This document shows positions 1 through 64,000 of a stretch of 64,000 nt of DNA, piece after piece. The notes beneath the pieces are model-generated. The model did not search any database and was not told the origin of the DNA. It was given only the letters and a program-made list of their open reading frames with translations. Numbering within the stretch: position 1 is the stretch's first letter; the number at the start of each line of letters is the position of its first letter. A program made the translations under genes and the position numbers. Origin of the DNA: Arthrobacter agilis (lineage in GTDB: Bacteria > Actinomycetota > Actinomycetes > Actinomycetales > Micrococcaceae); the NCBI RefSeq assembly GCF_002157505.1, contig NZ_NFSC01000031.1, positions 1 to 64,000 on the forward strand, written 5' to 3'.

Positions 1-136
1 CGCGACTGCTGCGGTTGTGTGTCTGGCTGCGGTGGTGGGTTTGTACGTGGCTGACCGGAAAACTACTCACGCTTCGTTCCATCACCCGCACGGCCGCCAC
101 GGCGAGCCGCTCGTCCCTTCGGAGGTCCCCGGATGA
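1..136 (+). CDS. MFS transporter, 3' end only (second copy)
   Basis: This is the last part of a major facilitator transporter and runs in from outside the window. The 44 or so visible residues are a final hydrophobic segment followed by a His-rich polar tail. They are identical to the C-terminus of the full-length aromatic-acid-type transporter at 3450-4748, because this stretch lies in the perfect direct repeat 1-932 = 4613-5544. The stop codon overlaps the start of the next gene (ATGA at 133-136), so the two should be translationally coupled as in the other copy. Whether the 5' part is intact cannot be seen. Confidence 0.85.
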   Translation, partial: ATAAVVCLAAVVGLYVADRKTTHASFHHPHGRHGEPLVPSEVPG

Positions 137-879
137 CACTGATACAGCACACCGCAGCTGAGCCCCAAGCCGTCCTGGTACCGGAACCGGAGGATAGCGT
201 GTTCGACTTCGACCGGCTGCTGGACCCGGCACCGATGGCCCTCGAGACCGGTTACCGCCGCCTTGACTCAGGCGTCCTGCACGTCGCCGCCCGGACCGAC
301 ATGCACGGATGCACCGGTGAGATGTTCAGCTGGTGGTTCGGAAGCCGGCCCGGGCCCCGCGAGTACGGCTGGTGGCATCCCATCGATCACGGTGCCAGCT
401 CCTGGGCCGGAGGCACTCCAGGCGAGGCTGTCGGCTCGACCCACATCGTCACCGAGAAACTCACCGGCCTGCCCGACCAGGACCTGCTGATCGAGTTCCA
501 TGACCCGACCGAGTTCTTCACCGCGTCCGCTTACTCGGCCGCAGGTGCAGGCGGCACCGTTTCCACGGCGATCACCGGGCACGTGGGTTTCGGCCACGAT
601 GCTCCACGGCGCAAGGACGGCTCGGTGCTGGGCGGGCGTCTGCTGCACATCGGACGGGACACCGAATGGGGGCTGGTCATGCGCAGCCACTTCCTGCTCG
701 GCTATGACTTGCCAGGAACTGGCCTCACTGCTCAAGAGGTCACCGCCGAAGTCGACGAGGCGCTGGGCCCCAACCTCCTTCAACACGCCTACGACGAGTT
801 CACGTTCCTCTCACGGATCCTGCCGCCACTGCATGCCGCGGAGAACCGGGACAGAATCACCATCCCCCGGCCCTGGTAG
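133..879 (+). CDS. DAPG hydrolase (PhlG)-like zinc hydrolase, copy 1
   Basis: A 248-residue soluble protein that resembles the 2,4-diacetylphloroglucinol hydrolase family, which cleaves a C-C bond to remove an acyl group from a phloroglucinol ring. Family-type features are an aromatic patch (MFSWWF, residues 64-69), WHPIDH at 81-86, EFHDP at 121-125, RSH at 184-186 and HAYDE at 218-222. The H-x3-E spacing in the last matches the metal-binding helix known in PhlG; the metal role here is inferred. The start is supported by GGAGG 8 nt upstream and by the ATGA overlap with the transporter. The sequence is identical to the gene at 4745-5491. The true substrate is unknown; another acyl-aromatic is possible. 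Confidence 0.7.
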   Translation: MTLIQHTAAEPQAVLVPEPEDSVFDFDRLLDPAPMALETGYRRLDSGVLHVAARTDMHGCTGEMFSWWFGSRPGPREYGWWHPIDHGASSWAGGTPGEAVGSTHIVTEKLTGLPDQDLLIEFHDPTEFFTASAYSAAGAGGTVSTAITGHVGFGHDAPRRKDGSVLGGRLLHIGRDTEWGLVMRSHFLLGYDLPGTGLTAQEVTAEVDEALGPNLLQHAYDEFTFLSRILPPLHAAENRDRITIPRPW

Positions 880-898
880 AAAACCACACAACCGCCAC

Positions 899-932
899 AA
901 GAAGCGGGACGGACTCAACCGAGTCCGTCCCG
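899..932. terminator. Truncated terminator hairpin at the repeat edge
   Basis: Left arm 899-916, loop AACC 917-920, and only 12 of the 18 right-arm bases (921-932) remain before the sequence diverges from the intact hairpin at 5511-5550. A 12-bp stem is still possible, but the T-rich 3' side is lost. Confidence 0.7.
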
Positions 933-1457
933 AAGTGAGGGCCCGAGACTGCGGCGAGGGCGGCCCCCGCCGCCGGCGACGGCCTCGGCGAACACCGGGA
1001 ACCCGATCTTCTCCGCCGCCGGCGATCAGCTCGTCCACATCGGCGCTCGGACGCGACGACTCCAACACCTGGATACCGGCCGCCCGCGCCGCGACCAACG
1101 CCTTGACCTTGTTCCCGGCCAGTTCCAGCACATCCGCCGGCGGCCCACGAACGTGATCCCCGCATCCGCGGCCGCCCGGGCCAGGCCCGGGTTCTCCGAC
1201 AGGAACCCGTACCCCGGGTAGATCGCATCACAGCCGGCGTCCTTGGCGACCCGGATGATCTCACCGATATCCAGGTACGCCCGCACCGGGTGCCCCTCCA
1301 CCCCGATCAGGTACGCCTCATCGGCCTTCTGCCGATGGATCGAATTGCGGTCCTCGTGCGGGAACACCGCAACCGTCTTCGCCCCCACCTCACACCCGGC
1401 CCGAAAAGCACGAATGGCGATCTCGCCACGATTAGCTACCAGAATCTTCGAAAACAT
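933..1457 (-). pseudogene. pyc: Pyruvate carboxylase N-terminal fragment, frameshifted
   Basis: Reading from 1457, the first ~105 residues are a clear biotin-carboxylase N-terminus of the actinobacterial pyruvate carboxylase type (MFSKILVANRGEIAIRAF, then YPGYGFLSENP). The frame breaks near 1140, where one C seems to be missing. Homology continues in a second frame (LELAGNKVKALVAARAAG) and breaks again near 1020, then resumes in a third frame (AEKIGFPVFAEAVAGGGGR). It can be followed to about 958 and perhaps to the repeat edge at 933. A full enzyme has over 1100 residues, so the ATP-grasp core, carboxyltransferase and biotin domains are all gone. A normal ribosome site (GAAGGA) remains before the start. 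It is a dead remnant left at a recombination junction. Confidence 0.85.
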
Positions 1458-1609
1458 CGGTGTCCTTCAAGAGTGATGGTGCGAACGTTCACCTCCCTGC
1501 TGATGGTGCCGGCAGGGAGGTGAACGGGGGAGGGGAGCGGCTGGAACGACAGCAGTGGGTGGGGCTTAGAGTGCGGCTGCGTCCAGTAGGGGTCCAACCA
1601 GGCTTGCTG

Positions 1610-3226
1610 CTAAGCGGTGGCGAGGTGTCGGGTGCGAAGCCCTGCGAGGAAGCCCAGGGCCAAATCCCTGGTGTGGGCGGCGGAGGCGGTTCCGTACAAG
1701 TGGAAATCCGGTCTGATCAGGACTGCGTCGACCGGGGCGGTGGGGGTGCCGAGGGAGTCAAACCATTGGTGGTAGGTTCCGTCGATGTCATCGATGATTT
1801 CCGTACCGCTGGAGACGTGGCTGTCCTCTTCAAAGCTGGCCAGGCGGATCCCGAGGAGACCTAAGCGCTTCTGGTCGTCCCTTGAGATGACCGCGAGCAT
1901 GGAGCTGCGTTTGGTGAGAAGAACGCCAGGGCCACCCAGTAGGTCATCCAATAGCATTGTGGTTTGCCTGGGTCCCGTGACGCGCCCCTGGATGGCGAGT
2001 TCACCGCCGTGCGGACCGGTGTGGAGACCGTGGCCAAGCCCGGGACGGGGAGGGGCCGGCGCTTTCCGGGTCGTTGCCCATTCAGCGATCATGCGCTCAT
2101 CTCGTGCCGCTGCATCGTTCGGGTCCGTGAGGCAGATGACCTGCCCAAGACTTACTGAGAATCTCACGAAGGCGATGGCATGCTGGGACCGCTCCGGTCC
2201 GTAGGTGTCCAGCAGGGAATCGTCGGCGAGGCCGTCGATGACCGCTGACAGTTTCCAGGCCAGATTCATAGCATCGCGGACACCGGCTCCGAGTCCCTGA
2301 CCGGCGAACGGGGGCATCAGGTGGGCCGCGTCGCCGGCAAGGAGAATCCGCCCCCGGCGCCACTCCGTGGCCCAGCACGCCTGGAAGGTGTACACCGAGT
2401 GCCGTTCGAGCTCCGCGTTTTCCGCAGTGACGCCGTAAGGGGCCAGCAGCTCCCACGCCTTTTCGGTGCGGTTCAGTTCTTCCCTTGTTTCCCCCGGCAG
2501 GCGCATGAACTCCCAGCGGCGCCGTCCGGGCCCGCCGGGGACCATCGTGGCCGGACGGGCGGTATCGCACAGCTGGTTGGCGACATGGGGGAAATTGAGG
2601 CCAGGCCCCGGTTTGACGTCGACGACGAGCCAGTCGTAGAAGAAGCCCTCGTCGTGCCATTCAATTCCGGCGTGCTGGCGCACGGCACTGTTGGCCCCGT
2701 CGGCACCGATGAGCCAACCGGACACGGCAGTGACCTGCTCACCGTCACTGGTTCTGCTGAGTTTGACGCGGATGCTGTCCTTGTCCTGGGATATGTCCCC
2801 GGCTTCCCAGCCCCGGAGAATAGTGACCGTGGGCAGTTCCTCGACCAGCGCATCAAGGCGGTCCTCCAGCGCCGGCTGGTTGAAGAAGTAGGTGTTGTAC
2901 CAGCCCGATTCCCCACGCCCGCTCCAGTCGACCTCGACAAGCGTCTGCCCCTGACCGTTCCGCCAGACATACATATCGTCATAAGGTTCAGTCGCCTCGG
3001 GAATGCTGTCGGGGGAGAGCCCGACGGACTGCAGGATGCGTGCAAAATCCGAGCAGTGTGTCACGGCGCGGGGAAGCGGGTAGCCGGTTTCCTTGCGGTC
3101 GACGACGAGCACCCGGTGCCCGCGGCGTCCGAGCTGGAGCGCGAGCAGCTTCCCCACGGGTCCGAACCCGACGATGGTCACGTCTGCGCTGTGTAAGCCA
3201 GGTCCACCGATGGTCTTCATTGACAT
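1610..3226 (-). CDS. FAD-dependent aromatic monooxygenase (MhpA/PheA-type)
   Basis: A flavoprotein hydroxylase of about 538 residues. It has the Rossmann FAD motif near the N-terminus (VGFGPVGKLLALQLGRRGH), the ADGANSAVR DG-motif in the middle and the GDAAHLMPPFAGQG motif that contacts FAD and NAD(P)H. This is the layout of class A phenol and hydroxyphenylpropionate hydroxylases, which add one oxygen to an aromatic ring. I chose the ATG at 3226 because it follows an AAAGG site; a GTG at 3271 is in frame but has no good site. It is divergent from the MFS transporter, with paired operators between them, so it most likely hydroxylates the ring compound that transporter imports. The substrate is not deducible. 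Confidence 0.85.
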   Translation of the reverse strand: MSMKTIGGPGLHSADVTIVGFGPVGKLLALQLGRRGHRVLVVDRKETGYPLPRAVTHCSDFARILQSVGLSPDSIPEATEPYDDMYVWRNGQGQTLVEVDWSGRGESGWYNTYFFNQPALEDRLDALVEELPTVTILRGWEAGDISQDKDSIRVKLSRTSDGEQVTAVSGWLIGADGANSAVRQHAGIEWHDEGFFYDWLVVDVKPGPGLNFPHVANQLCDTARPATMVPGGPGRRRWEFMRLPGETREELNRTEKAWELLAPYGVTAENAELERHSVYTFQACWATEWRRGRILLAGDAAHLMPPFAGQGLGAGVRDAMNLAWKLSAVIDGLADDSLLDTYGPERSQHAIAFVRFSVSLGQVICLTDPNDAAARDERMIAEWATTRKAPAPPRPGLGHGLHTGPHGGELAIQGRVTGPRQTTMLLDDLLGGPGVLLTKRSSMLAVISRDDQKRLGLLGIRLASFEEDSHVSSGTEIIDDIDGTYHQWFDSLGTPTAPVDAVLIRPDFHLYGTASAAHTRDLALGFLAGLRTRHLATA

Positions 3227-3303
3227 GCCTTTCAATTTCAAACCTCTACATCGAGGTATCACTGCATCCACCGTAGGGAGCAGAACGTGACTTGACTCAC
3301 ATG

Positions 3304-3393
3304 CTGTCCCGGTACGCGGGACAGTAGTTACTCCAGGTGATCACGTGTCCCGGATCTTGGGACAGGTGTGTTGTCCAGGTCACACTCTGTCCC
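3304..3393. promoter_or_regulatory. Phased operator array between monooxygenase and transporter
   Basis: Two inverted repeats of the form TGTCCC-N7-GGGACA lie at 3305-3323 and 3346-3364. The first extends to a perfect 8-bp arm pair (3304-3324). Their starts are 41 bp apart, close to four helical turns. A further TGTCCC half-site sits at 3388-3393, 42 bp on. Their place between divergent catabolic genes suggests the binding site of the nearby IclR protein (5527-6291), which is inference. Confidence 0.7.
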
Positions 3394-3449
3394 CACCATG
3401 GCAATGGAGAGCCGCCCAAGGAGGTGCGGCCCCACTTGGAGGAGCACGA

Positions 3450-4748
3450 ATGTTTACACCATCTGCTGCCGCTGCCGACGCCCCAAAGACGGGGAAGTCG
3501 AATTCGGGGATCATCGCGCTGTGCATGCTCATTACCGTGATCGAGGGCTACAACCTGATCGTGTTCGGGCAGGTTGTCCCGCTCATCCTCAGAGATCAGT
3601 CCATGGGCATCACGGACCAGGCAATCGGCCTGATCGGCGGCGTCGTCTACATCGGAGCGATCCTGGGCGCGCTGATCGCCCCGCTGCTGGGGGAGCGGCT
3701 CGGCCGTAAGGCTGTCCTGGCCGGAGCTGTCGCGGTATTCGCCGCAGCCGCCGCGCTTACCGGGCTCTCCCCGGACGGCCTCGTCATGGGTCTGGCCCGC
3801 TTCCTGGCCGGTCTTGGCGTGGGAGCGGCGCTGACAACAGCGATGACCGTGGCGCGGAACAACGCCCCCGCCCGGCGCGGATCCCTGGTCATCACCATCA
3901 CCATGGCCGGAATTCCGCTCGGCGGCGTCGTTGCGGCCCTCATTGCCGTTCCGGTACTGCCGGCCTTCGGATGGCGCCCGATGTTCTTCATCGGTACGGC
4001 CCTTACCGCTGCGATCCTGGTTGCCGTCCTTCTGACGAAGTTCCCGGTCACCACCGAGCCGGAAATCGCCGGCCGCACCTGGACAACCCGCCACAAGCTG
4101 GCAGCCGTCTTCTCGGGCCGCGGGGCAGTGGTGGCGCTGATCATCGCAGCATGTGCTGTCGCGAACATGGTCGCCTGGCAGGGCATGAACGTATGGGTCG
4201 TCGAAGCGATGATCGGCCTTGGGCTGAACCTGCAGGTCGCTTTGCTGTTCAGTTTCATCCTCACCGGTGCCGCAGTGATCGGCTCTTTCATTACCGCCTG
4301 GATCGCAGACCGCTGGGGAGCTTCCCTCGCGGCCGTCCTCACCGGAGCATGCACCCTTGTGGGGTTGGTGGGCATCCTGGCCTTGCCCTTCTCGGCGCCG
4401 CTGGCCATAACCTGCATCGCGCTCATGGGTATCGGTGGGCACTCGACGATGAACCTCGTGCACACTGCAACCTCTGACATCTATCCGCTTCCGGCCCGGG
4501 CAACGGCCCTGGGCTGGTCAAACGGCACCTCCTTTATTGGTGCCTTCCTCGGCCCGACCCTGGGCGGGGCCGCGATCGCCACCGGTGGATCACCTAGTGT
4601 CTTTGGCACCTTCGCGACTGCTGCGGTTGTGTGTCTGGCTGCGGTGGTGGGTTTGTACGTGGCTGACCGGAAAACTACTCACGCTTCGTTCCATCACCCG
4701 CACGGCCGCCACGGCGAGCCGCTCGTCCCTTCGGAGGTCCCCGGATGA
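3450..4748 (+). CDS. MFS transporter, aromatic acid:H+ symporter type
   Basis: A 432-residue integral membrane protein with about 12 hydrophobic segments. It resembles the aromatic acid:H+ symporter family (PcaK, BenK, MhpT), including the short charged loop after the second helix (GERLGRKAV) and the early EGYNLIVFG segment where that family usually has a Glu/Asp in helix 1. The start at 3450 follows GGAGG; a longer frame from 3345 runs through the operators and is unlikely to be translated. The last codons overlap the PhlG-like gene by ATGA. It probably imports the aromatic substrate used by the neighbouring monooxygenase and hydrolase. Confidence 0.85.
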   Translation: MFTPSAAAADAPKTGKSNSGIIALCMLITVIEGYNLIVFGQVVPLILRDQSMGITDQAIGLIGGVVYIGAILGALIAPLLGERLGRKAVLAGAVAVFAAAAALTGLSPDGLVMGLARFLAGLGVGAALTTAMTVARNNAPARRGSLVITITMAGIPLGGVVAALIAVPVLPAFGWRPMFFIGTALTAAILVAVLLTKFPVTTEPEIAGRTWTTRHKLAAVFSGRGAVVALIIAACAVANMVAWQGMNVWVVEAMIGLGLNLQVALLFSFILTGAAVIGSFITAWIADRWGASLAAVLTGACTLVGLVGILALPFSAPLAITCIALMGIGGHSTMNLVHTATSDIYPLPARATALGWSNGTSFIGAFLGPTLGGAAIATGGSPSVFGTFATAAVVCLAAVVGLYVADRKTTHASFHHPHGRHGEPLVPSEVPG

Positions 4749-5544
4749 CACTGATACAGCACACCGCAGCTGAGCCCCAAGCCGTCCTGGTACCGGAACC
4801 GGAGGATAGCGTGTTCGACTTCGACCGGCTGCTGGACCCGGCACCGATGGCCCTCGAGACCGGTTACCGCCGCCTTGACTCAGGCGTCCTGCACGTCGCC
4901 GCCCGGACCGACATGCACGGATGCACCGGTGAGATGTTCAGCTGGTGGTTCGGAAGCCGGCCCGGGCCCCGCGAGTACGGCTGGTGGCATCCCATCGATC
5001 ACGGTGCCAGCTCCTGGGCCGGAGGCACTCCAGGCGAGGCTGTCGGCTCGACCCACATCGTCACCGAGAAACTCACCGGCCTGCCCGACCAGGACCTGCT
5101 GATCGAGTTCCATGACCCGACCGAGTTCTTCACCGCGTCCGCTTACTCGGCCGCAGGTGCAGGCGGCACCGTTTCCACGGCGATCACCGGGCACGTGGGT
5201 TTCGGCCACGATGCTCCACGGCGCAAGGACGGCTCGGTGCTGGGCGGGCGTCTGCTGCACATCGGACGGGACACCGAATGGGGGCTGGTCATGCGCAGCC
5301 ACTTCCTGCTCGGCTATGACTTGCCAGGAACTGGCCTCACTGCTCAAGAGGTCACCGCCGAAGTCGACGAGGCGCTGGGCCCCAACCTCCTTCAACACGC
5401 CTACGACGAGTTCACGTTCCTCTCACGGATCCTGCCGCCACTGCATGCCGCGGAGAACCGGGACAGAATCACCATCCCCCGGCCCTGGTAGAAAACCACA
5501 CAACCGCCACAAGAAGCGGGACGGACTCAACCGAGTCCGTCCCG
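4613..5544. repeat. Perfect 932-bp direct repeat, copy 2
   Basis: Second copy of the repeat at 1-932. Here it is embedded in what looks like the original setting: the transporter is full length and the hairpin at the right edge is complete. Confidence 0.95.
4745..5491 (+). CDS. DAPG hydrolase (PhlG)-like zinc hydrolase, copy 2
   Basis: Identical to the 248-residue protein at 133-879, with the same WHPIDH, EFHDP, RSH and H-x3-E signatures. It is co-transcribed and translationally coupled (ATGA) with the complete MFS transporter upstream and ends just before an 18-bp terminator hairpin. PhlG-family enzymes remove an acetyl group from an acylphloroglucinol by C-C bond hydrolysis. With an importer and an aromatic hydroxylase beside it, a role in degrading an acyl-phenol is likely. 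Having two identical copies may raise dosage. Confidence 0.72.
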   Translation: MTLIQHTAAEPQAVLVPEPEDSVFDFDRLLDPAPMALETGYRRLDSGVLHVAARTDMHGCTGEMFSWWFGSRPGPREYGWWHPIDHGASSWAGGTPGEAVGSTHIVTEKLTGLPDQDLLIEFHDPTEFFTASAYSAAGAGGTVSTAITGHVGFGHDAPRRKDGSVLGGRLLHIGRDTEWGLVMRSHFLLGYDLPGTGLTAQEVTAEVDEALGPNLLQHAYDEFTFLSRILPPLHAAENRDRITIPRPW

Positions 5545-5550
5545 CTTCTT
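5511..5550. terminator. Bidirectional 18-bp terminator hairpin
   Basis: Perfect arms 5511-5528 and 5533-5550 with loop AACC. It lies between the convergent PhlG-like gene and the IclR gene. The last codons of the IclR gene, up to its stop at 5527, are part of the hairpin. The flanks give a short T-rich tail on the plus strand (CTTCTT). Confidence 0.85.
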
Positions 5551-6291
5551 CAGTTCCAGATGTTTCCTCGCACCCGACAGGTCGATGACGGGGTTGAGCT
5601 CCTTCAAGCCCTCCAAAGCTGCTGTGCTCTTGGCGCCGAAGCGGCTTGTCGGCATGACAACAGCAATGGCCTGCAGTGCACCGGTGGGACCGATCATTGC
5701 TGTGGCGAGGGCGCAGATGCCCACATTATGTTCTTCAATGTCCACGGCCACGCCGACGTGTCGAATGAGGTCGACTTCGTCCTGAAGCTGCACCCTGTTG
5801 GTGATGGTGCTGTCCGTGAACCGTTCGAGCTCCTGGGGGAGAAGGTTTTCGGCCCGGGTTGCCGGAAGCGCCGCCAGCAGGGCCTTGCCGATGCAGCTGG
5901 CATGCAGGGAAAAACTTCTGCCGACCTTGGTGACACCCTTCAGCCGCTCAGGGGAGGCGACCTGATCGACGATGACGACTTCGCGGCCACTGAAGATGGC
6001 CAGTTCAGCGTTTTCGTTCGTGGCCCGTGCCAGGGAAACAAGCTGTCCTCGATTGGCGCTGAGCAGGTGGAGATGTCCGGCCATGCCGAATTTCAGCACG
6101 CCCGGACCCAGAGCGTAGCCGGGCCGGCCCGGCGCGCGCACCACGTAAAGCTCTTCCTCCAGAGCCTGAATGGTCCGGTGCACGGAGGAACGGGGAAGGC
6201 CTGTGCGGGTAGCAAGTTCGGACAGGCTAAGAGGCCCTCGGCTTTCAGCGAGGGCGTCCAGGACCAGGCTGACGCGGGAGAGAGTTGTCAC
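5527..6291 (-). CDS. IclR family transcriptional regulator
   Basis: A 254-residue regulator with an N-terminal winged helix-turn-helix (about residues 5-65, including LSELATRTGLPRSSVHRTIQ) and the C-terminal IclR effector domain (SLHASCIGKALLA; the late segment AIAVVMPTSRF). IclR proteins often control aromatic catabolism from a gene beside the target operon, so this is the best candidate for the TGTCCC-N7-GGGACA sites at 3304-3393. Its C-terminal KKRDGLG is encoded by the terminator hairpin shared with the convergent hydrolase gene. The gene lies 29 nt after the SnoaL-like gene on the same strand. Confidence 0.88.
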   Translation of the reverse strand: MTTLSRVSLVLDALAESRGPLSLSELATRTGLPRSSVHRTIQALEEELYVVRAPGRPGYALGPGVLKFGMAGHLHLLSANRGQLVSLARATNENAELAIFSGREVVIVDQVASPERLKGVTKVGRSFSLHASCIGKALLAALPATRAENLLPQELERFTDSTITNRVQLQDEVDLIRHVGVAVDIEEHNVGICALATAMIGPTGALQAIAVVMPTSRFGAKSTAALEGLKELNPVIDLSGARKHLELKKRDGLG

Positions 6292-6320
6292 GGCTTCATC
6301 ACCGGAGGATCAAGTGCCAC

Positions 6321-6722
6321 TCAGGTTCCGGCCGTCCAGATACGGCTGACTTTCAACTGCATCAAGGACCAATCCACGCCGTCCACCAGTAGCTCATATT
6401 GGCCGAGCGTGTGCACCAACGGGGCATCGCCGCCCAAAAGCCATCGGGTGTAGTGGGCAGTGGCAAGCCACTGCCCTTCCTCCTGGGCGGGGTTCACGAT
6501 CAGGTTGCTGACGTCGTGCCGGTGCTCTTCGGGGCTACTCCATAACTGCGTGAACAGCTGCCGCGCCCCCGCGGGATCCATGGACCCGGCAGTGGGGAAG
6601 TGGACCTGAGTGCTTCCCAGCAAGTCGACAACGGCGTCGACGTCCTTGCGGTCTGCGATGGCCACGTACGTGTGCAGGAGATTCGCGATCTGATGTCTGG
6701 CCTCAGCGGCGTGGATGCTCAT
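6321..6722 (-). CDS. SnoaL-like / NTF2-fold protein
   Basis: A 133-residue protein of the SnoaL-like polyketide cyclase/NTF2 superfamily. The pattern is an N-terminal helix (IANLLHTYVAIADRKDVDAVVDLL), a RHDVSNLIV strand and a C-terminal strand ending KVSRIW. Family members are small enzymes, isomerases or dioxygenase beta-subunit-like partners. The ATG at 6722 overlaps the stop of the DUF3500 gene (ATGA), which implies coupled translation and possibly equal amounts of the two proteins. No catalytic residues can be assigned. Confidence 0.75.
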   Translation of the reverse strand: MSIHAAEARHQIANLLHTYVAIADRKDVDAVVDLLGSTQVHFPTAGSMDPAGARQLFTQLWSSPEEHRHDVSNLIVNPAQEEGQWLATAHYTRWLLGGDAPLVHTLGQYELLVDGVDWSLMQLKVSRIWTAGT

Positions 6723-7978
6723 CGCGCCCGTTCCGAATGTGCTGCCTGCCATTGGCGGACCCAGGACCGGCCGTAGTCGTTACCATGCGGGGTCCGCAGA
6801 ACGGTGTGGACATGGAACTGTTTGGGCGTGCGGTAGTCGAGGAAGACCCCGCAGTGATGATCCAGTTCGGCGATGACAACGGGGGACTGAATTCGGTAGT
6901 AGAAGACATCACCGGGGTCGTGTCCGCCGATCCAGGAGAACCAGGTCTCGTCCAGGTGTTCCCGGACCTCGCGCATCCGCGCTGCGCGGGGGCCCTCCGG
7001 CAATGGAAGTACGAATTGTTCGACGATGGAGAGGGCGATCTGCTGCGCCGTGGCTGGCATGTCCGCCACACGGATCCCTTCGAAGGGGATGATCCGGTTG
7101 TCCTGGAACGCGCCGGCGAGGTGCCGTTCGTCTCCGGGATGCACCCGGCCCTCCGGCATGGCCGGATCGACCATTCGCTGGTAGATCGTCGCGGTGGCTT
7201 GTTGCCCGGCGGGCAGGGCGGCCATGAGGTCGATGCCGAGCTTGATGCGGTCTTTGAAGGCAGCAGTGCCGACGTGGGGGCCCTCGTCGATCTCGTTGGG
7301 TTCGGCTCCGAAAAAGACCGGGCTGAGGGACATGCGTCCTTCGACGACCAGGCAGTTGACTGCGCAGTGGTGCCCGTACAGCTGCCATCCCCATGGAGCG
7401 GTCTGATGCGGGGTCCCGTAGAGGGCGAAGTTGTAGCTGAACTCGTTCAGGACGCTTTCGAGTCGCACGACCTCTCCAAGGAAACCGTTGATCAGCATCA
7501 TGCCGTGTGCGAGTTGATATCCCTCCGGGCTTAGTGATGCTCTCATGAGCGCCAGCGCCTTCTCGCGGACCTCCCGGGGCTGGAACTCAAGCCTGAGGCC
7601 GGTATCGAACTGCATGAATTCGGGATTGGCCCAGGTCTGCCACTCCACGGCGTCCACCGGGTAAGTAAGCTTCTCCCGGTCCTCGGCGGAAACGGTGGCC
7701 AACAGAGCTTCGGCTGCCTCGACCATGGCGGCAAGCGGAGCTTCCTCGCCCGGCACCGCCGGCGCGAAAGGGTAGAGACCTTCGCGCAGGGCGCCGTCTT
7801 CCGTGACTCCACGGAATTCATTGAGGTAGAGAGGCGTCCAGCCCTTGATCAGATCACCGGTGAAGGTTCCCTCCTGCCGGGCGGCCTGGCGGTAGGCGTA
7901 CGCGTCGAGGCCCTTCACGTCTTCAATACGGGGATGGCCTTCTGGGAAGAGGTACTGGCGAAATTCTGCTGTGCTCAT
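6719..7978 (-). CDS. DUF3500 family protein
   Basis: A 419-residue soluble protein matching the DUF3500 family, whose biochemical function I do not know. Visible family-like features are WGWQLYGHHCAVNCLV in the middle, FFGAEPNEID just after, and AELDHHCGVFL with FHVHTVLRTPHGNDYG near the C-terminus. These His-rich stretches would suit a metal site. The start at 7978 follows GAAGGAG. It heads an operon with the coupled SnoaL-like gene and the IclR gene, next to a GntR regulator and a FAH-family enzyme. The context points to a catabolic enzyme acting on an aromatic or ring-derived intermediate. Confidence 0.78.
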   Translation of the reverse strand: MSTAEFRQYLFPEGHPRIEDVKGLDAYAYRQAARQEGTFTGDLIKGWTPLYLNEFRGVTEDGALREGLYPFAPAVPGEEAPLAAMVEAAEALLATVSAEDREKLTYPVDAVEWQTWANPEFMQFDTGLRLEFQPREVREKALALMRASLSPEGYQLAHGMMLINGFLGEVVRLESVLNEFSYNFALYGTPHQTAPWGWQLYGHHCAVNCLVVEGRMSLSPVFFGAEPNEIDEGPHVGTAAFKDRIKLGIDLMAALPAGQQATATIYQRMVDPAMPEGRVHPGDERHLAGAFQDNRIIPFEGIRVADMPATAQQIALSIVEQFVLPLPEGPRAARMREVREHLDETWFSWIGGHDPGDVFYYRIQSPVVIAELDHHCGVFLDYRTPKQFHVHTVLRTPHGNDYGRSWVRQWQAAHSERAR

Positions 7979-8009
7979 GGGCGCACTCCTTCGTGCTCGG
8001 ATGATCGGG

Positions 8010-8759
8010 TCAGAGGTTGTGGTTGGTGACGGCCTGCCCGACAGCGGTGATGTCGCCGCTGGCGATAGCTTCGACAAGCTCGACGTGGACACGCAGGCGG
8101 TCAGTCCTGTAGGCCGCGGCCGCGGCTTCGTCCTCATCGAAGCGTGATGAAGCCGACGACGACAGATGCCCGAGCGTGCCGACGTACACCGCCCGGGCCA
8201 TCACGTTCGGGCAAATCGCGGCGATCCTCTCGTGCAGCGCCCAGTTCGCCCGCATGAATCCGTCCCAGTCCCTGGAAGACTCCAAATTGCCTACGAGAAG
8301 ACGCAGCTCGGAAACGTCGTCGTCAGTGCGGCATCGGGCAGCCCCGACGTCAATGAGCTCCTCGAGGTGATCCCGCAACTCAATGGCATCGATGACGGCA
8401 GAGGGCTGGTCCCCGACGGTCAGGAGCGTGTGGCGCAAGCGGACGACAGGGCTGGTTTCGGCGACGAAAAGCCCGCCGGTACGACCTGGACGGATCTCCA
8501 AAACCCCTCGCTCCCGCAGGAGCCGGACCGCCTCGCTCACCGTCGCCCGGGCATAACCAGTCTCTTCACGGAGCGAGGGCAGGGTCCCCACGAGGGCGCC
8601 GGGCTCAAGGCCCTGGGTGCGAATCCGCTCCTCCAGCGCAGCAGCGAGATGCTCAGCCCGCGAACGCGGGGCGGCCAGCTTCAGCCCCGCGGTGGCAGCA
8701 ATGCCTGCTGTCCCGGGATGCTGAACGGCGGGCTGTACGGCACCGGAGATCTGTGTCAT
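8010..8759 (-). CDS. GntR/FadR-type transcriptional regulator
   Basis: A regulator of about 249 residues with an N-terminal GntR winged helix (LPSLREETGYARATVSEAVRLLRERGVL, then the wing GRTGGLFV) and a C-terminal helical FCD ligand domain (IELRDHLEELIDVGAAR, NWALHERI). FCD regulators commonly bind organic acids. It is divergent from the FAH-family gene, with 77 bp between them, and upstream of the DUF3500 operon, so it probably controls one or both. The ATG at 8759 has AGGAG only 1 nt away; a TTG at 8777 is in frame. The start is therefore uncertain. Confidence 0.85.
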   Translation of the reverse strand: MTQISGAVQPAVQHPGTAGIAATAGLKLAAPRSRAEHLAAALEERIRTQGLEPGALVGTLPSLREETGYARATVSEAVRLLRERGVLEIRPGRTGGLFVAETSPVVRLRHTLLTVGDQPSAVIDAIELRDHLEELIDVGAARCRTDDDVSELRLLVGNLESSRDWDGFMRANWALHERIAAICPNVMARAVYVGTLGHLSSSASSRFDEDEAAAAAYRTDRLRVHVELVEAIASGDITAVGQAVTNHNL

Positions 8760-8836
8760 GCTCCTATTCAAGCACAAAAGGTGCGAATGTTTTAGCTCCT
8801 TTCGACACTGGCTGTCGGAGCGTGAAGGGAAGACCT

Positions 8837-9715
8837 ATGAGAATTGTTGGTATCCGTCGCGGTGCTGGACCTGTAGAGGTTGCTGCGCTGTCCGACGACG
8901 GACAAACCGTCTCGGTGCTGGCAGGGCTGGAGCAGTTCTGGACTGCCCCGACCGAGCACCTCGCATCAGAGGCATCCGGGGAAACCCTGCCGGCTGCCGC
9001 AGTGGAGTTCGTCCCGCCGGTTCTGCCCGGCGCCCGGGTGATCTGCATCGGCCTGAACTACCTCAAGCACGTTGCCGAGGGCTCCTTCAAGGACCAGGAA
9101 CTTGCCGAATACCCGACCCTTTTCGCGCGCTGGACGCAGTCCCTCACCGTGGATGGAGCTGCGGTACCTGTCCCGTCCGGGGAAGCCGGTCTGGACTGGG
9201 AAGGAGAGATCGTCGCCTGGGTCGGTGAAACCCTCGTTGACGCCACCCCGGAGAAAGCGCTCGACGCCGTCATCGGTTACTCCGTCTTCAACGACCTCAC
9301 CGCCCGGCGCGCCCAAAAACTCACCTCTCAGTGGATCCTGGGTAAGAACGCGGACCTCTCCGGTCCGGTCGGACCCATGGTCCCCGCCAGCGAGGTTGGC
9401 GACCTGCGCGCCGGCCTGCAGGTCCAAACCCGTGTGAACGGTGAGACCGTGCAGGACGGGAACACCACCGAGATGGTCTACACCGTAGGTGAGACCCTGG
9501 CACACATCTCCAGGACCTTCACCCTTCGCCCCGGTGACCTGCTCGCGACGGGAACCCCATCCGGCGTGGGCTACGCCCGCACACCCCAGTGGCTCCTGCA
9601 GCCCGGCGACGTCGTCGAAGTCGAGGTCGAGAAAATCGGCACGCTGCGTAACTCCATCGTCGGCAACGAAGCCCGCCACCGCGCTGTCCGCGAAGTTCAG
9701 GATGCACTGCGGTGA
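8837..9715 (+). CDS. Fumarylacetoacetate hydrolase family protein
   Basis: A 292-residue member of the FAH superfamily: hydrolases, decarboxylases or isomerases that act on beta-keto acids produced in aromatic ring cleavage. The conserved core is visible: ICIGLNYLKHVAE at about residue 75, FARWTQSL, the metal-ligand region DWEGEIVAWVG, and GKNADLSGPVGP, ending with LLATGTPSGVGYAR. The start at 8837 follows GAAGGGA. Its stop overlaps a GTG that begins a truncated CoA-transferase. In this setting it could hydrolyse a ring-fission product of the pathway, but the substrate is not visible. Confidence 0.88.
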   Translation: MRIVGIRRGAGPVEVAALSDDGQTVSVLAGLEQFWTAPTEHLASEASGETLPAAAVEFVPPVLPGARVICIGLNYLKHVAEGSFKDQELAEYPTLFARWTQSLTVDGAAVPVPSGEAGLDWEGEIVAWVGETLVDATPEKALDAVIGYSVFNDLTARRAQKLTSQWILGKNADLSGPVGPMVPASEVGDLRAGLQVQTRVNGETVQDGNTTEMVYTVGETLAHISRTFTLRPGDLLATGTPSGVGYARTPQWLLQPGDVVEVEVEKIGTLRNSIVGNEARHRAVREVQDALR

Positions 9716-9801
9716 CTGCTGAACTTCCCCTGGCAGGTGTTACCGTCCTTGACCTGAGCCGGGCACTTTCAGGGCCGTACTGCAGCGCTCTGCTGGGTTA
9801 G
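9712..9801 (+). pseudogene. CaiB/BaiF CoA-transferase remnant
   Basis: A GTG overlapping the FAH stop (GTGA) opens a 29-residue frame that reads GVTVLDLSRALSGPYCSALLG, the N-terminus of a class III (CaiB/BaiF) CoA-transferase, and then stops with TAG. A normal protein has about 400 residues. In 9855-9940 the frame GDAAQHSEEV resembles the usual C-terminal end of the family, so most of the gene may have been deleted. It probably once followed the FAH gene in an operon. Confidence 0.7.
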
Positions 9802-9938
9802 ATAGGCAGGAGCCGCTGCAAGGGCGCCGAGGGTTGTACGCGGCCACCGATCCCGAAGGGCGGCGACGCCGCCCAGCACTCGGAAGAGGTAACCGCGGAC
9901 GTCACACCAGGTGGGGAGGCGCCCGCGGTTGACCTGCC

Positions 9939-11372
9939 CTAGTAGCTGATCGCTTGCGGAGCTCCGAGGTGCTTGAGGCCTTCGACACCGAACTCGAGAC
10001 CGTACCCGGACGCTTTCATTCCTCCGAAAGGTATGCGGGGATCGACGGTGCCGTGCTTGTTGATCCAGACGGTGCCGGCCTCGATGCGGGCTGCGACCTT
10101 CAGGGCGGATTCAACGTCGGATGACCAGACGGAGGCGCCGAGGCCGACATCGAGTGCGTTCGCCATGGTGATGGCTTCATCAACGGTCGAGTACTTGATG
10201 ATCGGCAGCGCCGGTCCGAACTGCTCCTCAGTCACCAGCGGATTGTCATTGTCGATATCGGCTACGAGGGTGGCCGGGTAGAAGTAGCCGGGCTGGTCCT
10301 TCTCCGGGTTCCCACCGAGCAGCACCCTTGCCCCAGAATTGCGGGCGGACTCGACGAGACCGGCGACGATGTCGTACTGGGACTTGTTCTGCAGCGGACC
10401 GAGAACGTTGTTCTCATCCAGGCCCACACCCATGGGCATTGATGCGGCAACTTTGGTGAGTTCTTCGCAGACCGCGTCGTAGATGTCCTCGTGGACGTAG
10501 AGGCGCTTGAGGGCTGCGCAGGTCTGGCCGGTGTTGATGAACGCGCCCCAGAACAGGTTTTCAGCGATCTCCTTTGGGTTGGCGTCGGGCAGGACGATGC
10601 CGGCGTCATTGCCGCCGAGTTCGAGGGTCAGCCTCTTCACGGTGTCCGCGGATGAGCGGATGATGTCCTGGCCTGCAGCGGTGGATCCGGTGAACATGAT
10701 CTTGGCGATGTCCGGGTGACTCACCAGTACAGCGCCGACGTCACGTCGACCCGATATGACGTGCAGAACATCGGCGGGCAGTACGGAGTTGAGGACATGT
10801 GCCAGAGCCAGCACGGACAGGGGCGTGTTCCCTGAAGGTTTGACGACGACGGTGTTGCCCATGCGAAGGGCAGGGGCGATCTGCCAGACCGAGATCATCA
10901 TGGGCCAGTTCCACGGCCCGATCGCGCCGACGACGCCGAGGGGTCGGTAGTGCAGTTCCGCGTGGCCCCCGTCATCGTCGACGAGAACCTCTGGTTTCAT
11001 CTCGAATGAGGCCGTAGCCCGTAACCAGGCTGCGCAGGCTCCGACCTCGAAGCGTGCATTCGGCCCGTTCAAGGGTTTGCCTTGCTCACGGGACAGAAGC
11101 TGCGCCAGGGCTTCAGCGGAAGCCTCGACCGCGTCGGCTGCCTCGTTGAGATAGGCAGACCGCTCGTCGTGGGACAGATCGCCCCAGGCCGGCTGGGCCG
11201 CGCGGGCCTTCGTGATCGCGGCATCGAGATCGGTCGTGTCGTGCTCCGGCGCGCGGCCAACGATCGCTCCGGTGGCAGGGTCCTTGATGTCCGGGCCGCC
11301 TTCAGCTGGCTCGATTGCTGCCAGGAGTGCTTCGAAGCTGGTCGGTGCGGTTGTATCTGTTGAGACTGTCAT
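9939..11372 (-). CDS. NAD(P)-dependent aldehyde dehydrogenase
   Basis: A 477-residue enzyme of the aldehyde dehydrogenase superfamily, which oxidises aldehydes to acids. Visible signatures are GPWNWPM with its catalytic Asn, the general-base Glu in LELGGNDAG, and the nucleophilic Cys in GQTCAALKR, and the C-terminal KASGYG region. AGGAGGT precedes the start. It is the last gene of the minus-strand set permease-cupin-amine oxidase-ALDH, with 112 bp to the oxidase. It most likely oxidises the aldehyde released by that oxidase. Confidence 0.9.
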   Translation of the reverse strand: MTVSTDTTAPTSFEALLAAIEPAEGGPDIKDPATGAIVGRAPEHDTTDLDAAITKARAAQPAWGDLSHDERSAYLNEAADAVEASAEALAQLLSREQGKPLNGPNARFEVGACAAWLRATASFEMKPEVLVDDDGGHAELHYRPLGVVGAIGPWNWPMMISVWQIAPALRMGNTVVVKPSGNTPLSVLALAHVLNSVLPADVLHVISGRRDVGAVLVSHPDIAKIMFTGSTAAGQDIIRSSADTVKRLTLELGGNDAGIVLPDANPKEIAENLFWGAFINTGQTCAALKRLYVHEDIYDAVCEELTKVAASMPMGVGLDENNVLGPLQNKSQYDIVAGLVESARNSGARVLLGGNPEKDQPGYFYPATLVADIDNDNPLVTEEQFGPALPIIKYSTVDEAITMANALDVGLGASVWSSDVESALKVAARIEAGTVWINKHGTVDPRIPFGGMKASGYGLEFGVEGLKHLGAPQAISY

Positions 11373-11484
11373 AACGGTTTTACCTCCTGTTAAAGGTGCT
11401 GTAGTCGAAGTGCGGCCAGCGGTCGGGATTCCAGCGTTCCGCCGCTGCGTTCGACGCTGAGGTGCTGCGGTTGAGAGCCCCGTG

Positions 11485-12804
11485 CTAGACGGTCAGGGCG
11501 TCGATGGATTGGGTGTGCTCGAGTTCCTGCCCGATGGTGCGGGCGGCGTCCAGACCGCTTTCAATTGCCCCATCGATGAATCCGCCCCAGCCATTGGCGA
11601 AGTCGGATCCTGCCAGGCGGATTCGACCTTCGGGTCGCTGCAGTTCTGCGAGGGAGTGAGTGAGGTAGCCGGTGTAGTGCATCGGCCAGGTGGAGCGGGA
11701 ATGTTCGTCGCCGACCCAGTCATGTCCAGCGACTTCAAGAACTTCCAGACCCGGTACCAGCGTGTCCAGGATGCGCTGGGCAGCTGCGGGGTCGTCGACG
11801 TCGACGGCGGCGGCGTCGGGTCCGAAGCAGACGAGTGTGGTCGAGTCATCGTCGATGTACTCCGCCTGGATGAAGTTCAGGGCAGCATTTTCGGGGCCCA
11901 TGGCGACGAAGCGTTCCTGGCGTCCTTTGACCTTGATCCATAGTTTGGCGCCTCGTCCGGCCTGTCCGCGGGTGGCGGCTTCGCGTTTGCCCGGCGAGAG
12001 TTCGGGCTGAATGTCGAGGTCGTTCAGTGTGCTCAGCGGCAGGGCGAGAACGAGTTGCTGGGCGGCGTAGTGTGAGCCGTCGGCGGTCGTGACCGTGACA
12101 CCAGCGTCGTCTTGCTGAATGGCCGCAACTACCTGATTCAACCGGAGGTCTGCCGTCGAGTCGGCCAGGATCGCTTCGGCGAGGCGGAGGGTCCCTCCTT
12201 CGATCTTGAAGGAGGCGCAGGCTTCGAACATGGTCAACCAGGAACCGGACGCGACGGCGCACCAGCGAAGGGCCTGCGTGTACGCGGCTTCGTCGAGTGT
12301 GCCGTTGAAGTTCAGCGTCCAGAAGGACCGCAGCAACTGCCGCTGCTCCTCAGGCAGGTCCAGCCGATCAATAGCGTCCGACAGCGTGATGTGGTCGATG
12401 TCGGACACTTCTGGGTTGGCCAAGGGCGACCACGGCAGGGGGAAGTACCGTCGCGCGTCGGCCAGAAGCGCCTGGTTGGGCTCGTCAAGAAGCCCCAGCA
12501 AGGTGTCAGGATGCCCCTCATGGTGTTGCCCGTCGGCAGTCCAGTAGGCCTTGGTGAAGTCCGGTCCTGCAATGGGTGCGATCCCGTAGCGGCCCATCTC
12601 GGCCCAGACGTACGGCTGTGTCCAGTGGACCCAGGTGCCACCGAGTTCGAGATTGCGCCCGAGCTGGTTGTCGAGGAAGGTGCGGCCGGCGATCCGGTCG
12701 CGTGCTTCGAGGATGATGGTTTTGTGTCCGCGACGGGTGAGTTCGCGGGCAGCGGTGAGGCCGGCGAAGCCTGCACCGACGACGATAACGTCAGTAGTTT
12801 CCAT
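11485..12804 (-). CDS. Flavin monoamine oxidase family protein
   Basis: A 439-residue FAD amine oxidase. It begins with the Rossmann FAD motif (VVGAGFAGLTAARELTRRGH, then EARDRIAGRT) and ends with the FAD-contact motif LAGSDFANGWGGFIDGAIESG, as in putrescine and monoamine oxidases of actinobacteria. These deaminate an amine to an aldehyde with release of ammonia and hydrogen peroxide. The start at 12804 has GGAG upstream. The gene sits 12 bp after the cupin gene and before the aldehyde dehydrogenase, so the amine substrate is probably taken up by the APC permease in the same operon. Confidence 0.9.
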   Translation of the reverse strand: METTDVIVVGAGFAGLTAARELTRRGHKTIILEARDRIAGRTFLDNQLGRNLELGGTWVHWTQPYVWAEMGRYGIAPIAGPDFTKAYWTADGQHHEGHPDTLLGLLDEPNQALLADARRYFPLPWSPLANPEVSDIDHITLSDAIDRLDLPEEQRQLLRSFWTLNFNGTLDEAAYTQALRWCAVASGSWLTMFEACASFKIEGGTLRLAEAILADSTADLRLNQVVAAIQQDDAGVTVTTADGSHYAAQQLVLALPLSTLNDLDIQPELSPGKREAATRGQAGRGAKLWIKVKGRQERFVAMGPENAALNFIQAEYIDDDSTTLVCFGPDAAAVDVDDPAAAQRILDTLVPGLEVLEVAGHDWVGDEHSRSTWPMHYTGYLTHSLAELQRPEGRIRLAGSDFANGWGGFIDGAIESGLDAARTIGQELEHTQSIDALTV

Positions 12805-12816
12805 GACGTGCTCCTA

Positions 12817-13149
12817 CTAGCTGTAGACGAAGAATTCGATGGTGGGCTCCAGTACCGTCCACCGCGTGTTCGCACCTTTGGAGAGTGAGGCCATCGCGCT
12901 GGCTGGCATGTCGAGGGTGTCTCCGCCCTGGATTTCGATGCGGAGGTGTCCTGAGACGATGTAGATGGTCTCGTCTTCCTCGATGGGCAGGTCGAACGGT
13001 TCCGGAGCTTCCTGTGGTGTGACCTTCCAGATACCGGCCGAGAGGGCTTCGTTTCCGTTGTCACCTGGGCGGCGGAGCCACTGGACCATGCCCAGCTCGA
13101 AAGGTTCGAACGCGTTCTCGTCGTGGTGGGCGTGGAATACCTGAGACAT
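12817..13149 (-). CDS. Small cupin domain protein
   Basis: A 110-residue single-domain cupin (about residues 35-105; PIEEDETIYIVSGHLRIEIQGGD is the conserved first cupin motif). It resembles the EutQ/(S)-ureidoglycine-type cupins often found in amine and ureide catabolic operons. It lies between the permease and the amine oxidase genes. Whether it is an enzyme or a sensor cannot be told from the sequence. Confidence 0.8.
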   Translation of the reverse strand: MSQVFHAHHDENAFEPFELGMVQWLRRPGDNGNEALSAGIWKVTPQEAPEPFDLPIEEDETIYIVSGHLRIEIQGGDTLDMPASAMASLSKGANTRWTVLEPTIEFFVYS

Positions 13150-13190
13150 GTATATGTCCTACTTTCGTTGGGGGGATGAGTCCTGGATGT

Positions 13191-14660
13191 TCAGCTCGTG
13201 AGAGCTGCTGGACGCTGCTCGACTGATTCGTCTGGTTCGCGCAGGAGGGGGAGCCGGTCCTGGAATCGTCGGCGGATGACGAACAAGACCAAGGAGAGAA
13301 GGAGGATGCCGACGCCTATCGCCAGTTCCACGGGACCGCCGTAGCCGGAAAGGTGCGAGGAGGATGCACCGATGACCAGCACTGCAGCCCCATAGACGGT
13401 CAGGATGATGGCCAGTGGCACAGACCATGCACCGAGCTTGAAGCTGCGGGACGCATCGGGACGGTCCTTCCGCAGAAGCAGGAATCCCGAGACGGCCAGG
13501 AGGATGGCGAGCAGGTAACCGATGTTGGCGGCCACCAGGATGGAGATGGGGTTGGAGACGAAGATGACCAGGAGCACGTTCATGACCACGGCGACGATGA
13601 TGGCGCGTGCAGGAACCTGATTTCGGTTGAGGACCTCGAGCTGGCGGGGGACCAGCCCGTCCACGGCCGCTCCGTACAAGGCTCGAGAGCCGTCCGCCAT
13701 GCTGGCATTCACTCCCATCAGGAGCGCTCCGATGGTGATCAGAAGTGCAATGTCCCCGGCGAAACCGGCGGGAAGGACGGAGGCGAACCCGGTGACAAAC
13801 ACAGCACTGGGATCAGTAGCAGCGTCTGCCTGGGACACAAGACCGCCCACACCGAGGGGGACAAGGGCGAACATCATGAAGGTGTAGCCACCGGAGCTGG
13901 AAAGCGCCCGGCGTGCGTCCCTGTTGCTACGGTATTCGGGGGTGAAAGCGGCGCACATCTCGGTCCCGTAGGCAGTCCAACCGATGAGGTAGAGCCACAC
14001 AGCGGCGTCCTGCCATCCTCCCCAATGGTCCGCCCCTGGCTGCCCCAAACCCCATGTCAGGTTGCTCAGTTCCCACTGGCCGCTCACCAGGGGAGCGACG
14101 ACGAAGGTCAGGAGCGGAATGAGGAGCAGGGCACCGAAGACCTTGTTCACCCATGCCGCGGGTTGCGCACCGATGAGGTTGGGCACCATGAGCGCGAGGA
14201 TGAAGCCGATTCCAATGAGTTGTGCCGGACCTATCTGGGCAACTCCGAGATCGAGAGCCCATGCAGCCTCGGGAAGCCAGCGTGCCTGCACGATCGCCCC
14301 AGCCGTCAGGCTCACCACGGAGATCACGGCCGACCATCCGAACCAGTAGCCAAACGTCGCCAGCGCTCCGGCCGGCGCGAAACGGCTCTTCCACGCTTCA
14401 TGCGCATAGACCGGCACCCCGCCTGGCTTGTCAGGAAACATGGACGCCATCTCGGCGAAAAGGTGATTCTGAACCCAGCCGATCCCTGCGGCCAGGGCCC
14501 AGACGAACAACGCAGACAAGGCGCCGATGGCAGCCATCGTCGCGCCGAAGGACACGAAGAGACCGCCCGAGACCGCCATTGCCAGCGCGAAGGCATCCTG
14601 CCATCGCAAGGTTCGGTGAAGGGTGGGTGAGCTGTCTGCGGTTTGGTGCGAACCAGCCAT
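13191..14660 (-). CDS. APC family amino acid/amine permease
   Basis: A 489-residue membrane protein with about 12 hydrophobic segments. It starts with the APC pattern (LRWQDAFALAMAVSGG in helix 1) and has the FPDKPGGVPVYAHEAW stretch typical of the superfamily. The ATG at 14660 follows GAAAGG; a longer frame to 14741 has no such site. It is the first gene of the minus-strand operon with cupin, amine oxidase and aldehyde dehydrogenase, and is divergent from a TetR regulator. It probably imports the amine that the operon degrades. Confidence 0.88.
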   Translation of the reverse strand: MAGSHQTADSSPTLHRTLRWQDAFALAMAVSGGLFVSFGATMAAIGALSALFVWALAAGIGWVQNHLFAEMASMFPDKPGGVPVYAHEAWKSRFAPAGALATFGYWFGWSAVISVVSLTAGAIVQARWLPEAAWALDLGVAQIGPAQLIGIGFILALMVPNLIGAQPAAWVNKVFGALLLIPLLTFVVAPLVSGQWELSNLTWGLGQPGADHWGGWQDAAVWLYLIGWTAYGTEMCAAFTPEYRSNRDARRALSSSGGYTFMMFALVPLGVGGLVSQADAATDPSAVFVTGFASVLPAGFAGDIALLITIGALLMGVNASMADGSRALYGAAVDGLVPRQLEVLNRNQVPARAIIVAVVMNVLLVIFVSNPISILVAANIGYLLAILLAVSGFLLLRKDRPDASRSFKLGAWSVPLAIILTVYGAAVLVIGASSSHLSGYGGPVELAIGVGILLLSLVLFVIRRRFQDRLPLLREPDESVEQRPAALTS

Positions 14661-14807
14661 GGTTACGCCTTTCGGTTGCTTCAGTGGAACCGTGAGTACA
14701 GGGGTACCGGTGGGGGAGTGTGACCGGATGCACTCGATCACACGTCAAACTATGCAGGTGCTTAGTTATTTGTGTCAAGGCTTACAGATGCTGACTAGAC
14801 TCGGCGT

Positions 14808-15389
14808 ATGGCATCCAGGCGGCACAACAGATACGGCGAAGGCAGGGAGGCTCTGCTGGCTGCGACCGTCTCCGTCGTTGCAGAACGCGGGCTCCACGGT
14901 TTGACCTTTCGTGCTGTGAGCGAGGTGGCGCAGGTCAACAACACCTTGATCAGTCATCACTTCGGCACCAAGGAAGCCCTGCTGCACGAAGCAGTAGCCT
15001 GGGCAACGACACGGGCAATCCGCCTCAGTGAACTATCCGCAGCCGAGGAGATCGACGAGTCTTTCGCTGCCGCACTGGTTGAGCTCATTGCCCGCGAGCC
15101 GCACCTACAGCTCTTCCAGTACGAGTTCGTCCTCGAGTCCCGCCGTCGACCGGAGCTCCGAGAAGAAGCGGTAGCGCTCTACGAGGGCTACATTGATGCG
15201 CTGGAGCGGTCTTTGGTGCGGAAAGGGCACACAAATACCAAGGCACTGGCTCGCGCTGTCTTCGCTGCGCTCGATGGGTTGGTCCTGCAACAGCTCACCG
15301 TCACTGACGCCGATTCGGTGCGCGAAGCAGTCATATGCATAGGCGCCTTGCTGGACGCCAACCTCCACGCGGATCGGCAACCCGCCTGA
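14808..15389 (+). CDS. TetR family regulator of the amine operon
   Basis: A 193-residue TetR regulator with the usual N-terminal helix-turn-helix (GLTFRAVSEVAQVNNTLISHHFGTKEALL) and a helical ligand domain. It is divergent from the permease gene across 147 bp, the standard position for a local repressor of that operon. There is no strong Shine-Dalgarno in front of the ATG; a TAGACT box lies a few bases upstream, so a leaderless transcript is possible. Confidence 0.85.
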   Translation: MASRRHNRYGEGREALLAATVSVVAERGLHGLTFRAVSEVAQVNNTLISHHFGTKEALLHEAVAWATTRAIRLSELSAAEEIDESFAAALVELIAREPHLQLFQYEFVLESRRRPELREEAVALYEGYIDALERSLVRKGHTNTKALARAVFAALDGLVLQQLTVTDADSVREAVICIGALLDANLHADRQPA

Positions 15390-15756
15390 CAATGATCGAC
15401 CTTGTCCACCGAGGGAAATCCGGGCGGTCGTCAGGATGTGCACGGAGCGGCTGCGTCAAGCAGGCCATAGTGAATAGGAAAAAGTCGAGTCACGAGTAGG
15501 TTGATTGCGCTATCGACGCGGCCGGATGGGACAACAGCGAAGGCCGTCATCCAAAGAAGTAGATAGATGCCGGCCGTCATTGCGATTCATATCGTGGTGC
15601 CCTGCCGTAGGACCGTAGCGGATGCAAACAACATGAACCATTTGGCCCGGACCGTGGGCCGAGACGGTCCATGCCTCGCAGGATTGCTATGGCATGGACC
15701 GTTCGGGCTTCCGTCTCAACGAGATCTTCCGTTGTCTTTGGTACGAGTCCTGCCGT
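15390..15756. other. Intergenic stretch with one perfect stem-loop
   Basis: I see no gene here. A perfect 12-bp inverted repeat with arms 15664-15675 and 15691-15702 and a 15-nt loop lies 55 bp beyond the E2 stop and could end the minus-strand E1-E2 operon. It has no T run. Confidence 0.5.
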
Positions 15757-17178
15757 TCACAGATCGGCCAGCGCGGAAGCCGGGCTCTCGATGGCGTCAG
15801 CGACGTGGCGTAGGAACCCGCCAGCCGTTCCTCCGTCGCATACACGGTGGTCGAACACCAGTGTCAACTCAACCACCTTACGGACGGCTAGCTCGCCGTT
15901 GACCACCCATGGCCTGTCGATGATGCGCCCTACCCCCAAGATTGCAGCTTCTGGGTAGTTGATGATTGCGGCTGATCCGTCGACGCCGAAGACGCCGTAG
16001 TTGTTCAGCGTGAAGGTACTGCTGCCCAATTCAGCCGGTGTTGCCTTGCCCTCACGGGCAACCTGGCTGAGGCGGCGGATTTCGACATCGAGTTCCCGTG
16101 CACTGAGCTTGTCCGCGGCGCGGATGGAAGGAACTACGAGTCCCCGTTCCGTTTGCGCTGCGAACCCCAGGTTGATCCCGTCGAAACCTATGATTTCCTT
16201 GGAATCGCTCCCGCCCCCGTCGGGGGCGTCCTGGAAGCGGGTGTTGAGCTCTGGGTACTTCTTCAAGCCGGAAGTGACGAAACGAGCGATGAATGCCAGC
16301 AACCCTGGAGTGTCTTCGGGGTTCCGCTTCTTCATTTCGGATCGCAGTTCCACGAGTGCGGTCGCATCGACATCGACCCACACGGTAGCTTCGGGTATTT
16401 CGGTTCGGCTGCGAGACATATTGGCTGCCACAGCCTTGCGCACACCCTTGACCGGTGTCCGTGATATCACTGCAAGGCCGGTGCGGGAGTCCACGTCCTT
16501 CCCGCTGGCAGTGGCAGGGGCAGGGGCAGTAGCCGCAGATGCATCTGGCGTCGCCAGGCCTCGTGCTGCGTCTGGGCGGGCTGCGATAGCCGCCTCGACA
16601 TCCCGTCGCGTTACCAGCCCTGCCGTTCCCGTGCCGCGCAGCGTATGGAGCTCGATCCCGTTGTCATGGGCTAGCCTGCGGACGAGGGGGGAGCTGACGG
16701 CTGTACGCTTCTCACTCACCGATGGTGCGGCAGTGGGGCTTGGCGCGTCAGCAATAGGGGCCTTACGCGGTCGACCGCGGCGCGCCTGACCAAGACTCCC
16801 AGGAGTGCCGTATCCGATCAACACGTTCCCGGAGCCGGCTTTTTCCTCCTCACGGTAGGCTGTCGCTGCGGCGTCCGCGGCCGGTAGCGCACTTTCGTCG
16901 GGCGCTTGGGAACCAGCTGAGGGACTTGGAATGCCGGTGGCTGTTACTGAGATGAGGGGCTTGCCCACGTCGAGTGTCTGCCCGGGTTCCCCGTGAAGGA
17001 CGGCGACTGTGCCGGCGTAGGGTGACGGTACTTCGACCAGGGACTTCGCTGTTTCTACTTCTGCGATTGGCTGGTCTACCCCGATGTGATCACCGACCGA
17101 GACAAGCCAGGTGACCAACTCTGCTTCGGTGAGCCCTTCGCCCAGGTCTGGGAGAAGGAATACATTCGGCTTACTCAT
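15757..17178 (-). CDS. 2-oxoacid dehydrogenase E2 (dihydrolipoyl acyltransferase)
   Basis: A 473-residue E2 core protein. Domains in order: a lipoyl domain (residues 1-77, ETAKS with the lipoyl Lys at 45), a linker rich in Ala and Pro, a peripheral-subunit binding domain (SPLVRRLAHDNGI...VTRRDVEAAI), a second linker, and the acyltransferase domain with its catalytic FDHRVCDGG motif near the C-terminus. It moves the acyl group from the E1 enzyme to CoA. The start overlaps the E1 beta stop (ATGA). A single lipoyl domain and the gene order E1 alpha-E1 beta-E2 favour the branched-chain type (BkdH-like) over pyruvate dehydrogenase. Confidence 0.88.
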   Translation of the reverse strand: MSKPNVFLLPDLGEGLTEAELVTWLVSVGDHIGVDQPIAEVETAKSLVEVPSPYAGTVAVLHGEPGQTLDVGKPLISVTATGIPSPSAGSQAPDESALPAADAAATAYREEEKAGSGNVLIGYGTPGSLGQARRGRPRKAPIADAPSPTAAPSVSEKRTAVSSPLVRRLAHDNGIELHTLRGTGTAGLVTRRDVEAAIAARPDAARGLATPDASAATAPAPATASGKDVDSRTGLAVISRTPVKGVRKAVAANMSRSRTEIPEATVWVDVDATALVELRSEMKKRNPEDTPGLLAFIARFVTSGLKKYPELNTRFQDAPDGGGSDSKEIIGFDGINLGFAAQTERGLVVPSIRAADKLSARELDVEIRRLSQVAREGKATPAELGSSTFTLNNYGVFGVDGSAAIINYPEAAILGVGRIIDRPWVVNGELAVRKVVELTLVFDHRVCDGGTAGGFLRHVADAIESPASALADL

Positions 17179-18287
17179 GGCTGGTCCTCCCACTGAAGGT
17201 CATCGACGGCGTCGAGGATTCGGTCCACTCCGGGCAGGTAGTAGTGCTCGAGCTTCGGGGCCGGGTACGGAACATCGAATCCGGTGACCCGTCGGATCGG
17301 CGCGGCCAGGTGGTGGAAGCAGCCTTCCTGAACCCGAGCTACGATCTCGGAGGCCACAGAGGCGAAGCCATGGGCTTCGGCTATGACGACGGCCCGGCCT
17401 GTCTTGCGCACGGATGCCTGCACGGTTTCATCATCGAAGGGGACGATGGACCGGACATCGATAACTTCGAGCGACCGGCCCTCCTCAGCTGCAGCGGCTG
17501 CTGCAGCGAGAGCAGTTGGCACGGATGGGCCGTAAGCAATCAGCGTCGCATCCGTCCCTGCACGGGCAACAGCCGCCCGGCCCTCACCGGACGTTCCCGC
17601 CCTGGTATTGTCGGCGTGCTGTTCGCGCAACTCCTGCAGATCAACGAGATCCTTGGACCAGTAAAGCTTCTTGGGTTCCAGGAAGATGACCGGATCATCG
17701 GAATCGATGGCTTCACGGAGCATCCGATAACCGTCCGCCACGGTGGCCGGCGCGTACACCTTCAGCCCCGCTGTATGAGCGTAGTAGGCCTCGGAGGAAT
17801 CACAGTGGTGTTCGACGCCCCCGATACCGCCGGCATAGGGGATACGAATCACCATCGGAAGCTTGACGGCTCCCTTGGTGCGGTTGTGCATCTTCGCGAC
17901 ATGACTGACGATCTGCTCGAACGCAGGGTAGGCGAAGGCGTCGAATTGCATTTCGACTACCGGACGCATCCCATTCATGGCCATGCCGACGGCCATGCCG
18001 ACAATGCCTGATTCAGCCAGGGGTGTATCGAAGCACCTCTGGTCCCCGAAGCTTTTGGTGAGGCCATCAGTGATGCGGAAGACTCCTCCCAACGTCCCGA
18101 CGTCTTCGCCGAATACGATCACGGCCTCGTCCTCATGCATGGCGTCGACCAATGCCGTATTGATCGCTTTCGCCAGGGTAAGGGATTGTGGTCCTTCCTC
18201 GGACGAGGCTACCTTGGCGGCAGCTTTCGCGGTCGCTGCACTGACGTTGCCGTTCGCTGCGGACGGTGTCGTGAGAGTCTGACTCAT
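17175..18287 (-). CDS. 2-oxoacid dehydrogenase E1 beta subunit
   Basis: A 370-residue transketolase-type beta subunit (FGEDVGTLGGVFRITDGL, FDTPLAESGIVGMAVGMAMNG, IVPFDDETV). It pairs with the alpha subunit to bind ThDP and decarboxylate the 2-oxo acid. The first 30 or so residues are an extra Ala-rich tail. It is coupled by ATGA overlaps to both E1 alpha upstream and E2 downstream. Confidence 0.9.
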   Translation of the reverse strand: MSQTLTTPSAANGNVSAATAKAAAKVASSEEGPQSLTLAKAINTALVDAMHEDEAVIVFGEDVGTLGGVFRITDGLTKSFGDQRCFDTPLAESGIVGMAVGMAMNGMRPVVEMQFDAFAYPAFEQIVSHVAKMHNRTKGAVKLPMVIRIPYAGGIGGVEHHCDSSEAYYAHTAGLKVYAPATVADGYRMLREAIDSDDPVIFLEPKKLYWSKDLVDLQELREQHADNTRAGTSGEGRAAVARAGTDATLIAYGPSVPTALAAAAAAAEEGRSLEVIDVRSIVPFDDETVQASVRKTGRAVVIAEAHGFASVASEIVARVQEGCFHHLAAPIRRVTGFDVPYPAPKLEHYYLPGVDRILDAVDDLQWEDQP

Positions 18288-19489
18288 TGTGCTGCCTCTT
18301 CCCGGGCGAGCTCGTCGGCGAGCATCGCGGATTGCTTTTCGAGTTGCGGGGTGGGGGAGGAGAACACGTGCCTGAACAGATCCTGCGGATCCACCGTGAC
18401 GTCCTCGCCGAGTCCTTGCCGAAGCTGGGCGGCAACCGCTTCAGCCCTTCCTGCTATCCGCGTTTCGTCCTCACTGCTCAGGACGCCCTTGCCGGTGAGG
18501 TAGGTCTTCATGCGGGTGAGAGGGTCCTTTGCTTGCCACTCGGCTACTTCGCTGTCCTCGCGGTAGCGGGTAGCGTCGTCTGCATTCGTATGCGCCTGCA
18601 TGCGGTAGGTGTGCGCTTCGACGAGAAGCGGACCCGAACCTTCCCGCGCCAGTTTTACCGCACGTCCAAGTACGGCAAGCAGTGCCACGAGGTCATTGCC
18701 GTCGACGCGTTCTCCAGGCATTCCGTAGCCGACTGCCTTATGGGCAAGCGAAGGTGCAGCCGACTGCTGGGCCAGCGGCACCGAGATGGCGTACTTGTTG
18801 TTCTGCACGAAGAAAATGACCGGAAGTTTGAAGACGGCTGCGAAGTTGAGGGCTTCATGGAAGTCCCCTTCGCTGGTCGCTCCGTCCCCGCACATAGCCA
18901 GGACCACCGTCTTTTCGCCGCGCAGCTTCGCAGCATGTGCGACGCCGACACCGTGGAGGAGCTGCGTAGTCAAAGGAGTGGACTGGATGCCGACATTGCG
19001 CTCGTGCGGGTTGTAACCGCCGTGCCAGTCTCCCCGGAAAAGCGTCATGACCTGAACAGGGTCGATGCCGCGGGCCATGATGGCCACCGAGTCCCGGTAG
19101 GTCGGGAACATCCAGTCCCCGTCCGCGATGCACAGGGCCGCGGCTACCTGACATGCCTCCTGGCCGTGACTTGAGGGGTAGACCGCCATGCGCCCCTGGC
19201 GAACCAAAGCGGAATTCTGGTCGTTCACCCGGCGTCCGATGACGAGCTGCTCATAAGCAGCCAGCAACTCGGAGTCATCGGGGAGCGGATATTCGTGCCC
19301 GGGCTGGGTGCCTTGCTCGCCTAACGGAACGAGGACACCGTCGGGAGTCACCATTTGAATCTGGTGACGAGCCGGGAGCATGTAGTCCTCCACGCTGATG
19401 CCGAACTTGAGCAGGGATTCGGCCAATGCCCCATCGCCAGGCATTGCAGGTGCCTCGTCCGGCGCCTCGTGGTTTGCGGAGATCGTCAT
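18284..19489 (-). CDS. 2-oxoacid dehydrogenase E1 alpha subunit
   Basis: A 401-residue ThDP-binding alpha subunit. It contains the ThDP motif GDGATSEGDFHEALNFAA through VQNNKYAISVP, the SSHGQEACQVAAA segment and the loop HTYRMQAHTNADDATRYR, which carries the His residues and the Tyr-Arg region that are phosphorylated in mitochondrial homologues. It is the first gene of a three-gene coupled operon. No E3 (dihydrolipoamide dehydrogenase) gene is nearby, so E3 is presumably shared from elsewhere. Branched-chain substrate specificity is the best guess. Confidence 0.9.
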   Translation of the reverse strand: MTISANHEAPDEAPAMPGDGALAESLLKFGISVEDYMLPARHQIQMVTPDGVLVPLGEQGTQPGHEYPLPDDSELLAAYEQLVIGRRVNDQNSALVRQGRMAVYPSSHGQEACQVAAALCIADGDWMFPTYRDSVAIMARGIDPVQVMTLFRGDWHGGYNPHERNVGIQSTPLTTQLLHGVGVAHAAKLRGEKTVVLAMCGDGATSEGDFHEALNFAAVFKLPVIFFVQNNKYAISVPLAQQSAAPSLAHKAVGYGMPGERVDGNDLVALLAVLGRAVKLAREGSGPLLVEAHTYRMQAHTNADDATRYREDSEVAEWQAKDPLTRMKTYLTGKGVLSSEDETRIAGRAEAVAAQLRQGLGEDVTVDPQDLFRHVFSSPTPQLEKQSAMLADELAREEAAQ

Positions 19490-19960
19490 CGTTCCGTCCT
19501 TGGTAGACCAATATTCACACCAAGTATGCAGGCTTGAGACACTTCTATCGATCCTCGGAAGAAAGAGTGGACGCTATGCACCGAAATGCGGGAATTACCG
19601 GACAAGCTGGCGATGTGACCCGGCTCACGAAGTCAGCCATAGACGGATAGTCATCAGCAGTAGTAGATCGGTGATGACCTTCAAAGTGGCGACCGTTTCG
19701 TCGGGGTGAAGAACCGCGGCCACAGGAGGCCTTTGCAGGCTTCCTAGGTGGTCGACGTATTCCTCGACGTCTACGGACAAGAAGGGGCCGAGGTATCTAT
19801 CCCACTCGAGGTATCAGTGACGAATCTCCCCTCAGGGCGATGGAGTACGATTCACTCGCTAGTCACGTCGAGGAAAGAGGGCGTAACAAGAACGCGGCAC
19901 ATAACGGTCAAGCTGACAGGGGATCGAGCTGCGATGCACTGCCGGCACCAGCCCGGCTCG
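19490..19960. other. Intergenic stretch upstream of E1 alpha
   Basis: I see no gene in this 471-bp stretch. Just before the E1 alpha start there is a small palindrome TTGGTAGACCAA at 19500-19511, followed by another ACCAAG at about 19519, which could be a regulator site for the E1-E2 operon. The rest is unremarkable. Confidence 0.4.
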
Positions 19961-20614
19961 CTAGATCTTGTTGTTCATCGCTTCCGAGATTTTTTGCGCT
20001 GCAGAGATGACGAGTTCTCCGTGGTCTTTCCCGGGGGACTCAGCGACTCGGACTAGTGGCATAGCGAGGCAGACGGCAGCGATCATGTCTTTACCGTTCC
20101 AGACAGGAACGTTGATCGACCCCAGGCCTGGTGTGCGTACCCCAATGGACTCGACCCAGCCTGTTGCGGCCAGTTCGGTCATAGCACTGTCTTCAGCGAC
20201 GAGGAGGCGGCCGCTTCCCCCAAGCGGTAGGGGCAAGCGCGCCCCGGGCGGCACCGTGGCGCGAAGCTCGTGGCGGCTGTCAGCGCTGACAAGGCAGACT
20301 CGTTCGTCGCCTCGCCGGACCCACAGTTGGGCGGTTTCACCCGTGCGATCCCGCAAGTCATGCAGGACGGGCCTGCCCGCGTTCTCCAGTGCGGAGCGGA
20401 TGAACCGGTCTCCTAGCCTGAACGTTCCACTCTCGGTGCGCTGAAGGAAACCGTACTCTGCCATCTGGAGCGCGAGACGATGCGACGTTGATTGGGACAA
20501 GCCCGTTTGCCTGGACAGCTCGCTTGCTGAAACGGCCGAGCGTCCCACGGCATCGAGGATGGCGGCAGCTCGTTCGAGGGTACGGTTGCTTCCGTTGGTC
20601 TCAGTGGGCGCCAT
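19961..20614 (-). CDS. IclR family transcriptional regulator
   Basis: A 217-residue IclR regulator with the winged helix at the N-terminus (VSASELSRQTGLSQSTSHRLALQM) and the effector domain ending in AVCLAMPLVRVAE. It is shorter than most family members (about 250). The ATG at 20614 is 26 bp after the ThDP-enzyme stop and has only a weak Shine-Dalgarno; a longer frame runs into the upstream gene. It is the last gene of the five-gene minus-strand group and may control it, perhaps at the palindrome 26476-26492. Confidence 0.85.
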   Translation of the reverse strand: MAPTETNGSNRTLERAAAILDAVGRSAVSASELSRQTGLSQSTSHRLALQMAEYGFLQRTESGTFRLGDRFIRSALENAGRPVLHDLRDRTGETAQLWVRRGDERVCLVSADSRHELRATVPPGARLPLPLGGSGRLLVAEDSAMTELAATGWVESIGVRTPGLGSINVPVWNGKDMIAAVCLAMPLVRVAESPGKDHGELVISAAQKISEAMNNKI

Positions 20615-20640
20615 ACCAGCTACTCTATGGCGTCCTCGTT

Positions 20641-22353
20641 CTACTTTCGGGCAATGGATTCCGCCATGAACTCGGCAACGATTTTCTGGGAGATCGCGAC
20701 GTCCAGAACAAAGACACCGTCCTGCTCTGTAGCGAGCCACTCCTTCAAGTAGTTGAGGTCGTCGAGGGAGTGGGCTTTGGCGCCCTGAGCGCCGAATGCG
20801 CGGCCGACAGCGGAGAAGTCCACTTCATCGATGAGCATCGCCTGGTCGTGGAGGCCCTTGGCCGCATACTGGTGCAGCTCTGCGCCGTATGCGGAGTCGT
20901 TGAGTACCACCAGCACGCCCCGCCGCGTTGCGCGGAGGAATGTCTCAAGATCAGCCAGTCCCATGAGTCCGCCTCCGTCACCGCTGACCAGGACGGTCGT
21001 GCGTTCGGGGCGTGCTACGGAGACGCCGGCAGCTGATCCGAAGCCCATACCAATGGACTGGAAGGCGGTGCCCACCAGGATCATGGCATGAGGGTCGGGG
21101 ACGGAGAGGTACATCGGCGCCCAGCCGATGAAATGCCCGCCGTCCATGACGACGGATCGCTCGACGGGCAGGATCTCATTCAGGGCGGCGATGACGGCTC
21201 GGGGGTTGAGTCGGCCGTCCGGCCCGAACTCGATGGGATCCTCGCTGGGATCCGACCCGCGGAAGGCCGTCTCGGCCACTTCCGGAACCCTGTCCCTCCA
21301 CCTCGACCCGGGGACCGACGCCGGCGTCGACGTGGGTGCTGGCAATCGCTCCGCGAGCCCTTCGAGGAAGGAGTCGATGTCAGCCCGGATGTAGGTGGCA
21401 GCGTCGATCTGCTGCGGGTCAGGCTCGTTGTCCACGCGGATCAGGCGTGTCTCTGCGGGGAACAGGGTGCCGTAACGGGTCTGGAAGATGTTCAGACTTG
21501 CTCCGACTACCAGCACGACGTCAGCCGTACGGGCGACGTCGAGGCGGTGGACGCGCGTGAATCCGCCCGCGATGCCCAGATCCCAGGGACTGTTGAAGGC
21601 ATTGGCTGCCATGACAGAGGTCATGAACAGGGCGCCGAGACGGTCGCCGAGATCGCGTAGCGGCTCGACGGCATTCGAGAGGAGGACGCCCCTGCCCGCG
21701 AGGATCAGGGGGCGTTCTGCTGCCGAGAGCATTGCTGCGACCTGATCCAGTTGTGCCGGGTCAGCTGCCCGGAGAGGCTTTTGCTGCAGCGGCTCGAGGG
21801 GCTCTGGGGTATCGGGGAAGGCGGTGGCAAGGTCGTACGGGATGGCGAGTACTACGGGCTGCACATTCCGCAGTGCCAGGTCGAAGGCGCGGTGCGTGAT
21901 GGCTTCCGCGTTGTGGGGGCCCGCAATCAGTGTGGTCACTCCGACTGCTTCCGCGGCCTTGACCTGGTCGATGTCGAACGGCCGCATTCCGGTCGATGGC
22001 GCATCACCAACGACCAGGACAAGTGGAATCCGCGCGATTCTGGCTTCGGCCAGCGTGGTGTAAGCGTTGGCAAACCCTGCACCGTAGGTGGTCGTCGCGG
22101 CCGCGATCTTTCCCGTCGCCCGGTGGTAGGCATCCGCCATGGCGACTGTTGCGGATTCATGGCGCGCAGAGGTGAAGGGAAAACCACTGCGGGTCAGCCT
22201 GCTGATGAGATGCGCGTTTCCGTTACCCATCAGACCGAACAGGTGGCCGGCCCGTTCGGCTACCGCGTCGGCGACGATCGCGGACACATGGCCCTCGTCG
22301 GGCAATGCGTAGGAGTCCACGGCGGGTCGGATGTCAGCGCTGGCAGTTGTCAT
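20641..22353 (-). CDS. ThDP-dependent enzyme, acetolactate synthase-like
   Basis: A 570-residue ThDP enzyme with the three-domain layout of acetolactate synthase and glyoxylate carboligase. The N-terminal pyrimidine domain has the catalytic Glu in RHESATVAMADAY; the middle domain has ILAGRGVLLS; the C-terminal domain has the ThDP/Mg motif GDGGGLMGLADLETF...VVLNDSAYGAE. It is not a close match to biosynthetic IlvB, and a small subunit gene is absent. Together with a 2-hydroxycarboxylate transporter and two 2-hydroxyacid-type dehydrogenases it probably decarboxylates or condenses a 2-oxo acid made from the imported substrate. Confidence 0.82.
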   Translation of the reverse strand: MTTASADIRPAVDSYALPDEGHVSAIVADAVAERAGHLFGLMGNGNAHLISRLTRSGFPFTSARHESATVAMADAYHRATGKIAAATTTYGAGFANAYTTLAEARIARIPLVLVVGDAPSTGMRPFDIDQVKAAEAVGVTTLIAGPHNAEAITHRAFDLALRNVQPVVLAIPYDLATAFPDTPEPLEPLQQKPLRAADPAQLDQVAAMLSAAERPLILAGRGVLLSNAVEPLRDLGDRLGALFMTSVMAANAFNSPWDLGIAGGFTRVHRLDVARTADVVLVVGASLNIFQTRYGTLFPAETRLIRVDNEPDPQQIDAATYIRADIDSFLEGLAERLPAPTSTPASVPGSRWRDRVPEVAETAFRGSDPSEDPIEFGPDGRLNPRAVIAALNEILPVERSVVMDGGHFIGWAPMYLSVPDPHAMILVGTAFQSIGMGFGSAAGVSVARPERTTVLVSGDGGGLMGLADLETFLRATRRGVLVVLNDSAYGAELHQYAAKGLHDQAMLIDEVDFSAVGRAFGAQGAKAHSLDDLNYLKEWLATEQDGVFVLDVAISQKIVAEFMAESIARK

Positions 22354-22435
22354 GGCTTTGATTGCTTTCTTAGTGCGGGAGCGGCAAGGGAAGCTCGCAC
22401 GTCGGTGAGCTTCCCTTGCCGCCCGAGGGTTGTGA

Positions 22436-23854
22436 CTAGGCGAGGAACGGGACGATCAGGGAGGTCACGAAGAGCACGAGCGCTCCGCCAATCCGGTTCG
22501 TCAGTGCTGCGAAGGGCATCAGGTGCATGCGGTTGGCGGCACTGAGCACGGCCACGTCCCCGCTGCCCCCGGTGTCTGCCATGACGAGACCCGGCGTGAT
22601 CGAGGCTTCGACGAAGTTGAACTTGACCAGCCATCCCAGCGCCCCGGAGGTCAGGGTGGAGATGATGACGGTGCTGACCGTGAGCAGGATGAACAGCGGG
22701 TTACCCAGTGAGGCAAGAACGTCGCTGATGTCGATGAACGTCAGGCTGACTCCCACCAGAAGGGCAGGGACCAGGACTGCGCCGATGAGATCTCCCCAGT
22801 CGGCCGCGGAGTCTTCGACGTCCTTGGGCAGGAGCCCGAAGATCTTGACGGCCGCGGCAGCGATGATCGTCCAGGCGTAGGGGTGCAGGGCGGGAAGGTA
22901 GACGGCGACCAGGTTGCCGAAGATGAACAGGGCGCCTGCGATGAGCAGTCCCTTGCCCATAGCGATGTAGGAGGACGTGTCCCGCTTCGGCGGCAGCGTC
23001 AGTTCGTCCGATCGTCCCTTGATGCGCAGGAGTTCACCGTGACCGTTGAAGCCGACGAACAGCTGCTTCTTGCGCTTGCCCAAACCGTTGTAGAGGCCGG
23101 CGATGAGGATGCAGACGACGTTCGCGACGACAACGGCCGACAGAAGATCGCCCATGAACGTATCGGAGCTGCCTCCGGTTTTCGATGCGTACATTTCTGA
23201 CATGGGCAGGGCACCCACACCCAGGCCGCCGGCCATGATCGGAGCCGCGATGAAGAGGATGCCTTCGATGAACCCGAAGCCCGTCAGGGAAGCAATGAGC
23301 CCGACCAGCAAGAAGGTGGAGATGAGGCAACCAACGAGCGGAACGGCGAAGCGGGGTCCGGCTTTGAGGAGCAGTGTCCGGGGCATGCCGAGGATGGACC
23401 CGGCGATGATACCGACGACGAAGAAGTCCAGGAAACCGTAGCCGTCGACGAAGTTCTGTACGACGGCGATGAGGTTCTCGGGCACGAGGCCGAAAAAAGC
23501 CAGCGTTGCGGGCGCGAAGGTGCACAGGACCGTCGGGAGGCCGAAGTCCCGCACCACCGGGACGAGGTTTCCGAGCCAGATGAAAAGGCCGCCGAGCAGC
23601 ATGGTCGTAGCGAAGCCTGACACCATGCTGTCCGGCAGGTTGCCTGTGAGAGCAGCTGTGAGCACCAGGCCCGCGAGGACGAGGTACAGGGGAGCCGGAA
23701 GGCTGGAAATGCGCCATCCCAGCTTGCCGGGATAGTGGACGCCGGGCCTGCTGCCGACAGTGCGTTCCACGGGACGATCGATACCCGTGGCGGCGTCAGT
23801 GGACGGGTTGGGTGCTTGTTCTGTGTATTCCGTATTGCGGGGGGTTGCGGACAT
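22436..23854 (-). CDS. 2-hydroxycarboxylate transporter (citrate/malate type)
   Basis: A 472-residue membrane protein of the 2HCT family (CitS, CitP, MaeP). The two signature GGxG reentrant-loop motifs are present: AGGLGVGALPMSEMYA in the first half and TGGSGDVAVLSAANRM in the second. About 11 hydrophobic segments follow an unusually long polar N-terminus of about 60 residues. The family carries citrate, malate or lactate with sodium or protons. The start is one of two adjacent ATGs (23857 or 23854) behind GGAG. It lies between the ThDP enzyme and the dehydrogenase genes and should supply their substrate. Confidence 0.9.
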   Translation of the reverse strand: MSATPRNTEYTEQAPNPSTDAATGIDRPVERTVGSRPGVHYPGKLGWRISSLPAPLYLVLAGLVLTAALTGNLPDSMVSGFATTMLLGGLFIWLGNLVPVVRDFGLPTVLCTFAPATLAFFGLVPENLIAVVQNFVDGYGFLDFFVVGIIAGSILGMPRTLLLKAGPRFAVPLVGCLISTFLLVGLIASLTGFGFIEGILFIAAPIMAGGLGVGALPMSEMYASKTGGSSDTFMGDLLSAVVVANVVCILIAGLYNGLGKRKKQLFVGFNGHGELLRIKGRSDELTLPPKRDTSSYIAMGKGLLIAGALFIFGNLVAVYLPALHPYAWTIIAAAAVKIFGLLPKDVEDSAADWGDLIGAVLVPALLVGVSLTFIDISDVLASLGNPLFILLTVSTVIISTLTSGALGWLVKFNFVEASITPGLVMADTGGSGDVAVLSAANRMHLMPFAALTNRIGGALVLFVTSLIVPFLA

Positions 23855-24180
23855 CATTGTCTCCGGAACTGTGAGTGGGATCGGTTGGTGCGGTACTTGG
23901 ATGGAGGTTGCTGTATATACAGAACCCTTGGTCATGGGTGTTGTCGGCTAGGTGTGCCGGGGCTTTCCCTGGTGGGGGGTTCAGCGGGCTAGTCGCATTC
24001 CTCCGAGAGGAAGGGGGTGCCCTCGAGGGAAAGTTCCTGCGTCAGGTCATTCCTGCATGCGTTATTGGAAGCCATACACTTCCCATCGGCTGGGGTGAAC
24101 CTGTGATCGGGCGGATAAACAGTCGCAAGGGTGTGTGCTTCGCGCAACACCTACTGATCGTGGGCATCCTAGGACGGGCT
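23855..24180. promoter_or_regulatory. Intergenic region with a 12-bp palindrome
   Basis: This 326-bp stretch upstream of the transporter holds no gene that I can see. CTGTATATACAG at 23911-23922 is a perfect 12-bp palindrome about 55 bp before the transporter start and is a good candidate operator for a local regulator. Confidence 0.5.
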
Positions 24181-25170
24181 CTAAGCGACGGGCACCTTCG
24201 CTGCTCGCTTCGTCACGGTGACGACCCCGCTGGGGATGTCGCCCCGCAGGACCGCATCGAAGTTCTGCCATACGGTCGCGATCCTACGCTGGACGTTCTC
24301 CCACCCGACGCCCGCCATGTGCGGCGTGCACACCACCTGCTCCATGTTCAGCAGTGCGCTGGCGAGGTCCAGCGGCTCTCGCTCGAAGACATCCAGTCCG
24401 GCCCCTGCGATGCGGCCTTCACGCAAGGCTTCGATGAGTGCGCCCTCATCCACGACCTCACCGCGACCGACATTGACGAGGACACCGCTGCGCTTCATCA
24501 GGGCAAGTTCGTCCCGCCCGATCAACTTGTCGGACTCCACGTTCAGCGGAACATTCACGCAGACGATGTCGGAGATCGTCATGAGCTCCTCCAGCGAGAC
24601 GCGGCGAGCCGGGATGAGTTCGGAAACAGTCAGTGGGATCTCCGCGTTGTCGTAGAACACGACGTTGGCGCCGAAGCCGTGGTGTACGACCTTGCCGACC
24701 CAGCGCCCGATGTTCCCCAGCCCCACGATCCCGACCGTCTTGTTGTACATCTCCGAATAGGACATCTCGTCCAGGTCTTGGCGCCACGCACCCTCGCGCA
24801 TCAACTGCATGGAGGCTGGGATCCTGCGCAACACCGTCAGCATCAGCGTGACTGCATGCTCCGCGACGGAGATGGAATGGGTCTTCATCTGGGCGACCGG
24901 AACGCCCAGATCGTTCAGGACGCTGATCGGAAGCTGCCCGTAACCGGAACTCATGTATTGGATGAAGTTCACGTTTTTAGCGGCACGGAACACCTCCTCG
25001 GGAACATCGACGCCTGAGATGAGGAAGTCAGCATCTGCAGCTTCACGGCAAATGTCCGCCACCTCCGCCTCGGGCGGCATCACGGTGACGTGAAAGCCCT
25101 CGGGCGTCGAATCGACGAGACGATCCACGTAATCCTTCAAGGGGTTGATGAACAGGACCTTGTATGTCAT
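24181..25170 (-). CDS. D-2-hydroxyacid dehydrogenase (NAD-binding)
   Basis: A 329-residue D-isomer-specific 2-hydroxyacid dehydrogenase. The Rossmann motif VGLGNIGRWVGKVV is central, the substrate-binding Arg is in NVGRGEVVDEGAL, and the catalytic His is in CTPHMAGVGWE. Family members include hydroxypyruvate/glyoxylate reductases and phosphoglycerate dehydrogenases; the lack of a C-terminal ACT domain argues against the latter. The start follows GAAAGG. It is 96 bp after the isopropylmalate-dehydrogenase-like gene and fits reduction of a 2-oxo product such as hydroxypyruvate, which is inference. Confidence 0.87.
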   Translation of the reverse strand: MTYKVLFINPLKDYVDRLVDSTPEGFHVTVMPPEAEVADICREAADADFLISGVDVPEEVFRAAKNVNFIQYMSSGYGQLPISVLNDLGVPVAQMKTHSISVAEHAVTLMLTVLRRIPASMQLMREGAWRQDLDEMSYSEMYNKTVGIVGLGNIGRWVGKVVHHGFGANVVFYDNAEIPLTVSELIPARRVSLEELMTISDIVCVNVPLNVESDKLIGRDELALMKRSGVLVNVGRGEVVDEGALIEALREGRIAGAGLDVFEREPLDLASALLNMEQVVCTPHMAGVGWENVQRRIATVWQNFDAVLRGDIPSGVVTVTKRAAKVPVA

Positions 25171-25266
25171 GGGTGCGTACCTTTCATAAGTTGGATCCCG
25201 TCGACAGCGACACATGGAGCCAACCGAGCAGAGCATGGGTTTGTCGGCGTAGGACTAGGCGTAGGA

Positions 25267-26385
25267 CTACTTGCCGGGTGCGGCGGCCTGGAATTCCTGG
25301 CGCTCAGAATTCAGCTGCGCGGGCAGGGCAGCAAGGACCGTGTCGACCACTTCCTGGGTTCCCGCCGTCCCGCCCAGGTCGCGTGCCCGTGGACCCGTTG
25401 CCAGCGCAGACTCGACGGCGCTGTGAATTTTGTGGGCCGTTTCGGTGCAGAGATCGTCTCCATGGCGCTCACCGAGCCAGTCCAGCATCATCGCTGCCGA
25501 CAGGATCATCGCTGTCGGGTTGGCGATTCCCTTGCCCGCGATGTCCGGTGCGCTTCCGTGAGACGGCTGGAACACGCCATGAGTGAGGCTGACGTCGGCA
25601 GACGGTGCGACGCCGAGACCGCCGACGAGGCCGGCGGCGATCTCTGAAACGATGTCGCCGAAGATGTTCTCCGAGACGACTACGTCGTATCGCTCCGGAT
25701 CGGTGACCATGTACATCGATCCGGCATCGATGTAGAACTTCGCACTTCCGATGTCGTCATTCTTCGCGGCGACCTCGTCGAACACTCTCTCCAGGAGAAC
25801 ATTGCTGCGCAGGGCATTGGACTTGTGTAGCAGGGTCACGTGCCCCGGGGTGCCCCGCTTGCGACGAGCACGTGCCTGCGAGAAGGCGACGTCGAACAAC
25901 TTCTCGCTCGTGGCCCGCGTGATGGTCATGCGATCAGTGGCACTCTCATCACTGGGCTCATGCTTATCTGCCAGTCCCGCGAACATCCCTTCGGACGTTT
26001 CGCGGATGACGAGCATATCGATGTTCTTCGCCTTCACGGGGCTCTCAACTCCCGGAAACAGCCGAACCGGCCGGAGACTCGAGAACAGTCCGTAGTGGGC
26101 GCGCATTTCAACCTGTGCGCCCAACTCCAGCCCCTCGGGTCCACGAACATCAGGCAACCCCATGGCACCGAACAGCACAGCGTCCGCCTTGCCGATCTCA
26201 TCCATGTCGGCCGCGGTGATCTTCCTGCCAGTGCGGCGGTACAAGTCTGCACTGAAGTCATAGAAGGTGTAATTGAGCTTCAGGCCGTAGCGCGTCTCAC
26301 ATTCCTTCAGCACTGTCAGTGCTGCTTCGACGACCTCTGTGCCGATCCCGTCTCCGGGCATCACAGCAATTTCATATCCAGTCAT
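25267..26385 (-). CDS. Isocitrate/isopropylmalate dehydrogenase family enzyme
   Basis: A 372-residue beta-decarboxylating dehydrogenase. It has the family signatures PGDGIG at the N-terminus, the substrate Arg region (AHYGLFSSLRPVRLF), the catalytic Lys and Asn in LLHKSNALRSN, DAGSMYMV, the metal-binding/NAD stretch NIFGDIVSEIAAGLVGG and the NAD loop HGSAPDIAGKGIANP. It oxidises a malate-type substrate and releases CO2. It is not beside leuB partners and sits first in an operon with a 2HCT transporter, so tartrate, D-malate or a substituted malate is a more likely substrate than isopropylmalate. Confidence 0.85.
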   Translation of the reverse strand: MTGYEIAVMPGDGIGTEVVEAALTVLKECETRYGLKLNYTFYDFSADLYRRTGRKITAADMDEIGKADAVLFGAMGLPDVRGPEGLELGAQVEMRAHYGLFSSLRPVRLFPGVESPVKAKNIDMLVIRETSEGMFAGLADKHEPSDESATDRMTITRATSEKLFDVAFSQARARRKRGTPGHVTLLHKSNALRSNVLLERVFDEVAAKNDDIGSAKFYIDAGSMYMVTDPERYDVVVSENIFGDIVSEIAAGLVGGLGVAPSADVSLTHGVFQPSHGSAPDIAGKGIANPTAMILSAAMMLDWLGERHGDDLCTETAHKIHSAVESALATGPRARDLGGTAGTQEVVDTVLAALPAQLNSERQEFQAAAPGK

Positions 26386-26821
26386 GATTTTCCTGCCTTG
26401 CTATTCAGGAGCGCTTCCGCGCAGCGTGTTCGCCCCGGTATTGAAAGCTTCGCTCCAACGATGCCACCGAGGGCATTCCCACGTGGTGGGAAATACTGCT
26501 TGTTTAGTGGGAAGAGAGTAGCAGGCTATGACTTAGCTCACAAGCGCCCAGGGGGAGCGTCTACACGCGAGTGGATACGTCGCCGTGGACGCCCCGCCGG
26601 AGGAACTATGGGACTCCGGCGATCGCCGGGCGAAGCTTGCCGACGCGCTCACGGAGCGGGTCGGAGACACTCCTGTGGAAGAGAAGGAGGAGCCGCTGAA
26701 TATTGGATTGGGTCGGCTTCCGTGAGGAATCGGAGATTGCGTTCCGGCGCCATCGTTCCTCGAATCCGGAGAGCCGGGGGAGTAGCGTCACCGCTCACGG
26801 CAGGACCAAGGAGTCGGAATC
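26386..26821. other. Non-coding stretch at the accessory-region edge
   Basis: Apart from the operator-like repeats at 26476-26513 I find no gene that I can support. A 45-residue acidic frame at about 26583-26726 on the plus strand shows no family likeness. Confidence 0.5.
26476..26513. promoter_or_regulatory. Candidate operator upstream of the dehydrogenase operon
   Basis: TTCCCAC-GTG-GTGGGAA is a perfect inverted repeat at 26476-26492, and a third GTGGGAA half-site follows at 26507-26513, 21 bp from the previous one (two helical turns). It lies about 90 bp upstream of the first gene of the minus-strand operon. Confidence 0.6.
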
Positions 26822-27260
26822 GATCTTGACCTAGTGTGCCTCTCGAGCTGCCTCGTCCTCATGGAGGAGCAACACTTCGGCAGGGCTGCGCTGCAGCTCA
26901 ATACGACCCGCTGATGAAGCGAACCCAGCGACTCGAACACCAGGTGGGACCACAACTGGTCGAGCGCAGCCCTCTGGCGTCATCGCCTTCACCCGAGTCG
27001 GTTTGCGCTTCGCCCACCATCCACGGCCGCTCGTTCTTCAGGCCAGACTGGCGATGGAAGCGGCCCGCACCGAAGCACCCTCACGCGTCATCCGGCTCGG
27101 CGCTTCTGGCGCACTGGGAGAATATCCGCGACGCCATGAACTTCAGGCCGTCGGGCGAGGAGCCGGCACCTGGTACTTGCACTTATCCAGGTCTTCGCAT
27201 GGGTCGCAACCACATCCATTCGAAATGGCTCACCAGATGCCCTCGACGTGTCTCTCGATA
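26822..27260 (+). pseudogene. LysR family regulator remnant
   Basis: The start of a LysR helix-turn-helix domain is readable (DLDLVCL...LMEEQHFGRAALQLNTTR), then an in-frame TGA. The homology resumes after a short gap as LMKRTQRLEHQVGPQLVERS, and again in another frame (VIAFTRVGLRFAHHPRPLVLQARLAMEAAR). The effector-binding domain is missing after about 27150. At least one stop and one frameshift break it. Confidence 0.8.
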
Positions 27261-27283
27261 ACCAGATGCAAATCGCCGATAAT

Positions 27284-27905
27284 CTACATTATGTCAGGTA
27301 GTGGTTCCGGAAGGGGCTGGAGGTCCCTCCTATCCGGCCTCTCCGACGCGATCTGCTCGGACGCCGCAGTGAGTTCGTCAGCTGCTGGTAGTGCGCGTTG
27401 TTCCGCGGCCGGCAGGTTCTCGTACGTGTAGGTTCGAGACGGCCATGGGTGACTCGGAGCGGCCGAGGGCGCAGCGGACGGTGTGGTCGTTCTTGCTGCC
27501 GCAGACCAGGATTCCAACGGTGTCATTGTGGGCTTCGCGCCGTAGCTTGTCGTCGACCGAAGCGACGTGGAAGTTCCACTTGCCGACGTACTCGGGCTGG
27601 AACCTGCCGGTCTTCAGTTCGATGACGACGTAGCGCAGCTGCTCGACGTGGAACAACAGCAGGTCGATGTAGAAGCCGTCGACCTCAACCTCGAGGTGCA
27701 CCTGACGGCAGACGAAGGTGAACCCGGGACCCAGCTCCCGCAGGTTCCGCGGCGAGAAGTCGGTCATATCGGGGAACTCGTCCCGAAGGTCGTCGGCAAG
27801 CCGGGCAATGACCCTACTCCCCCATCCGTCCTACTCCTGGTGCGCCAGTACTTCCCGACCAAGACCCCAGTTCAGCTCAATCAACTGCATATCGACGGTT
27901 CGTAG
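27284..27905 (-). pseudogene. YhcG/DUF1016 PDDEXK nuclease remnant
   Basis: From 27905 an N-terminal YhcG-like stretch is readable (MQLIELNWGLGREVLAHQE), then an in-frame TAG, then DGWGSRVIARLADDLRDEFP and FSPRNL. The middle of the protein is deleted: after FSPRNL comes LGPGFTFVCRQVHLEV from the C-terminal nuclease domain. The catalytic VVIELKTG motif is intact. A second frameshift near 27430 moves the end (YTYENLPAAEQRALP) into another frame. Full proteins are about 340 residues. It is the remains of a defence- or recombination-associated nuclease. Confidence 0.85.
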
Positions 27906-28122
27906 GACTTTCTGAAGAGCACCACGCACGCGGTTTTCAGCGACTGCAGGATCGCGCCGTACTCATCAGGCAGGGCGATATGGAGGTTGTCATGCCCCAG
28001 CTTTTCAGGACCGCCACCGGCGCGCGAGTCGTGGAGTCGTCGCCGATGTCTTGCTGAACATGGCGGCGGCACCCGCACGCACCATCCCAGATACCTGTGG
28101 TCGCCTGCTGGCTTGACCAACC

Positions 28123-28422
28123 AGGGCAACGGACTACGACGACCCACGCGTTCGCCCGGAAGATTAACCGGCCAACGAATCGCTCGAAGCCATCCAAGCC
28201 CAGCGCAGCAGTACCACGCAGACCGCCGTCATTTAAGCCGAGGACACCGACACCGCCGAAGGCTTCGACCTGCCCGGCGCCATCCTCGAGGAAGAACTCC
28301 TGGTGCAGGTCATCCCCGTCCAGGAGGACGAGTTCACCTGCATGTCGTGCTTCCTGGTCCACCACCGGACCCAGCTCGCACGCGAGAAAAGCGGCGACAA
28401 GTACTGCGTCGAGTGCGAGGAC
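28123..28422 (+). pseudogene. DUF4193 protein with lost start and two stops
   Basis: One continuous frame of 100 codons matches the small actinobacterial DUF4193 proteins from end to end (ATDYDD at the N-terminus, AEGFDLPGAILEEELLVQV, then a CxxC...CxxC zinc ribbon in FTCMSC and YCVEC). The expected ATG is AGG at 28123, and TAA codons interrupt it at 28165 and 28234. The rest of the sequence is well preserved, so the decay is recent or the defects are sequencing errors. Confidence 0.82.
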
Positions 28423-28490
28423 TTATACCGTCCCCCGGATAAGTGGATAGCCAGAACCTTCGACACGAGTACTGACCCAAGAACGAATAA

Positions 28491-29040
28491 CCCAAGCCAT
28501 CGCGAGTCGTCCGGCGCTATCTCGACTTCGCTCGCACAAGCGGTACCCGGCTGACCTTCTTCCTCAACGGCTCCTACCCCGGGTGGTCCGAGCACGCAGA
28601 ACTGCTCAAACCGCTTGTCGCCTCCGGCCAGGTCCAGCTCGGCAACCACACGTGGTCCCACGCCGACCTCACCGCTCTCAGCGATGCGGAGATCATCGCC
28701 GAGCTGCAACGAAACCATGACTTCATCGTCTCCACGTTCGGTACTGATCCCCGCCCGTACTACCGGCCCCCCCTACGGGTACCGGGACGAACGAACCGAT
28801 GCGGCGGCGGCCTCGATCGGCTACACCTCCCCCGTCATGTGGTACGGGTCCCTGGCCGACTCTGCACTTCGGGCCGACCGGGAGATCCTCGACCTCGCCC
28901 ATCAATGGTTCCTACCCGCCCATATCGTGATCGGACACCTGAACTTCCTCCCGGTCACCCGGGTATTCCCCCAACTCCACCAGCTCATCACCGACCGCGG
29001 GCTGACCACAGTGACCCTGAACGACATCTTCGACATTTGA
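28491..29040 (+). pseudogene. Polysaccharide deacetylase (NodB) remnant
   Basis: A NodB-type deacetylase lacking its N-terminal DDG segment. Homology begins at about 28503 (RVVRRYLDFARTSGTRLTFF) and includes the metal-binding NHTWSH motif. A run of seven C at 28767-28773, one more than the RPPYGY motif needs, shifts the frame, after which YGYRDERTDAAAASIGY and the C-terminal half continue to a TGA at 29038. The lost start region and the frameshift make it non-functional as written. Confidence 0.82.
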
Positions 29041-29082
29041 ACCGGTCGACACCAGGGACCTCAGAATCAAGGAAATGATAAT

Positions 29083-29165
29083 TCTAGGCTGTTTAGCAAA
29101 AAGGACCAGAAAGTCTAGGCTGCTTAGCAAATAAGGAAACAAAAATCCTAGACTACTTAGTAAAC
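29083..29165. repeat. AT-rich CTAG repeat cluster
   Basis: Three imperfect direct repeats built on TCTAGGCTGTTTAGCAAA, with CTAG at 29084, 29115 and 29148 (spacing 31 and 33 bp). The spacers are A-rich, in sharp contrast with the GC-rich surroundings. It could be a regulator array, an iteron-like element or the end of an integrated element; nothing in the sequence decides. Confidence 0.7.
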
Positions 29166-29373
29166 AGCACGCTGAAAGCACTTGTGCCGGCCAGCCCAAC
29201 GGTGATTACTCGCCAGTACGAAATAAGACCCCTACCATAGGTGAATTGGGTGTGGCTGGGGTCACATAGGGGAAGCCCTATCCCGTTCCCGGGCCAGCCG
29301 GAACGCAGCGTTGGGTTCCGGATTCAATGACGAACCCGAGCAGTTCCTCTGCCTGGGCGATTAGGGGGTAGTT

Positions 29374-29610
29374 ATGGCCGGAACGTTCGAGCTTTTCCAG
29401 GACGGAGCAGTTTTCTTCAGGTTCAGGTTGAAAGCGCCCGATGGGACGGTCGTAGCCGTCTCCGGGCAATTCTCGGATAAAACGTCAGCGGTCGAGGGTA
29501 TCCGCGCGGTCCGTGAGTGCGCTGGAACCGGGCTGATCACGGACCTCTGCCCACAGATGCCCGCTGCAGCACTGGAGTCGGACCCCCTACCCGCCGCTAG
29601 AGCGGCATAA
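29374..29610 (+). CDS. YegP/DUF1508 family protein
   Basis: A 78-residue protein with one DUF1508 (YegP) repeat: FELFQDGAVFFRFRLKAPDGTVVAVSGQF then the helix SAVEGIRAVRE. E. coli YegP has two such repeats; single-repeat forms are common in actinobacteria. The start follows a GGGGG site. The function of the family is not established. Confidence 0.8.
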   Translation: MAGTFELFQDGAVFFRFRLKAPDGTVVAVSGQFSDKTSAVEGIRAVRECAGTGLITDLCPQMPAAALESDPLPAARAA

Positions 29611-30201
29611 GGAACCCTGGGGTTCAAGGTCGCCCACCAGCCTCCCTGGATCCGAGGACGACGGCCCGCGAGATGATACATCCCAGTAGGCGTCAGGTCA
29701 TCCGATCTTCGAAGCGTTCACAGCGCCCGGCCAAAGATATGCCGGAGTTGCGGAACAACAACCCGCTTCGAGGGGCTGATTTGCCTGCAGGTAAGGATCG
29801 TTGCGGAACCCTGCTCCCGTGTCCTCGCGCAGCGCACCCCAGTCCCTGCGCCCCCACAGCCTCCTGTGGCACAGGAGTCACGGCCGGGCGTTCCGCGCTC
29901 ACCCCTCACACAGAACCTGACGCGACATTGCTCGGTGCCAGCCGTGGTGGCAGCCAATGTGCACGCAAACGGCCCTGACGAAAGTGGGATTCCGCGTGCT
30001 TACTCATGGAAGGCTCGGAGCCGTTGGGGCTCTCTTCCATGCCGTCAGATGTATGGGGTGGCTGAAAGTAGACGTCACCACCCCGCCGACTGCATAGTGC
30101 GGAAGTTATGGGAACAGCTCGTGGCTACTCGTGAGGGACATACCGGGCAGTGACCAGTTAGCAAAGAAACAGAATTGATTTGTGACTTCGAAGGAGCAGA
30201 T
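29611..30201. other. Intergenic stretch with a stem-loop
   Basis: No supportable gene. A long imperfect hairpin bounded by CATGGAAG (30005-30012) and CTTCCATG (30034-30041), with GAGCC/GGGCTC-type pairs inside, may be a terminator or a structured element. Confidence 0.4.
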
Positions 30202-30408
30202 GTGGAAATGGCGCAGAACATTCCGGCGCACAATGATCCAGTGGTGGAGAACGTTTTGACGGTTGCGGAGATAGCTGCCCGGATGCGGGTCTCGAAAATG
30301 ACGGTGTACCGCCTGGTCCAATCCGGGGCGCTTAACGGCGTCCGGTTCGGCCGCTCCTACCGGGTGCCAGAAACCGCGGTGGAGCAATACCTCGACTCCA
30401 TCAACTGA
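30202..30408 (+). CDS. Excisionase-family HTH DNA-binding protein
   Basis: A 68-residue MerR/excisionase-type winged helix protein (LTVAEIAARMRVSKMTVYRLVQSGAL, GRSYRVPETAVEQYLDS). It resembles the small helix-turn-helix proteins conserved in actinobacteria (of the BldC/Rv0500A kind). A GTG at 30202 has AAGGAG at ideal spacing, so I prefer it to the ATG two codons later. It may be a core regulator rather than a phage excisionase: no integrase is nearby. Confidence 0.82.
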   Translation: MEMAQNIPAHNDPVVENVLTVAEIAARMRVSKMTVYRLVQSGALNGVRFGRSYRVPETAVEQYLDSIN

Positions 30409-30698
30409 AGCACTCATTCAATGCTCGTCACCAAATTGAGGCACGGCTCGTGAGCGTAGGGGAACGCCGCCAGCACCCAGGAGCAGTGGGTGGATGAAGA
30501 GGCGGATTACGTCGACCAGGTTGTCGGAGAGCGGCAGTCGGGATCCCACGTTGCCCGCGACCTTGATACGTCACGTGACCGTTTACCAGCGTATCGCCGG
30601 CCTCGACGCGCAAGTGGATCACCTCCCACCCCAGTTCCGCGAACAACGAGATCCTGAATGGCGACGGCTAGTGGAATTCAAGCCAGTCACGGTTGGAC

Positions 30699-31571
30699 CT
30701 ACATCTGCATCTGTACCTGTGCTGCTAGACGCCGGAGTGCTTGCGCGTCATTCTCGGAGAAGGTCCGTGGTTGATCATCCATGAGGCAGAGGGTGCCGAT
30801 GCGCCAGCCGTGCGCGGTGCAGACGGGGTGCCCGGCGTAGAAGCGGAGCTCGGGTCCGCCGGCGACGAGGGGATGATCCCGCCACTCCGGGTCGGTGCTG
30901 GCGTCAGCGATGACAAGGGTACGGTCCTGCTCGATGGTCCTCGCGCACAGGGACAGGCTCCGGGGAAGGTCCTGACCCAGGGGCCCAACGACGGATTTGA
31001 CGACCTGCAAATCCTCCGTGATCAGGGTGATCGACGCCGAACTGACTCCGAAATGATCCCGGGCCTGCCGGGTGATCCGGTCGAAGCGTTCCTCCGCCCC
31101 GGACTCGAGCAACCGTGATTCGTACAACGCGTGCAGGCGCCGAAACTCGACCTCATCGAGATCAGGATCGCACCCAGAGGGATCCGTAGCGTGAGCGGCA
31201 CTGCAGGCAGCCGTTCCGATGCTCGTGCTGTGGTCCCCAGCGGGTGGGGCGCTGAAGTCGTACCGGTCAGGGGAAAGGGTCAGAGGGCGAAGGTAATCGC
31301 TGTACCCGGAAAGGGACGCGGCGTACTGGTCACTGTAATGTGCACCATCGGCAGTGGATCCGGTGCCGTCGAGTAGCTCATTGATGGCCTGAGCCATCAG
31401 GTCGCGCTGCGGCGCCGGGAGCATGATGATGCCGGAAAGGTACCCCTCGACCTCCAACTCATCAGCATCCCCAGCAAGAGCGAAGAAGGTCATGAAAATA
31501 TCTTCCAGTTTCAGCATGGCTGCCCGCACAGTCTGAATCGCGCTCCACTGCTGCACATACTCATCCAGCAC
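30699..31571 (-). CDS. GAF domain protein
   Basis: A protein of about 290 residues. The N-terminal half is helical with no recognised domain. The C-terminal part (about residues 140-290) is a GAF sensor domain: ERFDRITRQARDHFGVSSASITLI, LCARTIEQDRTLVIADAS, FYAGHPVCTAHGWRIGTLCLMD. There is no output domain, so it may work with a partner protein. The GTG at 31571 follows GGAGG; an ATG inside (31517) is the alternative start. Confidence 0.78.
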   Translation of the reverse strand: MLDEYVQQWSAIQTVRAAMLKLEDIFMTFFALAGDADELEVEGYLSGIIMLPAPQRDLMAQAINELLDGTGSTADGAHYSDQYAASLSGYSDYLRPLTLSPDRYDFSAPPAGDHSTSIGTAACSAAHATDPSGCDPDLDEVEFRRLHALYESRLLESGAEERFDRITRQARDHFGVSSASITLITEDLQVVKSVVGPLGQDLPRSLSLCARTIEQDRTLVIADASTDPEWRDHPLVAGGPELRFYAGHPVCTAHGWRIGTLCLMDDQPRTFSENDAQALRRLAAQVQMQM

Positions 31572-31885
31572 GTCTAAGCCTCCGCCGACTTCGTTCGCAT
31601 GTCCCTGGATGTCCCGTGGTCTCCCGGCAACACCCCCACTGCTTCCGGGTATCGGCCAGCAGTATGGCTTGCATTCCTGATGCACTCGGCAGCAGCGACT
31701 TCATGCTTGATGCCGCCATTGACCGTGCCTCACTCACCAGTTCGGAATCCAGCTCTCGTATCCCGTTCGGGAAGGCGCCGATGCCGGCGGCACATCTCTG
31801 AACCACCGGCACCGCGGATCGGGTGTTACGCCTCTCCAGCCCCGGCTGCTAGGGGGAACAGCGGGATGCCCCAGCATAGCGGAAG

Positions 31886-31901
31886 GACAGACCAGTCTGT
31901 C
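31886..31901. promoter_or_regulatory. TetR-type operator
   Basis: GACAGAC-CA-GTCTGTC, a perfect 7-bp inverted repeat 41 bp upstream of the TetR gene, of the kind bound by TetR/AcrR repressors. It should serve autoregulation and perhaps control of the divergent GAF gene. Confidence 0.75.
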
Positions 31902-31942
31902 TACCCCTAGAATTGGGAATAGGACAGCAGCGGAGGAAGCCC

Positions 31943-32554
31943 ATGGGTACAGCGGTGACACGACCAGCCACGGATGCACGGGAGCGAATTCTCGAGGCCT
32001 CCTACGACCTATTCGTGAAGCGGGGGGTCCGGGAGGTCGGAGTGAACGAAATCATCTCCGCCGCAAATGTCGCCAAGGCCACCTTCTACAGTCACTTCCC
32101 GTCCAAGGACGACCTGGTTCTGGCGTTCTTCGCACGTCGGGAGCAACTGTTCACCATCGGATACCTTGGGGCCGAATCCCAGCGTCGCGCGAGCGAACCA
32201 CGGGATCAGCTGCTGGCGATCTTCGACATCTTCGATGAGTGGTTCCACGCGCCGGGCTTCACCGGCTGCCCCTACATTCGCGCCCTGCTCGAGACCGGTC
32301 CGACCCATCCGGTTGGAGCGGCCAGCCTGATCTACCTCAACGACATCCGCTCCAGCGTTGAGCAGGCCGCCGCCGCGATGGGCCTGGTTGATCCCGAGGA
32401 TTTCGCTTATTGCTGGATGGTCCTCCTGCAGGGAGCTGTCGTCTCAGGCGTGGGCATCGACCCCGACAGTGGAAAAAGAATCAGGAAACTCGGCGAACAT
32501 CTCATCGCCCTCCACAGACCCGCCGAACCCACGGCAACCAGTACCACGGCCTGA
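31943..32554 (+). CDS. TetR family transcriptional regulator
   Basis: A 203-residue TetR regulator. The helix-turn-helix is at residues 12-58 (VREVGVNEIISAANVAKATFYSHFPSKDDLV), followed by a helical ligand domain. GGAGG precedes the ATG at 31943. The upstream inverted repeat 31886-31901 is the likely autoregulatory site. No obvious drug pump or oxidoreductase target is adjacent, so the regulon is unknown. Confidence 0.9.
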   Translation: MGTAVTRPATDARERILEASYDLFVKRGVREVGVNEIISAANVAKATFYSHFPSKDDLVLAFFARREQLFTIGYLGAESQRRASEPRDQLLAIFDIFDEWFHAPGFTGCPYIRALLETGPTHPVGAASLIYLNDIRSSVEQAAAAMGLVDPEDFAYCWMVLLQGAVVSGVGIDPDSGKRIRKLGEHLIALHRPAEPTATSTTA

Positions 32555-32698
32555 TCGAGGGCAGATTGCCCTCAGCCAGGGCGGCACAAAGCACTCAGCC
32601 CAACCGAGCCCTTTCTTCTCTGACCCCCGCCGAGGGATCGCGAGAAGGTTTCGCCTGCCCTTCCACTCCTCCCGGGCGGCGTCAACCTTGACCGTGGA

Positions 32699-32727
32699 GA
32701 AGGGATGGGCGGCTCGCCCACCCCTTC
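32699..32727. terminator. Stem-loop between convergent genes
   Basis: A 13-bp stem with one mismatch (GAAGGGATGGGCG against CGCCCACCCCTTC) and a GCT loop, located between the TetR gene and the convergent small gene at 32784. Confidence 0.5.
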
Positions 32728-32783
32728 CCGAAGACAGGTTCGCTGATTCCCTTCAGACCTGAAGGCGGTCGGAATGCTCGCTG

Positions 32784-33059
32784 TCAGTGATGACCGGCTT
32801 CTGTCGTGCCGAACATCAGGGTCCGGCGCTGAACGTCGTAGTACACGGTCTCGGCTGAGGAGAGCAGGTCCTGAAGGTTGTCGGCATCATCGGCGTCGAT
32901 CGTGAGGACCTCTTCCCACGCGCCCTGGTCAAGGACCAGCTGCAGGGTCCACGAGCCAGGCTGTCCCGGCTCTCCGGCCACCCAGCTGAACTGGTAGTGG
33001 CTGAGCTGTCGTACTTTAATGCTGTCATCGGTGATGGGCTGATTGAGGTTTTGTGCCAT
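32784..33059 (-). CDS. Conserved hypothetical protein
   Basis: A 91-residue soluble acidic protein beginning MAQNLNQP after an AGGAGG site. Pattern: beta-rich middle (HYQFSWVAGEPGQPGSWTLQLVLD, then EEVLTIDADDADNLQDLLSS, then VYYDVQRRTLMFG). I do not recognise the family. The good ribosome site and codon use argue that it is real. Confidence 0.65.
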   Translation of the reverse strand: MAQNLNQPITDDSIKVRQLSHYQFSWVAGEPGQPGSWTLQLVLDQGAWEEVLTIDADDADNLQDLLSSAETVYYDVQRRTLMFGTTEAGHH

Positions 33060-33321
33060 GGCGGTATTCCTCCTTGTACAACCCACCCGATAGGTGGGTT
33101 TCTGGACTGGATGGAGCAGGAACCGGGACACCCGTCGACTTCACACGATGAACAGGCGGACCCGATGACCTCAACCTAGTTCCGCCTCCAGCCCCGGTAA
33201 ACGGCCTCATGACATCTGCAGATCCTTGACGGATCAATGACGTCGCACCGCCCACCTACCTCGGCCCCCTTCCAGAGGGGAACAGAAGCCCTTCCGCCTC
33301 AACCGCCGCCCGCGGTCCCCG

Positions 33322-33978
33322 TCAGAAAGCCCGGATGGCTTCCGGGTGGCGTTCCCTCCGGGCCAGGCCTCGAATCACAGACAGAGCTCCGTGCCGACGT
33401 ACAGCGACTTGAACCAGGACGACGGCGGCCTCGTCGTAGGCGCCCTGCGGCAAATCCATGCTGTCTTCTTCGCCCACGCTCACGGCAAGATCGTCGAGGT
33501 GCACCACCAGTTCCACCAGGCGCGTCCTCAGGTATTCCTCGACCGTGATCACAACACCCTGCAGGGCTTCGATACGTCGTTCCATGATCGATTCATCAAG
33601 ACTTCCCTGAAGCCGCAGTCTTGCGTGTCCGACCTCCCGCGCAAGGGCCGATGCCCCGGCCTTGGAAGCATCCAGTGAGCGGGCACGGACACCGCGGTGT
33701 AAACCGCTGTCGACTGGATCATGATCGCCGAGCACGGCAGTGATGTACCCCGCCGCGTCAGTGGCCTCGGTCGTGTTGGACGGCTCCGGGGCATCCATGT
33801 ACTGTTCGACCGTCAGCACTCCCCTCGCGAGGTGCCCGGCAAGGCCCGCAACGGTGTACCCCTCGAGAGCACTCTGATCCTCCCAATGCGCCACCACAGC
33901 CTTGCTGTCGAGTATGGTCTCGACCCGCTCGGCTGCCGCCAGGAACGCGGTAGGTATTGCGGTGGATTCATTCCTCAT
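33322..33978 (-). CDS. Mycothiol-dependent maleylpyruvate isomerase-like protein
   Basis: A 218-residue protein of the DinB-like/maleylpyruvate isomerase N-terminal family found in actinobacteria. The helical bundle pattern is visible: YTVAGLAGHLARGVLTVEQYMD with its conserved His, then RLVELVVHLDDLAVSVG with the second His. Those histidines usually bind a metal with mycothiol as cofactor. GGGAG precedes the ATG at 33978. The substrate is unknown. Confidence 0.78.
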   Translation of the reverse strand: MRNESTAIPTAFLAAAERVETILDSKAVVAHWEDQSALEGYTVAGLAGHLARGVLTVEQYMDAPEPSNTTEATDAAGYITAVLGDHDPVDSGLHRGVRARSLDASKAGASALAREVGHARLRLQGSLDESIMERRIEALQGVVITVEEYLRTRLVELVVHLDDLAVSVGEEDSMDLPQGAYDEAAVVLVQVAVRRHGALSVIRGLARRERHPEAIRAF

Positions 33979-34125
33979 AGAAACTCCCGTCCGGCTGCGC
34001 GAGCGACGCGACCCGATGATCCAACAGGACGCCGCTTCCCTTCCGTGGGTTACTGTCCCCCTGTCGAGCACGCGTGGCAAGACGCCTGGGATGGGACAGC
34101 CGCATCACGCGGCTATGCTCTCGCC

Positions 34126-34551
34126 ATGGACCAGCAGCTGCACTTCATCACCGTCGCTACGCGGGACCTCGACGCGGGTCGGTCGTTCTACCGGGAGCTG
34201 GGCTGGACGCCGACGCTGGATGTCCCGGGCGAGATCATCTTCTACCAGGTAGCACCCGGCCTGCTGCTGGGCCTGTTCCTCGACGACAAGTTCACCCAGG
34301 ACGTGGGACTCGATGCAACGCCCGTGCCCACCGGGGTGACACTGTCCCACAATGTCGACAACCCGGCCGAAGTGAGCCGGGTGGTCTCGGCAATGGCAGC
34401 TGCGGGCGCGGCGGTCCTGAAGGAGCCTGGGGACGGCGCTTTCGGGGGCGTCTTCCATGCACTCGTGCGCGATCCGAACGGCATCGTCTGGGAAATCGCC
34501 CACAACCCGGGCTGGCGTATCGATGAGGCCGGCGCGGTGGTTCTCAGCTGA
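34126..34551 (+). CDS. VOC (glyoxalase/dioxygenase) family protein
   Basis: A 141-residue single VOC-fold protein of two beta-alpha-beta-beta-beta modules (LHFITVATRDLDAGRSFYRELGW; then FHALVRDPNGIVWEIAHNPGW). The VOC metal residues are His at the N-terminal strand (HFITV) and Glu in WEIA. It may be an antibiotic- or toxin-modifying protein or a lyase; nothing around it tells. There is no clear Shine-Dalgarno before the ATG. Confidence 0.82.
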   Translation: MDQQLHFITVATRDLDAGRSFYRELGWTPTLDVPGEIIFYQVAPGLLLGLFLDDKFTQDVGLDATPVPTGVTLSHNVDNPAEVSRVVSAMAAAGAAVLKEPGDGAFGGVFHALVRDPNGIVWEIAHNPGWRIDEAGAVVLS

Positions 34552-35034
34552 CGCGGAGTTCGCGGCATGGAACGGCTGCTCCGACTACGGGTCACATTGC
34601 TTCTCATTGGTCCGGCCGCCCGGTTCTCTGGTTAGAGTCGTTCCAGCTTCAAGAGATGCGGTCGCAAAGCTCCGACTGGACCGCACACCAACCCCATGTT
34701 CCTGGGTGGTTCGGATGACGAAGCGGCCTTCGCCTCGGCATGACAGTGCTGGTCCGGTGCGGGCAAGAGCACGTCGAAAGGCACATCCAGTGAGCTGTAC
34801 CGCCCACCGCACCGTTCCCTAACGGGCATTGCCGGGATGGCGCCGATCCTCCCGGCGCCATCCCGGTCCTTCCGCCCGGTGCGGCGCCGGCCGCCTCAGG
34901 ACTTGAGCAACGATATGCCGGTCGCGAAGGACGGCGTCATGGCCGGCGGTCGTCGACACGCCCCGGCGCAGGTATACCCGGTTCTTCCTCCCACTCCCCC
35001 GGCTTCCCGCCTTCCGAAAGGACCAGGTCCACGC
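34552..35034. other. Intergenic stretch with a 14-bp hairpin
   Basis: No gene that I can support. A perfect hairpin (arms 34832-34845 and 34853-34866, 7-nt loop) followed by a TCCTTCC tract looks like a terminator or attenuator about 170 bp before the flavin monooxygenase start. Confidence 0.5.
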
Positions 35035-36474
35035 ATGACACGTCAGATCGCCTTCAACCTCTTCGAGATGAATTGCGTGGGCCACATCTCCCACGGTCTG
35101 TGGGTCCACCCCGAGAACAATCGGCACCGCTTCAACGATCTCGACTTCTGGACGGAAACCGCGAAGATGCTCGAGGCCGGGCTTTTCGACAGCGTGTTCC
35201 TCGCCGATGTGATCGGCACCTACGACGGCTACCGCAACGGCCCGGAGACGGCCCTCCGGGAAGCCGTCCAGATCCCGAGCAACGATCCCCTGCTGGTCAT
35301 CCCGGCAATGGCTGCGGTCACCAAGCACCTCGGCTTCGCCGCGACCTTCTCCACCACCTATGAGCCGCCGTTCGCCTTCGCCCGCAGGGCCTCGACGCTC
35401 GACCACCTCACCAAGGGCCGGTTCGGCTGGAACATCGTCACGTCGTACCTTCCCAACGCGGCCCGCAACTTCGGACTGGCCGACGAGGTGGAGCACGACC
35501 AGCGCTACGCCATCGCCGACGAGTACCTCGACGTCCTGTACAAGCTGTGGGAAGGGTCCTGGGACGACGACGCGGTGATCGAGGACCGCGAACGGCGGGT
35601 CTACACCGACCCGTCCAAGGTCCGCTACATCAACCACCGGGGCCCGAACTTCTCCGTCGCCGGTCCCCATCTCAGCGCACCGTCCCTCCAGCGCACGCCG
35701 GTCCTGTTCCAGGCCGGCAGCTCGACGGCGGGGAAGGCGTTCGCGGCCAAACATGCCGAGGGTGTCTTCGTGGGCGGACGCGACGCGGCGGCCTACCGCG
35801 AGAACGTCCAGGACCTGCGCCGGCTGGCCGTCGAGAACGGCCGGGAAGCCGACCACATCAAGGCTTTCGCCGGGGCGGTCGTCATCGTCGGCAGGACGCA
35901 CAAGGAGGCGCAACGCAAGGCAGAGGAGTACCGGCGACTCTCCAGCGCCGAGGGCTACCTCGCGCACGCCGGCGGTGACGGCATCGATCTCGCTGCCTAC
36001 CGGCCGGACGAGGTGATCGACGACATCCTCGCGCGCGAGGACCGCCCCGGGTGGGACAAGCAGCCGAGCAACCGGCAGCACTGGGCGGGGACGACGGTCG
36101 GGCAGGCCCTGGAGAGCATCACGAGGTTCGACCGTGGTCCCTTCGTCGCCATCGGCACTCCCGGCGAGGTCGCCGACGAGATCGAGCGGTGGGTCGAGGG
36201 CACGGACCTCGATGGGTTCAACCTGCGGCAGTTCCTCACGCCCGGCACGGCCGAGGACTTCATCGAACTCGTCATCCCGGAACTCCAGCGACGCGGCCTC
36301 TACCGGACGTCTTATGAGGAGTCCACCCTCCGCGAGCGCCTGTTCGGCCCGGGCAACACGAGGCTGTTCGACCAGCACCCCGGGGCGCGGTACCGCAACG
36401 GCGCCCACCTCGGCCCAGAGGCCGGCACCCTCGACGCCGGCACCGCCGAGCCCGCGACCCCTTCCTACGCCTAG
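35035..36474 (+). CDS. NtaA/DszA-type flavin-dependent monooxygenase
   Basis: A 479-residue LLM-class flavin monooxygenase resembling NtaA, SnaA and DszA (nitrilotriacetate and dibenzothiophene sulfone monooxygenases). Family landmarks: WVHPENNRHRFNDLDFW, LFDSVFLADVIGTYDG, LDHLTKGRFGWNIVTSYLP, VLFQAGSSTAGKAFAAKHAEGVF, and GFNLRQFLTPGT near the end. It would use FMNH2 from a separate reductase. The ATG at 35035 is the family-typical start (MTRQIAFNLFEMNC). No reductase gene is adjacent. Confidence 0.85.
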   Translation: MTRQIAFNLFEMNCVGHISHGLWVHPENNRHRFNDLDFWTETAKMLEAGLFDSVFLADVIGTYDGYRNGPETALREAVQIPSNDPLLVIPAMAAVTKHLGFAATFSTTYEPPFAFARRASTLDHLTKGRFGWNIVTSYLPNAARNFGLADEVEHDQRYAIADEYLDVLYKLWEGSWDDDAVIEDRERRVYTDPSKVRYINHRGPNFSVAGPHLSAPSLQRTPVLFQAGSSTAGKAFAAKHAEGVFVGGRDAAAYRENVQDLRRLAVENGREADHIKAFAGAVVIVGRTHKEAQRKAEEYRRLSSAEGYLAHAGGDGIDLAAYRPDEVIDDILAREDRPGWDKQPSNRQHWAGTTVGQALESITRFDRGPFVAIGTPGEVADEIERWVEGTDLDGFNLRQFLTPGTAEDFIELVIPELQRRGLYRTSYEESTLRERLFGPGNTRLFDQHPGARYRNGAHLGPEAGTLDAGTAEPATPSYA

Positions 36475-36627
36475 GTGGAATGTCCAGGCAGATTGTCGAG
36501 TCTGCTGATGGGCGATGCCGACCTGCCCGAGCGGCCGGCGACCGACTCCCTCATCGAGGGCCGGCGTGAACTGCTGCCCGCGAACGACTGAGCGAACTGG
36601 AGGGCTGCGACCGGATACCGTTGTGGC

Positions 36628-37200
36628 ATGACGCCCGGCTTCCGGTACGACGTGGAGATCCTGCACCTGCTCGTGTCGGGGGCGCACGCCTACTTCGGGC
36701 GGGCTCGGGACGGCGCGGCCGACGTCGTGACCACGGACGCCGAGAGAGTGGAGGTCGTCGCGGGCAAGGGAATCGTGGGAGACCGCTTCTTCGGCAAGGC
36801 GGCACACATGGATGCCGCTGTGACCCTGTTCGCCGTCGAGTCGCTGGAGGCCATCGCGACGGAGCTCGGCGCCCATCCCTTCGATCCCCTGCTTCCCCGC
36901 CGCAATGTGGTCCTGCGCGGCGCCGAGCTTCCGCCGCTCATCGGGCAGGACTTCGTCCTGGAGTCGCGGACGGGAAGCGTGGGATTCCACGGAGGCCGGC
37001 ATGCGCATCCCTGCGCCTGGATGGACCGCGTGCTTGCGCCCGGCGCCCATAAGGCGATGCGCGGCAGGGGTGGGCTGCGCTGCCGACCCTTGGACAGCGG
37101 GACCCTCTCCCGCGGGCCGGCGGTCCTGGTGAGCCCGGTCCCCCTGGACCCCGCGCAGGCCGCCCACGCCTCCGTGTTGAGGCCGAGCCGGCTCCCCTGA
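36628..37200 (+). CDS. MOSC domain protein
   Basis: A 190-residue protein dominated by a MOSC domain (molybdenum cofactor sulfurase C-terminal; GIVGDRFFGKAAH, RRNVVLRGAEL, HAHPCAWMD with the usual Cys). Stand-alone MOSC proteins may use the Cys in sulfur transfer or in binding the Mo cofactor. It follows a 27-residue frame at 36508 that I do not call a gene. The substrate is unknown. Confidence 0.85.
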   Translation: MTPGFRYDVEILHLLVSGAHAYFGRARDGAADVVTTDAERVEVVAGKGIVGDRFFGKAAHMDAAVTLFAVESLEAIATELGAHPFDPLLPRRNVVLRGAELPPLIGQDFVLESRTGSVGFHGGRHAHPCAWMDRVLAPGAHKAMRGRGGLRCRPLDSGTLSRGPAVLVSPVPLDPAQAAHASVLRPSRLP

Positions 37201-37234
37201 CCGGACCGGAGGCGCTCATCACGCGATGGGACGG

Positions 37235-37789
37235 CTAGCCCGCAAAACGGATATCCGCCGTCGCGCTGACGCCGGCGGTCCGGCCGGGGGCGGCCTGGTA
37301 CTGCCAGTACAGGTTGGTGTGCCCGATGACCTTGTCCGGCGAAGGGGCACCCCACGCACTCTGGTCCTCGGTCGTATGGGCATCACCCACCAGCGTCACG
37401 TCGTACCCCCGCACGAACGCCCCATGAATGGTCGAGCGGATGCACGCGTCTGTCTGGGCGCCCGATACCACCAGTCGACCGACACCTGCCGCTGCGAGGA
37501 CGTCCTCGAGGTCGGTCCCCTCGAACGAGTCTCCATAGCTCTTGTGCACGAGCGGTTCGGACGGGAGGCGCTCGAGCTCGGGGACGAGTTCCCAGGAATC
37601 GGTGCCCACCTCGAGGTCGGCATCCGAGTGCTGCACCCAGACCACCGGGACGCCTTCGGCGCGTGCCTTTCCGACCAGGGCACCGATATTCGCGACGACC
37701 GCCTCACGGTCATAGGCGTCGGCGACGACGCCGTTCTGCACGTCGATGACCACCAACGCTGTCCTCGGGCGGTTCTGCAGGGTTGTCAT
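37235..37789 (-). CDS. Cysteine hydrolase (isochorismatase family)
   Basis: A 184-residue isochorismatase-fold hydrolase with the Asp-Lys-Cys triad visible: LVVIDVQNG (Asp), HKSYGDSF (Lys) and VSGAQTDACIRSTIHGAFVRGYDVTLVGDAH (Cys). It acts on amides or related bonds, as in nicotinamidase-like enzymes. The ATG at 37789 has GAGGAG upstream. The neighbours do not fix its substrate. Confidence 0.88.
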   Translation of the reverse strand: MTTLQNRPRTALVVIDVQNGVVADAYDREAVVANIGALVGKARAEGVPVVWVQHSDADLEVGTDSWELVPELERLPSEPLVHKSYGDSFEGTDLEDVLAAAGVGRLVVSGAQTDACIRSTIHGAFVRGYDVTLVGDAHTTEDQSAWGAPSPDKVIGHTNLYWQYQAAPGRTAGVSATADIRFAG

Positions 37790-38030
37790 GGCTGCTCCTC
37801 GGCTGCTTCCCGGAAAGGCGGGGTCGCTGCACTGCGCTTCCCGCCGATGATCCGGCTGAGGAAAGAGTACGTCGCCGGACTCCCGGAGAGAGGAGCAATG
37901 CGGTCCACCCGGTTCCGCAACAGGGGCTGCCGAGGAACCGGGCCTGTGCACAGCGCCGGCCAGGGGCCGGGCCGGCGCTGTGCGGAACGGGCCGTCGGAA
38001 CGGGGCTGCCGGAACAGGCCTGTCCGAACC

Positions 38031-38095
38031 AGCTGCCCGGATCAGCTGTCCGGATCAGCTGTCCGGATCAGCTGCCCGGATCAGCTGTCCGGAAC
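38031..38095. repeat. Five tandem 13-bp repeats
   Basis: AGCTGYCCGGATC repeated five times without gaps (38031, 38044, 38057, 38070, 38083). The copies differ only at one T/C position and at the last copy's end. It lies between the stops of two genes pointing to the left and is not coding. It probably arose by slippage. Confidence 0.9.
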
Positions 38096-38113
38096 CAGCC
38101 GGTGGTGTTCCGC

Positions 38114-38647
38114 TTACCGGTGTCCGCCGAGGATGCCGAGTTCCACGGCCTTGGCCGCTCCGTCCGCCTCCGCCTGGGTGAGGGAACCGTCCGTGACTGC
38201 GGCATCGAGGCGCTCCTGAAGGGCAGCGGCTCCTTCCTCCTGCTGCTCGGTGCGGAGTTCGTCGAGGGCGGTCTGCACCGTCGACTCGTCCAGCCCCAGT
38301 GCCTCCGCGAGCGAAGCAGCCAGAGCGGCCTGCATCTCCTCCCGATCCGGCCTGGCGCCGTCGTCGTTCCCGGACCGAGCCTCGTCCCGGATAGTCTCCA
38401 GCGCGTCGCTGACCGCCGATTCCTCCACCCCGAGCTTCTCGGCGAGGCTCGCCGCGTCCACTCCGCCGCGGCCGTGGCGACCGAAGCCGCCGTCGTGATT
38501 CCCGTCACCCGGAGTGGCCGACGCGCTGGCCGAGGGTTCCGGCGTCGCCGTCGTCGCCGCATTGGCCATACCGGTGACTCCGAGGCTCGCTCCGGCCACG
38601 AGGGCAGCCGCGCTGACGCCCAGTGCGATCTTCCTACGCTGAATCAT
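38114..38647 (-). CDS. Secreted protein with repeated helical module
   Basis: A 177-residue exported protein. The N-terminus is a Sec signal peptide (Arg-Arg-Lys, hydrophobic core, cleavage near ANAAT at about residue 30). After a Ser/Thr/Pro-rich stretch with an HDGGFGRHGRGG patch, the same module occurs twice: LGVEESAVSDALETIRDEA and LGLDESTVQTALDELRTEQ. A third, weaker one (LDAAVTDGSLTQAEADGAAKAVELG) follows. The family is unknown to me. GAGGAG precedes the ATG at 38647. Confidence 0.8.
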   Translation of the reverse strand: MIQRRKIALGVSAAALVAGASLGVTGMANAATTATPEPSASASATPGDGNHDGGFGRHGRGGVDAASLAEKLGVEESAVSDALETIRDEARSGNDDGARPDREEMQAALAASLAEALGLDESTVQTALDELRTEQQEEGAAALQERLDAAVTDGSLTQAEADGAAKAVELGILGGHR

Positions 38648-38944
38648 GATGTCTCCTCGATCTCCCGCTCGTCTCGAGCGGTTGCAGTGAAGGGCCCACA
38701 CGGCCCAGGACCACTGTCACCGCTGCGCTTGTGGCCCACCTTTCGCAATGCTGTGAGCGGGCTGTGCCTGGAGACGCTCGCCGCCGCACTCGGCATCGGC
38801 TCCTCCCACTGCCGTCTCGCCCACGGCCGGAAGTCCCTCGGGCTGATCGACGAGGCACAGTCGATAAGGATCGCCCGCGTGAGCTACGGGCCGCACTGCT
38901 GGAACCGCTGCTGGGACCGCTCGCCTGAGGATGTGGGCGGTGGG

Positions 38945-39409
38945 TCAGTCGCCCCGGTAGGCGGCTTCAAGGGCTGCGATGTCCAGCTTCCGCATGCCCA
39001 GCATGGCTTCGAGGGCGCGCCGGGCGCCCGCGGCGTCCTCGCCCCCGATCAGACCGGGCAGCACAGTCGGAACGATCTGCCACGAGAGTCCGAACCGGTC
39101 CTTGAGCCAGCCGCACCGGCTCTCCTCCCCGCCCTCGGTCAGCGCGGACCAGTAGTGATCGACCTCCGCCTGGTCCGCGCAGGCGATCTGGAAGGACACC
39201 GCTTCCGTGAAGGAGAACTCGGGTCCCCCGTTCAATGCGACGAACGGCTGGCCGTCCAGGTCGAACGACACCGTCAGTGCCGGATCATCCGGTCCCTGCC
39301 CGGCACGGGAGACGTCGACGATGCGAGAGTTCCTCACGACCGACGTGTACAGCTGAGCGGCTTCTTCGGCCTGACCGTCGAACCAGAGGCACGGAGTTAT
39401 CGATCCCAT
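38945..39409 (-). CDS. VOC family (PhnB-like) protein
   Basis: A 154-residue PhnB/3-demethylubiquinone methyltransferase-like VOC protein. Family hallmarks: TPCLWFDGQAEEAAQLYTSVV at the start, FVALNGGPEFSFTEAVSFQI, and CGWLKDRFGLSWQIVPTVL. It is annotated by fold only; such proteins in soil bacteria lack a known common reaction. The start at 39409 has GGA upstream. Confidence 0.85.
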   Translation of the reverse strand: MGSITPCLWFDGQAEEAAQLYTSVVRNSRIVDVSRAGQGPDDPALTVSFDLDGQPFVALNGGPEFSFTEAVSFQIACADQAEVDHYWSALTEGGEESRCGWLKDRFGLSWQIVPTVLPGLIGGEDAAGARRALEAMLGMRKLDIAALEAAYRGD

Positions 39410-39501
39410 CGGAGGTGTCCTTCCTCGCGCCGCGCCGGCGCGTCGGCTGGTGCCCGAATCTAGTCCACGGGCGGGACGGCGACAACCACTACGCTGGTTC
39501 C

Positions 39502-39927
39502 ATGCCCCGCCCCAGCCCTGTCCCTCCTCCGGTCGAGCAGGCACGGGAGCGTGCCCGTGCCGCACCTGCCGCCTGGGGCGTCGCCGACGTCGTCCTGATC
39601 CTGGCGTTCGCCGCCTCCGGCCGCCGTACGCATGAGCACGGAGTGACCGTGTCCGGCGTTTTGGAGACGGCCTGGCCGTTCCTCGCCGCGTATGCGCTGT
39701 CCGTCCTCGCGGTACGGGCCTGGCGCTCTCCCGCCGCCCTCCGGCCCACCGGGGTGGTCCTGTGGCTGGGCACCGTCATCGGCGGTCTCACGCTGAGGGC
39801 ACTGGCCGGCGGTGGGGTGGCCCTGAGCTTCCAGATCGTCACCCTGCTCGTCCTCGGCGCGTTCCTCCTGCTGCCCCGCGCCGTCGTGCGCTGGACCAGG
39901 CGACGCCGCCGGAAACCGGTAGCGTAG
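39502..39927 (+). CDS. DUF3054 membrane protein
   Basis: A 141-residue membrane protein of the DUF3054 family, with four hydrophobic segments (VADVVLILAFAASGRRTHEHG, TAWPFLAAYALSVLA, GVVLWLGTVIGGLTLRALAG, FQIVTLLVLGAFLLL). The family is common in actinobacteria and has no known function. Confidence 0.85.
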   Translation: MPRPSPVPPPVEQARERARAAPAAWGVADVVLILAFAASGRRTHEHGVTVSGVLETAWPFLAAYALSVLAVRAWRSPAALRPTGVVLWLGTVIGGLTLRALAGGGVALSFQIVTLLVLGAFLLLPRAVVRWTRRRRRKPVA

Positions 39928-39961
39928 ATCCGAGTCCACGCCCCCTCCTGAAAGGCACGCC

Positions 39962-40243
39962 ATGATCACCGCATTCGTCCTCATCCAGACCGACGCGTCG
40001 CGCATCCCCGAGAGCGCCCAGGCCATCTCGGAGATCGAGGGCATCAGCGAGGTCTACTCGGTGACCGGCGAATGGGACCTGATCGCCATCGCGCGCGTGA
40101 GCCGCCATGAGGACCTCGCCGACGTCATCGCCGACCGTCTGTCCAAGGTCGACGGCGTCCGCTCGACGACGACGCAGATCGCCTTCCGCTCCTACTCGCA
40201 GCACGACCTCGACGCCGCGTTCACCCTGGGCTTCGACAGCTGA
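39962..40243 (+). CDS. Stand-alone AsnC/Lrp ligand-binding domain
   Basis: A 93-residue protein that is only the C-terminal effector (RAM) domain of Lrp/AsnC regulators (VLIQTDASRIPESAQAISEIEGI, SVTGEWDLIAIARV). It has no DNA-binding helix. GAAAGG precedes the ATG. Such stand-alone domains form small oligomers and may modify Lrp-type regulators or bind amino acids; it lies convergently 115 bp from trpD. Confidence 0.88.
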   Translation: MITAFVLIQTDASRIPESAQAISEIEGISEVYSVTGEWDLIAIARVSRHEDLADVIADRLSKVDGVRSTTTQIAFRSYSQHDLDAAFTLGFDS

Positions 40244-40358
40244 CACTGCGGGCGCCGCCATAACCGCTCGGGCGTTACCGGCCGCACAGAGCGCCGGACG
40301 GGTCCGGTATTGATCCGAGTCGATCAGTATCGACCCGGTGGGACAACGAGCCGGGCCG

Positions 40359-41420
40359 TCAGCGGGACCGGCTGACCTCGACCCACCGCTCGAGCACCCC
40401 GGCGGCGGCGCCGGAATCGATCGACGCCCGCGCCCGATCCATCGCCGTGCGGATCCGGCCGACGATGTCACCGTCGGCGGTTTCGTCCAGCGCCACCAGA
40501 CCCGCGGCGGCGTTCAGGATGACCGCGTCCCGTACTGGCCCGGCCTGTCCGCCGAGAACAGCGCGGACCACGTCAGCGTTGCCGCTCGCATCGGTACCCC
40601 GCAGCGCATCGACGGGGACGACGTCGAGCCCGAAGTCCCCCGGGTGCACCTCGTTCGCCTGGACCTGGCCGTCCCGGACCTCCCACACCGTGGACGACCC
40701 GCTCGTCGTCAGCTTGTCCCGGCCGTCGTCGCCCCGAAACACGAGGGCACGGATGCCGCGCGCCGCGAGCACCCCGGCCATCAGCGGAGCCATCCGGGCA
40801 TCGGCGCACCCGAGCGCCTGGGCGGAGACCCCGGCGGGATTGCTCAGCGGACCGAGGAAGTTGAACGCCGTGGGGACCCCGAGCTCCCGCCGGGGCACGG
40901 CCACATGCTTCATGGAGGGGTGGAAGACCTGCGCGAAGCAGAACGTGATGCCCGCCTCCTCGGCGGTCCGGGCGACGTCGGCCGGTGCGAGGTCGAGCCG
41001 GACGCCCAGTTCCTCGATCACGTCTGCCGCACCGGAGGCCGACGACGCCCCCCGGTTCCCGTGCTTGACAACCTTCGCTCCGGCTCCTACGGCCACCAGC
41101 GAGGACATCGTGGAGATGTTGAGCGTGTTCAGCCCGTCGCCGCCGGTGCCGACGATGTCCAGGGTGGGACCCGCCACCTCTATCCGGTGCGCCCGCCCCA
41201 GCATCGCCTCGACGAGACCGACCAGCTCGCCCACGGACTCGCCCTTCGCCCTCAGGGCGATGAGGAAGCCTGCGATCTGGGCGTGGCTCGCCTCCCCCGC
41301 CATGATCGTGTCCATCGCCCAGCGGCTCTGCCCGGTGCTCAGATCCGTGCCCGCCAGGAGGGACGAGAAGATCGACGGCCAGGTGGGTTGCGCCGCGGCG
41401 GGGCTCGATGTCAGGCTCAC
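40359..41420 (-). CDS. trpD: Anthranilate phosphoribosyltransferase
   Basis: A 353-residue TrpD, which joins anthranilate and PRPP in tryptophan synthesis. The PRPP-binding loop is [17 protein letters not shown], the second motif is [21 protein letters not shown] with its metal-binding Ser, and the GVFRG region is seen as [13 protein letters not shown]. Length is normal for the family. It is alone here, not in a trp operon, divergent from ctaE. Confidence 0.93.
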
Positions 41421-41531
41421 CGTCCAAGATTATCTACGAATTGTAGAAAGTCATCACGGGGAACTTCCGCGGAATACCGGGCGTTAGGGCTCCCCACCCC
41501 TCGACGGGGCGCTCCGGGACGCCGTTTCGCG

Positions 41532-41568
41532 TTGGTGATCGGAATGATCTTGGGGACATAATGAGATC
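41532..41568 (+). promoter_or_regulatory. Candidate promoter of ctaE, possibly leaderless
   Basis: A CATAAT -10 box at 41557-41562 with TTGGTG at 41532-41537 (19-bp spacing, longer than ideal). The GTG start of ctaE at 41569 falls 6 bp after the -10 box and there is no Shine-Dalgarno, so transcription could begin at the start codon. Confidence 0.4.
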
Positions 41569-42207
41569 GTGACATCTGCGACCCAAGCCCCCAGCGCCGC
41601 CCCGCATCCCGCGCTCAACCGTCCCAACATGGTCTCCGTAGGAACCGTGGTGTGGCTGTCCAGCGAGCTGATGTTCTTCGCCGGCCTCTTTGCCATGTAC
41701 TTCACCCTGCGCTCCACCTCCAGCGAGCTGTGGGCCACGGAGACCGAGAAGCTGAACGTCCCGTTCGCCCTCGTCAACACCGTCATCCTGGTGTCGAGCT
41801 CCTTCAGCTGCCAGTTCGGTGTCTTCGCCGCGGAGCGCCTGCAGCCGCGCAGGACGGGTGGACTCTTCTCCTTCGCCCGCTGGGGCATGGTCGAGTGGTT
41901 CCTGCTGACGTTCCTCATGGGCGCGATCTTCGTCTCGGTGCAGGCCTACGAGTATGCCTCGCTGGTCGCAGAAGGCGTCGCGCTGTCGTCCAACCCCTTC
42001 GGGTCGGCGTTCTACATGACCACGGGCTTCCACGGGATCCACGTGATCGGCGGCCTCGTCGCCTTCCTCTTCATCATCGGCCGCGCGTTCATCGCCCGCC
42101 GCTTCGGCCACTTCGAAGCCACCTCCGCCATCGTGGTCTCGTACTACTGGCACTTCGTCGATGTCGTCTGGATCGGCCTGTTCATCATCATCTACTTCCT
42201 TCAGTAA
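41569..42207 (+). CDS. ctaE: Cytochrome c oxidase subunit III
   Basis: A 212-residue subunit III of the aa3 oxidase, with five hydrophobic segments rather than seven, as usual in actinobacteria. Landmarks are the glutamate-bearing helix [35 protein letters not shown] and [19 protein letters not shown]. It is followed directly by qcrC, qcrA and qcrB, which together form the bc1-aa3 supercomplex in this phylum. The start is GTG. Confidence 0.95.
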
Positions 42208-42245
42208 CTACCTCCCCCAGACTCTTCTACTAGAGGTAGAATTCA

Positions 42246-43085
42246 ATGAAGAACTCCAGCAGCTCTGGTACCACAAAAGGCAGGAAGCATTCCGTGAAGG
42301 CACTTTCCCAGAGGCGGCGTCATCCCCTAGCAGCGTTTGCGCTGCTCCTGATGGCACTCCTCGTCACCGGCGGGATCTATGCCGCCGCCAGCACCGCCAA
42401 CCAGGCACAGGCCCAGACCACCACATTCACGGCCGACGACGTCGAAGAGGGCAGCAAGCTCTTCTCGGCCAACTGCGCTTCCTGCCACGGGCTGGGTGCC
42501 ACAGGCTCCAATGCGGCACCGTCGCTCATCGGTGTGGGAGCCGCGTCCGTCGACTTCCAGGTCGGCACCGGTCGCATGCCCATGCAGATGGACGGCCCCC
42601 AGGCGCAGGCCAAACCGGTCCAGTTCACCGACGAGCAGATCGGGCAGCTGGCCGCTTACGTGGCGTCACTCGGCGCAGGTCCGTCCATCCCGTCCGAGGA
42701 AATCCTGGACCCCTCCGAAGGTGACGCTTCCAACGGCGGTGAGCTCTTCCGCGTCAACTGCGCTATGTGCCACAACGCGGCAGCGGCCGGCGGCGCTCTG
42801 ACTCAGGGCAAATTCGCTCCGTCCATCGACGACACGAGCGAGCGGCACATCTACGAAGCCATGGTCACCGGTCCGCAGAACATGCCTGTCTTCAACGACG
42901 CGAACATCTCGCCGGAGGACAAGCAGGACATCATCGCCTTCCTCGACACCATCAAGGAGCAGGGCTCGCCGGGTGGAGCGGACCTTGGTTCGCTCGGCCC
43001 GGTCTCCGAAGGGCTCTTCATCTGGGTTGCCGGGCTGGGCGTCGTCATCGCCTTCACCGTGTGGCTCACGTCAAGGTCCTCCTGA
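42246..43085 (+). CDS. qcrC: Cytochrome bc1 di-haem cytochrome c subunit
   Basis: A 279-residue membrane-anchored cytochrome with two haem c sites (CASCH and CAMCH), one in each of two cytochrome c domains. N-terminal (LAAFALLLMALLVTGGIYAA) and C-terminal (GLFIWVAGLGVVIAFTVWL) helices anchor it. The two-haem form replaces a soluble cytochrome c and passes electrons straight to the aa3 oxidase in the actinobacterial supercomplex. It lies 38 bp after ctaE. Confidence 0.95.
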   Translation: MKNSSSSGTTKGRKHSVKALSQRRRHPLAAFALLLMALLVTGGIYAAASTANQAQAQTTTFTADDVEEGSKLFSANCASCHGLGATGSNAAPSLIGVGAASVDFQVGTGRMPMQMDGPQAQAKPVQFTDEQIGQLAAYVASLGAGPSIPSEEILDPSEGDASNGGELFRVNCAMCHNAAAAGGALTQGKFAPSIDDTSERHIYEAMVTGPQNMPVFNDANISPEDKQDIIAFLDTIKEQGSPGGADLGSLGPVSEGLFIWVAGLGVVIAFTVWLTSRSS

Positions 43086-43160
43086 CCATCCGCGCACGCC
43101 TCGAGAACGAATCAATGACAGACCTGCGAATGCAGCACCTAAAGAAGGATGAGAGTGATC

Positions 43161-44183
43161 ATGGCCGACTCTAGTAACGGCGCTCCGGGAACCTCGGTCA
43201 CCGTCGCTACGCCGGGCCGGGAGCTCGACGAGTTCGAGAACCCGGGTCTCCCGCCCCACCGGCCGCGCCTCGCGGATCGTGACCGACGCGCGGAGAAGCG
43301 GGCCGAACGCCAGGTCGCCCTGCTGTTCTTCATCTCGGTTCTCGGTACCCTGCTCTTCTTCGCCGGCTACTTCTTCGTCCCGCTCGACCAGTCGGTGGAG
43401 CGCCTGCGCCTCCAGAACCTGATGCTCGGCCTTGGCACCGCCTTCTCGATGCTGGGTATCGGCGTCGGTATCGTGCACTGGGCGAAGACGCTCATGCCGG
43501 ACCACGAGGTGACGGAGAGCCGCCACGAGATCCGCCCGGAGAGGGACCGCCAGGACGCGGAGAAGATCGTCAACGACGTCCTCGACGAGTCCGGTATCAA
43601 GCGCCGCCCACTGATCCGCAACACGCTCCTCGGAGCGGCGCTGCTGGCTCCCCTGCCGGCGATCGCGATCTTCCGCGACCTCGGTCCGCTGCCGGGTAAT
43701 TCCCTGAAGCAGACGATGTGGGACACCGGCGTCCGCCTGACCCGTGATCCGAGCGGCACACCCATCCGTGCCTCGGACGTGACCATCGGATCGGCGTTCC
43801 ACGTCATTCCCGAAGGCCTCAACGAGATCGAGAACAAGCTCGAGGAGAAGGCGAAGGCAGTCGTCCTGCTGATGCGCCTGGACCCCGAGGAGCTCAACCC
43901 CTCTCCCGGCCGGGAGAACTGGGGCTACGACGGAATCGTTGCGTATTCCAAGATCTGCACGCACGTCGGCTGCCCGGTAGCACTGTACGAACAGCAGACA
44001 CACCACCTGCTGTGCCCCTGCCACCAATCCACCTTCGACCTCGAGCAAGAGTGCAAGGTGATTTTTGGGCCGGCTGCGCGTCCGCTGCCACAGCTACCCA
44101 TCGAAGTCGACGACGAGGGCTACCTCGTCGCGTCAAGCGATTTCCAAGAACCCGTAGGACCTAGTTTCTGGGAGCGAGGCTGA
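43161..44183 (+). CDS. qcrA: Rieske iron-sulfur subunit of cytochrome bc1
   Basis: A 340-residue QcrA with the Rieske [2Fe-2S] motifs CTHVGC and CPCHQS near the C-terminus, the proline loop GPAARPLPQLP just after, and three hydrophobic segments in the N-terminal half, as expected for the actinobacterial form. The start is either the ATG at 43161 or the ATG at 43149; both have GAAGGA-type sites upstream, so the first few residues are uncertain. It overlaps neither neighbour; qcrB begins 2 bp after its stop. Confidence 0.93.
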   Translation: MADSSNGAPGTSVTVATPGRELDEFENPGLPPHRPRLADRDRRAEKRAERQVALLFFISVLGTLLFFAGYFFVPLDQSVERLRLQNLMLGLGTAFSMLGIGVGIVHWAKTLMPDHEVTESRHEIRPERDRQDAEKIVNDVLDESGIKRRPLIRNTLLGAALLAPLPAIAIFRDLGPLPGNSLKQTMWDTGVRLTRDPSGTPIRASDVTIGSAFHVIPEGLNEIENKLEEKAKAVVLLMRLDPEELNPSPGRENWGYDGIVAYSKICTHVGCPVALYEQQTHHLLCPCHQSTFDLEQECKVIFGPAARPLPQLPIEVDDEGYLVASSDFQEPVGPSFWERG

Positions 44184-44185
44184 CC

Positions 44186-45868
44186 ATGAGCAGCTCAACT
44201 GCGACGCAAAGTTACGTGCCGAAGACGCGCGTAGGAAAGGTCACCGACTATGTCGACTCCCGGGTCGGCGGCTCGGGGATCATCAAGGAGTTCGGCCGGA
44301 AGATCTTCCCGGACCACTGGACGTTCATGTTCGGTGAGGTGGCCCTGTACACCTTCATCATCCTGCTGCTCACCGGTACCTTCCTCACCTTCTTTTACGA
44401 TCCGTCGATGGCCGAGACGCACTACGAGGGCAGCTACCTTCCCCTGCGCGGCGTCGAGATGTCCGTAGCCTATGCCTCGTCCCTCGACATCTCGTTCGAC
44501 ATCCGCGGCGGCCTGTTCATGCGGCAGATCCACCACTGGGCGGCCCTGCTCTTCGCGGCCTCCGTGGCCGTGCACATGCTCCGCGTCTTCTTCACCGGCG
44601 CGTTCCGCCGTCCCCGTGAATTCAACTGGGTTGTCGGTTGCACCCTGGTCATCCTGAGCCTGGCGGCCGGCTTCACCGGCTACTCGCTCCCCGACGACCT
44701 CCTGTCGGGCAACGGTCTGCGCATCATCGACGGCGTCATGAAGGCGCTCCCCGTGGTCGGCACCTACCTGAGCTTCTTCCTCTTCGGCGGGGAGTTCCCG
44801 GGCACGATGATCATCGGGCGCCTCTACGTTCTCCACATCCTGCTGATCCCGGCCGTGATCCTGCTCATGATCGGCGTCCACCTGTTCATGGTCGTGCTCC
44901 ACAAGCACGCGCAGTTCCCTGGCCCGGGCCGGACCAATACGAACGTGGTCGGCTACCCCGTGGGTCCGGTCTACGCAGCGAAGGCCGGCGGATTCTTCTT
45001 CATCGTGTTCGGCGTGCTGGCCGCGATCGCCGCGGCGTTCACGATCAACCCGATCTGGAACTACGGCCCGTACGACCCCTCCCCCGTCTCGGCCGGAACG
45101 CAGCCCGACTGGTACATCGGCTGGGTCGACGGCGCCCTGCGCCTCATGCCGGGCACGATCGGTAACTTCGACTTCGAGTTCATGATCCCGTTCCCCTGGG
45201 GAGTGAACGCCCTGTCGCTGAACGTGCTGGTCCCCGCCCTGGTCCCCGCGACCATCGTCTTCGCCCTCATGTTCACCTGGCCCTGGATCGAGGCGTGGGT
45301 GACCAAGGACAAGCGCGAGCACCATCTGCTCAACCGCCCGCGCAACGCTCCTACCCGCACCGCCGTCGGCGTCGCAGGCGTCGTGTTCTACTGCGTCCTG
45401 TGGGCCGCTGCCAGCTCCGACCTCATCGCCACCCACTTCCTGGTGTCGCTGAACGACGTGACCTACTGGCTGCGCTTCCTGGTGTTCTTCGGTCCGGTCA
45501 TCGCCTTCATGGTCACGCGCCGCATCGCGCTGGCCCTGCAGCGCAAGGACCGCGAGATCGCCCTCCACGGCCGCGAGACCGGACGCATCGTGCGGCTGCC
45601 GCACGGCGAGTTCATCGAGGTCCACGAGCCGGTCGACGACTACAAGCGATACAAGCTGGTCAGCTTCGATTCGCCCGAGGTCATGGTTCCTACCGCTGAC
45701 GCGAACGGCAAGGTCAGCCTGCTCGACAAGGTCCACGGTCGGGCGTCCCGCTTCTTCTTCGAGGACCGGGTCGCACCGGTCACGCCGAAGGAACTGGCGG
45801 CGTCACACGGCGACCACCACGACGAGATTGCCGGTGCAAAGGATCGCGAGTCGATCGCAAGCCACTAG
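44186..45868 (+). CDS. qcrB: Cytochrome bc1 cytochrome b subunit
   Basis: A 560-residue cytochrome b with eight or so membrane helices. Haem-ligand histidine pairs are visible in RQIHHWAALLFAASVAVHML and VLHILLIPAVILLMIGVHLFMVVLHKH. The Qo-site motif is PDWY in place of PEWY (QPDWYIGWVDG), the normal form in actinobacteria. A long hydrophilic C-terminal tail (from about residue 460) is typical of the group. QcrB is the target of several antimycobacterial inhibitors in relatives. Confidence 0.96.
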   Translation: MSSSTATQSYVPKTRVGKVTDYVDSRVGGSGIIKEFGRKIFPDHWTFMFGEVALYTFIILLLTGTFLTFFYDPSMAETHYEGSYLPLRGVEMSVAYASSLDISFDIRGGLFMRQIHHWAALLFAASVAVHMLRVFFTGAFRRPREFNWVVGCTLVILSLAAGFTGYSLPDDLLSGNGLRIIDGVMKALPVVGTYLSFFLFGGEFPGTMIIGRLYVLHILLIPAVILLMIGVHLFMVVLHKHAQFPGPGRTNTNVVGYPVGPVYAAKAGGFFFIVFGVLAAIAAAFTINPIWNYGPYDPSPVSAGTQPDWYIGWVDGALRLMPGTIGNFDFEFMIPFPWGVNALSLNVLVPALVPATIVFALMFTWPWIEAWVTKDKREHHLLNRPRNAPTRTAVGVAGVVFYCVLWAAASSDLIATHFLVSLNDVTYWLRFLVFFGPVIAFMVTRRIALALQRKDREIALHGRETGRIVRLPHGEFIEVHEPVDDYKRYKLVSFDSPEVMVPTADANGKVSLLDKVHGRASRFFFEDRVAPVTPKELAASHGDHHDEIAGAKDRESIASH

Positions 45869-45874
45869 GTTGCA

Positions 45875-45916
45875 CGCCGAAAGGGCCCGGACTCCTGAGT
45901 CCGGGCCCTTTCGGCG
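45875..45916. terminator. Perfect 20-bp terminator hairpin after qcrB
   Basis: Arms 45875-45894 and 45897-45916 are exact reverse complements, with only CT between them, so the loop must open to at least four bases. It ends the ctaE-qcrCAB operon. Confidence 0.9.
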
Positions 45917-45980
45917 TCTCCGGACCGTAATCGACGCCTCGGGACCTCAGGTCCCCCACCCCTTCCCGGAAAGGTCTTCC

Positions 45981-46595
45981 GTGACTGCATCAGGCACCGC
46001 ACGAGAGAGATCGGCCGGCCGTTCCCTTGCTGCTGCGATCAGCGGGGTCTTCGCTCCGGCCATCCTCGTGTCGGTCTTCCTCCTGGTCGCCGCGGTTCGG
46101 TCGGCGGGCGGACCCGGCGGGATACTCCCCGGCGCCATCGCGGTGGTCTTCACCGCGGCACTCCCCTTCGCGGGGGTGCTGCTCCTCGTGCACAGCGGCC
46201 GCCTGGTGGACCACCACATCAGTGATCGCCGTCAGCGGGGCCCTGCGCTCGCTGCAACGCTCGTGTCCATCGGTGTGGGGCTCCTGCTCCTCACTCTCCT
46301 GCACGCGCCCTGGGCGGTCATCGGCACCGTCCTGTGTACGGTCGGGGGCGTGGTCGTCGTGCTCGTCGTGAACCTCTGGTGGAAGCCGTCCGCCCACTCA
46401 GCGGTCGCCGTGTTCTTCGTCGTCGGGATCGTGGCGCTCTTCGGCCCGAAGGCCGCACCGCTCCTGCTCGTACCCCCGGCGGTGGGATGGTCGCGGGTGC
46501 GGCTCCGCGCGCACACCTCGGGGCAGGTCTGGGCCGGCTGCCTCGTCGGTGCCGTCATCGGCGCGGCCTTCGCCGTCTTCGTCGCGGGGAGGTGA
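45981..46595 (+). CDS. PAP2-like membrane protein, function unknown
   Basis: A 204-residue membrane protein with five or six hydrophobic segments. The layout resembles PAP2-superfamily phosphatase proteins of actinobacteria that lack the full catalytic signature (I do not see KxxxxxxRP). The GTG at 45981 follows GGAAAGG and fits best. It follows the bc1 operon across the strong terminator, so it has its own promoter. I do not know its function. Confidence 0.65.
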   Translation: MTASGTARERSAGRSLAAAISGVFAPAILVSVFLLVAAVRSAGGPGGILPGAIAVVFTAALPFAGVLLLVHSGRLVDHHISDRRQRGPALAATLVSIGVGLLLLTLLHAPWAVIGTVLCTVGGVVVVLVVNLWWKPSAHSAVAVFFVVGIVALFGPKAAPLLLVPPAVGWSRVRLRAHTSGQVWAGCLVGAVIGAAFAVFVAGR

Positions 46596-46659
46596 ACCCG
46601 TCCGTGGGCCGTCGTGCGCCCGCTGGGTCCCCCTGCGCGGCCGCGAGCAGCTCCGGGAA

Positions 46660-47451
46660 CTACCCGAGACGCTTGGAGGTGTAGGCCCGGGGAGTACGCA
46701 CGCCCGGGCGCTGCAGAGGGACCCAGAGCTTGTAGCGGTCGGCCCGGTAGTAGGACACCGAGTAGTCGATCATGGCGCGCGCGACGTAGGCATGGCGCTG
46801 GATCTTCAGCAGCGGTGCGTTCATCTCGACGTTGAGCAGCCGCGCAATCGCCGGGGATGCGGCGGTCGCCTCGATAGTGTCCTCGCCCCACTCCATCACC
46901 AGGCCGTACTTCTCGCTGAGCACCTGGTACAGCGACGTCGGCGGCGGATCATCGAGGATGCCCTTGACGCGGTGCGCGGGGATGAAGTTCTCGTCGACGC
47001 TCATGGGCTCGCCGTCGGCGAGCAGCTGACGGCGGAACCGCACGACCGGCTGCCCGATCTCGATCTGGAGCTCCCGCGCCACGAGGGGCGTGGCACCCTG
47101 CTGCTCGAAGCTCAGCACCCTGGCGTCGGGCACCATCCCGCGACGGATCATCTCCTCGCTGTAGGAGGTCATCTTCATGTGCAGGTCCATCTTGCTGCGT
47201 GCCACGAAGGTCCCCAGGCCGACAATGCGCTCGAGGACCTCCTCCGCGACCAGCGCGTCGATGGCCTGGCGGACCGTCATGCGCGCCACGCCGAAGTACT
47301 CGCTGAGCTGACGCTCGGAAGGGATTCCCGCCCCGGGTTCCCCGAACTGCCGCACATAGCGCCGCAGGCTCTCGCGCAACTGAACGTGCTTGGGAGCCCC
47401 GGATGCGCCGTCGAGGGGCTCGGCGTTGAAAGGCCTCGGCAGTACCGCCAT
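46660..47451 (-). CDS. GntR/HutC-type (UTRA) transcriptional regulator
   Basis: A 263-residue GntR regulator with the winged helix (IPSERQLSEYFGVARMTVRQAIDALVAEEVL, wing GLGTFVARSK) and a C-terminal UTRA ligand domain (VVRFRRQLLADGEPMSVDENFIP, SVSYYRADRYKLWVPL). It belongs to the HutC/DasR subgroup that senses sugar phosphates or amino-acid derivatives. It is convergent with the membrane protein gene at 45981 and lies 3' of the cta operon on the same strand. The ATG at 47451 has GGAG upstream. Confidence 0.9.
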   Translation of the reverse strand: MAVLPRPFNAEPLDGASGAPKHVQLRESLRRYVRQFGEPGAGIPSERQLSEYFGVARMTVRQAIDALVAEEVLERIVGLGTFVARSKMDLHMKMTSYSEEMIRRGMVPDARVLSFEQQGATPLVARELQIEIGQPVVRFRRQLLADGEPMSVDENFIPAHRVKGILDDPPPTSLYQVLSEKYGLVMEWGEDTIEATAASPAIARLLNVEMNAPLLKIQRHAYVARAMIDYSVSYYRADRYKLWVPLQRPGVRTPRAYTSKRLG

Positions 47452-47514
47452 GATCTCCGTCCCTCCCGATTCCCAGGCCGCCCCGGCGGCAGCACTATCG
47501 ACTGTACTTAAACG

Positions 47515-47545
47515 GAAGAGAGCCCGCACGTGACGGGCTCCCTTC
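47515..47545. terminator. Terminator hairpin after ctaF
   Basis: GAGCCCG/CGGGCTC stem extended by GAAG/CTTC across one mismatch (47515-47545), followed on the minus strand by GTTTAAG. It ends the ctaCDF operon. Confidence 0.75.
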
Positions 47546-47574
47546 GGGTGGTGGACTGCGCAGACCGGACAGGC

Positions 47575-47976
47575 CTAGTGGGCGTGGTACCCACGGCTGT
47601 ACTCGAAGACCCAGCCGACCAGCGCGATCGCGGCCAACCCCATCCCGATGTACATGATCCAGAACCCGATCGCGATACCGAGGAAACCGGTCGCGGCAGC
47701 AAGCCCGAGGACCAGGGGCCACCAGCTCCAAGGGCTGAACTGGCCCTGCTCACCGGAACCCTCGTGGATCTCGGCATCCAGACGGTCCTCGGGGCGCAGG
47801 CCCACGCGCTTGCCCGTGAAGGCGAGGTAGAACCCGATCATCCCCGACAGGCCCGCCGTGAGGTAGAGCGCGAGGAACCCTACGGGCTCCGACCATTCCA
47901 CGAGGAAGCCGTACACGGTTCCCACCAGCAGGAAGAACGGCGTCATGTAGGTGAAGAGCTTGGTCTCGATCCTCAT
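47575..47976 (-). CDS. ctaF: Actinobacterial cytochrome c oxidase subunit IV
   Basis: A 133-residue subunit IV of the type peculiar to actinobacteria, with four hydrophobic segments and the motif [31 protein letters not shown]. The start overlaps the ctaD stop (ATGA). It stabilises the aa3 oxidase. Confidence 0.93.
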
Positions 47977-49703
47977 GCGTTCGCGTCCTTCCGGTCGGCA
48001 GAGCCCAGGACCTGGCCCGCGGCGTTGTCATCGGGTGTGTGGGTCTGCTGCAGCTCGGGGTGGTGCAGGTCCAGGGCGGGGCGCTCCGAGCGGATGCGCG
48101 GAAGCGAGGTGAAGTTGTGGCGTGGGGGCGGGCACGACGTCGCCCACTCCAGCGAGGCACCGAAGCCCCAGGGATCGTCCACCTCGACCTTCTTGCCACT
48201 GCGCCACGTGATGTAGACGTTCCAGAAGAACGGGATCAGCGAGGCTCCGAGGACGAAGGAACCGATGGTCGAGAACTGGTTCATCGCCGTGAAGCCGTCC
48301 TCGGGCAGGTAGTCCGCGTAGCGGCGGGGCATGCCCTCGACGCCGAGCCAGTGCTGGATCAGGAAGGTGGCGTGGAAGCCGAGAAACAGCATCCAGAAGT
48401 GGATCTTGCCGAGGCGCTCGTTCAGCATCTTGCCGGTGAACTTGGGCCACCAGAAGTAGAAGCCGGCGAACATCGCGAACACGACGGTCCCGAAGACCAC
48501 GTAGTGGAAGTGGGCCACGACGAAGTAGGTGTCCGAGACGTGGAAGTCCAGCGGCGGTGACGCCAGGATGATGCCGGTCAGACCGCCGAAGAGGAAGGTC
48601 ACGAGGAAGCCGATGCTCCACAGCATCGGGGTCTCGAACGTGATGGAGCCGCGCCACATGGTGCCGATCCAGTTGAAGAACTTCACGCCCGTCGGCACGG
48701 CGATGAGCATGGTCATGAAGGCGAAGAACGGCAGCAGCACCGCGCCGGTGACGTACATGTGGTGCGCCCACACCGTCACGGAGAGTGCGGCGATCGAGAT
48801 CGTCGCGTACACGAGGCCCTTGTAGCCGAAGATCGGCTTGCGGCTGAAGACGGGGAAGATCTCGGAGACGATGCCGAAGAACGGCAGCGCGATGATGTAC
48901 ACCTCGGGGTGACCGAAGAACCAGAAGAGGTGCTGCCACAGGATGGCACCGCCGGCTTCCGGGTCGAAGATGTGGGCGCCGAAGCGGCGGTCGGCACCGA
49001 GCGCGAACAGGGCTGCAGCGAACGGCGGGAAGGCCATCAGCACCAGGATCGAGGTGATGAGGGCGTTCCAGGTGAAGATCGGCATCCGCCACATTGTCAG
49101 GCCCGGAGCACGCATGCAGATGATCGTCGTGACGAAGTTGACGCCACCGAGGATGGTGCCGAAGCCGGACAGGGCGAGGCCGAAGACCCACAGGTCCCCG
49201 CCGATGCCCGGCGAGAACGTGGTGCTCGAGAGCGGGGCGTACGCGAACCAGCCGAACGAGGCCGCACCCTGGGGTGTGATGAAGCCGGAGACCGCGATGG
49301 TGCTGCCGAAGAGGAAGAACCAGAAGGCCAGGGCGTTCAGTCGCGGGAACGCGACGTCGGGTGCCCCGATCTGCAGCGGCATGATGACGTTGGTGAAGCC
49401 GGCGAACAGCGGTGTCGCGAACATCAGGAGCATCACGGTGCCGTGCATCGTGAACAGCTGGTTGTACTGCTCCTTCGTCTGCAGGACCTGCATCCCGGGC
49501 TCGAAGAGCTCGGCGCGGATGAGCAGCGCCATCACGCCGGCGAAGCAGAAGAAGACGAACGAGGAGATCAGGTACATGTACCCGATGGTCTTGTGGTCCG
49601 TCGTCGTGATCCAGTTGACGACGATGCGTCCCTTGGACCTGGGAACAACACGCGGAGCGGCTATGGTGCCGGCTTCCTCAAGGGTGTATTCGAAGGTGGA
49701 CAT
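47973..49703 (-). CDS. ctaD: Cytochrome c oxidase subunit I
   Basis: A 576-residue haem-copper oxidase subunit I. Landmarks are [15 protein letters not shown] (haem a ligand), [15 protein letters not shown] with the CuB His and the cross-linked Tyr, HHMYVTG, and the haem ligand region [11 protein letters not shown]. About 12 membrane helices are present. It catalyses oxygen reduction and pumps protons. It overlaps ctaF by four bases and shares one base with the ctaC stop. Confidence 0.96.
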
Positions 49704-50575
49704 CAGCTGCTGCTCCTGGCTGGGTCGGTATCGGGATCATCCTCTGGGTAGGAGTCGCGGTCGTACTCGTCACCGAGCTGACCGTCTTCCAGCTGCGCCA
49801 TCTGCGCGTCGAATTCCGCCTGCGAGACGACCTTGACGTTGAAGAGCATCTCCGAGTGGTACTGACCGCACAGCTCGGCGCACTTACCCGCGAAGGTCCC
49901 CTCCTTGGTAGGGGTGAGGTTGATGTAGTTGGTGCGTCCCGGGTAGAGGTCCCGCTTCTGCAGGAACGCCGGGACGAAGAACGAGTGCTGCACATCGCGG
50001 GCGTTGAGCTGGAGCTCGACACTCCGGTTCACGGGCAGGTACAGGGTCGGCAGGTCATCGACCCGGCCCGGCTCCCCCGTGAGGTGGGCCTGCTCTCCCG
50101 TGGAGTACTTGTCCTCGGTGACGTAGTTGAAATCCCACGCCCACTGCTTGCCACGGACGTCCACGATGACATCGGGGTCCTCGACGCGGGCGTCGATCGT
50201 GTTGATGTCGCGCTCGGTGAAGTAGAAGAACACGAGCACCATGAACAGCGGGATGGTCAGGTAAAAGATCTCGAGCGGCAGGTTGTAGCTCATCTGCCGC
50301 GGGTAGCCGGTGTCGTTCTTCCGGCGGCGGTAGGCGACCATGCACCAGATGATCAGGCCCCACGTGATGATGCCGACGACCAGCGCCGCGATCCACGAAT
50401 TGACCCACAGATCGGTGATGATCCCGGTGTGATTGGTGTTGTCCCGGTCTGCCGGGAGCCAACCGTTCTGGGCTTGTGCCGAACAGCCGGTCAGTAGGAG
50501 GGCGCCAGCCAGCGAGATGCTGGAGATCTTCGCGATCCTGACGCGCTTGCTACCGGTTCGGTCCTGCGAACTCAC
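49703..50575 (-). CDS. ctaC: Cytochrome c oxidase subunit II (lipoprotein)
   Basis: A 290-residue subunit II. The N-terminus is a lipoprotein signal peptide ([10 protein letters not shown] with the lipidated Cys), then two membrane helices, then a periplasmic CuA domain with the ligand motif [12 protein letters not shown]. The GTG at 50575 follows GGAAGG; a frame from 50635 lacks a site. It is the first gene of ctaC-ctaD-ctaF. Confidence 0.94.
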
Positions 50576-50698
50576 AGACGGACCTTCCTTTTCTACGTGC
50601 GTTGCCACCCGCCCATGAAGCTGCCCGGGGAGCACATCCAGTTTTACTACTCACTGTAGAGCTTACCTGTACGGCCGGCGATCTGGTGACATGCAAAA

Positions 50699-50734
50699 GG
50701 CCCGGAACACACCTTTGCAGTGGTGTTCCGGGCC
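50699..50734. terminator. Terminator hairpin after the ErpA-type gene
   Basis: Arms GGCCCGGAACAC (50699-50710) and GTGTTCCGGGCC (50723-50734) with a 12-nt loop, just downstream of the minus-strand gene at 50746 and followed on that strand by TTTTGCAT. Confidence 0.85.
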
Positions 50735-50745
50735 CCCGCGACGTG

Positions 50746-51126
50746 TTAGTGGAAGGAGTCCCCACAGGCGCAGGATCCGCCTGCGTTCGGGTTGTCGATG
50801 GTGAATCCCTGCTTCGAGATGGTGTCCTCGAAGTCGATGGATGCACCGGACAGGTAGGGGACGCTCATCTTGTCCACGATGACCTCGACTCCGTCGAAGT
50901 TCCGTACCGCATCGCCGTCCAGGACGCGCTCGTCGAAGTACAGCTGGTAGATCAGCCCGGAGCAGCCGCCCGGCTGGACCGCGACGCGCAGACGGAGGTC
51001 GGTGCGTCCTTCCTGCTCGAGGAGGCTGCGTACCTTGCCGGCTGCGACATCGGACAGGTTGACCTCGTGCACGGGAAGTTCCGAGGACTCCTGGAGGGAC
51101 CCTGTTTCGGTGGTCGATGTGCTCAT
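50746..51126 (-). CDS. erpA: HesB/ErpA-type iron-sulfur cluster insertion protein
   Basis: A 126-residue A-type carrier. The three conserved cysteines are present: CSGLIYQLYF in the middle and CACG close to the C-terminus. Such proteins deliver Fe-S clusters to target enzymes, and being next to the respiratory genes suits cluster delivery to the Rieske protein or others. The start MSTSTTETG has an Ala-free polar tail of about 18 residues before the fold. Confidence 0.9.
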   Translation of the reverse strand: MSTSTTETGSLQESSELPVHEVNLSDVAAGKVRSLLEQEGRTDLRLRVAVQPGGCSGLIYQLYFDERVLDGDAVRNFDGVEVIVDKMSVPYLSGASIDFEDTISKQGFTIDNPNAGGSCACGDSFH

Positions 51127-51277
51127 AGTGTTTCTCCTAGCTCGGACCCATGGTGTCCGCTCTCAGTGCCGTCCGCGGTGTGGCGCACACGGCTTGATCC
51201 AATGGTAGCCGTGCACGCTCCAGACATAACGGACGGGAGGTCTGAAACATTTCCGCCCTCCCGTCCGGGCCGGGCGT

Positions 51278-52699
51278 TCACGCGTCGGTGAGTCCCTCGT
51301 CGTTGAGCCGGGCAAGCAGGATCGCCTCGGCGAGGACGGCCTTCCGGAACTCGCCCAGGTGCAGCGACTCGTTGGCGCTGTGGGCCCGCGAATCCGGGTC
51401 CTCGACGCCCGTGATCAGGATCTGCGCCGAGGGGAAGAGCTCGGTCAGGTCGGCGATGAAGGGGATGGAGCCGCCCATGCCGGCCTCCACGGGCTGCACG
51501 CCCCAGGCCTCCCCGAGTGCCTCCAGCGCCAGGCGCGACGCCGGCTCGGAGGTGTCCGTCTGGAAGGGGCTGCCGCTCTCCCCCGGCGTGAACGTGACCC
51601 TGGCCCCGAAGGGTGCGTGGGACTCGACGTGGGCCCGCACGGCGTCCATGGCGGCCTGGGGATCCTCGCCGGGAGCGAGCCGGAGGCTGAACTTGGCGCG
51701 CGCCCGCGGCAGCAGCGTGTTGGAGGACAGGGCAACGCTCGGGATGTCCATGCCGATGATGGACAGGGCCGGCTTGTGCCACAGGCGGGAGGCGATCGAC
51801 CCCGTGCCGGCGAGCTCGACGCCGTCGAGCACCGAGGCGTCCGAACGGTAGTCCCGCTCGTCGTACTCGACCGATGCGAGGTCGCCACCCCGCAGGCCCG
51901 CGATGGCGACGTCGCCGGCGTCGTCATGCAGCGTCGCGATGAGCCGCGCGAGGAGGGTCGGTGCGTCGAGGACCGGTCCGCCGAACATGCCGGAGTGGAC
52001 GGCGTGGTCGAGGACCTGCACCTCGATGGTGCCGTCCACCAGCCCGCGCAGGCTCGTGGTCAGTGCCGGTACGCCCACTTTCCAGTTGCTGGAGTCGGCG
52101 ACGACGATCACGTCGGCCTCGAGCTCGTCGCGGTACGTCTCGAGGAACGTGCGGAAGGTCGGCGAGCCGGCCTCCTCCTCCCCTTCGATGAAGAGTGTCA
52201 CCCCGACCCCGAAGGAGTCGCCGAGTACTTCGGTGAGGGCTCCGAAGGCGCCGACGTGCGCCATGATGCCCGCCTTGTCGTCGGCCGCTCCGCGACCGTA
52301 GAGCCTGCCGTCGCGCTCCGTGGCGACGAAGGGCTCCGTCTCCCAGAGCGCCGGATCCCCGGGCGGCTGCACGTCGTGGTGGGCGTAGAGGAGGACGGTC
52401 GGCTTGCCCTCGGCCGCGGCGCGCCGGGCGACGACGGCGGGCCCGCCGGGAGTCCCGCCGTTGTCGACGCGCAGGACGCGGACATCGTCGATGCCGACAC
52501 CCCGGATCAGCGCGGCGACGGCGTGGGCGCTGCGGTCCAGCTCGGCCGCGTCGAACGCTTCCCAGGCGATGCCCTGGATGGCGACGAGGCCCGAGAGCTG
52601 CTCGACGATGCGGGGGAACGCCGCATCGACGCTTGCCCGTAACTGCTCGACGACGCGCGACCGGTCGCGCGACTGCTCGGTGGTATTCGTGGAAGTCAT
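51278..52699 (-). CDS. M20 family dipeptidase
   Basis: A 473-residue zinc dipeptidase of the M20 family (ArgE/DapE/CNDP2 type). Metal-ligand motifs: LYAHHDVQPPGDPALW with the first His and Asp, GRGAADDKAGIM with the bridging Asp, and EGEEEAGSPTF with the general-base Glu. It is 151 bp from the ErpA-type gene. The substrate is probably a dipeptide or an acylated amino acid. Confidence 0.92.
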   Translation of the reverse strand: MTSTNTTEQSRDRSRVVEQLRASVDAAFPRIVEQLSGLVAIQGIAWEAFDAAELDRSAHAVAALIRGVGIDDVRVLRVDNGGTPGGPAVVARRAAAEGKPTVLLYAHHDVQPPGDPALWETEPFVATERDGRLYGRGAADDKAGIMAHVGAFGALTEVLGDSFGVGVTLFIEGEEEAGSPTFRTFLETYRDELEADVIVVADSSNWKVGVPALTTSLRGLVDGTIEVQVLDHAVHSGMFGGPVLDAPTLLARLIATLHDDAGDVAIAGLRGGDLASVEYDERDYRSDASVLDGVELAGTGSIASRLWHKPALSIIGMDIPSVALSSNTLLPRARAKFSLRLAPGEDPQAAMDAVRAHVESHAPFGARVTFTPGESGSPFQTDTSEPASRLALEALGEAWGVQPVEAGMGGSIPFIADLTELFPSAQILITGVEDPDSRAHSANESLHLGEFRKAVLAEAILLARLNDEGLTDA

Positions 52700-52808
52700 G
52701 CCAGAACCCTACACACGCGGCCGTGCGGTGGAGCGCCGCCGTGGACCGGTGTCGAAGCCCGCACTCCTGAGGGGCGTCCGCCGGACACCGAGCCGGTATC
52801 CTGAAGGG

Positions 52809-53396
52809 GTGTTCGGACGAAAAGAAACCCCGCCTGCCCAGGAAGCCGTTGACAGCGCTTCACGCACCCACGAAGCGCTGCGCGCCCAGGGCAAGGGCGC
52901 ACCGACGCCCAAGCGCAGCGTGCAGGAGGCCGCGCGCAAGCGGCCCCTCGTTCCCAGCGACCGCAAGGCCGCCCGCGACCAGAGCCGTACGAGCGTGCGC
53001 GACGAACGCGCAAGGATGCGCCAGGCCCTCGACACCGATGACGAGCGCTACCTGCCGCTGCGGGACAAGGGCCCGAACCGTCGCTACATCCGCCAGTTCG
53101 TCGACGCCCGCCTCAACATCGGCGAGTTCCTCATGATCGCCGCCCTGGTGTTCGTGGTCCTGAGCTTCTTCCAGTCCGTCGCGGTGCAGAGCGCCGTCCT
53201 GATGGCTTTCTGGGTGCTCATCGTCGCCGTGATCGTCGACTGCGTCCTGCTGCGCCGGAAGCTGAAGAAGAAGCTGACCGAGAAGTTCGGCTCCCCCAAC
53301 CAGGGCGACCTCTGGTACGGCGTGACGCGTGCGCTGCAGCTCCGCCGCCTGCGCCTCCCGAAGCCGCAGGTCCGCCGGGGACAGTACCCCTCCTGA
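52809..53396 (+). CDS. DUF3043 membrane protein
   Basis: A 195-residue protein of the actinobacterial DUF3043 family. The first 115 residues are very basic and polar. Two membrane helices follow (IGEFLMIAALVFVVLSFFQSVA; VLMAFWVLIVAVIVDCVLL), then the conserved KKKLTEKFG and WYGVTRALQLRRLRLPKPQV tail. The GTG at 52809 is the best start. It lies divergently from the dipeptidase gene; the function is unknown. Confidence 0.87.
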   Translation: MFGRKETPPAQEAVDSASRTHEALRAQGKGAPTPKRSVQEAARKRPLVPSDRKAARDQSRTSVRDERARMRQALDTDDERYLPLRDKGPNRRYIRQFVDARLNIGEFLMIAALVFVVLSFFQSVAVQSAVLMAFWVLIVAVIVDCVLLRRKLKKKLTEKFGSPNQGDLWYGVTRALQLRRLRLPKPQVRRGQYPS

Positions 53397-53499
53397 GCAT
53401 CACCCGATCTGCGCGTCTGATCTGCATGTCCTGATGCCGCTACCGCATGCCGTGCGATCGCAGGAACCGCGGTTGGAGTAACTGAGGTTGCAGGAACCG

Positions 53500-53529
53500 A
53501 AGAAGCCGGGCCCTCGGGCCCGGCTTCTT
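53500..53529. terminator. Bidirectional terminator hairpin
   Basis: Arms AAGAAGCCGGGCCC (53500-53513) and GGGCCCGGCTTCTT (53516-53529) with TC between them, between the convergent DUF3043 and pyrD genes. T runs are present on both strands. Confidence 0.9.
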
Positions 53530-53591
53530 TCGTCTGGTCGGGCGGCTTCCGTCTGGTCAGGCGGCCGCCGAACGGACCGGGTTCCGTCTGA

Positions 53592-54674
53592 TCAGGCCGC
53601 CGCGGGGCGGCCGGAGCGCAGCAGGCCGCGGTTGATCCGGCGCGCCCAGAAGGGACCCTCGTAGAGGAACGCCGTGTACCCCTGGACCAGGGTGGCGCCG
53701 GCCTCCAGACGCTCGAGGACGTCCTCGGGGGTTTCGACGCCGCCGACGGCGACGATGGCGAGCTGATCCCCCACGGCCGCTCGGAGACGCTTGAGGACCT
53801 CGAGGGACCGAGCCTTGAGCGGTGCGCCGCTCAAGCCGCCCACGCCCTTGGCCATCACGGTGGCGGGATCGGTGACGAGGTTCTCGCGCGTGATGGTGGT
53901 GTTCGTGGCCACGATGCCGTCCAGCCCCAGATCCAGGGCGAGGGCTCCGACGTCGTCGATGTCGGAGTCCATCAGGTCGGGGGCGATCTTGACGAGGAGC
54001 GGCACATGCCGTCCCGCCGCCTCATCGGCCGTGCGCCGGACCGCTTCGAGCAGGGGCCGGAGCGACTCGACGGTCTGGAGCAGCCGGAGGCCCGGGGTGT
54101 TCGGCGAGGACACGTTGACCACGAGGTAGTCCGCCACGGGGGCCAGCTGCTCGGCGCTCACAAGGTAGTCGGCGACGGCATCGGCGAGGTCCACCTTCTT
54201 GGTCTTGCCGATGTTGACCCCCACGATCGGGCGGGAACGCGCACCGTAGCGCCGGGCCAGCCGCTGCCGGGCCGACCGCAGGCGCGGGGCGACGGCGGCA
54301 GCGCCGTCGTTGTTGAAGCCCATCCGGTTGATAACCGCCCTGTCCTCGACGAGCCGGAAGAGCCGGGGCGCCGGATTGCCTGGCTGGGCCTGGCCTGTGA
54401 TCGTCCCGATCTCCACATGCCCGAAGCCGAGCGCGGTCAGCGGAAGCACGCCCTTGCCCGCCTTGTCGAAACCGGCAGCGAGGCCGAACGGTGACGGGAA
54501 GTCCACTCCGAAGGCGGTCGTGGCGAGGCGGGGATCGGGTGCGCAGAAACGCCGCAGGGCCCACCCCACAGGTGGAAGGTCGACGGCCCGGATCAGGGCG
54601 AACCCGATCCTGTGGGCCCGTTCGGCGTCCATCCCGGAGAACACGATCCGGAAGAAGGTCGGGTAGAAGCGCAT
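53592..54674 (-). CDS. pyrD: Dihydroorotate dehydrogenase (quinone)
   Basis: A 360-residue class 2 dihydroorotate dehydrogenase of pyrimidine synthesis, coupled to the quinone pool. The N-terminal membrane-associated helix pair (MRFYPTFFRIVFSGM...GFALIRAV), NRMGFNND, VNVSSPNTPGLRLLQ (catalytic Ser) and ATNTTI are all present. The ATG at 54674 is the family start. It is convergent with the DUF3043 gene. Confidence 0.95.
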   Translation of the reverse strand: MRFYPTFFRIVFSGMDAERAHRIGFALIRAVDLPPVGWALRRFCAPDPRLATTAFGVDFPSPFGLAAGFDKAGKGVLPLTALGFGHVEIGTITGQAQPGNPAPRLFRLVEDRAVINRMGFNNDGAAAVAPRLRSARQRLARRYGARSRPIVGVNIGKTKKVDLADAVADYLVSAEQLAPVADYLVVNVSSPNTPGLRLLQTVESLRPLLEAVRRTADEAAGRHVPLLVKIAPDLMDSDIDDVGALALDLGLDGIVATNTTITRENLVTDPATVMAKGVGGLSGAPLKARSLEVLKRLRAAVGDQLAIVAVGGVETPEDVLERLEAGATLVQGYTAFLYEGPFWARRINRGLLRSGRPAAA

Positions 54675-54717
54675 ACCTCCAGAATTCCACGCGGACGGGG
54701 CGGGCACCAACTCAGGA

Positions 54718-54801
54718 CGGGCTCGGGTCGGCGGGGTCGGCGGGGTCGGCAGTAGTCGCCGGGGGTCACCGGCCAGGTCGGCGGGGTCGGCGGTAGGGTC
54801 G
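54718..54801. repeat. GGTCGGCGG-type tandem repeats
   Basis: The 9-bp unit GGTCGGCGG occurs in two clusters (around 54727-54753 and 54777-54799) separated by a variant stretch, in the gap between the divergent pyrD and hydrolase genes. It is probably slippage, and it leaves no clear promoter box in this gap. Confidence 0.7.
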
Positions 54802-54805
54802 TCGC

Positions 54806-55891
54806 ATGGACGAGCTCTGGTCGGAGGACATCCTCGGCGAATCCTTCCGTGCGCTGACACTCCCGCTGGAGCCCGACGACGAGGGGCCGCGCGTCGCCAC
54901 ACTCGTCGCGTACGAGCCCGACGACGTAACCGCCGGGGACGACGCGCAGCAGGGCGGACCGGCGCGGGCGGTGCTCTACGTGCACGGTTTCAGCGACTAC
55001 TTCTTCCATGCGGAGCTCGCCCGGACACTGCACGCCCACGGCTGGGCGTTCTTCGCCCTGGACCTCCACAAGTACGGCCGGAGCCTCCTGCCGGGCCAGA
55101 CCCCCGGATTCACCACGTCCCTCGACGACTACGATGCCGACCTCGAGGCGGCGATCGAGGCACTGAAGGACCGCTTGGCCGCCCGCCGCGGCGGCAACTC
55201 CGCCGCGGCCTCTTCCGCAGACACTTCCGCAGGCTCTTCCCTCGACCTGGTACTGATGGCGCACTCCACCGGCGGGCTGACCACGGCGCTCTGGGCCGCC
55301 CGCAACCCGGGGCGGATCTCTGCGCTCGTCCTCAACAGCCCATGGCTCGACACCCAGGGCAGCGCACAGCTGCGGACGGCCGCGCAGGGCATCCTGGCGG
55401 TGTCACGGCGTCGGCCGAAGACCCGGCTGCGACTGCCCGAGCTCGGCTTCTACTTCCGCAGCATCAGCGACACTCGCGACGGCGAGTGGAGCATCGACCC
55501 CGCGTGGCGTCCCGAGGCCGGCTTCCCCATCCGAGCCGGCTGGCTGGCGGCCGTCCTGGCCGGCCATGCGGCCCTCGCCCGCGGCGTGTCGATCGACGTC
55601 CCGGTGCTCGTCCTCTGTTCGAAGGCGTCCACCATCAGCACCAGCTGGAACAGCGCGATGCTGGAGACGGACAGCGTCCTCGACGTCACCCCGATGGTGC
55701 GCCGCGCGGCCGAACTCGGTCCCAACGTCACCATCCGGCGGCTTCCGGGCGCCCTGCACGACGTCTTCCTCTCACGCCGCGAGGTGAGAAGGCAGGCGGT
55801 CGGGATCGCCGCCTGGTGGCTGGACGCGTACGTGCCCGCGCGCAGGCTCTTCCGGGAGAATGGCCTCCACCCGGATGGCTTCCGTCGCTAG
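54806..55891 (+). CDS. Alpha/beta hydrolase (serine hydrolase)
   Basis: A 361-residue alpha/beta hydrolase. The nucleophile elbow is AHSTGGLTT (Ala replaces the first Gly of GxSxG), the oxyanion strand is [11 protein letters not shown], and the His is in [11 protein letters not shown]. Its closest look is to the lysophospholipase/monoglyceride lipase group. It ends four bases into the uppS stop region on the opposite strand (overlap at 55888-55891). Confidence 0.88.
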
Positions 55892-56694
55892 GAGGACGCG
55901 CGGCCCGCGGCAGCCTTGTCCACCGCTCCCCCGTACCGGCGGTCGCGTGAGGCGTACTCCTCGACCGCGCGCCACAGCGTCCGTCGGTCGACGTCGGGCC
56001 ACAGCGTGTTCATGAACACCATCTCCGCGTAGGCCGACTGCCAGAGCATGAAGTTCGACAACCGCTGCTCGCCCGACGTGCGGAGGAACAGGTCGACGTC
56101 GGGCAGGTCGGGTTCGTCCAGGTACCGCTGGATGGTCTTCTCGCTGACCGACGAGGCCTTCAGGGTGCCGGCCGCGACGTCCTCGGCGATGGCCCTGGCG
56201 GCGTCGGCGATCTCGGCGCGACCGCCGTAGTTCACGCACATCGTGAGCGTGCACGTCGTATTGTGCGCCGTGTGCTGCTCGGCGTCCTCCAGTTCGCGGA
56301 TCACCGACTGCCAGAGCTTCGGCCGGCGCCCGGACCAGCGGATGCGGACGCCCCACTCGTCGAGCTGGTCCCGCCGGCGCCTCAGCACCTCCTTGTTGAA
56401 GCCCATGAGGAAGCGCACCTCCTCGGGGGACCGCTTCCAGTTCTCGGTGCTGAACGCGTACACGGAGACATGCCGGACGCCGATCTCGATGGCGCCCGCC
56501 ATGACGTCGAGCAGCGCGGCCTCCCCGGCCTTGTGGCCCTCGGTACGCGGCAGGCCCCGCTCGTTCGCCCAGCGACCATTGCCGTCCATGACGATCGCCA
56601 CGTGCGCCGGCACGAACTGGCGCGGGATCGACGGCGCCTGCTCACCGCTCGGGTGGGGCCACGGCGCCACGGGACGATGTGCGGGGTTCTTCAT
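55888..56694 (-). CDS. uppS: Isoprenyl transferase (undecaprenyl diphosphate synthase)
   Basis: A 268-residue cis-prenyl transferase that makes the lipid carrier for cell-wall synthesis. Motifs are [14 protein letters not shown] with the catalytic Asp at 37, [45 protein letters not shown] and [24 protein letters not shown]. The start overlaps the recO stop (ATGA). It forms a coupled pair with recO. Confidence 0.95.
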
Positions 56695-57437
56695 ACACGC
56701 TCCACATGTTTGAGGGAGGCGACCCCGCGTTCGAGGTGCCATTGCAGGAAGGCCGCCACGAGTCCGGCGGCTTCGCGGCGGGCGCCGTTGTCCGACGCGT
56801 CCGCGATCGCCCAGTCGCCCGTCAGCAGGGCTCCGAGCAGTTCCATCGTGGCGGCCGACGGCGACGCGGCGCCGGGCGGGCGGCACGACGGACAGACGGC
56901 CCCGCCGAGCGGCGCGGAGAAGGCGGAGTGCGGGCCGGGGGCGCCGCACCGGGCGCAGTCCGTGAAGCTGGGGGCCCAGCCCGCGGTCGCGAGTGCGCGC
57001 AGGAGGTAGGAGTCGAGGATGAGCTCGGACGGGTGCAGGTTGCGGCTGAGCGCCGAGAACGCGCCGGCGACGAGCGCATACTGCGCTCCCCCGCCCTCGC
57101 CGATGTCCGTCAGGCGTTCAGCGGTCTCGGCGATGGCCGTCGCGGCGGTGTACCGGCCGTAGTCGGAGGCGATGCCGTGCCCGTAGGCGCCCTTCGTCTG
57201 GGCCTGGGTGACGACGTCGAGGTTCCGGCCGTGCGCCAGCAGGAGGTCGACGGACATGAAGGGCTCCAGGCGCGATCCGAACTTGCTGCTGGTCCTGCGC
57301 ACGCCCTTGGCCACCGCACGGACCTGGCCGTGCTCACGCGTCAGGAGCACGATGATGCGGTCCGCCTCACCGAGCTTGTAGGTCCGCAGGACGACACCTT
57401 CGGTGCGGTAGGTGCGGAAGGCTGTCGATGAAGGCAC
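56691..57437 (-). CDS. recO: DNA repair protein RecO
   Basis: A 248-residue RecO of the RecFOR recombination pathway. The N-terminal OB fold ([37 protein letters not shown]) and a C-terminal zinc site (CARC and CPSC) are visible. It is the first gene of recO-uppS and lies 72 bp after leuA, with a strong terminator between. Confidence 0.94.
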
Positions 57438-57449
57438 GGAACCATTCTC

Positions 57450-57497
57450 CCACCTGCCACCCCCGCGGAGCTCGGGAGGCGCGGGGGTGGCAGGTGG
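57450..57497. terminator. Terminator hairpin after leuA
   Basis: 18-bp perfect arms (57450-57467 and 57480-57497) with a 12-nt loop, between leuA and recO. Confidence 0.88.
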
Positions 57498-57509
57498 AAA
57501 GAGCCGGAA

Positions 57510-61436
<3,927 letters not shown>

Positions 61437-61443
61437 GGCGGCA

Positions 61444-61477
61444 CCGCCGCATCCCGTCGCCCGGCGGGATGCGGCGG
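61444..61477. terminator. Terminator hairpin after the M13 peptidase
   Basis: Arms CCGCCGCATCCCG (61444-61456) and CGGGATGCGGCGG (61465-61477) with an 8-nt loop. Confidence 0.8.
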
Positions 61478-61495
61478 GCCGGCCTCGACCACGAA

Positions 61496-61555
61496 TTCCG
61501 GCCGAGGTATTCCGGCCCAGGTATCCCGGTGCATGACTTCCGGCCACATACGGGC
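61496..61555. repeat. Short 14-bp tandem repeats
   Basis: TTCCGGCCGAGGTA and TTCCGGCCCAGGTA follow one another at 61496-61509 and 61510-61523, with two more degenerate copies (TCCCGGTGCATGAC, TTCCGGCCACATAC) after them, in the gap between the convergent M13 and LCP genes. Confidence 0.6.
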
Positions 61556-61568
61556 CGAGCAGCTCCGG

Positions 61569-63155
61569 CTAGAACCCCGACGACGCCTGGCAGGTCACCT
61601 GGTCCGCCGTCTGGCCCTGCAGCTCGCTGCCGAGCGGCGGGACGACGACCCGGGAACCGCTCGCGAGGTCGGCGCCGACGAGCAGCTCGATCCCGACGGC
61701 GGTTCCGCTGAACTGCACCTGGCTGGCGGGAACCCCGAACCGGGCAGCGAGGTCGGCGGCCGCCGCGTCGTAGCCGGTTCCGAACAAGATCTGCGTCGTC
61801 TCGGCCGGGACCGACTCGTACGGCGTGGCCTGCGAGTACCCGGCGTCCACAAGGATCTGCTGCACCTCGACCGCGCGGTCGGCGTCCGTCGTCGCGTTGA
61901 TGACCAGGACGGGAACGGTCGCAGGATCGATGGCCGGAGCCTCGGGAGTGGCCGGGGCCGAGCTGGCACTGGGCGCAGGTGTCGAGGCCTCGGGAGCCTC
62001 CTCGGTGAGGCCGCGATCCTCGCGCAGCGCCTCGAAGAGCGGTGCGGCGCCCTCCTCGTCGAGGACCAGCCGGTTGGGGTCCTCGACCCATGGTTCGGTA
62101 GGCACCGTCACGAAGGCGATGTTGCCGAGATCGACGGCCTTCATGCGATCGGCGATCTTCAGCAGTTCGGTCGGCCGGGACAGTCCCTCGTCGACAGTGA
62201 GGTTGCGGGTGATCGTGTCGGCGATCGCGTAGAGCTTGGGCAGGTTGGTCAGCGTGCCCTCGGCCTGCACCTTGCGGGCCATGGACGCCATGAAGGACTG
62301 CTGGGCAGCGATGCGCCCGGTGTCGCCGCCGTCGCCGAAGCTGTGGCGCGTTCGCAGGAAGGCCAGTGCCTGGTCACCCTCGACCTCACTGGTGCCGGCG
62401 GGCAGGGACAGCCCGGAGTATTCGTCGTCCACCGGCTCCTCGACGCAGACCTCCACGCCGCCGAGCGTGGAGGACAGTTCCTTGACCGCGTTGAAGTCCG
62501 CCATCATGAAGTGGTCGATGGACAGGCCCGTGAGGTTGTTGATCGCCGCGACGGTGCAGCCCGGTCCGCCCTCCTGGAGGGCCCCGTTGAGCTGGCCGAG
62601 GTCCATCTCCTGGGACGACTCGCCCGTCTCGGGATTGGTGCAGCTGGGCAGGGGCACCAGGAGGTCACGGGGGAACGAGACGACCGTGACGTCCTCCCGA
62701 TCCGCCGAGAGCGTCACCAGCATCATGACGTCCGAGTTCCCCTCGCCCGATGAGAGGTCTTCGCCGCCGATGAATTCGCCACTGTTGCCGGTCCGGGTGT
62801 CGGTACCGAGGATCAGGATCTGGAGCGGATCGGTGCTGGAATCGACCGGGAGGGCCGATTCCCCGCCGAGGTTGAGCGGCATCGTGGCCACGTTGGACTG
62901 CAGGCGGAACACCTGGACGGCGACGAACGCGACGGCGGCCACGAGGACCGACGCCACCACGATGGCCACCACCCGAAGCCTCCCGCGCGCGTTGCCGAGG
63001 TGCCGCCCGGCCGGGTGCGCGCCCTCCACCGCGTTCATGCCGTCCGCCGCGTTCGTGCCGCCGACCGCGTTCGTGCCGCCCGCCGTGGCGGGGGCAGTTG
63101 CCGAAAGGGCATCACTGGCGCTGTCGGCGCCCTCAGGGGACGTTCGGCGGGTCAT
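61569..63155 (-). CDS. LCP family (LytR-CpsA-Psr) cell-wall ligase with LytR_C domain
   Basis: A 528-residue membrane protein that attaches wall polymers such as teichoic acid or arabinogalactan to peptidoglycan. A cytoplasmic Ala/Thr-rich tail and one membrane helix (VVAIVVASVLVAAVAFVAV) precede the LCP domain, with ILILGTDTRTGN, TVVSFPRDLLVPLP and AFLRTRHSFGDGGDTGR. After a Pro/Ala linker, a C-terminal LytR_C domain (VPVLVINATTDADRAVEVQQIL...) completes the usual long actinobacterial layout. Confidence 0.93.
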   Translation of the reverse strand: MTRRTSPEGADSASDALSATAPATAGGTNAVGGTNAADGMNAVEGAHPAGRHLGNARGRLRVVAIVVASVLVAAVAFVAVQVFRLQSNVATMPLNLGGESALPVDSSTDPLQILILGTDTRTGNSGEFIGGEDLSSGEGNSDVMMLVTLSADREDVTVVSFPRDLLVPLPSCTNPETGESSQEMDLGQLNGALQEGGPGCTVAAINNLTGLSIDHFMMADFNAVKELSSTLGGVEVCVEEPVDDEYSGLSLPAGTSEVEGDQALAFLRTRHSFGDGGDTGRIAAQQSFMASMARKVQAEGTLTNLPKLYAIADTITRNLTVDEGLSRPTELLKIADRMKAVDLGNIAFVTVPTEPWVEDPNRLVLDEEGAAPLFEALREDRGLTEEAPEASTPAPSASSAPATPEAPAIDPATVPVLVINATTDADRAVEVQQILVDAGYSQATPYESVPAETTQILFGTGYDAAAADLAARFGVPASQVQFSGTAVGIELLVGADLASGSRVVVPPLGSELQGQTADQVTCQASSGF

Positions 63156-63211
63156 GCCCGGGCTCCTTCGGATGGGATCGGTGCCGGCGCGGGGCCGGGA
63201 GGAAGTGCCGG

Positions 63212-64000
63212 CTAGAAGCCGAGCTTGACCAGCTGCTTGGGATCGCGCTGCCAGTCCTTGGCCACCTTGACGTGCAGGTCGAGGTAGATCCGGGTTCCCA
63301 GCAGGGCCTCGATCCCGCGGCGGGCGTTCGTGCCGACCTCCCTGAGGCGGGCGCCGCCCTTGCCGATGATGATCGCCTTCTGGGACGGCCGCTCGACGTA
63401 GAGGTTCACGTGGACATCGAGCATCGGGTTGTCCTCGCTGCGTCCCTCGCGCGGAATCATCTCCTCGACTACGACCGCGATCGAGTGCGGCATCTCGTCA
63501 CGGACGCCCTCGAGGGCGGCCTCCCGGACGAGTTCGGCGACCATGACGGCCTCCGGCTCGTCCGTCAGCTCGCCGCCGGGGTACAGTACCGGCGATTCCG
63601 GCATGTGGTTGCTGAACACCTCTGCGACGGTGTCCACCTGGAAGCCGTCGGCGGCCGACACCGGCACGATGTCCGCCCACCCCTCGGGACCCGCCACGTC
63701 GGTACCGAGCTTCGACACGGCAAGGAGCTGCTCGGTCAGTGCCTGGCGGTCGACGAGGTCGGTCTTCGTCACCACCGCGATCAGCGGCTTGCGCTGGAGC
63801 CGCGCCAGCTGCTCCGCGATGAATCGGTCACCGGGACCGATCTTCTCGTTGGCCGGGAGGCAGAACCCGACGGCGTCGACCTCGGCGAGTGTATCAGCGA
63901 CGAGGTCGTTGAGGCGCTGGCCCAGCAGGGTGCGCGGCCGGTGCAGCCCCGGAGTGTCCACGAGGACGATCTGCGAGTCCGGCCGGTTGACGATGCCGCG
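63212..64000 (-). CDS. era: GTPase Era, C-terminal part (cut by the window end)
   Basis: The reading frame runs off the window at 64000; its C-terminus is here. Visible are the G3 DTPG motif, the G4 TKTD motif, and a C-terminal KH domain with the GxxG loop (IIIGKGGARLREVG). Era binds 16S rRNA and checks 30S assembly. About 260 residues are present, so roughly 40-50 N-terminal residues with the P-loop lie outside. Confidence 0.95.
   Translation of the reverse strand, partial: RGIVNRPDSQIVLVDTPGLHRPRTLLGQRLNDLVADTLAEVDAVGFCLPANEKIGPGDRFIAEQLARLQRKPLIAVVTKTDLVDRQALTEQLLAVSKLGTDVAGPEGWADIVPVSAADGFQVDTVAEVFSNHMPESPVLYPGGELTDEPEAVMVAELVREAALEGVRDEMPHSIAVVVEEMIPREGRSEDNPMLDVHVNLYVERPSQKAIIIGKGGARLREVGTNARRGIEALLGTRIYLDLHVKVAKDWQRDPKQLVKLGF

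Follow-up and report, generated by a model that had tools for sequence, protein, structure and literature searches.

The window, a stretch of 64,000 nucleotides of the soil actinobacterium Arthrobacter agilis (NZ_NFSC01000031.1, 1–64,000), contains a gene cluster, best taken as 1610–9715, which on balance probably encodes a bacterial pathway through 1,2,3,5-tetrahydroxybenzene (THB), a compound whose benzene ring is highly electron-rich, preceded by steps for acylated phloroglucinols. The set named in the original prediction (importer, PhlG-like hydrolase, aromatic monooxygenase, DUF3500, SnoaL and FAH genes) was borne out, all of its members being present. An FAD_binding_3 monooxygenase, the proposed phloroglucinol hydroxylase, lies on the reverse strand (1610–3217) and scores above the cut-off of the MhpA-like subfamily NF004829. 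It is followed on the forward strand by an MFS importer (3450–4748), whose best NCBIfam match, below the cut-off, is the aromatic acid/H+ symporter family, and by a phlG-like gene (copy 2; 4745–5491) that overlaps the importer gene by four bases. Four genes on the reverse strand come next: an IclR-family regulator recognized by profile match (5527–6291), a SnoaL_4 protein of 133 residues (6321–6722), a DUF3500 protein of 419 residues (6719–7978; PF12006, 359.1 bits in a profile search), proposed as the THB ring-cleaving enzyme, and a GntR/FCD regulator (8010–8777). The SnoaL_4 and DUF3500 genes overlap by four bases. The last member, on the forward strand, is an FAH-family enzyme (8828–9715), proposed from profile and alignment to be an acylpyruvate (2,4-dioxoadipate) hydrolase. 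The starts of several genes, including those of the monooxygenase, the importer and the FAH enzyme, are inferred, because inner start codons were picked by comparison with relatives.

The window begins at a contig end, and its first 127 bases are identical to the last 127 of contig C10. Positions 1–932 repeat 4613–5544 exactly and carry phlG-like copy 1 (133–879, forward strand), identical to copy 2. This repeat is followed by a degraded N-terminal fragment of pyruvate carboxylase (961–1457, reverse strand; 92% against the contig C21 copy). Copy 1 therefore sits in an assembly-sensitive partial duplication. Neither the 932-base repeat nor the fragment had been mentioned earlier.

The neighbourhood was compared at 80 listed DUF3500 loci, found by patterns of close relatives, all with actinobacterial titles and with DUF3500 as the sole retrieval criterion; 77 were scored, the other three having no called DUF3500. 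Of the 77, 71 have an FAH gene no more than 3 kb from DUF3500, and at 51 a gene for an FAD monooxygenase lies no more than 7 kb away. An independent genome sample served as control, with seven closer DUF3500 genes (L126–L132; the copies from the window and from C16 were set aside, and L127 runs off its contig) and the full group of 19 distant ones (L157 among them a fragment). FAH and monooxygenase were each found in 5/7 of the closer group, and neither was near DUF3500 in any of the 19 distant cases. This control and the recurrence in relatives rule out a chance gathering of genes; the neighbours recur together in other genomes rather than only in unrelated contexts, and genes of the same kinds are also grouped in Alphaproteobacteria and Betaproteobacteria. 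Other members are less constant. SnoaL was detected at 11 of the 80 loci, counting full-length genes and fragments, so that the DUF3500–SnoaL pair, adjacent and overlapping here, is not the fixed couple that had been predicted. Full-length PhlG is present at just two (L035 and L112), with remnants at L035 and L037, which rules it out as an obligatory pathway member, and at some loci its place is taken by genes of other kinds (esterase, GH1, cupin or Rieske). PhlG-type and DUF3500 genes co-occur in 2 of 394 genomes of the class, namely the present one and one in which they are on different contigs.

Two copies of a 19-bp palindrome, TGTCCC-N7-GGGACA, can be read directly between the monooxygenase and importer genes (3305–3323 and 3346–3364), and these are its only exact sites in the 3.88 Mb genome. 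Near-exact sites occur in eight relatives, 11 out of 11 upstream of a monooxygenase or importer gene; at the same stringency the palindrome is absent in L086. The two sites are proposed as operators for the IclR regulator, which would control the monooxygenase and the importer–PhlG genes. The GntR regulator, found together with FAH and DUF3500 in relatives, is assigned to the ring-cleavage half and may control these two genes. A conserved GntR operator was rejected: the candidate palindromes recur within subgroups only (8 of 40 intergenic stretches each), neither across the set nor in the window. Because the neighbourhoods are conserved and the promoter palindrome is common to relatives, a dedicated aromatic catabolic cluster, with predicted functions in import, PhlG-type cleavage, ring hydroxylation and FAH-type cleavage, is supported. 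The claim of a full route stands to this extent, but its reactions rest on inference.

The PhlG-like protein passes the gathering score of PF18089 (115.6 versus 22.7 bits), and its residues H86, E108, H218 and E222 align with the H/E/H/E positions of PhlG and phloretin hydrolase, which we take to bind zinc in PhlG. It misses the cut-off of the DAPG hydrolase equivalog NF047887 (40 versus 600 bits). The FAH enzyme aligns with L-2,4-diketo-3-deoxyrhamnonate hydrolase (8gsr), which cleaves a 2,4-diketo acid; E84, E125 and E127 are invariant, and H81 and D156 nearly so. The cut-off of the diketo-rhamnonate hydrolase equivalog NF053535 is likewise missed (148 versus 500 bits).

These families suggest a complete route, in which every substrate and reaction is proposed from sequence. 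The MFS protein would bring in the substrate, and the PhlG-like zinc-type hydrolase would remove the acyl group to yield phloroglucinol, which the FAD monooxygenase would convert to THB. DUF3500, using O2, would then cut the THB ring between two neighbouring hydroxyls to give 2,4-dihydroxymuconate. This compound would be equivalent to 2,4-dioxoadipate and, minus water, to the hydroxydienelactone reported for fungi. SnoaL may aid tautomerisation or lactone opening, and the FAH enzyme, acting as an acylpyruvate hydrolase, would split 2,4-dioxoadipate into pyruvate and malonate. The atom balance closes (C6H6O4 + O2 = C6H6O6; + H2O = pyruvate + malonate). SnoaL had also been suggested as the ring-cleaving enzyme; its NTF2-like model indicates that it is better taken as a helper in an isomerase or lactone step.

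No ring-cleavage dioxygenase gene was seen in 1–13149, where some small ORFs were not scanned, and on this evidence an ordinary MhpA-type meta-cleavage pathway was rejected; no other ring-cleavage gene was seen in window-type clusters of relatives. According to passages in PMC12388069 and PMC13094099, cleavage of the ring in the THB pathway of fungi has been proposed for a DUF3500 protein (AN10530). The original prediction, which cited neither, had offered DUF3500 for the missing ring-cleavage step; it agrees with the fungal proposal, but is kept unproven by a fold match. The only convincing structural relative among the fold matches is ApmL/Amc20 (9x86; 26% identity over the aligned part), and the DUF3500 family need not use O2, because that entry is titled a dehydratase. 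The DUF3500 protein may thus be (de)hydratase-like, acting after or beside a ring opening brought about by a second, Baeyer–Villiger-type turn of the FAD monooxygenase, or by THB autoxidation to the quinone and hydrolysis. We consider this rather unlikely: the proposed fungal role is ring cleavage, the ApmL match has that 26% identity and a function taken from its entry title (we found no literature on 9x86), and in the distant groups DUF3500 does not stand near FAH and monooxygenase genes. No dioxygenase fold appeared among the matches, where a weak or missing match leaves such a fold possible, and H203, H204, E371, H389 and H391 are candidate metal-site residues. Returning to ring opening by DUF3500, we tentatively extend it, with somewhat less than even confidence, to a new structural class of ring-cleaving oxygenase common to fungi and bacteria. 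THB would be central in both, and the bacterial route would end in pyruvate and malonate and carry exchangeable front modules (PhlG, esterases, glycosidases), so that a single cluster would channel phloroglucinol-type compounds from plants and microbes into central metabolism.

The substrate itself could differ. A similarly built aromatic pathway acting on, for example, a hydroxylated resorcinol, hydroxyquinol or a phenylpropanoid, in which PhlG would be a local addition, would suit the MhpA-like subfamily of the monooxygenase and the loci with other genes in place of PhlG. It appears improbable, since a PhlG-type gene suits phloroglucinols, the FAH enzyme looks like a hydrolase of 2,4-diketo acids, and neighbouring genes for handling malonate and pyruvate match the products expected from THB. 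These genes are a CoA-transferase/carboxyltransferase pair adjoining the malonate-carrier gene matC in the present genome, carboxyltransferase at 12/80 listed loci, and pyruvate carboxylase at 2/80, in one of them adjoining FAH, as well as the fragment in the window. Against the THB pathway, the pair and matC lie elsewhere in the genome, outside the cluster, FAH was not detected at 5 of the 80 loci and the palindrome is missing from L086; the scarcity of full-length PhlG, the mere two genomes of the class that have both PhlG-type and DUF3500 genes, the dehydratase title of 9x86 and the two missed equivalog cut-offs also speak against it. That the cluster is chiefly a detoxification island against acylphloroglucinol antibiotics, e.g. 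pseudomonad DAPG, is very improbable: the PhlG-type gene occurs in two copies and is linked with a transporter gene, but the transporter best matches an importer family, not efflux, and the conserved PhlG-free core of FAH, DUF3500 and monooxygenase makes sense only for degradation.

Phloroglucinol rings occur in flavonoids, phlorotannins, the acylphloroglucinols of hop and myrtle, and DAPG. To our knowledge, the aerobic bacterial genes acting on them are poorly defined, and a search of the literature on phloroglucinol degradation returned, by titles and the first lines of abstracts, chiefly anaerobic or rumen work. If the THB pathway proposed here is correct, the widespread DUF3500 family acquires a reaction, a pathway called fungus-only comes to span two kingdoms, and a bacterial gene set that can be cloned puts the ring-opening mechanism within direct test.

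Regarding known systems, PF18089 and the four metal-ligand positions are common to the window protein, PhlG (3hwp) and phloretin hydrolase (5xe5, 5xey), although the window protein, at 248 residues, is shorter and falls far under the DAPG-hydrolase cut-off. The DUF3500 protein shares its fold and the GHH/HxH motifs with ApmL/Amc20, which is shorter, belongs to antibiotic biosynthesis and lacks the catabolic neighbours that were compared. The FAH fold and catalytic positions are common with 8gsr, an enzyme from a sugar-acid pathway. The fungal cluster of Martins et al. (2024) reportedly also contains genes for a monooxygenase, an FAH-like enzyme and a short protein, without known domain, said to act on hydroxydienelactone; the window likewise groups an FAD monooxygenase and an FAH-like enzyme with DUF3500, and SnoaL stands here in place of the short protein. 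In Rhodococcus qingshengii RL1, hydroxylase, MFS, HTH, DUF3500 and FCD genes occur at neighbouring tags (D6M20_RS19290–19320, with two hypothetical genes between), given as unassigned strain-specific genes in PMC8416521. The fungal THB pathway, described in a 2026 paper as apparently restricted to fungi, likewise has a DUF3500 protein as proposed ring opener (PMC12388069/PMC13094099). The novelty originally claimed is accordingly narrowed by a known fungal counterpart, from which the present cluster differs in being bacterial and in having a PhlG-type deacylase, an importer, and IclR and GntR regulators.

The window forms the first part of contig C25, in a draft genome of 31 contigs and 3.88 Mb, and the nearest protein matches bear the names Pseudarthrobacter, Paenarthrobacter and Arthrobacter. 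The cluster extends from 1610 to 9715 and contains eight genes, in the order FAD monooxygenase (minus strand), MFS importer (plus), PhlG-like hydrolase (plus), IclR regulator (minus), SnoaL_4, a small NTF2-like protein (minus), DUF3500 (minus), GntR/FCD regulator (minus) and an enzyme of the fumarylacetoacetate-hydrolase family (FAH; plus). The importer gene overlaps the PhlG-like gene by four bases, and an overlap of the same length joins DUF3500 and SnoaL. Downstream of the cluster, between 9939 and 14741, there is an aldehyde dehydrogenase gene, found by scanning, together with flavin amine-oxidase-like, cupin-like and permease-like genes recognized by eye; these perhaps form an amine pathway.

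Scanning of species genomes with DUF3500 profiles yielded at least 80 loci, and among these the analysis of called genes placed FAH within 3 kb of DUF3500 in 71 of 77 loci. A monooxygenase, from one or the other of two groups, lay no more than 7 kb away in 51 of these 77. Direct translated search found FAH in 75 of the 80 listed loci; by that search it was not found in L065, L087, L090, L106, which is a short contig, and L110. As a control, DUF3500 genes were followed in whole genomes of relatives. Within 7 kb, FAH and a monooxygenase were each present for five of the seven genes in the closer group (identity of at least 43%), whereas neither lay near any of the 19 distant ones (22–31%) (Fisher's p 0.0003, which is only a guide because the genomes are related to one another). 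The window genome itself carries a distant DUF3500 gene on contig C10 and a second cluster on contig C16 (L116, 2285–10506), composed of three alpha/beta hydrolases, FAH, a monooxygenase of a different type and a DUF3500 protein (57%). Outside Actinobacteria, annotated records show DUF3500 in Thioclava together with FAH, hydratase, aldolase, monooxygenase, NTF2-like protein and dienelactone hydrolase, and in Paraburkholderia as an FAH-DUF3500-FAH arrangement plus a Rieske protein. That the cluster is a real, conserved and dedicated catabolic unit is well supported.

The front end of the unit is variable. According to gene calls, the window subtype, defined by SnoaL and by an importer and a monooxygenase of the window type, is complete in seven of the 80 listed loci, in hosts ranging from Arthrobacter to Amycolatopsis, Nocardioides, Streptomyces, Gordonia and Thermocatellispora; SnoaL genes or pieces of them occur in 11. 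Across the same 80 loci, alternative front ends include esterases (33), a GH1 glycosidase (17) and cupins (18 and 8), while full-length PhlG is found in L035 and L112 and fragments of it in L035 and L037. PhlG is thus peripheral to the DUF3500 cluster. Two genes beside or inside DUF3500 clusters, at 8006–8860 of L119 and 12482–13282 of L086, had no Pfam match, and their products are possible partner enzymes.

The PhlG gene is also present twice in the window, as an exact 932-base repeat (1–932 and 4613–5544) that includes the whole gene. The copy at 1–932 is followed by a degraded N-terminal fragment of pyruvate carboxylase (961–1457), 92% identical to another copy on contig C21, and contig C10 carries at its end, after a complete MFS gene, the 127 bases with which the window begins. 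Because it is flanked by the carboxylase fragment on one side and by the shared contig end on the other, the repeat unit at 1–932 represents a partial duplication, and its position depends on the assembly.

The gap between the monooxygenase and importer genes, which are divergent, holds two TGTCCC-N7-GGGACA palindromes, and in the whole genome the exact motif occurs only in this gap. With one mismatch allowed, 11 sites were found in eight chosen related loci, and every one of them lies upstream of a gene for a monooxygenase or an importer; no site was present in L086 at this tolerance. In the window alone, the count of matches with up to two mismatches is not above chance, and the case for the palindromes rests on their exactness, placing and recurrence. 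We propose IclR as their putative binder.

Regarding the chemistry, the best reading, which we hold with moderate confidence, is that DUF3500 cleaves the ring of 1,2,3,5-tetrahydroxybenzene (THB); an acylphloroglucinol as the starting substrate is less firm than this core. By our own derivation, intradiol opening of THB would give 2,4-dihydroxymuconate, that is 2,4-dioxoadipate, an acylpyruvate, which FAH would cleave to pyruvate and malonate. The genes found near DUF3500 agree with these products. A fused carboxyltransferase is present in 12 of the 80 listed loci, mostly accompanied by a CoA-transferase, and a full pyruvate carboxylase in two, L075, where it adjoins FAH, and L109. On contig C19 of the window genome (L125, 6982–12039), matC is followed by a CoA-transferase III gene and one for an AccD/AccA-like fused carboxyltransferase; opposite them runs a divergent GntR/FCD gene. 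This is possibly a malonate operon, with no matA or matB in view. Because matC adjoins the pair there, we infer that the CoA-transferase and carboxyltransferase handle malonate.

The best fits for the FAH enzyme are 2,4-diketo-acid and HpaG-type enzymes. Its sequence aligns with that of L-2,4-diketo-3-deoxyrhamnonate hydrolase (8gsr), and the HxxE and E/E/D positions are kept. For the preceding step, the comparison is with the fungal THB pathway, as described in passages of PMC12388069 and PMC13094099. In the passage of a 2026 paper, this pathway is seemingly restricted to fungi and a DUF protein, printed as DUF3550 with IPR021889, is given as the ring-opening step. The review passage states that Aspergillus niger can still grow on gallate when it lacks 17 genes with a putative role in ring cleavage, and that in Aspergillus nidulans the DUF3500 protein AN10530 is proposed to convert THB to 5-hydroxydienelactone; the lactone of 2,4-dioxoadipate, as we derive it, would be a hydroxydienelactone.
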